From the NCBI GenBank assembly GCA_030753015.1, contig JASMDC010000049.1, positions 1 through 26,159 of the forward strand: a stretch of 26,159 nt of DNA, given 5' to 3'. Below, piece after piece: positions 1 through 26,159 of this stretch. This stretch comes from Candidatus Undinarchaeales archaeon (GTDB lineage: Archaea > SpSt-1190 > JASMDC01). The stretch's first letter is position 1; each line of letters starts with the position of its first letter. The notes under the pieces are model-generated. The model saw only the letters and a list, made by a program, of their open reading frames with translations, was not told the DNA's origin and did not search any database. Made by a program: the position numbers and the translations under genes.

Positions 1-200
1 GGCGGGAGCGTAGTGATGGGGTAGGGAGAGGGGGCAAACGTCGAGGTTATGCAACAAAGCACTTCATGATCGTGCTCTCGGGCCTCCCGTCAGTGAACGT
101 GTCAGAGATCATGTTCTGGATGCTGTACGCGGGGGTGGCAGTGTTCCAGTTCATGTTCATGGGGATGATCAAACAGAAGAGGCCCAGCCTCTTAGGGTGA
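1..200 (+). CDS. C-terminal end of a T2SSF/TadC-like membrane protein (partial)
   Basis: The frame is open from base 3 to a TGA at 198-200 and its start lies outside the window. The visible 65 residues end in a hydrophobic helix (around IMFWMLYAGVAVFQFMFM) followed by a short basic tail (KQKRP). This is how FlaJ/TadC/GspF-type platform proteins end. The next gene begins 2 bp downstream and is itself a T2SSF protein, so the two would form a consecutive pair of platform proteins, as in archaeal pilus or archaellum-like systems. The family assignment rests mainly on this neighbour. The fragment could be another membrane protein. Confidence 0.6.
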   Translation, partial: RERSDGVGRGGKRRGYATKHFMIVLSGLPSVNVSEIMFWMLYAGVAVFQFMFMGMIKQKRPSLLG

Positions 201-201
201 T

Positions 202-1209
202 ATGATGGCGTTCCGCAAAGAGTACTTGTACATCACGCTCGCTCAGCTGGTGCCCCGCGTCGTACAGGAGAGCATCGAGGAGCTCATGTGCTTCTGCGAG
301 ATCGAGATGGACTCCAGGGTGTTCCTCGGGCTCATGCTCATCGGCGGGGTTTTCATCTCCCTGGCAGCGGGCACTTACGCTGTTCTCGCCTTCAAGGTAG
401 GCATCATCTTCGGGTTCATCCCGATCATCCTCGTCGCATTCATTCTCACAGAGAGCGGGATCTACATCGCCCTCACGCTCTCGGCAGATGCCAGTGGCCT
501 CTATGCGGAAGAAATCCTCCCCGACGCACTGCAGCTCATGGCCTCCAACCTCCGCGCCGGGCTCACGCCCGACCGGGCATTGCTGGTCTCAGCACGACCC
601 GAGTTCGGATCGCTCGAACGGGCCATCCGTCGCACCTCGAAGGAGGTCATCACGGGAAAGAACCTCCCCGACGCACTCCTCGAGCTCCCCAAGAACATCA
701 AGTCCAAGGTGCTCATGCGCACCATCCAGCTCATCTCCCAGGGAATCCGCTCGGGCGGGAAGATCGCCGACCTCCTCGAGCAGACCGCCGACGACATGCG
801 CACCCAGAAGATCATCCAGAAGGAGGTGCGGGCGACGGTTCTCATGTACGAGATCTTCATCACGTTGGCCGTTGGCTTCGGTGGACCACTGCTCTTCGGC
901 GTGTCGTCCTACCTCACTACTGTGCTCACCGCGCAATCGGCGGCAGGGGACGTTCCCGACGAGGTCACTTCGAGCATGCCAATCGCCCCCATGGGCAAGA
1001 TCACCATCGACGAGAACTTCGTGGTGATGTACGCAGTGGCCTGTATCACCCTCTCCTCGGTGTTCGGCTCGCTCATCATCGGGCTGCTTAAGGAGGATAA
1101 TGAACTCGCGGGCGTGAAGTTTATCCCACCGTTGCTGGTCACTGCGCTCTCCCTCTTCTTCGGCGTCAGGTGGTTCATCTTCACCTACTTCGGCTCCATG
1201 CTGATGTGA
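202..1209 (+). CDS. Type II/IV secretion system F-domain (FlaJ/TadC-like) membrane protein
   Basis: 335 residues. This is a predicted membrane platform protein for assembling a type IV pilus-like filament, partnering a secretion ATPase and prepilins outside the window. Two helices lie near residues 41-90. A cytoplasmic T2SSF domain follows (about 100-205), with family-like segments LPDALQLMASNLRAGL, ALLVSARPEFG and an I-SQGIRSGGKIADLLEQTADDMR stretch. Three more helices follow around 212-235, 272-298 and 305-330. The ATGATG start gives two adjacent choices. AGGGTGAT immediately upstream overlaps the preceding gene's stop and serves as ribosome binding site, so translation is probably coupled. 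It is a normal length for a single-domain member. Whether the filament is adhesive, archaellum-like or Tad-like cannot be told from this gene. Confidence 0.87.
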   Translation: MMAFRKEYLYITLAQLVPRVVQESIEELMCFCEIEMDSRVFLGLMLIGGVFISLAAGTYAVLAFKVGIIFGFIPIILVAFILTESGIYIALTLSADASGLYAEEILPDALQLMASNLRAGLTPDRALLVSARPEFGSLERAIRRTSKEVITGKNLPDALLELPKNIKSKVLMRTIQLISQGIRSGGKIADLLEQTADDMRTQKIIQKEVRATVLMYEIFITLAVGFGGPLLFGVSSYLTTVLTAQSAAGDVPDEVTSSMPIAPMGKITIDENFVVMYAVACITLSSVFGSLIIGLLKEDNELAGVKFIPPLLVTALSLFFGVRWFIFTYFGSMLM

Positions 1210-1405
1210 CGCCGGCAGGCAGTGATCCCTCCCCGGCATATGCAGCCATCGCGGTGACGGCGAGGCTCAGATAGTTCAAGTGGAGCGACCGCATGAAGAA
1301 GGATACCACTAGAAGGGTGAGGACCAGCGTGAGGAGGCCATCGGTGCTCAAGATGCTGTCAGGCTCCCTGGAAGGGCCGTCATCATCCGTCGTACGTTCT
1401 TCCAC
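1181..1405 (-). CDS. Possible small two-helix membrane protein
   Basis: 74-residue open frame from a GTG, with an acidic N-terminus (EERTTDDD). Two hydrophobic stretches (LLTLVLTLLVVSFFM and LNYLSLAVTAMAAYA) are joined by a short polar loop, a credible hairpin membrane topology. It is the only plausible gene in the gap between the secretion gene and the NifU-like gene, and its 3' end overlaps the convergent secretion gene by 29 bp. There is no clear ribosome binding site and no close TATA box. I do not recognise a family, and it may be a chance frame. Confidence 0.35.
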   Translation of the reverse strand: MEERTTDDDGPSREPDSILSTDGLLTLVLTLLVVSFFMRSLHLNYLSLAVTAMAAYAGEGSLPAGVTSAWSRSR

Positions 1406-1585
1406 AGCGGCCGATCCGTACGTGTGAGCACGTCAGACGTTAAATTCTTGACACCCGCGACCGTACCGCCGCGCGTGCAACGGAAACGTTTAAAACCTGC
1501 AGCGGGCTGGGCAGGGGAGCCGGGAACCATGGCGCATCGGAGCCACCCGTCCCGGTGGAACAAGATATACCATAACGGTGATAGC

Positions 1586-1804
1586 ATGGAAGACGAGGTC
1601 AAGAAGATCATCGAGACAGAGATCGCCCCCGCCCTCAAGATGGACGGCGGCAACATCGAGCTCCTCGGCGTCAAGGACGGCGTCGTCAAGGTCAAGCTCC
1701 AGGGCGCCTGCGCAGGGTGCCCCATGAGCCAGATGACCCTGATCAACTTCGTGGAGAAGACCCTCAAGCAGAAGGTCCCCGGTGTCAAGCGCGTCGAAGG
1801 CTGA
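1586..1804 (+). CDS. NifU C-terminal-domain-like Fe-S scaffold protein
   Basis: 72 residues, essentially just the NifU_C (Nfu) domain. In this family the CxxC motif holds a [4Fe-4S] cluster that is passed on to target apoproteins. The motif is visible as GACAGCPMSQMTL, preceded by the family's acidic N-terminal helix and the MDGGNIELLGV strand. The ATG at 1586 is preferred to longer upstream starts because the protein then begins exactly where Nfu domains begin, GGTGATAG lies just before it, and a TATA-like AGATATACC sits at 1563-1571. The neighbour downstream encodes three Rieske [2Fe-2S] domains, which makes an Fe-S context plausible, but the two genes are about 170 bp apart with a separate promoter. 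Confidence 0.88.
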   Translation: MEDEVKKIIETEIAPALKMDGGNIELLGVKDGVVKVKLQGACAGCPMSQMTLINFVEKTLKQKVPGVKRVEG

Positions 1805-1836
1805 AGAGCACCAGGACACGACCACGAGCGCTTGTC

Positions 1837-1858
1837 GGGTCGCCATCAACGGCGACCC
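1837..1858 (+). terminator. Intergenic GC-rich hairpin after the NifU-like gene
   Basis: A perfect 8-bp inverted repeat, GGGTCGCC / GGCGACCC, with a 6-nt loop, 33 bp after the NifU-like stop. No oligo-T follows on the plus strand, so it is not a classical terminator. It could stabilise or punctuate the mRNA. The function is inferred from position only. Confidence 0.35.
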
Positions 1859-1922
1859 CCGGCAATAGGCAGGTGCCTCTATCGAGATGGACCGAGGTTG
1901 CGCTCCCTGGCGACACCCAAAT

Positions 1923-1930
1923 CTTTTAAA
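1923..1930 (+). promoter_or_regulatory. TATA-like box for the Rieske lipoprotein gene
   Basis: CTTTTAAA lies about 40 nt before the ATG at 1972, which leaves room for a short leader carrying the ribosome binding site AAAGGTGG at 1956-1963. Confidence 0.5.
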
Positions 1931-1971
1931 GAGACACGCGGCATGACGTATGAACAAAGGTGGAACGGACC

Positions 1972-3168
1972 ATGATCCCGAACACGCATCACCTGTTCGC
2001 GTTGCTCGCCTGCTGCCTGCTCCTTGCTGGTTGCACCGGCAGCGATTCGCCCGTGGAGGACCCGCGTACCAATGCCAAACCAGTCGGAGCTGACGGTCTC
2101 ATCGCCAGGACAGCGGACATGCCGACCGGAAGCACCCATCACTTCCTTTTCAGGGGGAACACGCCCGCCGTGCTCATCAACGCGAACGGCATGTTCAGAG
2201 CGTACATCAACACCTGCGACCACGAAGGCGGTCCTGTCGTGTTGGATGAGGGAACCCTCGTCTGCCAGTGGCACGAAGCCCAGTTCGATCCGGTCACGGG
2301 TGCCCTGCAGCAGGGACCGGCCACTGGACCCTTGAGCGCCATCCCTGTTACTCTTAAGGATGGCGGCGTGTACCTCACCGAGGCCCTGAAGACTGAGGGG
2401 ACGGTGGTTGCCACACAGATACCCACCACACCTACCGAGGCACCTCCTGCGGCCACACCAGAGCCATCTCCAGCCCGTGCCCCGGGATTCGTTGCGCGTA
2501 CCGGAGACGTGCCCCCCGGGAGTACCTACGAATTCAATCTTGAGGGCAAAGGCGCGATCCTCATCAATTTCAACGGTGAGTATCGGGCCTATATCAACCG
2601 CTGCAACCACGAGGGCGGACCGAACGAACTCAGGGACACAGCCATCGTGTGCAAGTGGCATGACTCCCAGTTCGATCCCAAGACAGGTGCATTGATGAGG
2701 GGGCCGGCCACCGCGCCCCTTGAATCGATCGCGATCGAAGTGCGGGACGGGAGCGTGTTCGTAACGTCTGCAGCAACGGATGCGCCCACGGATGTACCTG
2801 CGCCCACAGAGCCACCAGTCATACCCACGGACGCGCCAGTGATCCCCTCCGAAGCACCGGAGCCGACACCTGCCCCTGCCCCAGGATTCGTAGCGCTTAT
2901 CGACGATGTGCCCCCGGGGAGCACCTACGATTTCAGGTTTGAGGGCAAGCCCGCTATCATCATCAACTTCAACGGACTCTACCGGGCGTACGTCAACAAG
3001 TGCAGTCACCTCGGTGGGCCGAACGAGCTGAGGGACACCGCCATCGTATGCAAGTGGCACGGCGCCCAGTTCGATCCCGAGACCGGTGCCCTCGAGAAAG
3101 GACCTGCGACGGCTCCCCTCGAACAGATCCCGATCACCATCACCGGTGACAGCATCTACGCTCCTTAG
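1972..3168 (+). CDS. Lipoprotein with three tandem Rieske [2Fe-2S] domains
   Basis: 398 residues, predicted to be exported and lipid-anchored. The N-terminus is a signal peptide ending in the lipobox LLAGC (Cys21). Three copies of a roughly 110-residue Rieske-type domain follow. Their ligand pairs are C82-x-H84 with C98-x2-H101, C211-x-H213 with C227-x2-H230, and C344-x-H346 with C360-x2-H363; all twelve ligands are present. Proline/threonine/alanine-rich linkers separate the domains, like flexible cell-surface spacers. The spacing within each domain (13 residues between His and Cys) matches compact ferredoxin-type Rieske proteins more than bc1-type subunits. ATG 1972 was chosen over the in-frame GTG at 1960 because it gives a clean signal peptide and a well-placed GGTGG. 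The gene ends 18 bp before a CcdA/DsbD-like gene, so the two are probably co-transcribed. The partner donor and acceptor are unknown. Confidence 0.9.
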   Translation: MIPNTHHLFALLACCLLLAGCTGSDSPVEDPRTNAKPVGADGLIARTADMPTGSTHHFLFRGNTPAVLINANGMFRAYINTCDHEGGPVVLDEGTLVCQWHEAQFDPVTGALQQGPATGPLSAIPVTLKDGGVYLTEALKTEGTVVATQIPTTPTEAPPAATPEPSPARAPGFVARTGDVPPGSTYEFNLEGKGAILINFNGEYRAYINRCNHEGGPNELRDTAIVCKWHDSQFDPKTGALMRGPATAPLESIAIEVRDGSVFVTSAATDAPTDVPAPTEPPVIPTDAPVIPSEAPEPTPAPAPGFVALIDDVPPGSTYDFRFEGKPAIIINFNGLYRAYVNKCSHLGGPNELRDTAIVCKWHGAQFDPETGALEKGPATAPLEQIPITITGDSIYAP

Positions 3169-3186
3169 TATCATGGAGTGCCCATC

Positions 3187-4923
3187 ATGGTAGATCCTTC
3201 CGGTGTGCTCCCGCCCATCGAGGTCGGACTGGGATACGCCTTCATGTATGGGCTGTCGAACGCCCTTGGTGCCTGCCTCTACTCCTGCCTACCGGTGTAC
3301 ATGCCGATCATAGTGAGCTACGGCGACAGTCCGGAAAAGGGGTTCAAGCTCTCCCTGGGATTCGCCGCCGGGAGGTTCACGGGCTACTTCCTCCTCGGCA
3401 TCGCCGCGGCCATGCTTGGAGCTGCCTTCATCGACATACTCTCCACCACGTTCCCGCGTATCAGTAATGTCGTGCTCGCGATCCTCGGGTTCGTAACGTT
3501 CCTTTATGGTGCGATCGTGGTCTCCCGGACCGGCCTACCTGCCATTTCGGGACACTACTGTGCGGCCTTCCGGGACCGGACACGGGGGATTGACAATCCC
3601 TACTTGGCGGCCTATCTCCTTGGTCTCACGTCGACGGTCACGCCCTGCGTGCCCATCTTCACCTTCCTCCTCCTGCCCTTCGCCCTGGGACGGGTGTGGG
3701 AGACCGTACCGGTGACCCTCGCCTTCGGTCTCGGCGCAAATATCCCCTTCATCGTCATCGGCGTGGGCCTCGCATTGGGCGTGCAGAACGTCAAGCAACG
3801 GTTCGACACCTGGCGCCCCCGGCTCGAGCTGTTCAGTGGTCTGATGCTCCTCTTGTTCGGCGCGATCTACGTTCTCTGGGCCTTGGGGCCCATCCTCTTC
3901 GGTTGGCAGGTGACCTCCTTCGCCCTCCCCGACGTCCGGGACATCATCGCACTTGTGACCTACATTCCCCCCGCGGTGGCCCAGGGGCAACAATTGTCCC
4001 CATGCCTGCTCGTCCACTCCGTACGAACGCCCGGGGCCGAGCCCTATGTCGGTCGGCCGTTCAACGTGGACGTCGTGGTGTCCAACATCTGCGAGAAGCC
4101 CATTGAGGCAAAGCTCATCCCTTCGCTCCCACCCGGACTGCACACCGGTGCATCATCGCCCATCGTGGCAATCGTCGGGCCCCTGCAATACGCCATGCTC
4201 CGGCTCCCCCTCTGGTCCGACGTGGGGTGGGGCGACATCGTCGATGTCAGCCTTTTACTCGCTGCAAGCGACGATCCTGGCCGGTTCCTACATCTGGTTC
4301 TTCCCGTCGAACTGCGCAATCCATTCCTGGAGATGTCCTTCCTCGCCATCACGATCATACTCATTCTCGGAACGCTGGTCCGGCGCTCCCGGAAGGAGGG
4401 TGAGAACACCATGCTCTCGCATGCTCTGAGGACGATGGGGGTCATCATCGTCGCGGTGGCCCTCCTCTCCCTTGTCAGGAATCCCGTTCTCGGGAACGGG
4501 GGATTCTACGACCTCGAGCTCCTTATGGTGGGGGCCGTCATGGCGTTCTGGTCAGCTGACATAGCCGACCTCTTTCAAGATCACCCGGACATGTTCCTTC
4601 TGGCCACGCTGTTCTTCGTCAGGTTCTACCTCTTCGAGCCCGCCTACGGTCTCGGGACCGGAATGGGACAGCTAGCGGCCACGGCCCGTACCTATGTGAT
4701 GGACCTGTCCGTTGCGCTCGTGGCCTTCTTCCTACCGCCCGTGTTCCACTTCAATGCCCACATGTTGCCATCCAAGATCGCCCCTGTCATTGGCGGGACC
4801 GCTTATCTCTGCTGGTGGCTCATCCTGCTCAAGGCCATCAGGAGGACCGCCAGAGCGAGGGCTCCGGCTGCAGAGGATGCCATCGCTCCACCGGGGCTCA
4901 CCGGCGATGCGGGTGCTGCCTGA
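3187..4923 (+). CDS. CcdA/DsbD-like multi-spanning membrane protein with an extracytoplasmic insert
   Basis: About 578 residues. The N-terminal 240 residues resemble the thiol-transporting CcdA/DsbD membrane domain. They have six or so helices in two halves, with cysteines next to prolines near the start of each half (C30, C34 in ACLYSCLPVYMP and C154 in TPCVPIFTF). In the family such cysteines shuttle electrons across the membrane. A soluble beta-rich segment (about 265-385) follows, then about five further helices and a basic/acidic cytoplasmic tail. The architecture is longer than normal CcdA (about 200-240 residues). ATG 3187 is favoured because GGAG at 3175-3178 is correctly spaced; GTG 3178 is the alternative. 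It directly follows the triple-Rieske lipoprotein, which suggests an electron-supply or cofactor-assembly role for it (inference). The last 121 bp overlap the convergent FG-GAP gene. Confidence 0.78.
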   Translation: MVDPSGVLPPIEVGLGYAFMYGLSNALGACLYSCLPVYMPIIVSYGDSPEKGFKLSLGFAAGRFTGYFLLGIAAAMLGAAFIDILSTTFPRISNVVLAILGFVTFLYGAIVVSRTGLPAISGHYCAAFRDRTRGIDNPYLAAYLLGLTSTVTPCVPIFTFLLLPFALGRVWETVPVTLAFGLGANIPFIVIGVGLALGVQNVKQRFDTWRPRLELFSGLMLLLFGAIYVLWALGPILFGWQVTSFALPDVRDIIALVTYIPPAVAQGQQLSPCLLVHSVRTPGAEPYVGRPFNVDVVVSNICEKPIEAKLIPSLPPGLHTGASSPIVAIVGPLQYAMLRLPLWSDVGWGDIVDVSLLLAASDDPGRFLHLVLPVELRNPFLEMSFLAITIILILGTLVRRSRKEGENTMLSHALRTMGVIIVAVALLSLVRNPVLGNGGFYDLELLMVGAVMAFWSADIADLFQDHPDMFLLATLFFVRFYLFEPAYGLGTGMGQLAATARTYVMDLSVALVAFFLPPVFHFNAHMLPSKIAPVIGGTAYLCWWLILLKAIRRTARARAPAAEDAIAPPGLTGDAGAA

Positions 4924-6134
4924 GCGGATCGGACGGACACCGCCGGAGGCGGATCACGCTTTGAACGGGTGCGCCATGCCACGACGGTCCCATCGTCGAG
5001 CCCGGCCATGAGCTCGTCCACGCCATCACCATCGAGGTCGGCACGCATGAGCGCCGTGGCGAGCGCGTGGTCGAGCTTGACCGGACCGCTCTCACTGTCG
5101 ATGAGCGACAGACCGTCGAGCACGGGCACGAGCACCTCGTCGCCCCGGGCATCGGCAACGTCCGCCCCGACGGGACCGCCCAGGACCGCTGCGCCCAGTG
5201 GGACCGACCGGACGACCGCACCCGTGCGGTCCAGTATGATGAGGGTTGTTCCGGACACCGCTGCGATGCGCGCCCCGTCGTCCAGGACCACAGGAGCGTG
5301 GTCCACGTGGCCTTCTGTCGGCGCCCGCCAGAGCACACCTCCGTCACCGTCCAGTGCATGGACCGTGCCGGCCTGGTCACCCACGATAACCTCGGCAAGA
5401 TGATCGCCGTCGAGGTCGAGCAGGAGCGGCGTGCCGGTGATCCACTCTCCGAGCGTCCGACGCCAGCGTAGAGTGCCGTTGCCATCCAGGCAGTAGACGT
5501 TGCCATCCATCGAGCCGACCACCAGCTCGCCAGCACCGTCGCCGTCCACGTCACCCAAGGCGGGCGGTGAGAGGACATCATCCCCGGCCTGGAACGCCCA
5601 TCCGATAGAGCCGTTCGCATCGATCCGGACGAGGAGCCCGCCGTCGTACACCACTATGAGCTCTGGACGACCGTCACCTTCAAGGTCCACGGCCACCGGG
5701 ACCACGGACCCTGAAGAGAAGGGTAGGAGGTTGGTCACGTTGAGATAGCTCGAGCCCATGTCGATGAGGGTCCTGTTCCCGGTCCCGTCGGGACTCACGA
5801 GGGCAAGGGTCCCATCCCGCGTGCCCACGACGATCCCGGGCGTCAACTCATCTCCGAATGCGCTCACGGCCAGCGCAACGGCCCCGCTCCCCTCGAGGGA
5901 CACGTTCGCCGTGACCGTACCCGTGGCACCTGACATCACCACGAGACGCTCACCACGTGTGAGGGCGACCACCTCGACGTCGCCGTCGCCGTCCAGGTCC
6001 GCTATCGCAAGGTCTACGTTCACCTTCCCCCCAAGGTTCGTGCGCCACACGCTGTCGAGATCAAGGCCGACGGAAGTGAGGAGGACGAGGAGCAGGACGA
6101 CCGTCGCCACAGTCGCTGCATGGGAGCGCGTCAC
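4803..6134 (-). CDS. Membrane-anchored FG-GAP/beta-propeller surface protein
   Basis: 443 residues. An N-terminal signal sequence (VATVVLLLVLLTSVGL) is followed by a beta-propeller built from repeated DxDGDG calcium-binding loops, for example DLDGDGDVEV, DVDGDGAGEL and DLDGDGVDEL. These alternate with PQQ-like blades (DGNVYCLDGNGTLRW, GTVHALDGDGGVLW). After an alanine/proline-rich spacer, a hydrophobic helix (AAGALALAVLLMAL) and a short tail suggest C-terminal anchoring. Such proteins typically sit outside the cell and bind ligands or partners; the ligand here is unknown. It starts at GTG, 22 nt downstream of a TTTAAA box. The last 40 residues, including the anchor, are encoded opposite the end of the convergent CcdA-like gene. 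Confidence 0.87.
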   Translation of the reverse strand: MTRSHAATVATVVLLLVLLTSVGLDLDSVWRTNLGGKVNVDLAIADLDGDGDVEVVALTRGERLVVMSGATGTVTANVSLEGSGAVALAVSAFGDELTPGIVVGTRDGTLALVSPDGTGNRTLIDMGSSYLNVTNLLPFSSGSVVPVAVDLEGDGRPELIVVYDGGLLVRIDANGSIGWAFQAGDDVLSPPALGDVDGDGAGELVVGSMDGNVYCLDGNGTLRWRRTLGEWITGTPLLLDLDGDHLAEVIVGDQAGTVHALDGDGGVLWRAPTEGHVDHAPVVLDDGARIAAVSGTTLIILDRTGAVVRSVPLGAAVLGGPVGADVADARGDEVLVPVLDGLSLIDSESGPVKLDHALATALMRADLDGDGVDELMAGLDDGTVVAWRTRSKRDPPPAVSVRSAQAAPASPVSPGGAMASSAAGALALAVLLMALSRMSHQQR

Positions 6135-6155
6135 GGCACTTCACTGGGCGCTACC

Positions 6156-6200
6156 GTTTAAATCGGTTGCGTACAGGACGCCAGCAGCGTACATAAAAAG
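6156..6200. promoter_or_regulatory. Divergent promoter pair between the FG-GAP and AIR-synthase-like genes
   Basis: GTTTAAATC at 6156-6164 read on the minus strand lies about 22 nt before the FG-GAP GTG. CATAAAAAG at 6192-6200 lies 22 nt before the ATG at 6223. Both distances fit leaderless or nearly leaderless archaeal transcripts. Confidence 0.55.
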
Positions 6201-6222
6201 GTTCGGTGCGATGACATGACGC

Positions 6223-7233
6223 ATGGCGCGCACCTCCGTCCTCCCCTCCGGGAAGCTCGATCCCCGGCGGCTGCCTGCCCTTGTGTTCGGCGGCCTTGCC
6301 GTGGGCGAGGACGTCGTCGTAGGACCCTCCCTGGGAGAGGATGCTGCGGTGATGCGTCTCGGGGAGGGCTACCTCGTCGCCGCATCCGATCCCATCACGG
6401 GGGCCGAGGGTCCCATCGGTCGGCTATTGGTCCATGTCAACGCCAATGATGTCGCCACCATGGGCGCGCGTCCGCAGTGGTTCCTCCCTGTGGTGCTCCT
6501 TCCCGAGAGTGCCTCGGAGGACGACCTGGTCACCATCATGGACCAGATGTCACGGGCGGCGGAGGAGGTGGGTGCCGTGATCGTCGGCGGCCATACCGAG
6601 GTGACCCCGGGGCTGGACCGACCCCTCGTGAGCGGGTGCATGCTCGGTACCACCGACCACCTGATAACGTCCGGTAGTATCCGGTCGGGGGACGCCCTGG
6701 TCCTCACCAAGGGGGCCGCAATCGAGGGCAGCTGCATCCTTGCCACCGACCGGGCCGCGGAGGTCGAGGCCGCCGTGGGCCTGGAGCTGGCAGAAGAGGC
6801 GCGAGGGTACGCGGACCTCATCTCCATCGTCCCGGAAGCACAGGTCGCTGCACGGGAGAAGTGCACGGCCATGCATGACGTTACCGAGGGCGGTGTGCTC
6901 GGTGCGCTCCACGAACTATGCTCGGCCGGCGGTGTCGGTTTCAGCGTAGAGAGGTCCCGCATCCGCATATCAGAAGCGACCAGTGCGATCTGCGACCACT
7001 TCGGCATCGATCCTCTAAAGACCATCTCGTCCGGCTCGCTCCTCGTGTCGGCATCCCCCGAGCGTGCCGATGCCATCGTTACCGGCATCAGGGCTCTGGG
7101 CGTATGGGCCGACATCATCGGGCGAGCAGTGGACATCGGCGAGGGGGCCGTCATGGTCGATGAGGGAGGGACGGCCCGTGAGGCGCCCTTCCCGCCGCAG
7201 GACCATCTCTGGACGGTCCTCGACGGAGATTGA
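6223..7233 (+). CDS. AIR synthase-related / HypE-like ATP-dependent enzyme
   Basis: 336 residues, the full two-domain PurM/HypE/SelD fold. The N-terminal half shows the ATP/metal-binding elements GEDAAVMRLGEGYLVAASDPI, HVNANDVATMGARPQWF and GAVIVGGHTEVTPG. The C-terminal half has AMHDVTEGGVLGALHELC and SSGSLLVSA. Family members bind ATP and activate a carbonyl or carbamoyl group. True HypE ends in a conserved cysteine that carries the thiocarbamate. This protein ends in DHLWTVLDGD without one, and no hyp or hydrogenase gene lies nearby, so the substrate is open. A TATA-like box 22 nt upstream supports the chosen ATG. The next gene starts 2 bp after this stop. Confidence 0.85.
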   Translation: MARTSVLPSGKLDPRRLPALVFGGLAVGEDVVVGPSLGEDAAVMRLGEGYLVAASDPITGAEGPIGRLLVHVNANDVATMGARPQWFLPVVLLPESASEDDLVTIMDQMSRAAEEVGAVIVGGHTEVTPGLDRPLVSGCMLGTTDHLITSGSIRSGDALVLTKGAAIEGSCILATDRAAEVEAAVGLELAEEARGYADLISIVPEAQVAAREKCTAMHDVTEGGVLGALHELCSAGGVGFSVERSRIRISEATSAICDHFGIDPLKTISSGSLLVSASPERADAIVTGIRALGVWADIIGRAVDIGEGAVMVDEGGTAREAPFPPQDHLWTVLDGD

Positions 7234-7235
7234 GC

Positions 7236-7811
7236 ATGGTGCGTGCACGTTCCCTCGGGGCACTGGTCGCGGTGCTGTGGTTGACCGCTTTACTGGCGTT
7301 GTCACAGGACGCCGAGGTCGTGATCGCCAATGCTCCCGAGATCCCCGAGTGCGACGCCAAGGCTATCGATGCGGCGCGACAGTTCTGCTACTTCGACGCC
7401 GCCATGGAGCTGTGGCGCACGGACACCAAGGGAGCGCTTGCCATCTGCAACGAGCGCATCACGGACGTGAGCGGACGTGACCTCTGTCGACTCGACGTGG
7501 CCTCCCACCTACTGGGCAAGGACATCGAGATGGTGGCCCGCGTATGCACCACCGACTATATGGGGCGGGAGGACGACTGCTTCAACTGGGTGTGGAACAA
7601 CGCCACCACCGTGCAGGCGGTCCAGCTCTATGCTCGCTGGAAGCCGCTGCGGACCGCTCTCGGAATCACAGTGGCCCTGTTCCTGCTCTTCAAGATATCC
7701 CGGCGTCTCAGCCCCGCTCCCGATCCGTACGCGGAGCAGATGAGGCTACAAGCACAGCAGAGCGGCTACTACGCGCAGAGCTGGCAGATGACCGGCCGGC
7801 GGTACTACTGA
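7236..7811 (+). CDS. Signal-peptide protein with six-cysteine domain and C-terminal membrane anchor
   Basis: 191 residues. A signal sequence (LGALVAVLWLTALLAL) leads into a roughly 100-residue extracytoplasmic domain with six evenly spaced cysteines (ECDAK, FCYFD, ICNER, LCRLD, VCTTD, DCFNW). The repeated C-x(4-6)-R/D-x2-C pattern suggests three disulphides in a helical repeat. One helix (TALGITVALFLLFKI) and a 45-residue Gln/Tyr-rich cytoplasmic tail follow. ATG 7236 has GGAGAT six nucleotides upstream, overlapping the end of the AIR-synthase-like gene, so the two genes are translationally linked. I do not recognise the family. Its stop overlaps the convergent small gene by 7 bp. Confidence 0.75.
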   Translation: MVRARSLGALVAVLWLTALLALSQDAEVVIANAPEIPECDAKAIDAARQFCYFDAAMELWRTDTKGALAICNERITDVSGRDLCRLDVASHLLGKDIEMVARVCTTDYMGREDDCFNWVWNNATTVQAVQLYARWKPLRTALGITVALFLLFKISRRLSPAPDPYAEQMRLQAQQSGYYAQSWQMTGRRYY

Positions 7812-7966
7812 GCCTTGTCCTCGTCCGAGTACTCGTTGTCCGAGTCGTTGGTGAGGCGCTCCTCGGCCACAGCGATGGAAGACCACTTGAGCATGTCCAC
7901 TACGGTCTTGCGCACGAGTTTTGTCATCTCACGTCCCTTGAGGGCGATCCCGTCAGGTTCGGTCAT
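7805..7966 (-). CDS. 53-residue protein co-transcribed with aRF1
   Basis: The ATG lies 2 nt after the aRF1 stop (TGAccATG), with GAGGTG before it, so it is the promoter-distal gene of the aRF1 operon. The protein has a basic, helical first half (KGREMTKLVRKTVVDMLKW) and a strongly acidic C-terminus (NDSDNEYSDEDKAQ). Codon use is typical of the neighbours. No family is recognised. The basic/acidic split could suit a ribosome- or RNA-associated role, but that is only a guess from composition and operon position. Confidence 0.7.
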   Translation of the reverse strand: MTEPDGIALKGREMTKLVRKTVVDMLKWSSIAVAEERLTNDSDNEYSDEDKAQ

Positions 7967-7968
7967 GG

Positions 7969-9201
7969 TCACACCTCGTACCGCAGGATGGCGGCGATGC
8001 CGCCAAGCTCGTACAGCTGCACACCCTCGGACGTGTCCGTGGAGATAATCTCCAGTGTACCGCCCGTCGCCTCGGCCAGGTCGGTCATGTCCTCGACGAG
8101 CGTGACCTCCTCGATCTTCGCCAGACGAGAGGCGTCGCACTTGGGGCAGTTCTGGCTCGCGAGCTTCTCATCGAAGGCCTTGGGGTCCTTGACCGTTCCC
8201 TTGTAGTTGAACTTGCAGAGGCCGCACTCGACGGTCACCCGGTTCCACTGCAATTTCTCGGAGAAGAGCACGATCTCGACCGCCTTCGCCTCGAGCGCAC
8301 GCCGGACCTCGGCCTCGCCGTAGGTGACCGGCTGGCCCGTTCCCAGTCGCTCGAGGAACCGATACATCAGGTGCTTCTCATGGGTGACCTCAGCCTCGGC
8401 GAGCACGTCCTCGCTGCGCTCGACCAGCTCCTTGATACCGAAATCGCCGGTGTAGGATGTGTCCTTGACAGCGAGCACCTTCGTCCTGACCTCCGGACTG
8501 AGGAAATCACCGTCCATCCAACTCTCCTTCGTCGGTCCGGGCCCACCGATGATGATCCCCTTGATGTCCTTGATGTTGGCGAACACCTCGTTGGCCGCCA
8601 CTCCCACGCGCTTGTAGAAGTCTTTGGCGAGGCCCTCGCGGGCGCGCTCGAAGCGGGCAGCGGACTGACCGCCGGCCCGGAACTTGCCCGGGACCATGGA
8701 CTTCACGTCGCGGATGATATCGATACGCTTGCCTTTGAGGAACGCGATGGTGGCCCCGCCACGGTCGAGGACCAGGAGGCCGTAGGTGTCCATGAACTGG
8801 AGCATCTCGAACAGTGGCGCAAGGATGAAACGCTGGCTGCACCGGTAGAGCTTGTTGGTGATGGGGAAGGGTGGGATCACGGGGAAGAGCTGGATGTCCT
8901 GCATCCCCTCGCGTTCGGAGATGTTGCCGCAGAACACTGCCATCCCATGCTCGGGCGCCCTCGGATGGAGCCTGAGATGCTGGACGATGCGCTCCAAGGC
9001 GGACACCACGTTCTTGCGCGTGGTCTTCGACTTGATGTTCGTGGCAGTCCCCTGCTCCTGCTTCAGTTCGTTGGAGATCTTGGATATCTCGTACCCTGGC
9101 GGGATGTACACAGTCACGAGCTCGGTGCCCCTGCCGTGCATGTCCTTGAGCTTGTTGAGCACAGCACGGAACCGCAGAAGCTCCTTCTGATCGACCTTGA
9201 T
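7969..9201 (-). CDS. prf1: Peptide chain release factor aRF1
   Basis: Archaeal/eukaryotic class I release factor, which reads all three stop codons and triggers peptide release. It has the stop-codon-reading NIKS motif, the peptidyl-tRNA hydrolysis GGQ motif (FRAGGQSAARF), and two CxxC pairs (CGLC, CPKC) in domain 3 suggesting a metal site. Start choice: the first canonical codon is GTG at 9162, but that would remove half of the N-terminal helix conserved in the family. In-frame sequence upstream reads KVDQKELLRFRA and begins with ATC at 9199-9201. A strong GGAGGG lies exactly 7 nt before that ATC, whereas GTG 9162 has no ribosome binding site. No ATG, GTG or TTG exists between that ATC and the upstream in-frame stop. 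ATC is therefore the likeliest start, unless it is a sequencing error for ATG. Identity of the gene is near certain; the start is inference. Confidence 0.93.
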   Translation of the reverse strand: MKVDQKELLRFRAVLNKLKDMHGRGTELVTVYIPPGYEISKISNELKQEQGTATNIKSKTTRKNVVSALERIVQHLRLHPRAPEHGMAVFCGNISEREGMQDIQLFPVIPPFPITNKLYRCSQRFILAPLFEMLQFMDTYGLLVLDRGGATIAFLKGKRIDIIRDVKSMVPGKFRAGGQSAARFERAREGLAKDFYKRVGVAANEVFANIKDIKGIIIGGPGPTKESWMDGDFLSPEVRTKVLAVKDTSYTGDFGIKELVERSEDVLAEAEVTHEKHLMYRFLERLGTGQPVTYGEAEVRRALEAKAVEIVLFSEKLQWNRVTVECGLCKFNYKGTVKDPKAFDEKLASQNCPKCDASRLAKIEEVTLVEDMTDLAEATGGTLEIISTDTSEGVQLYELGGIAAILRYEV

Positions 9202-9208
9202 CGCAGAA

Positions 9209-9246
9209 CCCTCCGGGCCAGCCCTTGCCCGTCAACCTTATAAATC
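9209..9246 (-). promoter_or_regulatory. aRF1 TATA box and Shine-Dalgarno sequence
   Basis: On the minus strand, TTTATAAG (within 9237-9246) lies about 36 nt before the proposed ATC start. GGAGGG (9209-9214) lies 7 nt before it. Unlike most genes here, this one would have a short leader with a true ribosome binding site. Confidence 0.6.
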
Positions 9247-9311
9247 GTTGGCTTGGGCCGGGCCCGCGCACATAAGTAAGGCTTATGTATTTTTACACAG
9301 AGGCCCTGACC

Positions 9312-9515
9312 ATGTCCAAGCTCAAAGGCGTGTTCGACGCTCTCTTCGCCATGGCGGTCACCGTAACGGTCCTCGACTGCATGGACAGGATCGCGGCGCT
9401 CACCGACAGCCTCGAGGCACGGGAGAAGCAGATGAAGATGCTCTCCATCCACGACGAGATTCTCCAGAAGCGGAGCGCCGATATGGCCACCCGTCTAGAG
9501 AAGCTCGAGAAGTAG
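9312..9515 (+). CDS. 67-residue coiled-coil protein
   Basis: A short N-terminal hydrophobic stretch (VFDALFAMAVTVTVL) is followed by a charged helix with heptad character (IAALTDSLEAREKQMKMLSIHDEILQKRSADMATRLEKLEK), so it is a small, probably oligomeric or membrane-associated coiled coil. ATG 9312 is preferred to ATG 9285 because GAGG precedes it at 9300-9303 and the upstream ATG sits inside the putative promoter, next to a CATAAG/CTTATG inverted repeat (9271-9287). No family recognised. Confidence 0.62.
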   Translation: MSKLKGVFDALFAMAVTVTVLDCMDRIAALTDSLEAREKQMKMLSIHDEILQKRSADMATRLEKLEK

Positions 9516-9556
9516 TCCAACAGGCACCACTTCATCTCTCCGGCCTGCCCGACCGA

Positions 9557-9565
9557 CATAAAAAG
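9557..9565 (+). promoter_or_regulatory. TATA-like box for the 9587-11870 gene pair
   Basis: CATAAAAAG lies 21 nt before ATG 9587, the spacing seen at the other leaderless genes of this window. Confidence 0.5.
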
Positions 9566-9586
9566 CTTAGCTACGTGTCAGGTCCC

Positions 9587-9913
9587 ATGGCACCGCCGCT
9601 CACTCCTGAGATCGTCCTCCCGCTCGTGCTCCTCGTAGCCGGGCTCGGCATCACCATCGCTGCTAAGACTCTTGAAGGCCTCGCCGGGACCCTGTCGACC
9701 GTCCTGACCTTCATCGGCATCGCCCTTGCGGGAGCTGCTGCCGCGAAGGTCGTCCCTCCTGTGGGATTCATTGCAGGGGTCATCAGCATCGCCGTGGGTC
9801 TTGGCATCAAGTTCTTCGTGAAGGCCAACCTGTGGGCCGTCCGCATCGCGGGCATGGGGCTCATGGGTGTCGGTATCGCCCTCCTGGCGCGCACCGGGCT
9901 CCCCATCCCCTAG
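9587..9913 (+). CDS. Small four-helix hydrophobic membrane protein
   Basis: 108 residues, almost entirely hydrophobic, with about four helices rich in Gly and Ala (LPLVLLVAGLGITIAA, LSTVLTFIGIALAGAAAA, VGFIAGVISIAVGLGI, VRIAGMGLMGVGIALLA). A TATA-like box 21 nt upstream fixes ATG 9587 over longer upstream starts. It is followed after 10 bp by the large GT-C-like gene, so the two form an operon. No family recognised. It could be a small subunit or regulator of the downstream membrane protein. Confidence 0.65.
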   Translation: MAPPLTPEIVLPLVLLVAGLGITIAAKTLEGLAGTLSTVLTFIGIALAGAAAAKVVPPVGFIAGVISIAVGLGIKFFVKANLWAVRIAGMGLMGVGIALLARTGLPIP

Positions 9914-9923
9914 GGTTGCGACC

Positions 9924-11870
9924 GTGTACGCGATCCTCCTTGGACTGGCCGGGACCTGCGCCCTGGGTGCTGCAGTCACCGGTTCGGGCGTGCTCTGGAC
10001 GTGGTCCGCGCTCTCCTTCCTCCTGGCGACGTTCGTGCTGGCCGCCCTCCGCATCACTGGCGAGGATGATCCTGTGTCGCTCCTGGTCCACGCGTTCGCG
10101 CTGATGCTGGCAGTGGTCCCGGTGTTCCTTGCCTCTCCGGTGTTCCTCGTCCTCATCGCCCTCCTCCTCACGCCAATTCTCGCCAGCGACCGGCCGAGGA
10201 GCAAGGACCGGCAGGCGTACGGCTCGCTCGTCGTCATCCTCGTAGTGACGCTGATGATCGGGGCCCACTCGCTGAGGAGCTTCACCCCCATCGTCTCCGG
10301 TGACGACCACTCGATGTGTAGTGTGGTAGGCCAGGGCAACAGGCCCTGCACCGACGCTGACGCGGGCATGCTCCGAGTGAGCTCCTGGATGACCTTCTAC
10401 CACCCCGACATCCTCTACTACCTGGGCATCGTCTCCCAGATGGCCGCTTCAGGCCAGCGCACATACACCCATCCCCAGTTCGGCGGCAGGACCATCCCCT
10501 ACCCGCCGAGCTACTTCGCATTCTACGCGACATTCTCCCGGTTCGACATCCCCGTCCAGGACGTAGCCCGGGCGCTGCCCCCGGTGTTCACCTTCATGGT
10601 GCTCGCCTCGCTCCTTTACTGTTTCACACTCTTCACGGGCCGTCGCGACCAGGCGCTCCTCGCCACCCTGCTGTCCCTGGGCACCTTCGTGACGCGCACA
10701 GCATGGGACAACATCTACAGCTACTACCCCTACCTCCACTGGTTCAAGGGAACACCCCTCGGTGTCGAGGCCATGTTCATGACTCCACAGCAGGCAGGAT
10801 TGTTCCTCATACCCCTGTGCGTTGTGCTCTTTCAGCGGACGTTCCGCGACCGGACGCTGACGTCGGCCGTACTGCTGGGACTCTTTACGGGTACCCTCCT
10901 CAACTATCACGTGCTCTCGGCGCTCCTCATGACCGTTGCCCTACTTCCATCCGCCATTTACAAGGTGTACCGGGGGCGGCCCGTGAGCGGGCTGGTCGTG
11001 GCGGTCGTTGTGGCGTCACTGGTGGCGTACACCTACCTGGCACAGGTCGGCCCCTCGTCGTCGAGCTTCATCGAGCGCCGGCGGTGGTACTCGAAGCAGC
11101 CCAGCGAATATCTCCAGCAGTACGGTATCGCGGGTGTGCTGGCCATCCTGGGCCTACCCGGCTGGTGGCGGCACCGCCGCGCTCTCGAGGAGCAGGCCCA
11201 TCTCCGCCCCGATGGCACCATGGTGGCACCTGCGCTGTCCGGGGGGACGTTCCTACTCTGGATGCTGGGCTCGCTCGTCTTCATCAACGCCTTCACCCTC
11301 ACGCACACCCACGACATCGACCGGGTGATGACCCTCCTGTGCATTCCCATCGGATTCTTCGCCTCGTTCTCCCTCTACGACTGGTCCTCACGACACAAAC
11401 GGGCGGCGCGAACGGCCGTCCCCCTGGTGCTGGTCCTCAACGCGCTGGTGCTCCTCAAGATCGCCCACGTGCTGTCGGTGATGCACGCGGCCCATCCACC
11501 CGTGGACGAGATGTGCGGGCTGCTCACCGGTAGGCTGGAGCCAGGTGCCACCGTGCTCGTCGCGAACGAGGAACATGCCCGGGGTCACGAACTCGTGACC
11601 GCCCTGTGCGGATTCCCGGCCTGGGCGGGGAACGAGCATCTGGCACGCACGTGGGGGCTCGTCTGGAGCGAGCGCATGAAGCTCTATGACCGGGTGCTCG
11701 AGGATCCCTGGGAGCACTGTGACTACGCTCATGCCGAGGGTATCGCCGCCTTCGTGCTCCCGCCCGAGCTGTGGCCCGGAGAGGGCATGGAGGTGTGGCA
11801 CGTCACCGAGCACTACGTCGTGGGCGACTGCATCGAGGTCGAGGAATCCGCCGGGCCACCAGCCTTTTAA
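9924..11870 (+). CDS. Large multi-spanning membrane protein, GT-C glycosyltransferase-like
   Basis: 648 residues with roughly 11-13 helices through about residue 520 and a soluble C-terminal domain of about 130 residues. The first luminal loop after helix 4 carries acidic residues (VSGDDHSM) and a cysteine pair. Conserved-looking Pro/Tyr/His segments follow (TIPYPPSYFAFY, NIYSYYPYLHWFKG, LLNYHVL, LTHTHDIDRVM). This layout is typical of polyprenyl-phosphate-sugar GT-C transferases that glycosylate lipids or proteins at the outer membrane face. The family assignment is by topology, not by a diagnostic motif. GTG 9924 is the first start after the preceding gene's stop; a weak AGGG precedes it. 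An O-antigen-like or dolichol-sugar role is equally possible. Confidence 0.6.
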   Translation: MYAILLGLAGTCALGAAVTGSGVLWTWSALSFLLATFVLAALRITGEDDPVSLLVHAFALMLAVVPVFLASPVFLVLIALLLTPILASDRPRSKDRQAYGSLVVILVVTLMIGAHSLRSFTPIVSGDDHSMCSVVGQGNRPCTDADAGMLRVSSWMTFYHPDILYYLGIVSQMAASGQRTYTHPQFGGRTIPYPPSYFAFYATFSRFDIPVQDVARALPPVFTFMVLASLLYCFTLFTGRRDQALLATLLSLGTFVTRTAWDNIYSYYPYLHWFKGTPLGVEAMFMTPQQAGLFLIPLCVVLFQRTFRDRTLTSAVLLGLFTGTLLNYHVLSALLMTVALLPSAIYKVYRGRPVSGLVVAVVVASLVAYTYLAQVGPSSSSFIERRRWYSKQPSEYLQQYGIAGVLAILGLPGWWRHRRALEEQAHLRPDGTMVAPALSGGTFLLWMLGSLVFINAFTLTHTHDIDRVMTLLCIPIGFFASFSLYDWSSRHKRAARTAVPLVLVLNALVLLKIAHVLSVMHAAHPPVDEMCGLLTGRLEPGATVLVANEEHARGHELVTALCGFPAWAGNEHLARTWGLVWSERMKLYDRVLEDPWEHCDYAHAEGIAAFVLPPELWPGEGMEVWHVTEHYVVGDCIEVEESAGPPAF

Positions 11871-11872
11871 TG
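11863..11872 (+). promoter_or_regulatory. TATA-like box overlapping the preceding stop codon
   Basis: CCTTTTAATG includes the TAA stop of the GT-C-like gene and lies 22 nt before ATG 11895. The next gene therefore probably has its own leaderless transcript despite the tight packing. Confidence 0.5.
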
Positions 11873-11894
11873 CTTGGCGTGCCATGGACGTCCC

Positions 11895-13007
11895 ATGGAT
11901 GACAGCTCGTCGACCACAACCCTCACATCCTCGTCCTTCGGCCAGCGGCTCGTTGGGCTGTTCCTCGTGGGGTTCTCCTCGATCTTCTTCATCGTGGGCA
12001 TCGGCGCCGCGCTGTTCGCCGAGGACGGACCTCCGGTCTTCTTCCTCATACCCTTCCTCGCCGTCCCCGGGCTGTTCATGCTCATCGGGCTCTACCTCCT
12101 GCTCTCGACCGACGAGGTCATCGTCGATCGTGGTCGGAGCGAGGTACATATAGTCTCCCGGATCCCGCTCTACACACTCAGCGACGAGCGGGTACGGTTC
12201 GGCCTCATCCAGGGCATCACCATCCAGCGGGAGATCCGAGTCCACCACTCGAACAAGGGTAGCAGCAGCCGATACGAAGTATGGGTGCTCTATCTCCAGC
12301 TCGCCTCAGGTGAGAAGAAGAAGCTGTCCGAGTCCTCCAGCGAGGTCGAGGTCCGGGGCCGGTCCGAGGCGCTGGCCAAGGCCACCCATCGGCCTATTAT
12401 AGATAACTGCACGAGCCCGCCCACTATCCGCCAGCCCAATGAACTGGACATCCCCGCGTCAGATAGCCTCAGACGGGAGGACTTCGAGCGGGTGTACCAG
12501 CTCCCCCAGGGCCACCCCGTGGCCGAGACGCACCTGGCCGAGGCCGTCGTGTTCACGTGGTCCATGCGGAATCCAGCGATCGGTGCGTTCCTGCTGATCT
12601 TCGCGATCTTCTGGCTGGGCGGTATCGTCTCCGGCCCGGGTGCCGGGATCGCGATCGCGCTGAATGCAGGTACGGTGTTCGCAGCGTTCTTCGCCGTGTT
12701 CATGCTCCCGTTCCTCGCCGCGGGCCTGCTCGTGCTGGGCATGGCCCTGCTCATGTTCGCCGGCGAGCAGGTGCTGGAGGTGTCGCCACGGGCGGTGAGC
12801 CTCACTACGCGTCTCTATGTCCCCATCCGCACGAGGACCGTCGCCACCAACGCCATCGAGGAGGTACGGAAGGTCAAGCGCATGGGAGGTCCTGCGGTCG
12901 AGCTCGTGTCCGACGAGGAGGTGCTCACCCTCCAGGGGATGGGGAGCATCAAGGACGTGACGGTCATGGATGACCGGATCAAGACGGCACTGGTGTACCG
13001 GCGGTAG
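11895..13007 (+). CDS. Membrane protein with two TM-pair/beta-domain repeats
   Basis: 370 residues. Two helices (LVGLFLVGFSSIFFIVGIGAALF, FFLIPFLAVPGLFMLIGLYLLL) are followed by a soluble, strand-rich domain (VIVDRGRSEVHIVSRIPLY to YEVWVLYLQLASGEKKKL). A second set of two to three helices (residues about 220-290) follows, then another beta-rich domain (QVLEVSPRAVSLTTRLYVPI to VYRR). The repeated TM-plus-beta unit recalls bacterial PH-like (YdbS/YdbT) membrane proteins, but I see no decisive motif. ATG 11895 is fixed by the TATA box 22 nt upstream. It ends 27 bp from the convergent ferredoxin-flavodoxin gene. Confidence 0.65.
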   Translation: MDDSSSTTTLTSSSFGQRLVGLFLVGFSSIFFIVGIGAALFAEDGPPVFFLIPFLAVPGLFMLIGLYLLLSTDEVIVDRGRSEVHIVSRIPLYTLSDERVRFGLIQGITIQREIRVHHSNKGSSSRYEVWVLYLQLASGEKKKLSESSSEVEVRGRSEALAKATHRPIIDNCTSPPTIRQPNELDIPASDSLRREDFERVYQLPQGHPVAETHLAEAVVFTWSMRNPAIGAFLLIFAIFWLGGIVSGPGAGIAIALNAGTVFAAFFAVFMLPFLAAGLLVLGMALLMFAGEQVLEVSPRAVSLTTRLYVPIRTRTVATNAIEEVRKVKRMGGPAVELVSDEEVLTLQGMGSIKDVTVMDDRIKTALVYRR

Positions 13008-13034
13008 TGGCTCTGCTGGAAAAGGCCTCCGCCC

Positions 13035-13682
13035 TCAGGCCGGACCGGCACCGGAGAGCTGTCCTTTTACCCACTCACCGAAAGATCGCCCGAACGCCAC
13101 GGCATCATCCCGCCGCGCCTCGACCTCATCGTCCTTCACCCATAGCTCACGGTCGAACGTGGCCAGACGGGCGTCTCCGAGCTTGCGGGTGATGATGCCG
13201 TCCTCGCCCTTCAGCTCCCAGCCGAAGGTCCCGAATCCACCGGCAGGCCGATTTGCCAGGGCGATGATGCGCAAACTCTCGAGCAGCCCCTTGATCGCCT
13301 CGGAGACGTTCTCGAACTGGCTGGGCGAGCCCAGGAGCACGGCATCGGCGAGGAGCACCTCGGGAATCGCCTCTCCAGAGGCCTCCAGCACCGCCACCGA
13401 GCACTCTGCCTGACGGACACCCTCAGCGATGGCCTTGGCCAGCGTGGCCGTTCGCCCGCTCACGCTGTCGTACATGACCAGTACACGTGGTTTTCCTGTC
13501 CGCGAATGCTCCAGGGTGACAGCGTACTTCAGGCACGCCCGGACGCATTCCTCGCACTCAGTGCAGTCCGCGGGCCGCATGACGACACCCTTACCGTCAA
13601 TGAAGTCGAACACATTAGCAGGACACACGGAAACGCAGGTACCCGCTCCCGTGCATCGCCGGTAATCTATCCTCGGGGGCAT
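13035..13682 (-). CDS. Ferredoxin-flavodoxin fusion protein
   Basis: 215 residues. The N-terminal 60 residues are a two-cluster ferredoxin domain; the rest (from KPRVLVMYDSVSGRTATLAKAI) is a flavodoxin-like FMN domain with the phosphate-loop DSVSGRTAT and the GSPSQFENVSE and GTFGW loops. Such fusions carry one-electron transfers between ferredoxin pools and flavin. Cluster motif 2 is complete (C40, C43, C46, C50). Motif 1 reads C10-T-G-A13-G-T-C16-V-S-V-C20-P, so the second cysteine of the CxxCxxCxxxCP pattern is alanine. That site may hold a [3Fe-4S] cluster or use another ligand. ATG at 13682 was chosen because it starts at the ferredoxin domain and has GATAAAAG 23-32 nt upstream. A decayed duplicate of its 5' end lies at 17138-17210. 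Confidence 0.86.
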   Translation of the reverse strand: MPPRIDYRRCTGAGTCVSVCPANVFDFIDGKGVVMRPADCTECEECVRACLKYAVTLEHSRTGKPRVLVMYDSVSGRTATLAKAIAEGVRQAECSVAVLEASGEAIPEVLLADAVLLGSPSQFENVSEAIKGLLESLRIIALANRPAGGFGTFGWELKGEDGIITRKLGDARLATFDRELWVKDDEVEARRDDAVAFGRSFGEWVKGQLSGAGPA

Positions 13683-13705
13683 CGATCTGCCGATGGATGG
13701 GAACT

Positions 13706-13715
13706 GATAAAAGCC
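13706..13715 (-). promoter_or_regulatory. TATA-like box of the ferredoxin-flavodoxin gene
   Basis: GGCTTTTATC on the minus strand lies 23 nt before the ATG ending at 13682, fitting leaderless transcription. The duplicated copy at 17138-17210 breaks off just inside this box. Confidence 0.5.
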
Positions 13716-13767
13716 TGTGCCCTCGCTTCCACGCACGTGCAAAGTCCGGACGGAACTCCGCCATATG

Positions 13768-13794
13768 ACTCGGGTTCAAATCCCGACCAGGGGA
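13768..13794 (+). pseudogene. tRNA 3'-end fragment (T arm and acceptor strand)
   Basis: TCGGG-TTCAAAT-CCCGA forms a perfect 5-bp T stem with a canonical 7-nt T loop. It is followed by a 7-nt acceptor-like strand CCAGGGG and discriminator A, then an oligo-T run (13798-13802) such as often follows tRNA genes. The segment starting at GACTC resembles archaeal Asp/Glu tRNA 3' halves. I find no complementary CCCCTGG, D arm or anticodon arm in the preceding 150 bp, so only the 3' end is present. It could be an attachment-site remnant of an integrated element. A chance match is less likely given the full T-arm pairing. Confidence 0.45.
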
Positions 13795-13805
13795 TCATTT
13801 TTATA

Positions 13806-13832
13806 TTAAACCCACCTTCTCCAATCTAACTC
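13806..13832 (+). repeat. Left terminal inverted repeat of the IS
   Basis: Contains CCCACCTTCTCCAATCTAA-CTC, which matches the reverse complement of the right end (CCCATCTTCTCCAGTCTAAACTC) with two mismatches and one gap. Confidence 0.85.
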
Positions 13833-13986
13833 CTGACGACCTTGCTCGCGCCACGTAACTGATCGTGTAATAGCTCCCCCGCTACTGATTTCCCTCTGGA
13901 GTTTGTGGAATCCCCCCCAATAGTTTCCGTCCCGACTTTTTCAAAAAGAGAACACTTAAATAAGATAACTAGATAACATTCATTGG

Positions 13987-15825
13987 GTGCTCAGAACGTC
14001 CCGACCAAGATCGAAGCTCAACTGGTTTCTCAAGAAGCAGACCCGAACGAAGAAGGGCGACACGCGATACGACTACTACAGCATCGTCGAGCCATACTAC
14101 GAGGACGGGAAGAATAAGCACAGGGTAGTATTCCGGCTCGGGCGATTGATGCCTCAGCAGGCACTTCTCGTCAGGAGCCTGCTCAATGCTGCGAAATCCG
14201 GGGATGACGTGCTCTGTCTGAACATCAAGGACATACTTTTCGAGGACCACTGGAGGTATCTGGACGTCGCCTTCCTCAACCACCTCTGGGACGAGTGGGG
14301 GCTATCGAAGGTGTTCCCGTCGCCCGAGGAAACGAGCAGCAGGAGGGGGAAGGACATCGCGACCGCCGACGTCGCGAAGGCACTGACCTTCTACCGGTGC
14401 CTGGAGCCGGGGAGCTACCTCTCGTCGGCGGGGTGGTTCGAGGGGACGGCATGCGACCGCATCCTCGGCATAGACGGCTCACACTTCAACGACTCCAGGG
14501 TGTACCGGGAGCTGACGGTGATCGACGGGCTCAAGGAGAAGCTGGAGACGTACCTCTACACCACGCTGAGGGACAGGGACGAGGAGAGCTTCAAGGTAAT
14601 CTTCTACGACCTTTCCGACTCGTACTTCGAGGGGACCAAGTGCAAGCTCGCGAAACCGGGGATCACCAAGGCCAACGGCTTCAAGAGCAGGAAGATCGTC
14701 CTCTCCCTCCTCGTCAACTCGATGGGCTACCCCTTCTCGTGGGAGATCCTCCAAGACTACACCTCGGACGTCAAGACGCTCACGGCCAACGCTGACCGGT
14801 GGAAGCAACGGTTCGATCTCCCAAAGATCATCTCGGTGTTCGATCGCGGGATGGTGTCCGACGAGAACCTCAAGCACCTGGAGGAGAGCGAAACCTACCT
14901 GTACATCACCGCCCTCGACAAGGACCAGGTCGCCGGCGTGCCCGGCGTCCGTCTGGACCGGTTCAAGGACCTCACTGTGGAGAATGTCGAGAAGAAGGTC
15001 GGCCGCTCACGGTTCCTCACCAAGTACGACGACTGTGCGTACTACGAGGATCTTGGTACGGCCGAAGGATCGGTCAGGCGTCACATCCTGGGGTTCAACC
15101 CCGAGCTCTTCAAGGACCAGAGGAAGCAGCGCGAGGAGCAGATCAAGAAGGCACTGGACTGCCTGAAGGAGGAAGGGGCGGCGCTGCTGAAGGCGAAGAA
15201 GAGCAGACAGAAGAAGCCGACTGAGCAACGGATCGACCGCAAGCTCAAGAAACTGAACGTGACGCGCTTCATCGGCTACGAGCTCAAGGAAATTGAGCTG
15301 GAGAGCGGGGTGCGGACCTTCGAGCTCAGCTACCGGAAGAAGACAAAGGCGATCGAGAAGGCCAAGTTGACCGACGGCCTCTGGGTACTCGTCACCAGCA
15401 TAACCGCGGATACGCAGCCGAGGGAGTTCAGGCTCGGGCCGGAGGAGATCATCAGGGCCTACCGCGACAAGAACCGCGTGGAGGAGGCGTTCAGGGAGCT
15501 GAAGTCGTTCATCAAGTTCAAGCCGACGTTCGTCTACACAATGGAGCACGTCAGGGCCCATTACACCATCTGCATACTCGCGTATCTCTTGGACGTGACG
15601 GTCACCAACAGGCTGCGCGAGGGCCCGATAGAGGGCATGACCAGTGTGAGGAAGGTGTACAAGCTCCTGGAGCGGATCAGATTGGGAGAGCTGAAACTTC
15701 GGGGCATGGATCGAACGGTGAGAAGGATCGTCACCCCGAGACCGATCGAAAAGGACGTGCTGAGATCATTCGGTTGTGAACACTTGCTGAAGAAGACGTA
15801 TCTTCGGTCGATACAGACCGACTGA
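13987..15825 (+). CDS. IS1634-family (DDE) transposase
   Basis: 612 residues from a GTG, the full length for this family. It catalyses cut-and-paste-type movement of the surrounding element. The catalytic triad is recognisable: first Asp in VIFYDLSDSYFEGTKC, second in ISVFDRGMVSDENL, and the Glu in the C-terminal Y-x2-K-x-R-V-E-E-A-F-R-E-L-K signature (YRDKNRVEEAFRELKSF). A long, charged insertion (about residues 375-430) separates the last two. The N-terminal 60 residues carry the usual family start (YDYYSIVEPYYEDGKNKHRVV). No ribosome binding site is obvious, and the upstream TTAAATAAG/TAACTAGATAAC stretch may be the promoter. Codon choice resembles the host genes, so it may have moved within related genomes. 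Confidence 0.93.
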   Translation: MLRTSRPRSKLNWFLKKQTRTKKGDTRYDYYSIVEPYYEDGKNKHRVVFRLGRLMPQQALLVRSLLNAAKSGDDVLCLNIKDILFEDHWRYLDVAFLNHLWDEWGLSKVFPSPEETSSRRGKDIATADVAKALTFYRCLEPGSYLSSAGWFEGTACDRILGIDGSHFNDSRVYRELTVIDGLKEKLETYLYTTLRDRDEESFKVIFYDLSDSYFEGTKCKLAKPGITKANGFKSRKIVLSLLVNSMGYPFSWEILQDYTSDVKTLTANADRWKQRFDLPKIISVFDRGMVSDENLKHLEESETYLYITALDKDQVAGVPGVRLDRFKDLTVENVEKKVGRSRFLTKYDDCAYYEDLGTAEGSVRRHILGFNPELFKDQRKQREEQIKKALDCLKEEGAALLKAKKSRQKKPTEQRIDRKLKKLNVTRFIGYELKEIELESGVRTFELSYRKKTKAIEKAKLTDGLWVLVTSITADTQPREFRLGPEEIIRAYRDKNRVEEAFRELKSFIKFKPTFVYTMEHVRAHYTICILAYLLDVTVTNRLREGPIEGMTSVRKVYKLLERIRLGELKLRGMDRTVRRIVTPRPIEKDVLRSFGCEHLLKKTYLRSIQTD

Positions 15826-15888
15826 GCGGTGAGAACGTGGTTTCAGTCCCGATATTTGAGAGGGGGTTCGTCTCCGTACCACCTTTTC

Positions 15889-15918
15889 GAGTTTAGACTG
15901 GAGAAGATGGGATTAAAC
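15889..15918 (-). repeat. Right terminal inverted repeat of the IS
   Basis: GAGTTTAGACTGGAGAAGATGGG is the near-perfect inverse of the left end at 13806-13832. Confidence 0.85.
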
Positions 15919-16147
15919 CTATTAATGGTGCCCCGCGCAAGCACCGTGCTCAGGGATGGATGAGCGTGTTCGGTGCATCCTCGTCTCACCCGACTCGCAG
16001 ACATGTCCGATCCGATGGATGCGGTCAGAGCCAGCCGTCAGGGCCAATTGTGTTGCTTTTCGCTCATAGTCCATATTGACCTAAGAAACAGCACCGGTTG
16101 CAGGTACACAAGCTCACCTTTTAATGGTTTGAAAAAAAGTCGTTTGT
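15919..16147. other. Intergenic stretch between the IS and dus, with dus TATA box
   Basis: Between the IS right end and the dus start I see no supported gene. The only clear signal is CCTTTTAATGG at 16117-16127, 20 nt before GTG 16148, a TATA-like box for dus. A short GGATG/CATCC inverted repeat near 15956-15978 has no assigned role. Confidence 0.5.
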
Positions 16148-17005
16148 GTGTTCAAGATCGGCCGCGTCAAGATCGATCCCCCTGTCATCTTTGCTCCGAT
16201 GGCGGGAGTTTCCGATATGGCCTTCCGCCTGATGTGCAAGGAGTACGGGGCAGGTCTGGTCGTCACGGAGATGATCAGCACAAACGCTCTTGAAAGGAAC
16301 AATGCGGCGATGCTGAAGCTTGCGGAAACGACGGACGAAGAAAGGCCGGTGGCGATCCAGCTCTTCGGCTCGAGGACTGAAGCCTTCGTCAAGTCCGCCA
16401 AACTCATCCAAAATCAATGCGACATCATAGACGTCAACGCTGGCTGCCCGGTGAGAAAGATCATGTCCCAAGGAGCCGGTTCGGCTCTCCTCAAGCGGCC
16501 GAAACACTTGGCTTCAATCGTCAAGTCTCTTGCCGAGTCTTCCAGCAGACCGGTCACGGTAAAGATGAGGACGGGACTTACGTATTCAAAAGCGGACCCG
16601 GTAAAGATCGCAAGGCACCTTGAAGAGGCGGGCGCCTCTGCCGTGACCCTTCACGCGAGGACGACAGCTCAGGGATACGCGGGCAAGGCTGACTGGGACG
16701 CGATACACAAGCTCAAAGAGTCGTTGTCGATCCCGGTGATTGGTAACGGTGACGTCCGGTCTCCCGAGGACGCGAAGAGGATGCTCGACGAGACCGGGTG
16801 CGACGCGGTGATGGTCGGACGGGCCGCGCTCGGAGACCCACAGATCTTCGAGCGGATCAAGATGTATCTCGAGAAAGGAGAGCTTCTCTCTCCGCCGACA
16901 GAAAAAGAGAAGGCAAAAACCTTCCTCAAGTATCAGCAGCTGCGTCGGAGCGTATCAGACGGAAACTTCACGACTCTGAGAGAGCAAGCAAGTCGTCTTT
17001 CTTAG
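16148..17005 (+). CDS. dus: tRNA-dihydrouridine synthase, truncated at the C-terminus
   Basis: 285 residues. FMN-dependent reduction of uridines in the tRNA D loop is the family role. Visible features are the N-terminal barrel start PPVIFAPMAGVSDMAFR, the catalytic-cysteine segment VNAGCPVRKIM, VKMRTG, VTLHARTTAQGYAGKADW, the phosphate-binding VIGNGDVRSPEDA, and GCDAVMVGRAALGDP. Family members usually run 310-340 residues and continue after the NFTTLREQA segment with a helical tRNA-binding domain. Here the frame stops at two consecutive stop codons right after that point, so the helical domain is largely lost. The G+C content looks lower than in neighbouring genes, for instance in the AAAAGAGAAGGCAAAAAC stretch. 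It lies between an IS and the second tRNA-like repeat, so it may be acquired or rearranged DNA. The catalytic barrel appears intact. Confidence 0.87.
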   Translation: MFKIGRVKIDPPVIFAPMAGVSDMAFRLMCKEYGAGLVVTEMISTNALERNNAAMLKLAETTDEERPVAIQLFGSRTEAFVKSAKLIQNQCDIIDVNAGCPVRKIMSQGAGSALLKRPKHLASIVKSLAESSSRPVTVKMRTGLTYSKADPVKIARHLEEAGASAVTLHARTTAQGYAGKADWDAIHKLKESLSIPVIGNGDVRSPEDAKRMLDETGCDAVMVGRAALGDPQIFERIKMYLEKGELLSPPTEKEKAKTFLKYQQLRRSVSDGNFTTLREQASRLS

Positions 17006-17087
17006 TAGCAATCCTCGTTATGCAGGCATCATGACTATAGCGCCCCCCTGCTGCCGTTTTCCCGCTCATTTGCCCTCAAATGTGCGC

Positions 17088-17106
17088 TCAAATCCCGACC
17101 GGCGCA
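17088..17106 (+). repeat. Second copy of the tRNA-like core
   Basis: TCAAATCCCGACC is identical to 13776-13788 apart from the first T-loop base and is followed by GGCGCA, also acceptor-like. The 5-bp T stem is not preserved (TGCGC instead of TCGGG), although TGCGC and GCGCA pair with each other around the core. With the 13768-13794 copy it forms a direct repeat enclosing the IS and dus, 3.3 kb apart. A 13-bp match alone is modest evidence. Confidence 0.35.
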
Positions 17107-17125
17107 TCCATCCTGCGGACACATC

Positions 17126-17215
17126 TTCACAGGCTCTGCAGGTGCCCGCTCCCGTGCGTCGTCGGTAGTCGATCCTCGGTGTATCGGAGTGCCGATGCGT
17201 GTGAACTGATGGAAT
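17126..17215 (-). pseudogene. Decayed 5' end of a ferredoxin-flavodoxin paralogue
   Basis: 17138-17210 aligns with 13635-13708, roughly 60 of 74 positions by hand with one gap, in the same orientation and including the untranslated segment before the start codon. Translated, it reads PRIDYRRRTGAGTC, as in the intact gene. The ATG has been lost by a small deletion, the first cluster cysteine is Arg, and the frame slips at the would-be CP of CxxCxxxCP. Many of the differences fall in third codon positions, suggesting the copy was once a working gene. It stops near 17126, where the tRNA-like repeat begins, so most of the gene has been deleted. Confidence 0.72.
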
Positions 17216-17235
17216 GCCCCCGGGCCGTAAAGTAG

Positions 17236-17246
17236 GATATTTATCG
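17236..17246 (+). promoter_or_regulatory. TATA-like box for the 17268-18244 operon
   Basis: GATATTTATCG lies 21 nt before ATG 17268. Confidence 0.5.
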
Positions 17247-17267
17247 ATTGTTCCTTTAGCATACTGC

Positions 17268-17492
17268 ATGGCCAAGTGCGATCAAGAACTCGCCATGTTC
17301 CTCAACGATGCCCTTCTCGTGGAGGACCTGGAGCTGGCCGTCAAGATCAGCAACCTCATCGAGCGTGTCACGCTCTCCCCTATCGAGAAAGGATCGAAGA
17401 TGGAGATGCTCACCCGGCTCAACTCCCTCCTGTACGAGACGCACGCCCACTCCCTGATCTTCTCCAAGGCCCTGAAGGAGGTGTTGAGCTGA
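17268..17492 (+). CDS. Small all-helical protein, 74 residues
   Basis: Predicted helical throughout (CDQELAMFLNDALLVEDLELAVKISNLIERV, then EKGSKMEMLTRLNSLLYETHAHSLIFSKALKEVL), with no membrane segment. ATG 17268 is fixed by the TATA-like box 21 nt upstream. Its TGA overlaps the next ATG (TGATG), so it is translationally coupled to the ferritin-like/RecA-like gene and probably works with it. No family is recognised. Confidence 0.7.
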   Translation: MAKCDQELAMFLNDALLVEDLELAVKISNLIERVTLSPIEKGSKMEMLTRLNSLLYETHAHSLIFSKALKEVLS

Positions 17493-18244
17493 TGGCGGAC
17501 GACCTTCGTGACCATCTCATCAAGGAGTTCACGGCGCTCAAGGACATCGAGCGCCAGGCCCACGACTACTACACAGACCACCTCGACCTGATCAAGGACA
17601 AGAAGCTCAGGGGGGTCGTGTCCGACATCGCCCAGGAAGAGCTTCATCACGAGTCCATCGCAGGAGAGCTCATCAAGCTGGCCAAGTCGCTCCCTGCGGG
17701 CGAGGCCACAGCGGACGTCGAAGGGGCGGGTGAGGCTATGACCGCCATCGAGGAGGCCACTGAGGACCTTGATAGCCCGCTCACGCTCCTCGTCCAGACA
17801 AGTCTCGAGAACTACCCCCGGACATGCCAGGCGCTCATCACGTACTTCAGACGTCAGGACAGACCTGTCCGGTACGTGTCGGTGAACAAGCCAGCCTCCA
17901 AACTCAAGCGCATTCTAAAGAAGCGCGGGGCCGAGGTCGACGACGTGTCCTTCATCGATCCGGTCACATCGACGAGCGGAATAATGTTGGACCCCAAGAA
18001 CCTCACCACTCTGTCCGTGCTGTTCACGCGCAACTCCGGAGAGGACATGGTCGTCATCGTCGATTCGCTCTCGGTGTTGTCTGTGTACCACTCAAAGGAC
18101 ATCCTACAGCGGTTCGTCCACTCCACGACCATGGGCGCGAAGATGAGGGGCGTCGACCTGGTGTTCCTCACCATGGACGCAGAATCGGACATCGGTAACG
18201 ATCCGAGCTTCGAAGCGTTCTTCGATGATGTCGCGAAGGTCTAG
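17492..18244 (+). CDS. Ferritin-like helical domain fused to a degenerate RecA/KaiC-like domain
   Basis: 250 residues. The first 70 form two long helices with carboxylate/histidine residues that recall a di-iron ferritin-like half-bundle (KEFTALKDIERQAHDYYTDHL, then DIAQEELHHESIAGELIKLAK, containing E-x2-H). The C-terminal 165 residues have the strand-helix pattern of a RecA/KaiC-type domain: LTLLVQTSLENYP, PVRYVSVNKPASKLK, a Walker-B-like hydrophobic-Asp DMVVIVDSLSVLSVYHS, and GVDLVFLTMDAES. No Walker A GKT/S loop is present, so ATP hydrolysis is doubtful. Such degenerate domains often act as signal-output or scaffold modules in archaea. The two assignments are pattern-based. It is coupled to the small helical protein upstream and overlaps the convergent TPR gene by 4 bp at the stops. 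Confidence 0.6.
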   Translation: MADDLRDHLIKEFTALKDIERQAHDYYTDHLDLIKDKKLRGVVSDIAQEELHHESIAGELIKLAKSLPAGEATADVEGAGEAMTAIEEATEDLDSPLTLLVQTSLENYPRTCQALITYFRRQDRPVRYVSVNKPASKLKRILKKRGAEVDDVSFIDPVTSTSGIMLDPKNLTTLSVLFTRNSGEDMVVIVDSLSVLSVYHSKDILQRFVHSTTMGAKMRGVDLVFLTMDAESDIGNDPSFEAFFDDVAKV

Positions 18245-19590
18245 CCGAGCGCCTTCAGGTTCCCGCTGGCCGCCTCGTTCTTCGGATCTATGGTGATGGC
18301 CTTCTGGAAGCACTCACGGGCCCGGGCAGTGTCACCTGAGACCTGGTAGACAGCGCCGAGGTTGTTCCAGATCATGGAGGCGTTCGGATCGGCTTCCAGC
18401 GCCTTCTTGTAGCATTCGATCTCCTTTGCATGGTCGCCAGCGTCGCCCCAAGCGGCGCCGAGGTTGTTCCAGGCGGCAGCGTACCCGGGATCGAGCTCTA
18501 TTGCCTTGCGGTAGCACTCCATGGCCTTGGCGGCTACACCCGAGAGGGCGTATACAGAGCCGAGGTTGTTCCAGGCCGGCGGGAAGTGATGAGCTATCTC
18601 GATGGTCCGCTCGAAGCACTTCTGCGCCTTCGAGAGGTCCATGCGGTCCTTGTACAGCACACCGAGGTTGTTCCATGCCAGTGCGTCCCGGGGGTCCATG
18701 GCCAGGGCCCGCTGGAAGCAGTGCTCGGCCTTGGCCGCGATGCCCGCCCGCTCGTAGGCGGTCCCGAGCACGGTCCAGGCCTGCGGGAGGCCGGCGTTGA
18801 CGGACAGGGCCTGGGAGGCGCACTCGATGGCGGCCATGTGGTTGCCCGTCAGGTTGAGGAGCACGTCGGCCAGCATCACCGCCGCCTCGGCGAGCCGCGG
18901 ATCCCGCTCCAGCGCCCTGGTGTAGAGCGACCGGGCACCGGAGAGGTCGCCCTGGAGGTACCGCACGTTGCCCAGCCTTAGGAGGGCGGCCGGTTTCAGG
19001 TTGAGGGTGTCCAGCATCTTCTCAGCGGCCTTGACCGTCCGCCGGTCCTCGGGCGAGAGCTCCACCCGGTCCGTGGCCGATACCAAGACGGGGACGCGCA
19101 GTCGCATGATGGAGCTTTCCATGGAGCGCGACTGCGACTCCTCCACGGCCAGCCCGTCCAGCTTCACGCTGGTGCCGCTGATGAGCAGCTGTGCCTCGTC
19201 GTCAGAGACATCGCCCAGTGTCCGCATCGATTCCTTGTAGAGGACGCCCACCTTCATCCGCAGGTCCTCCTCCAGACGGGAGCTGAGATACTCGTGACGG
19301 TTCCGCATATGGTTTGTGAGCCCCACTCGCGACTGCGGGGACAACAATAGGTCCTTCTTGGCGCGTGATATAGCGGCGCCGGCTACGGCCTCTGCTGCAT
19401 GCGGGTCCAGGCCTGCGGCCACCATCTCGTTGATGAGCGCGGTCCGGTGGCCCTGGGCGAGATCGGTGAGGAGCATCTTCTCGCACAGGTTGATGATGAC
19501 TCGGACCGTGATGGCCGGAGGCTTGTACTCCAGCACCGACAGGGTGCCCGCGCACAGGCCGAGGTTGAGGATGAACACTCCGAGGTCCAT
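18241..19590 (-). CDS. TPR-repeat protein with N-terminal domain of unknown function
   Basis: 449 residues. The first 200 are alpha/beta and helical and not recognised (DLGVFILNLGLCAGTLSVLEYKPPAIT; VAGAAISRAKKDLLLSPQ). The last 245 hold seven consecutive 34-residue TPRs, four of which contain the near-identical core AWNNLG or IWNNLG with the usual A/P-rich turns. TPR arrays bind peptides or partner proteins. The repeats are visible in DNA as GAGGTTGTTCCA at 102-bp intervals from about 18359 to 18675. ATG at 19590 is preferred because TTTATAAG lies 28 nt upstream; longer starts would run through that promoter and into the divergent aminopeptidase gene. Confidence 0.87.
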   Translation of the reverse strand: MDLGVFILNLGLCAGTLSVLEYKPPAITVRVIINLCEKMLLTDLAQGHRTALINEMVAAGLDPHAAEAVAGAAISRAKKDLLLSPQSRVGLTNHMRNRHEYLSSRLEEDLRMKVGVLYKESMRTLGDVSDDEAQLLISGTSVKLDGLAVEESQSRSMESSIMRLRVPVLVSATDRVELSPEDRRTVKAAEKMLDTLNLKPAALLRLGNVRYLQGDLSGARSLYTRALERDPRLAEAAVMLADVLLNLTGNHMAAIECASQALSVNAGLPQAWTVLGTAYERAGIAAKAEHCFQRALAMDPRDALAWNNLGVLYKDRMDLSKAQKCFERTIEIAHHFPPAWNNLGSVYALSGVAAKAMECYRKAIELDPGYAAAWNNLGAAWGDAGDHAKEIECYKKALEADPNASMIWNNLGAVYQVSGDTARARECFQKAITIDPKNEAASGNLKALG

Positions 19591-19618
19591 TGGGCTTACG
19601 GGAACGCGCCCGTCAAAC

Positions 19619-19626
19619 CTTATAAA
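19619..19626. promoter_or_regulatory. Single shared TATA box for two divergent genes
   Basis: CTTATAAA reads as a TATA box on both strands. It is 22 nt before the aminopeptidase ATG (19649) and 28 nt before the TPR-gene ATG (19590). No second A/T-rich box lies in the 58-bp gap, so both transcripts apparently use the same element. Confidence 0.6.
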
Positions 19627-19648
19627 TCCTCCACGGTCATCGACAATC

Positions 19649-20713
19649 ATGGGTTCGGACGAGGAAGAGAGCGACATCCTCGACGCCGTGCGCGCCCTGC
19701 TGGACGTGAACCTGGGCGTGCGTGAGGGCGAGTCAGTGCTCGTGGTCACCGACGAGCTCGTCCCGGGAGTGGGGGCGGACCGATCCGCGGAGCTCGTCCG
19801 GGACATCGCCGCTCGCCGCGAGCTTGCCAAAGAGGTGGCGCGGTGCGCCAAGGTCGTGCTCGGGCCTGGGAGGGTGTCCTTCCTCGCGTACCCGGCCCCG
19901 CGCTCCCACGGCTCCGAACCCTCCGCAGAAGCGGTACGTGCCATGGCCGCCGCCGACGTTGTCATCGCCATCACCACATTCTCCATCACCCACACGCGCG
20001 GTCGTGAGGAGGCGTGCGATGCGGGAACCAGGGTGGCATCGATGCCCAGGTTCGAGCGCGGGATGTTCGAGCCCGGGGGTGCTATGTCCGCCGACTATCG
20101 TGCTGTGGGCGAGCGGAGCGAACGCCTGGCCGAGGCCCTTGAAAGCGCGAAGGAGATTCGCATCACAGCACCGGCCGGCACCGACCTGGTGATGAGTGTC
20201 GAGGGCAGGGAGTTCCTCCTGGACACGGGCTCCATCACCGCTCCCGGCGAGATGGGCAATCTCCCCGGCGGCGAGGTGTTCTGCGCGCCCGTGGAGGGTA
20301 CCGCCCGCGGTAGGTTGGTCATCCCGGTCGGCTGGCACGAGGGCCTTGACGGACCCCTCACGCTCGTCATCGCCGACGGCCTCGTGAAGGAGGTCGACGG
20401 GACCGGCCATGCCGTGGATGAGATACGCTCGTTACTTGGCGTCGGTTCGGTCTGCCTCGATCCCGCGAAGGCCGCTGCCCGGCGCAACATCGCCGAGCTG
20501 GGTATCGGGACCAATCCGAACGCACACCGCCCGGACAACGTGCTAGAGTCCGAGAAGATACTGGGCACGGTGCACGTGGCCTTCGGTGACAACTCGCATT
20601 TCGGCGGCTCCGTGGAGGCAGACCTGCATCAGGACCTGGTGATCCCAGAACCGACCATCGACGTGGATGGTCGAATCATCATGGAGCAGGGTAGGCTCCA
20701 GCTCGAGAGGTGA
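19649..20713 (+). CDS. M29-type (AmpS-like) metallo-aminopeptidase
   Basis: 354 residues, the normal length. Signature segments of the family are visible in its second half: GEMGNLPGGEVFCAPVEGTARG, ELGIGTNPNAHRPDN, and GTVHVAFGDNSHFGGSVEADLHQDLVI, which supply the acidic and histidine metal ligands. The N-terminal half (VLVVTDELVPGVGADRSAELV; AADVVIAITTFSITHTRGREEA) is the usual alpha/beta domain. It would remove N-terminal residues from peptides in the cytoplasm. ATG 19649 follows the shared TATA box by 22 nt, ruling out the longer upstream frame. The next gene starts 6 bp after the stop. Confidence 0.88.
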   Translation: MGSDEEESDILDAVRALLDVNLGVREGESVLVVTDELVPGVGADRSAELVRDIAARRELAKEVARCAKVVLGPGRVSFLAYPAPRSHGSEPSAEAVRAMAAADVVIAITTFSITHTRGREEACDAGTRVASMPRFERGMFEPGGAMSADYRAVGERSERLAEALESAKEIRITAPAGTDLVMSVEGREFLLDTGSITAPGEMGNLPGGEVFCAPVEGTARGRLVIPVGWHEGLDGPLTLVIADGLVKEVDGTGHAVDEIRSLLGVGSVCLDPAKAAARRNIAELGIGTNPNAHRPDNVLESEKILGTVHVAFGDNSHFGGSVEADLHQDLVIPEPTIDVDGRIIMEQGRLQLER

Positions 20714-20719
20714 GCATCA

Positions 20720-21703
20720 GTGGCATCTGACGCCGACCTGTGCACCCCGCGCAACATGCTCATGGACCGGGCAGGGCGTGCGTTCGCAGTGGTGGGACAG
20801 TTCCACCTCGAGGACGCATCGGTGGCCTCTCTGCGGTACGTCACCTGCGGCGATCGGCTCGTGAAGGCGGGACCTGCCGACATCGCACGACTCCACGAAT
20901 GCGAGCCAGCGTACCGGCTGCCGGCGGGCGACACTGTCCACACCATCGTCCCCCACGACCGAGTGGTACGGACGCTCGACCAGTTCGCCGGTGTCGGGGA
21001 CCTGGACGAGGACGAGCGATCGCTCATCGACACGCTCGCAAGGGAGGCAGGAGTACGTATAGGCGTCACCGGCTCCTCGCTCCTCGGGACCGCACGATCG
21101 GGCTCGGACCTCGACCTCACCGCGGCTGCGTGTGACCATCCCCGTCTGCTCGCAACCGCCCGCATCCTGGCAGAGCGGGGGGACGTGCTCAGTCCACTGA
21201 CGGACACCGACTGGCGTTCTGTGTACGACAAGCGCGGGATCTATGCGGACCACTACCCGTTCAAGCTCTTCCTCGCTCATGAGCGACGGAAGGGCGACCG
21301 TTGGATGGCCGGACCCCGACGTATCGATCTTCTGCCCACGCCCCTCTCACGGACCGTCGGTCCCGAGGACCTAGCCGTGTACAGGCTGGGCCATGCAAGG
21401 GTCTCTGGTAAGGTGGCCGATGGTTCGGCACCCTACGGACATCCTGCCATCTATCTGCTGGAGGACGGTCTGGCCGACCTCAAGGACGGTCGCGAGTCCA
21501 CGGTGGAGGCCGTCGTCTGCTTCACCCACACGTATGCTGCCCAAGCCTTCCCGGGGGAGCATGTTCGTGCCTCGGGCGTCCTTGAACGGTACGGTACGAC
21601 GGCTGCGGGTTTCGAGGGACCTGTCCTGATCGTGGGCACCGCCCGGGACGAGAAGGGGGAATGGCTCGTCTCCCGGGAGCTCGCGGGCCGCACGGTTTTA
21701 TAA
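20720..21703 (+). CDS. Predicted nucleotidyltransferase
   Basis: 327 residues from GTG, with GAGAGGTGAG as ribosome binding site overlapping the aminopeptidase stop, so the two are an operon. A polymerase-beta-type active site is visible around residues 115-135: GVTGSSLLGTARSGSDLDLTA, i.e. the GS motif followed by DxD. The N-terminal 90 residues (LCTPRNMLMDRAGRAFAVVGQFHLED) and the C-terminal 130, with a likely beta-barrel of GTARDEKGEWLVSRE type, are not typical MNT or CCA-adding-enzyme extensions. It resembles an archaeal family of long predicted nucleotidyltransferases; the substrate (nucleic acid, protein or small molecule) is unknown. Confidence 0.72.
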   Translation: MASDADLCTPRNMLMDRAGRAFAVVGQFHLEDASVASLRYVTCGDRLVKAGPADIARLHECEPAYRLPAGDTVHTIVPHDRVVRTLDQFAGVGDLDEDERSLIDTLAREAGVRIGVTGSSLLGTARSGSDLDLTAAACDHPRLLATARILAERGDVLSPLTDTDWRSVYDKRGIYADHYPFKLFLAHERRKGDRWMAGPRRIDLLPTPLSRTVGPEDLAVYRLGHARVSGKVADGSAPYGHPAIYLLEDGLADLKDGRESTVEAVVCFTHTYAAQAFPGEHVRASGVLERYGTTAAGFEGPVLIVGTARDEKGEWLVSRELAGRTVL

Positions 21704-21733
21704 ACGAACAACGCACGTGTAGTTACTGACCCC

Positions 21734-21756
21734 CTTTCCTCCTTTCTTTTCTTTTT
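21734..21756 (+). terminator. Oligo-pyrimidine/oligo-T terminator
   Basis: A T-rich tract with runs of 3, 3, 4 and 5 T's, starting 30 bp after the nucleotidyltransferase stop, fits the U-rich, hairpin-independent termination signals of archaea. Confidence 0.6.
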
Positions 21757-21790
21757 ACGCTCAGCAGGCCGTCCTCCGCGGCCCGTGCAC

Positions 21791-21800
21791 CTTTATAAGC
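21791..21800 (+). promoter_or_regulatory. TATA box for the 21823-22601 operon
   Basis: CTTTATAAGC lies 22 nt before ATG 21823. The earlier in-frame ATG at 21802 is almost inside the box, so it is not the start. Confidence 0.6.
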
Positions 21801-21822
21801 GATGACAAACCTACTTCCGGGT

Positions 21823-22104
21823 ATGGACACGGACCCGGCCCTCCTGCTCAATCTGGGGCTGGGCGTGCTTGCCCTCATCATGAGCGCCAAGCTCGCCTTC
21901 AAGCTCAAGCCCGACATCATCGGTACGGCATGGAAGAGCTCTGTCATGGTGTCCGTGCTCTACGTAATCCTCAAAGGAGGTCAGGTCGTGGGTGATGCAC
22001 CCACCCAGATCGTGGAAGTGCTCCTGGCATTGACGGTGTGCGCGTCGCTGATATTCCATAACAAGGTACTTGCGGGGGTGGGGTCCGATGGAGGGTCTGT
22101 CTGA
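21823..22104 (+). CDS. Small three-helix membrane protein (operon gene 1)
   Basis: 93 residues, three predicted helices (LLLNLGLGVLALIMSAKLAF; SSVMVSVLYVILKGGQVV; IVEVLLALTVCASLIFHNKVL) with a charged first loop. It leads an operon with two further small genes and overlaps the next by 17 bp. Its third helix ends in ASLIFHNK, which resembles ASLLIFHK at the end of the first helix of the next protein. The overall plan (helix, charged loop, helix, Gly/Pro loop, helix, Lys) is the same, so the two may be distant paralogues or subunits of one complex. Function unknown. Confidence 0.72.
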   Translation: MDTDPALLLNLGLGVLALIMSAKLAFKLKPDIIGTAWKSSVMVSVLYVILKGGQVVGDAPTQIVEVLLALTVCASLIFHNKVLAGVGSDGGSV

Positions 22105-22372
22105 GGCATCCTACGCGCTCATGGCCCTCGCGGGCCTGGGTGCCGCCTCCCTGCTCATCTTCCACAAGGACGAGGAGATGGACAAGTCCCAGCGATACTA
22201 TTTCATCGCTCTCATCGCCCTGGCCGTCGCCTCGGGACTGCGTCTAGCCGGACCGTCGGTGCTCCCCTTCGTGGAGCCCTTCGAGGCGGTTTTCGCGCTG
22301 TTCCTGGGTGTGTCCATCTACGTGCAGAAGGACAGCACGCCCGACGCGTCGTCAAGAAAGGAGGACGAGTAG
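22088..22372 (+). CDS. Small three-helix membrane protein (operon gene 2)
   Basis: 94 residues with three predicted helices (SYALMALAGLGAASLLIFH; YYFIALIALAVASGLRLAG; VEPFEAVFALFLGVSIYVQ) and charged tails. ATG 22088 sits inside the end of gene 1, with a G-rich GGGGGTGGGG ribosome binding region. It shares its layout with the preceding protein. No family recognised; such pairs often act as sensor or transporter membrane subunits, which I cannot verify here. Confidence 0.72.
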   Translation: MEGLSEASYALMALAGLGAASLLIFHKDEEMDKSQRYYFIALIALAVASGLRLAGPSVLPFVEPFEAVFALFLGVSIYVQKDSTPDASSRKEDE

Positions 22373-22373
22373 A

Positions 22374-22601
22374 ATGATGCCGCATCCTGACGAAGAAACA
22401 CTGCTTACAGCACCCACATCGCTCCATGAAGCTGACGAGGCCCTCATAGACACGTTCCTCGACTACCGTGGCGCTTATGGGCCCGAGATCGGAGCGAGCG
22501 GGATGTCGGGAAGCGAGCGGTGGGACCACTCCAAGGAGCATGCCATCGCCGACCTGTGGAGCGACGAGGGCGTCAACGACTTCCGGCCGACCATCATCTG
22601 A
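22374..22601 (+). CDS. Small acidic soluble protein (operon gene 3)
   Basis: 75 residues, acidic, with no membrane segment (HPDEETLLTAP; DEALIDTFLDYRGAYG; EHAIADLWSDEGVNDFRP). It starts 1 bp after the preceding stop, with AAGGAGGA as an excellent ribosome binding site; ATGATG gives two adjacent starts. It probably accompanies the two small membrane proteins. No family recognised. Confidence 0.65.
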   Translation: MMPHPDEETLLTAPTSLHEADEALIDTFLDYRGAYGPEIGASGMSGSERWDHSKEHAIADLWSDEGVNDFRPTII

Positions 22602-22626
22602 TCTGACGGCGAGGACTTCATGTCCT

Positions 22627-22645
22627 ACCCCGCCAGCAGCTGCCA
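22627..22645. repeat. 19-bp direct repeat, left copy (orphan DUF835-gene 3' end)
   Basis: ACCCCGCCAGCAGCTGCCA is identical to 23765-23783. On the minus strand this copy still reads WQLLAG followed by a TAG stop, the last residues of the PAS/DUF835 gene that now ends 1.1 kb away. It marks one edge of the HEPN-MNT cassette. Confidence 0.8.
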
Positions 22646-22673
22646 TTACTGATTGATGGGCCTCATCGACCGT

Positions 22674-23270
22674 TCATCGCGGCCAGGTCCACACGTTAAT
22701 CTCCTGCCAGCGTGCCCCCTGCTGCTTCAACACGCCAATGATCCGTGGCGCCTTCTCGGTATCCACCAGAAGGACGCTGTCCGCGACCTTCTCCACGCCC
22801 TCCTCTTCGGCTACACCGCGTGCCCTTGAGACGTATTCTTTGCCTTTCCGGGTGGAACGTGACACTCCTCCATAGAGCGCTCTGCGTATCCTCATCTTGT
22901 CGGATTGTGCAAGACCGCTCATGTCGTACGCGATGAGTACCTTCGGGGCCAGAGCGACATCGTCCGAGGTGACGTTTACGGGCCTCCCATGAAGAAGAAG
23001 GCCCTCGCTTGCCAGCGCACCGGCCAGGGTCGGCTCCTCGGTGAGCCGGGAGAGCGTCAGATGTGTGAGCTGGACCTTCTCGTCCTTGATCGACTCGAGC
23101 TCGGCCTCGGTCCCCGGATTCCTTTTTGCGTACACGACCGCTACGTCTACATCGGAAGTAGGTGTGTCCTCCCCCCGAGCGACCGACCCGAAGAGCACGA
23201 CCTGAAGCACGTCTGGAAAGTCGCGAGCTCGATGTGCGAACGAGATGGCCCGCCGTAGGTTCCCTCTCAC
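22674..23270 (-). CDS. MNT-type nucleotidyltransferase, antitoxin of a HEPN-MNT pair
   Basis: 198 residues from GTG. The minimal nucleotidyltransferase motif GS-x10-D-x-D is complete (LFGSVARGEDTPTSDVDVAVVY, ligands S29, D40, D42). In type VII toxin-antitoxin systems the MNT protein neutralises its HEPN partner by transferring AMP to a tyrosine next to the toxin's active site. Beyond the usual MNT length, this one carries about 100 extra residues with a basic segment (RIRRALYGGVSRSTRKGKEYVSRARG), perhaps DNA binding for autoregulation. The start overlaps the HEPN stop as GTGA, so translation is tightly coupled, toxin gene first. The function is inferred from motif and gene pairing. Confidence 0.83.
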   Translation of the reverse strand: MRGNLRRAISFAHRARDFPDVLQVVLFGSVARGEDTPTSDVDVAVVYAKRNPGTEAELESIKDEKVQLTHLTLSRLTEEPTLAGALASEGLLLHGRPVNVTSDDVALAPKVLIAYDMSGLAQSDKMRIRRALYGGVSRSTRKGKEYVSRARGVAEEEGVEKVADSVLLVDTEKAPRIIGVLKQQGARWQEINVWTWPR

Positions 23271-23641
23271 GAGGTCTCACCCTCCGTGCAGAGCCCGATG
23301 ATCAGATGTGCGATCTCCCGGGCGACCTTGGCGGACCCGCCGTTCCTGCCTGTCCCATAGACATGGAGCGGTCTCATGCGCTCGATCCGGTCGAGGAGGT
23401 CCGCGACCTCGGCGCTCTTCTCCCCGAGCCGCTCCCAACGACGGAGCTCACCGGGGAGCCGGTTATGCTTGATGTCCTGGCTGACCTTCAACGTACCGCG
23501 CACGTGCATCCCGAGGTTAGCTGCGTGGGAACAGACGAGCACGCACACCTCGATGACCGTCTCGTGGTCCTCTTCATCATCGAGCTTGTCGAGGGTTCTG
23601 AGCATGCGCTCGATCTTCTGACGGTGCATGTCCACACGCAT
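23267..23641 (-). CDS. HEPN-domain ribonuclease-like toxin
   Basis: 124 residues, mostly helical, as in HEPN domains. The catalytic R-x4-6-H signature appears as R88-M-R-P-L-H93, followed by V-Y95. This gives the R-x4-H-x-Y arrangement of HepT-type toxins, where the tyrosine is the AMP acceptor. It overlaps the MNT gene downstream by 4 bp. The leader contains GTTAATATTC (23664-23673), 22 nt before ATG 23641, as TATA box. Sequence similarity to classical HepT is otherwise weak by eye, so the assignment depends on motif plus MNT partnership. Confidence 0.72.
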   Translation of the reverse strand: MRVDMHRQKIERMLRTLDKLDDEEDHETVIEVCVLVCSHAANLGMHVRGTLKVSQDIKHNRLPGELRRWERLGEKSAEVADLLDRIERMRPLHVYGTGRNGGSAKVAREIAHLIIGLCTEGETS

Positions 23642-23762
23642 AGTTATTGATAAGACAGAATTAGAATATTAACTTTTCTGTTATATGTATATACCGCAGG
23701 TTATAATTATCTATATAACGAAATCTAATTTCTGTTTATTTCGTTATATTTATTTCACACCC
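23642..23762. promoter_or_regulatory. Very AT-rich control region of the HEPN-MNT operon with inverted repeats
   Basis: About 75-80% A+T in a GC-rich genome. It contains a perfect 12-bp inverted repeat, ATATAACGAAAT (23713-23724) and ATTTCGTTATAT (23738-23749), 13 bp apart. GTTATA recurs at 23680, 23700 and 23743, with its inverse TATAAC at 23714. The HEPN TATA box lies at 23664-23673. The arrangement suits operators for an autoregulating antitoxin or toxin-antitoxin complex; alternatively the hairpin ends the PAS/DUF835 transcript. Confidence 0.65.
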
Positions 23763-25277
23763 TCACCCCGCCAGCAGCTGCCAGCACTTCTCCGTGGCCT
23801 CGAGGCGCTTGGTGGCGCCGTCCTCGACCTCCACGAGATAGCCGAGCCTGATGAGCTCGCGGATGCGCTTTCGTGCCGTGGGCTTGCTGATGGCAAGCTC
23901 CCGGTCCACGTCCGAGTAGGAGGGTCGCTCCCCGTCGAGCCCGGTACGGTACACGTACCGCACGATGGCCAGCAGCTCCTCCGAGATCCCGCCGAGCTCG
24001 CGTGCGTCCACCTGCTCGCATTCCTTCTCCAAGCGGCGTAGCGCGCGCTCGTCCAGGTCCGACGGATCGACGCCAAGGACGATGACATGACCGCCCACAT
24101 AGGCCATCTCCCGCAGGTGCTGCACGAAGGAAAGCGTGGCCTCCAGCCCGTTCTTGAACAGGATGTAGTCGAGCCGGTCGATGAGGACGGCGCTGTGCCG
24201 TGGCAAACCGCCTATGCGGCGCTCGAGCGCGGTCAGCCGCGGCGGCACTCCCCGCTCGCCACCATGCTCGGCCAGCCAGACATAATCGTACTCGCCTTCG
24301 AGGTCCTTGCGGAACGCCTCCTCGGTCGTGCACGAGATGACCGTCCCGTCGTAGCCCGTGGTAAGGAGGTCCTTGAACGCTTCGACGTAGTGGCGGTGGG
24401 TGCGGCCTTTCATAAGATAGACCTGCCCCTCATCGAGGAGATAGCGCATCAGCCTGCGGCGCAGTAAGCGCTCGGCCTCACGTCGCTCGGTGACGTCCTC
24501 GAGCGACAGCAGGACACGCTCACCATGGCCGGGCCGTCGCTGGAGCCGGCGTGCGCTCAGCAGCATCGTCCGCGTCCCGGCCCCAGGGAGCTCGCACCCC
24601 ATCTCGGCCCCGTCGACCGGCTGGCCCTTCTGCAGGACGTCCTCGAGCAGGCGCCGCAGTCGCCACACGTCCCACTGCCCGCCGCCCAGCCCGTAGAGCG
24701 GGCGTCCCTCGGTGCGCTTTCCCGTGGTACGGAAGGTACGATAGAACGCTCGGTTGGCCGAGAGCACCTTGAGCCCGTCGTCCAGCACCACGAGCGGTAC
24801 GGGGACTGTCTCGACGATGTTCACCGCGAATTCCTGGAGCTGCTGCTCGGCCTGCTCGAGCTGGCGACGCGCGGTGACATCGACCATGAACTCGATCACG
24901 TGGGTGACCGCGCCCTTCTGGTCGTGGACGGGATAGACGTGAATCTCCGTTGTCAGCGGTTGTCCCTCGGCGTCCTTGTGTACGTGGTCGACCGTTACGG
25001 CATTGCCCGTCCGCACCACCTCGTCGAGCGGGCAGGGCTCGTCATCGCCCGTGCACGGGATGTCCCGCTCGTGGGTGAGCTCGTGGCACGTGATACCCTC
25101 TCTGAACTCACCGCTCGGGCCAGCGGTGTTGGCGGCGACCACTTGGTGCGTACGGGCGTCTATTACCATGAACGTGTGCGGGTGGTGGTCGAGGAACGAG
25201 CGGAGCACACGCTCGCCCAGCGTTCCGTCGCTCCCGACATGCTTGCCACCGGCCATGAGGGTGCTTTTTTTCACCAT
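23763..25277 (-). CDS. PAS-domain sensor protein with DUF835-like domain and winged helix
   Basis: 504 residues. Two PAS-type domains come first: about 15-140, with cysteines in ITCHELTHERDIPC and GDDEPCPLDE, ending in HVIEFMVDVTARRQLEQ; then about 150-275, VPVPLVVLDDGLKVLSANRAFY, ending in VLLSLEDVTERREAERLL. A DUF835-like alpha/beta domain follows (YLMKGRTHRHYVEAFKDLLTTGYDGTVISCTT to HSAVLIDRLDYILFKNGLEATLSFVQHL). A C-terminal winged helix (SYSDVDRELAISKPTARKRIRELIRLGYLVEVED) probably binds DNA. This reads as a cytoplasmic one-component sensor-regulator, an architecture common in Thermoplasmata and related archaea. The four cysteines and histidine of PAS 1 could bind metal, heme or an Fe-S cluster. 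ATG 25277 follows GGAGGGAGG; the TnpB element's end hairpin abuts this site, so its natural promoter may have been displaced. Confidence 0.82.
   Translation of the reverse strand: MVKKSTLMAGGKHVGSDGTLGERVLRSFLDHHPHTFMVIDARTHQVVAANTAGPSGEFREGITCHELTHERDIPCTGDDEPCPLDEVVRTGNAVTVDHVHKDAEGQPLTTEIHVYPVHDQKGAVTHVIEFMVDVTARRQLEQAEQQLQEFAVNIVETVPVPLVVLDDGLKVLSANRAFYRTFRTTGKRTEGRPLYGLGGGQWDVWRLRRLLEDVLQKGQPVDGAEMGCELPGAGTRTMLLSARRLQRRPGHGERVLLSLEDVTERREAERLLRRRLMRYLLDEGQVYLMKGRTHRHYVEAFKDLLTTGYDGTVISCTTEEAFRKDLEGEYDYVWLAEHGGERGVPPRLTALERRIGGLPRHSAVLIDRLDYILFKNGLEATLSFVQHLREMAYVGGHVIVLGVDPSDLDERALRRLEKECEQVDARELGGISEELLAIVRYVYRTGLDGERPSYSDVDRELAISKPTARKRIRELIRLGYLVEVEDGATKRLEATEKCWQLLAG
23765..23783. 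repeat. 19-bp direct repeat, right copy (end of the PAS/DUF835 gene)
   Basis: Identical to 22627-22645; here it encodes the WQLLAG C-terminus of the PAS/DUF835 protein, followed by TGA instead of the TAG of the left copy. Confidence 0.8.
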
Positions 25278-25293
25278 CCTCCCTCCAAGGAAG

Positions 25294-25322
25294 CCCCCCA
25301 ATTCATTGGGGGGATGAATTGG
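25294..25322. repeat. Two mutually exclusive hairpins at the TnpB element's left end
   Basis: Hairpin 1 pairs CCCCCCAAT (25294-25302) with ATTGGGGGG (25305-25313). Hairpin 2 pairs CCAATTCAT (25298-25306) with ATGAATTGG (25314-25322); both stems are 9 bp and perfect. CCCCCCAAATT recurs at 25384-25394 and could compete for the G run. IS200/IS605 elements carry subterminal hairpins at their ends, and the position fits a left end. An RNA switch in front of the sensor gene is an alternative. Confidence 0.6.
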
Positions 25323-25426
25323 AGAGTAGTACGTCGTGACACCTTCGCCGTGAACCCTCCCTGGGAGAAATACCGGCACGCTGCCCCCCAAATTGATAAA
25401 TGAGCTAAATGATAGAACATGGACTG

Positions 25427-26159
25427 ATGGAGCAGACGATCATCGTCAAGCTCGACACGACGGTTGAGCAGCATGACAAGCTCCTTTGGACAATGAAGAC
25501 GTTCAACGCCGCCTGCAACCATGTAGCTGGGTTTGCCTTCGATCTCCGAACAGCCAGCAAGTTCCGGCTTCAGCACGGTATCTATCATGAGGTTAGGGAG
25601 AGGTTCGGCCTCTCTGCTCAGATGACCGTGAGGGCCATCTCCAAGGTCTGCGAGGTCTACAAGCGGGACAAAAGCATCAAGCCGACATTCCAGAAGCGGG
25701 GAGGAATGGTCTACGACCAACGCATCATGTCGTGGAAGGGGCTTGAGAAGGTATCTCTCCTGACACTCGAAGGACGGGAGATAATCCCCATCCGCATAGG
25801 CGAGTACCAAGAGTTGAGGTTGAAGAACCACATCCGTGGTCAGGTAGACCTCATCTACCGCAAGGGGAGGTTCTACCTCGCGGTTGTAGTCGATGCTCCC
25901 GAGGCCGATGAGTTCGATGCCGTTGGTGCGCTCGGCGTGGACCTCGGACTCAACAACCTCGCCGTCGACAGCGACGGTGACTCGTACAGTGGGAAGGATG
26001 TCGATACCGTACGCGTCAGGACGGACAGGCTCAAAGCATCTCTCCAGCGGAAAGGGACCAAGAGTGCTAAGCGGCATCTCAAGAAGCTCTCCGGCAGGGA
26101 GAATCGTTTCCGTCGCAATACTAATCATATCATCTCGAAGCGTCTGGTGGCGAAAGCCA
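25427..26159 (+). CDS. tnpB: TnpB RNA-guided nuclease, partial
   Basis: 244 codons are visible and the frame is open at the window's edge. TnpB proteins are OMEGA-RNA-guided DNA endonucleases with a RuvC fold, ancestors of Cas12. The N-terminal helical part (EQTIIVKLDTTVEQHDKLL; FNAACNHVAG; AQMTVRAISKVCEVYK) and the wedge-type beta strands (GGMVYDQRIMSW; IRGQVDLIYRKGRFYLAVVV) lead into the first RuvC motif, GVDLGLNNLAVDSDG, with its catalytic Asp. A basic RLKASLQRKGTKSAKRHLKKLSGRE helix and the R-x-N-H-I-I-S-K segment follow. The catalytic Glu, zinc ribbon and last Asp would be beyond the window. ATG 25427 is preferred; ATG 25419 hits a stop at once. The G+C content looks lower than in the neighbours. 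Confidence 0.9.
   Translation, partial: MEQTIIVKLDTTVEQHDKLLWTMKTFNAACNHVAGFAFDLRTASKFRLQHGIYHEVRERFGLSAQMTVRAISKVCEVYKRDKSIKPTFQKRGGMVYDQRIMSWKGLEKVSLLTLEGREIIPIRIGEYQELRLKNHIRGQVDLIYRKGRFYLAVVVDAPEADEFDAVGALGVDLGLNNLAVDSDGDSYSGKDVDTVRVRTDRLKASLQRKGTKSAKRHLKKLSGRENRFRRNTNHIISKRLVAKA

Follow-up and report, generated by a model that had tools for sequence, protein, structure and literature searches.

An EncFtn-like half-ferritin fused to an inactivated KaiC domain and its small overlapping partner gene: a candidate iron- or redox-sensing pair in archaea

Proteins of the EncFtn family (TIGR04535/NF058679, Pfam PF22277) are two-helix half-ferritins, joined to an encapsulin shell or a targeting peptide, that form iron-dependent decamers with ferroxidase activity. 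In the Rhodospirillum protein the iron ligands are Glu32, Glu62 and His65, together with Tyr39; the acidic ligands of the EncFtn subunits repel each other when no iron is bound, and Fe2+ stabilises the dimer (PMC5012862). For archaeal fusion-FLPs the motif DXXXEE62XA(T)H65 has been described (PMC11202242). The same general E...ExxH half-ferritin pattern is found in the MbfA iron exporter, COQ7, rubrerythrin and DUF2383, which are membrane or four-helix proteins without a KaiC-like fusion; profile matches to these families are weak. A second, separate group of proteins is formed by the iKaiC domains, i.e. inactivated KaiC-like ATPase domains, which are found in archaeal signalling together with REC and PAS domains (PMC5847659). 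These comprise DUF835, DUF7504, MEDS and unnamed archaeal proteins; they have the KaiC fold and the Walker-B Asp, lack the P-loop, and are encoded in signalling contexts. Here we describe an archaeal gene pair whose larger product resembles both groups, as it joins an EncFtn-like hairpin to an iKaiC domain.

The window, a stretch of 26,159 nucleotides from a Candidatus Undinarchaeales archaeon (contig JASMDC010000049.1), belongs to a genome of 3.85 Mb, compared to 0.6-1.1 Mb in other members of the class. On its forward strand it encodes a 74-aa protein (P0001, 17268-17492) and a 250-aa fusion protein consisting of a half-ferritin and an inactivated KaiC domain (P0002, 17492-18244). As proposed in the initial annotation, which was made from the letters of the sequence, the two reading frames are coupled through a TGATG stop/start overlap at 17490-17494 (+). 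A Shine-Dalgarno-like GGAGGTG (17477-17483, +) precedes the ATG of P0002 by 8 bases, and an A/T-rich element resembling a TATA box, GATATTTATC (17236-17245, +), is located 23-32 bases 5' of the ATG of P0001, a position compatible with leaderless archaeal transcription of the pair; both are putative elements read from the sequence. The G+C content of P0001 by codon position (0.56/0.29/0.87) follows a coding pattern and resembles that of the neighbouring genes. The 3' end of P0002 meets a convergent TPR gene at 18241-18244, and the genome contains one copy each of P0001 and P0002.

A search for conserved neighbours in other archaea, as suggested in the initial annotation, revealed that the overlapping pair recurs. 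Among 394 archaeal genomes, only Hadesarchaea archaeon MAG-18 (G282) gave a match that covers the N- and C-terminal halves of P0002 together (aa 15-231), on contig JACIWF010000104.1 (loci L057 and L148, which are identical). Here, a 74-aa gene (P0004) lies upstream of, and overlaps, a 242-aa gene (P0003). P0003 shares 25% identity with P0002 (E 6e-10) and keeps all four ligand positions discussed below, while P0004 shares 27% identity with P0001 (E 7e-4 in a single comparison), with LNxLLxExxxH in common. In the genome-wide search the weak P0001 match in this genome sits just upstream of the P0002 homologue; the chance of such a match falling within 300 bases of that gene is roughly estimated at ~5e-5, based on ~40 matches at E<=1 over ~5e8 bases. 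The membership of this 3.2 kb contig in its bin is doubtful (G+C 47.8% vs 54.7% for the bin, tetranucleotide r 0.59); the sequence itself is an independent homologue. Mis-binning was also considered for the contig of the window and was rejected, as its aRF1 gene best matches two genomes of the same class (G004, G002).

Complete examples of the overlapping pair thus number only two. The other 27 of the 28 examined genomes of the Hadesarchaea-side phylum lack the pair, G282 being its sole carrier, and so do the other members of the window's own phylum (10 genomes examined); when 84,980 genomes were scanned with single-protein patterns, no close relatives were returned. Such a patchy distribution, with the pair missing from the rest of the phylum, might be expected of a toxin-antitoxin-like or mobile-element cargo pair, and both the overlap of a small gene with a larger one downstream and a DDE transposase at 13987-15825 would be in line with this view. 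Nevertheless, we consider it very improbable: scans of viral contigs and plasmids returned no match, PADLOC and PHROGs give none either, both domains have known non-toxic homologues, and a dihydrouridine-synthase gene separates the transposase from the pair.

The N-terminal domain of P0002 (aa 1-66; 17492-17689, +) was predicted by AlphaFold2, using a seven-sequence alignment, to form a hairpin of helices 2-33 and 37-65 with a pLDDT of about 92-94, and hence displays the two main antiparallel helices by which a half-ferritin is defined. Among the NCBIfam models, P0002 best matches the encapsulin-associated ferritin-like protein model TIGR04535 (E 2.4e-5), followed by EncB and MbfA, although with 24.3 bits the score is far under the curated cut-off of 125 bits. 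TIGR04535 is also the best match (E 7.1e-6) of a stand-alone 67-aa homologue from another archaeon (L113; G227:C176). A profile built from three N-domain sequences (P0002, P0003 and L113) was compared with solved structures, the first four of which were the bacterioferritin 9viw, 3k6c, the rubrerythrin-like 2fzf and EncC 7s8t (E 0.002-0.036); 3k6c is an EncFtn (PMC11202242).

The residues E20 (codon 17549-17551), Y27 (17570-17572), E50 (17639-17641) and H53 (17648-17650, all +) of P0002 are spaced +7/+30/+33, exactly as E32/Y39/E62/H65 of EncFtn. They correspond to E16/Y23/E46/H49 in P0003 and to E18/F25/E48/H51 in L113. While these three sequences show only ~25% identity, the equivalents of E20, E50 and H53 are among the 8 of 66 columns that are invariant, and the Y27 column reads Y/Y/F. 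Moreover, D45xxxE49E50xHH53 follows the archaeal fusion-FLP motif (DxxxEExxH), and the EELHHE stretch, in which the initial annotation had noticed an E-x2-H element within a two-helix unit, contains E50-x2-H53. Taken together, ligand pattern and structural model establish the N-terminal domain of P0002 as a predicted EncFtn-type half-ferritin hairpin, which would bind iron via E20, E50 and H53 (and Y27). The recurrence of both genes in an independent homologue at 25% identity, along with three ligand positions that fall into the few invariant columns, places the observation beyond chance.

The full ligand set at EncFtn spacing could also mean that P0002 mainly acts in iron or oxygen detoxification or as a ferroxidase, i.e. 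as a free-standing EncFtn relative in which the iKaiC domain merely provides a scaffold or oligomerisation module. The existence of a half-ferritin that stands alone, L113, is in line with this explanation. However, the encapsulin family PF04454 remained unmatched in both the window's genome (98.9% complete) and G282, while controls including Thermotoga maritima were matched. Without an encapsulin gene in either genome there is no shell for iron storage, and elsewhere iKaiC domains belong to signalling proteins and gene clusters, so that we regard a predominantly ferroxidase role as unlikely. The lack of PF04454 matches also makes P0002 an unlikely encapsulin cargo. P0002 further differs from EncFtn in being fused to an iKaiC domain instead of to a shell or targeting peptide, and in the probable degenerate half-ferritin encoded beside it. 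Two other EncFtn-like genes were encountered during the survey. The gene of L113 (12-215) is situated at a contig edge where its upstream neighbour is cut off, and L126 (2103-2357; G280:C8) encodes an EncFtn-like protein with a TIGR04535 score of 86 bits, compared to the 125-bit cut-off; it precedes an inositol-monophosphatase-like gene, with no encapsulin recognised nearby.

The small partner P0001 is likewise predicted to be a two-helix hairpin (3-35, 41-73), with a pLDDT of 88.8 for the best AlphaFold2 model and a spread of 53-89 over the five models. Its profile aligns in register with the N-domain profile of P0002 with an hhalign score of 19.7 (E 0.0025), at a probability of only 11.7%; the reversed profile scored 14.2, and the scores of 200 block shuffles averaged 9.9 (s.d. 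1.8) and reached at most 16.0. The Hadesarchaea-side homologue P0004 weakly matches DUF2383 (E 0.0036) and MbfA (E 0.017), both of them ferritin-like families. At the ligand positions, P0001 and P0004 carry D20 and E21 at the position of the FOC Glu, T58 and N51 in place of the bridging Glu, and H61 and H54 for the His. Hence, the acidic residue and the His are kept while the bridging Glu is lost in both proteins, and the Tyr ligand is absent from the partner as well. Comparison of the P0001 model with solved structures listed generic helical hairpins only and no ferritin, a non-specific outcome that excludes nothing.

P0001 is thus likely a half-ferritin that has diverged and degenerated, and it would form an asymmetric four-helix bundle with the hairpin of P0002. 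The initial annotation had suggested that the partner could complete the bundle, and this part of its proposal receives only indirect support: a hairpin of the same size, a weak profile similarity above that of the shuffles and ligand positions in degenerate form are all suggestive of it. Alternatively, two P0002 hairpins may pair with each other and be capped by P0001. The loss of the bridging Glu and of the Tyr in the partner could, on the other hand, indicate that the metal site is vestigial and that the helical bundle of P0001 and the N-terminal hairpin serves as a protein-protein adaptor recruiting the iKaiC domain; helical hairpins are, after all, common dimerisation modules. Against this view, three ligand positions (E20, E50, H53) are invariant in sequences as divergent as the three compared here, and the Y27 position is occupied by Y/Y/F; we judge it a rather unlikely alternative to a functional metal site.

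In the AlphaFold2 model a KaiC-like alpha/beta domain starts at residue 82 of P0002 (aa 82-250; 17735-18241, +). It shares its overall fold with KaiC/RAD55-like ATPases, FlaH and PH0284: VIA gave Z 12.9 for KaiC (158 residues, 3.3 A), 12.2 for FlaH and 11.8 for PH0284, and KaiC is also the top Foldseek match. At the family level, six of the seven sequences aligned for the structure prediction match DUF7504 and DUF835, and five of seven match KaiC, mostly below the curated cut-offs. In contrast to the active ATPases, P0002 has no Walker A motif (G-x4-GK[ST]): when P0002 is aligned with P-loop KaiC proteins encoded at the retrieved loci, its QTSLENYPRT faces their GKIGTGKT. The catalytic glutamates of KaiC are missing too, as P0002 reads NKP where the acidic pair follows strand 2. 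The Walker-B Asp D191, part of the strand VVIVDS (aa 187-192; 18050-18067, +), is kept and is invariant in our iKaiC sample (alignments A3, A6). With Walker A and the strand-2 glutamates replaced, ATPase activity is not expected of this domain. Thus, the C-terminal domain is, by its alignment and predicted fold, an inactivated KaiC-family domain, which bears out the reading of the initial annotation that the C-terminal half is RecA/KaiC-like, with a Walker-B-like but no Walker A sequence. The same annotation had named two outcomes that would speak against it, namely that neither fold is predicted or that the N-terminal ligands are unconserved; when examined, both folds were predicted and the ligands were found to be conserved.

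Matches to P0002 were obtained in 63 of the 394 archaeal genomes, nearly all of them to the C-terminal domain and in the form of free-standing proteins of ~190 aa; a broad nine-sequence alignment proved too variable for use as a scan profile. By analogy with the iKaiC domains of the literature, the C-terminal domain of P0002 may have a part in archaeal signal transduction. It differs from them in its N-terminal partner, since the partners described in the literature consulted are REC and PAS domains, with no ferritin-like input module among them.

The window's genome contains 16 matches to the KaiC-like ATPase family PF06745, with no KaiC ATPase gene beside P0001-P0002 in the window. Elsewhere in this genome, a cluster (L173; G000:C22:75000-86000) combines two iKaiC genes with genes for at least three ATPases of the KaiC type, including a double-domain protein, and also encodes a PAS protein and a probable membrane sensor. 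The loci L143-L146 of Archaeoglobus and Geoglobus contain a succession of three genes, for an iKaiC protein, a 250-aa protein and a KaiC ATPase. A P-loop KaiC-type gene was found within 3 kb of 24 of 59 sampled iKaiC genes, adjoining or overlapping in 13 of the 59, against a background of 102/381 within 3 kb in the same pre-selected loci, so that the proximity of iKaiC and KaiC genes is only suggestive. The window itself encodes a second iKaiC-type protein (23766-25391, -) of PAS-PAS-DUF835 architecture (E 4.7e-14) with a weak C-terminal helix-turn-helix, likely a one-component regulator. Two overlapping small hydrophobic proteins (21802-22372, +) recall small membrane proteins encoded next to iKaiC genes in other archaea, for example at L004 and L011. 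At the other end of the window the gene of a protein that is predicted to be exported and carries three Rieske [2Fe-2S] domains in tandem (1960-3168, +) is followed downstream by the gene of a DsbD-like membrane protein (3178-4923, +).

From the well-supported anatomy of the pair we infer that its products may bind metal, form a complex and take part in signalling. We put the probability at roughly one half that P0001 and P0002 constitute a small iron (or O2/redox) sensory complex in which a half-ferritin feeds an inactive KaiC adaptor. In such a complex, the bundle formed by the two hairpins would bind iron through E20, E50 and H53 (and Y27), and iron loading, or oxidation of the iron by O2 or peroxide, would alter how the subunits assemble, a change that the fused iKaiC domain would then pass on to a protein partner. 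Since no ATP hydrolysis is expected of the iKaiC domain itself, it would naturally act on another protein. The most plausible candidate is an active KaiC-like ATPase, for which P0002 would act as a regulatory subunit or adaptor.

KaiC-like ATPases were reportedly proposed as signalling hubs by Makarova, Galperin and Koonin in 2017. A more specific and clearly more tentative idea, which we regard as possible rather than probable, is that an iron-gated, asymmetric half-ferritin heterodimer, made up of a competent and a degenerate hairpin encoded by overlapping genes, acts as input domain for an inactive KaiC adaptor, thereby linking such hubs in archaea to iron or O2 status. Half-ferritins and iKaiC domains are each known, while their fusion, accompanied by a probable degenerate half-ferritin partner, is undescribed as far as we found: a full-text literature search, the reach of which did not extend to the main KaiC-hub paper, returned no archaeal fusion of a ferritin-like and a RecA-like domain.

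The inputs of archaeal KaiC-like and iKaiC proteins are largely unknown, and a ferritin-type module would mean that one branch of them responds to a concrete, testable ligand, namely iron, O2 or peroxide. If true, half-ferritins would reach beyond their role as encapsulin cargo into signalling. Moreover, the two proteins may represent a natural asymmetric half-ferritin pair, which bears on the origin of the four-helix ferritin fold.

Follow-up and report, generated by a model that had tools for sequence, protein, structure and literature searches.

Within the window, by which we mean the whole 26,159-nt stretch of DNA that was analysed, a small cassette lies between two copies of a 19-bp direct repeat (Table 1). 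The cassette contains two genes only, one for an MNT-type nucleotidyltransferase and the other for a small helical partner protein. The two genes overlap by 4 nt and stand behind an AT-rich leader, GC content dropping to 46% in positions 23500-23799. Neither gene encodes a recombinase, as the first-pass annotation of this DNA had noticed, and tRNA and Rfam searches of the window returned nothing. The window also holds an IS1634-family insertion sequence, and contig C44 of the same genome carries a transposase stretch 90% identical to it. A diverged 74-bp repeat brackets this element together with a dihydrouridine-synthase-like gene, and parts of that repeat match contig C11 near 93.6 kb.

Table 1. 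Features of the window, with positions counted from its first nucleotide.
Feature	Positions	Strand	Description
Diverged direct repeat	13635-13708 / 17138-17210		About 81% over 74 bp; core encodes PRIDYRRCTGAGT
IS1634-family insertion sequence	13811-15911		Imperfect inverted ends; 6-bp ATTAAA target duplication
Left flank	22602-22626	.	Between upstream + ORF (stop 22599-22601) and left repeat
Left repeat copy	22627-22645	.	Minus strand reads WQLLAG plus TAG; outside any ORF
Cassette, putatively inserted	22646-23764	-	1119 bp; GC 57%; without terminal inverted repeats
MNT-type nucleotidyltransferase, putative antitoxin	22674-23270	-	198 aa; GSx10DxD motif; extra C-terminal domain
Small helical partner, putative HEPN-type toxin	23267-23641	-	124 aa; RMRPLHVY
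AT-rich leader, presumed promoter of the pair	23642-23764	-	From composition
PAS/PAS_4-DUF835-HTH gene, 3' end duplicated	23763-25277	-	From domain matches
Right repeat copy	23765-23783	.	Final six codons of the PAS/DUF835 gene, plus the first base of its stop
TnpB gene and IS605-type left end	25283-26159		Runs off contig

The nucleotidyltransferase matches Pfam PF01909 (2.9e-10) and scores 38.3 bits against the NCBIfam MntA model, below the cut-off of 60. Its motif residues G28, S29, D40 and D42 are invariant in five paralogues; five MNT proteins, once aligned, proved too divergent to serve as a scan query. For the partner, Pfam and NCBIfam searches gave no match to a HEPN model, a profile of its family gave only chance-level matches in the PDB, and the structure model was of low confidence (mean pLDDT 44) and unusable. 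The HepT motif is RX4HXY. The RMRPLHVY stretch of the partner fits it, with a first R and an H that are not conserved in relatives. The partner can be aligned with the partners of other MNT genes in the genome and with a Caballeronia protein, a 35% homologue found on the megaplasmids of Caballeronia sp. SBC1/SBC2 (L228 5001-5363, where no gene is listed), which adjoins a different gene and is without bracketing repeats. As in HEPN/MNT (HepT/MntA, type VII) toxin-antitoxin (TA) systems, a gene for a small helical protein overlaps that of an MNT nucleotidyltransferase with GSx10DxD. In contrast to those systems, the MNT protein of the window is longer, with its 198 aa and extra C-terminal domain, and lies below the MntA cut-off, and HEPN models do not recognise the partner. 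Judging from these sequence features, the cassette genes are likely a HEPN-MNT pair. The first-pass annotation had placed only such a pair and its AT-rich promoter between the repeats; the two genes, the leader and the MNT protein are as it described, whereas the HEPN assignment was left unconfirmed by sequence search. The same cassette was found in none of the collections of viral contigs, plasmids and genome contigs.

The repeated 19-mer, ACCCCGCCAGCAGCTGCCA, is perfect in both copies, which lie on the plus strand at the two places first proposed; when the comparison is extended to 24 nt, 22/24 positions are identical. The right copy, read on the minus strand, gives WQLLAG followed by TGA and closes an ORF of 542 aa. 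Since relatives of the PAS/DUF835 protein end at an equivalent position, WQLLAG is the native C-terminus and the gene is whole, so that the earlier attribution of this copy to the end of the protein holds. The true start of the gene is probably near 25277, because the ~48 codons at the beginning of the open frame are found again on contigs C56, C75 and C66, as IS605 left-end sequence. The left copy does read WQLLAG plus TAG away from its gene, as had been claimed (TGG CAG CTG CTG GCG GGG TAG), and belongs to no ORF because an in-frame TAA precedes it. Together with the left flank this copy could form a strong hairpin, GGCGAGGAC-TTCAT-GTCCTACCCCGCC, and the predicted empty site folds at -30.5 kcal/mol, among the lowest 2% of 600 gene ends. 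A target hairpin as a common feature of the four sites described below was rejected, as it is strong at the window site only.

A further possibility, that the repeat is a frequent motif of this genome, was checked: the 19-mer occurs only twice in 3.85 Mb, with no third copy at up to 2 mismatches. In shuffled windows, 0.01 sites were expected by chance for the 19-mer pattern with up to 3 mismatches. For exact repeats 300-3000 bp apart, order-3 Markov windows gave an expectation of 0.01 per window at lengths of at least 17 nt, and 0 in 200 windows at lengths of at least 19 nt, against 1 observed. A chance origin of the 19-bp repeat is excluded.

Three further TA cassettes bracketed by short isolated direct repeats of the target were found in the same draft genome (about 5% contamination), one by inspecting paralogues and two by a scan for isolated direct repeats; the scan covered 1.15 of its 3.85 Mb on contigs chosen partly for their MNT paralogues and therefore does not yield an unbiased rate. 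The first, on C56 and reached through the paralogues, is a second HEPN-MNT pair, the closest paralogue of the window pair, in an insert of 1121 bp flanked by a 51-bp repeat (48 identical). There, a 265-aa gene is followed by an AT-rich leader, then by the HEPN-like and MNT genes, and finally by a repeat of the 265-aa gene's own end; all three differences between the copies fall at third codon positions. On C48, a 94-aa protein and a Zn-ribbon/MazE antitoxin are encoded in an 809-bp insert bracketed by a 19/19 repeat that is unique in the genome; the repeat begins 4 nt past the stop of a 309-aa gene and the cassette ends 4 nt after the stop of the antitoxin. The last and largest, on C11, is 4024 bp long and codes for a ParE toxin, for an RHH antitoxin and for a protein of 648 aa; its 23/23 repeat runs across the TGA of a gene that has a convergent neighbour. 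The 648-aa protein has a weak IS256-transposase match, and recombinase-like content is present in this one of the four cassettes only.

The last codons of a neighbouring gene are overlapped by the repeat at three of the four sites, all but C48, and the sites on C61 (the window), C56 and C11 lie between convergent genes. The four repeats (19, 51, 19 and 23 bp) are unrelated in sequence, and the four cassettes have no common left or right ends and no inverted repeats. Coming from three different TA families, the four cases point to one shared route and not to a property of one toxin family. They also strengthen the original proposal that the window cassette had inserted at a gene 3' end and supplied a new TGA: the last 19 nt of the gene stand on both sides of it, and three further cassettes have the same layout.

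With repeats internal to proteins, paralogues, contig ends and attC-like sites left aside, these TA cassettes accounted for most of the isolated repeat-bracketed segments in the scan. The isolated repeats that do not fit are C84 44662/46145, a promoter-like 21-mer, C84 2942/7291, and those of C67. The second of these (L090, 2942-3130 / 7291-7479) is a 189-bp repeat of a nucleotide-sugar gene end that encloses a UDP-sugar dehydrogenase gene along with HEPN and MNT genes, and was set aside as a complex rearrangement. C67 (L087) carries a TA array (VapBC-like, HEPN/NTase-like) with ~57-bp interspersed repeats and a 22-bp palindrome, TTACTGAAATTTATTTCAGTAA. The repeats of C82 (L089), C87 (L091) and C53 (L098) were set aside as a different phenomenon: they are attC-like sites (one example being ACATAAC ... 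GTTATGT with a hairpin in between), recognised by eye between small TA cassettes, and their presence suggests that this genome contains an integron or CALIN array. Such arrays have been reported in archaea (PMC9668308). Two tandem tyrosine recombinases of ~375 aa with IntI-like C-termini are encoded on C31 (L223), and a broken relative on C76. Most TA loci, in this genome and elsewhere, have no bracketing repeat.

In other archaeal genomes, bracketing repeats of 42-90 bp were observed at 3/30 MntA loci, against 0/29 control loci. At L143 the repeat (51 bp, 47 identical) is a gene 3' end whose displaced copy ends in its own TAG. At L154 (1396-1437 / 2317-2358; 42 bp, 41 identical) a promoter region is duplicated around the HEPN-MNT operon, and the operon and the downstream gene both retain a promoter copy. 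At L148 the repeat (90 bp, 89 identical) falls within the 3' portion of a gene that, by eye, looks like cas6 at its glycine-rich end; a duplicated piece internal to a gene is not what plain target duplication gives. Two other loci were set aside: L152 reflects a tandem duplication of a gene, and at L137 the match lay inside the MNT gene. A stricter test (score of at least 25) retained 1/40 MntA loci, compared with 7/960 overlapping control windows (0.7%) from the same 20-kb regions, an enrichment that is weak, partly since the filters missed L143 and L154. That repeat-bracketed TA insertion is general in archaea is suggestive only.

Protein and DNA searches of 100 relatives and of genome contigs gave no empty site for the window, the nearest relatives sharing the class only, and the collection of genome contigs yielded no homologue. 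Nor were empty sites found for L143, L148 and L154 in their genera, and no excised form of the cassette was seen.

Our favoured explanation, which we hold to be reasonably probable, is that a TA-like pair entered the space between convergent genes as one compact unit, duplicating a 19-bp target, and that the same type of event took place at at least three other TA cassettes. The first-pass annotation had instead compared the repeats to the att sites of integrating elements. They would then be attL and attR, left when a circular cassette bearing the gene 3' end was integrated by a tyrosine recombinase supplied in trans. The position at a gene end and the restoration of the C-terminus do resemble integrase targets, and genes for tyrosine recombinases are present in the genome on contigs C31 (a tandem pair), C76, C53 and C88. 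An att site, however, implies a repeat that is constant for the element, whereas the four repeats show no relation to one another in sequence or length and contain no common core, the related C56 pair uses a different target, and the cassette ends are not shared; unrelated repeats and unlike ends leave target duplication. With integrative elements at gene 3' ends the window cassette has in common the 3'-end repeat on both sides and the preserved C-terminus, and it differs from them in encoding no recombinase or integrase, in a repeat that changes with every site, and in measuring only 1.1 kb. We consider integration of this kind improbable, and insertion with a long target duplication appears to fit the four sites better. 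Integron gene cassettes are small mobile units, often with TA genes. The likeness to them is in size, mobility and cargo, whereas no attC-like site was seen in the window cassette, in contrast to C82 and C87, which do have such sites.

An origin by homologous recombination, in which a donor bearing the neighbour gene's end and the cassette recombined into the gene end and left two copies, is also unlikely in our view. It would account for the third-codon differences at C56, which would be expected had a diverged allele been the source of one copy, and the gene-internal 90-bp repeat of L148 fits a carried gene fragment. Against it, 19 bp is very short, the repeats of the window, C48 and C11 are perfect, and the model gives no account of how a gene end was first joined to the cassette. 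The repeat being short, and insertion not being demonstrable from one site alone, it might also be a coincidence or the remnant of an old tandem gene-end duplication unrelated to the cassette; we find this very improbable for a 19-mer that is unique, of which essentially none is expected by chance, and given the recurrence around three other TA cassettes. Slightly less credit still is due to an IS1634-type transposase acting in trans with the cassettes as its passengers, which we take to be the most improbable of these accounts. The window does hold an IS1634-family transposase (NF033559, 244 bits, cut-off 100), and IS1634 and IS1549 are known to make long repeats of variable length, some members of the family making direct repeats of 8-514 bp (PMC2266710). 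The resemblance lies in these variable-length direct repeats upon insertion. In contrast, the local IS1634 copy has its own inverted ends and made a 6-bp ATTAAA duplication, whereas the cassettes have no terminal inverted ends and that of the window no transposase. The element in the window is an unlikely helper of cassette insertion.

We infer insertion, its direction and its chemistry from the arrangement of the repeats. Under insertion with target duplication, the cassette would have entered a short gap between two convergent genes. The gene-side copy of the 19-bp target would keep the C-terminus of the PAS/DUF835 protein, its stop now being completed by the cassette (TGA), and the far-side copy would keep what is presumably the old stop (TAG). 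Most likely, a staggered break or a pair of nicks opened the target, the incoming cassette was joined to it and the gaps were filled in, in which case the length of the repeat would follow the stagger. Addiction would then preserve the cassette, and selection would retain only insertions that spare the neighbours. Such selection would by itself lead to gene-end positions, which may reflect only the survival of harmless insertions.

Insertion with long and variable target duplications has been described for restriction-modification (RM) genes (PMC3874152, PMC3031569; after Nobusato et al. 2000 and Furuta et al. 2010). The likeness is that of an addictive unit without its own transposase, flanked by target-derived direct repeats of variable length; the differences are a TA cargo of several families, a host that is probably archaeal, judging by DUF835 and by the related genomes, and repeats of 19-51 bp instead of the order of 100 bp. 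The statement in the earlier annotation that a mobile TA unit of this kind was not known is accordingly to be restricted: the kind of event is described for RM genes, and the literature that we found contains none with this cargo and host.

More tentatively, and with considerable doubt, archaea may possess a general, recombinase-independent route by which breaks near gene ends capture unrelated addictive pairs, with target duplications of 19-100 bp and both neighbours left intact, and such a route might explain much of the way in which TA cassettes are scattered over their genomes. The finding bears on the spread of chromosomal TA cassettes in the absence of mobile-element machinery, and it links TA mobility to a behaviour described for restriction-modification genes. 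Repeats that record their target predict the exact empty site, for the window a single 19-mer reading WQLLAG-TAG and then directly GACATGAAGTCC, and thereby provide a direct test of the spread of TA cassettes.
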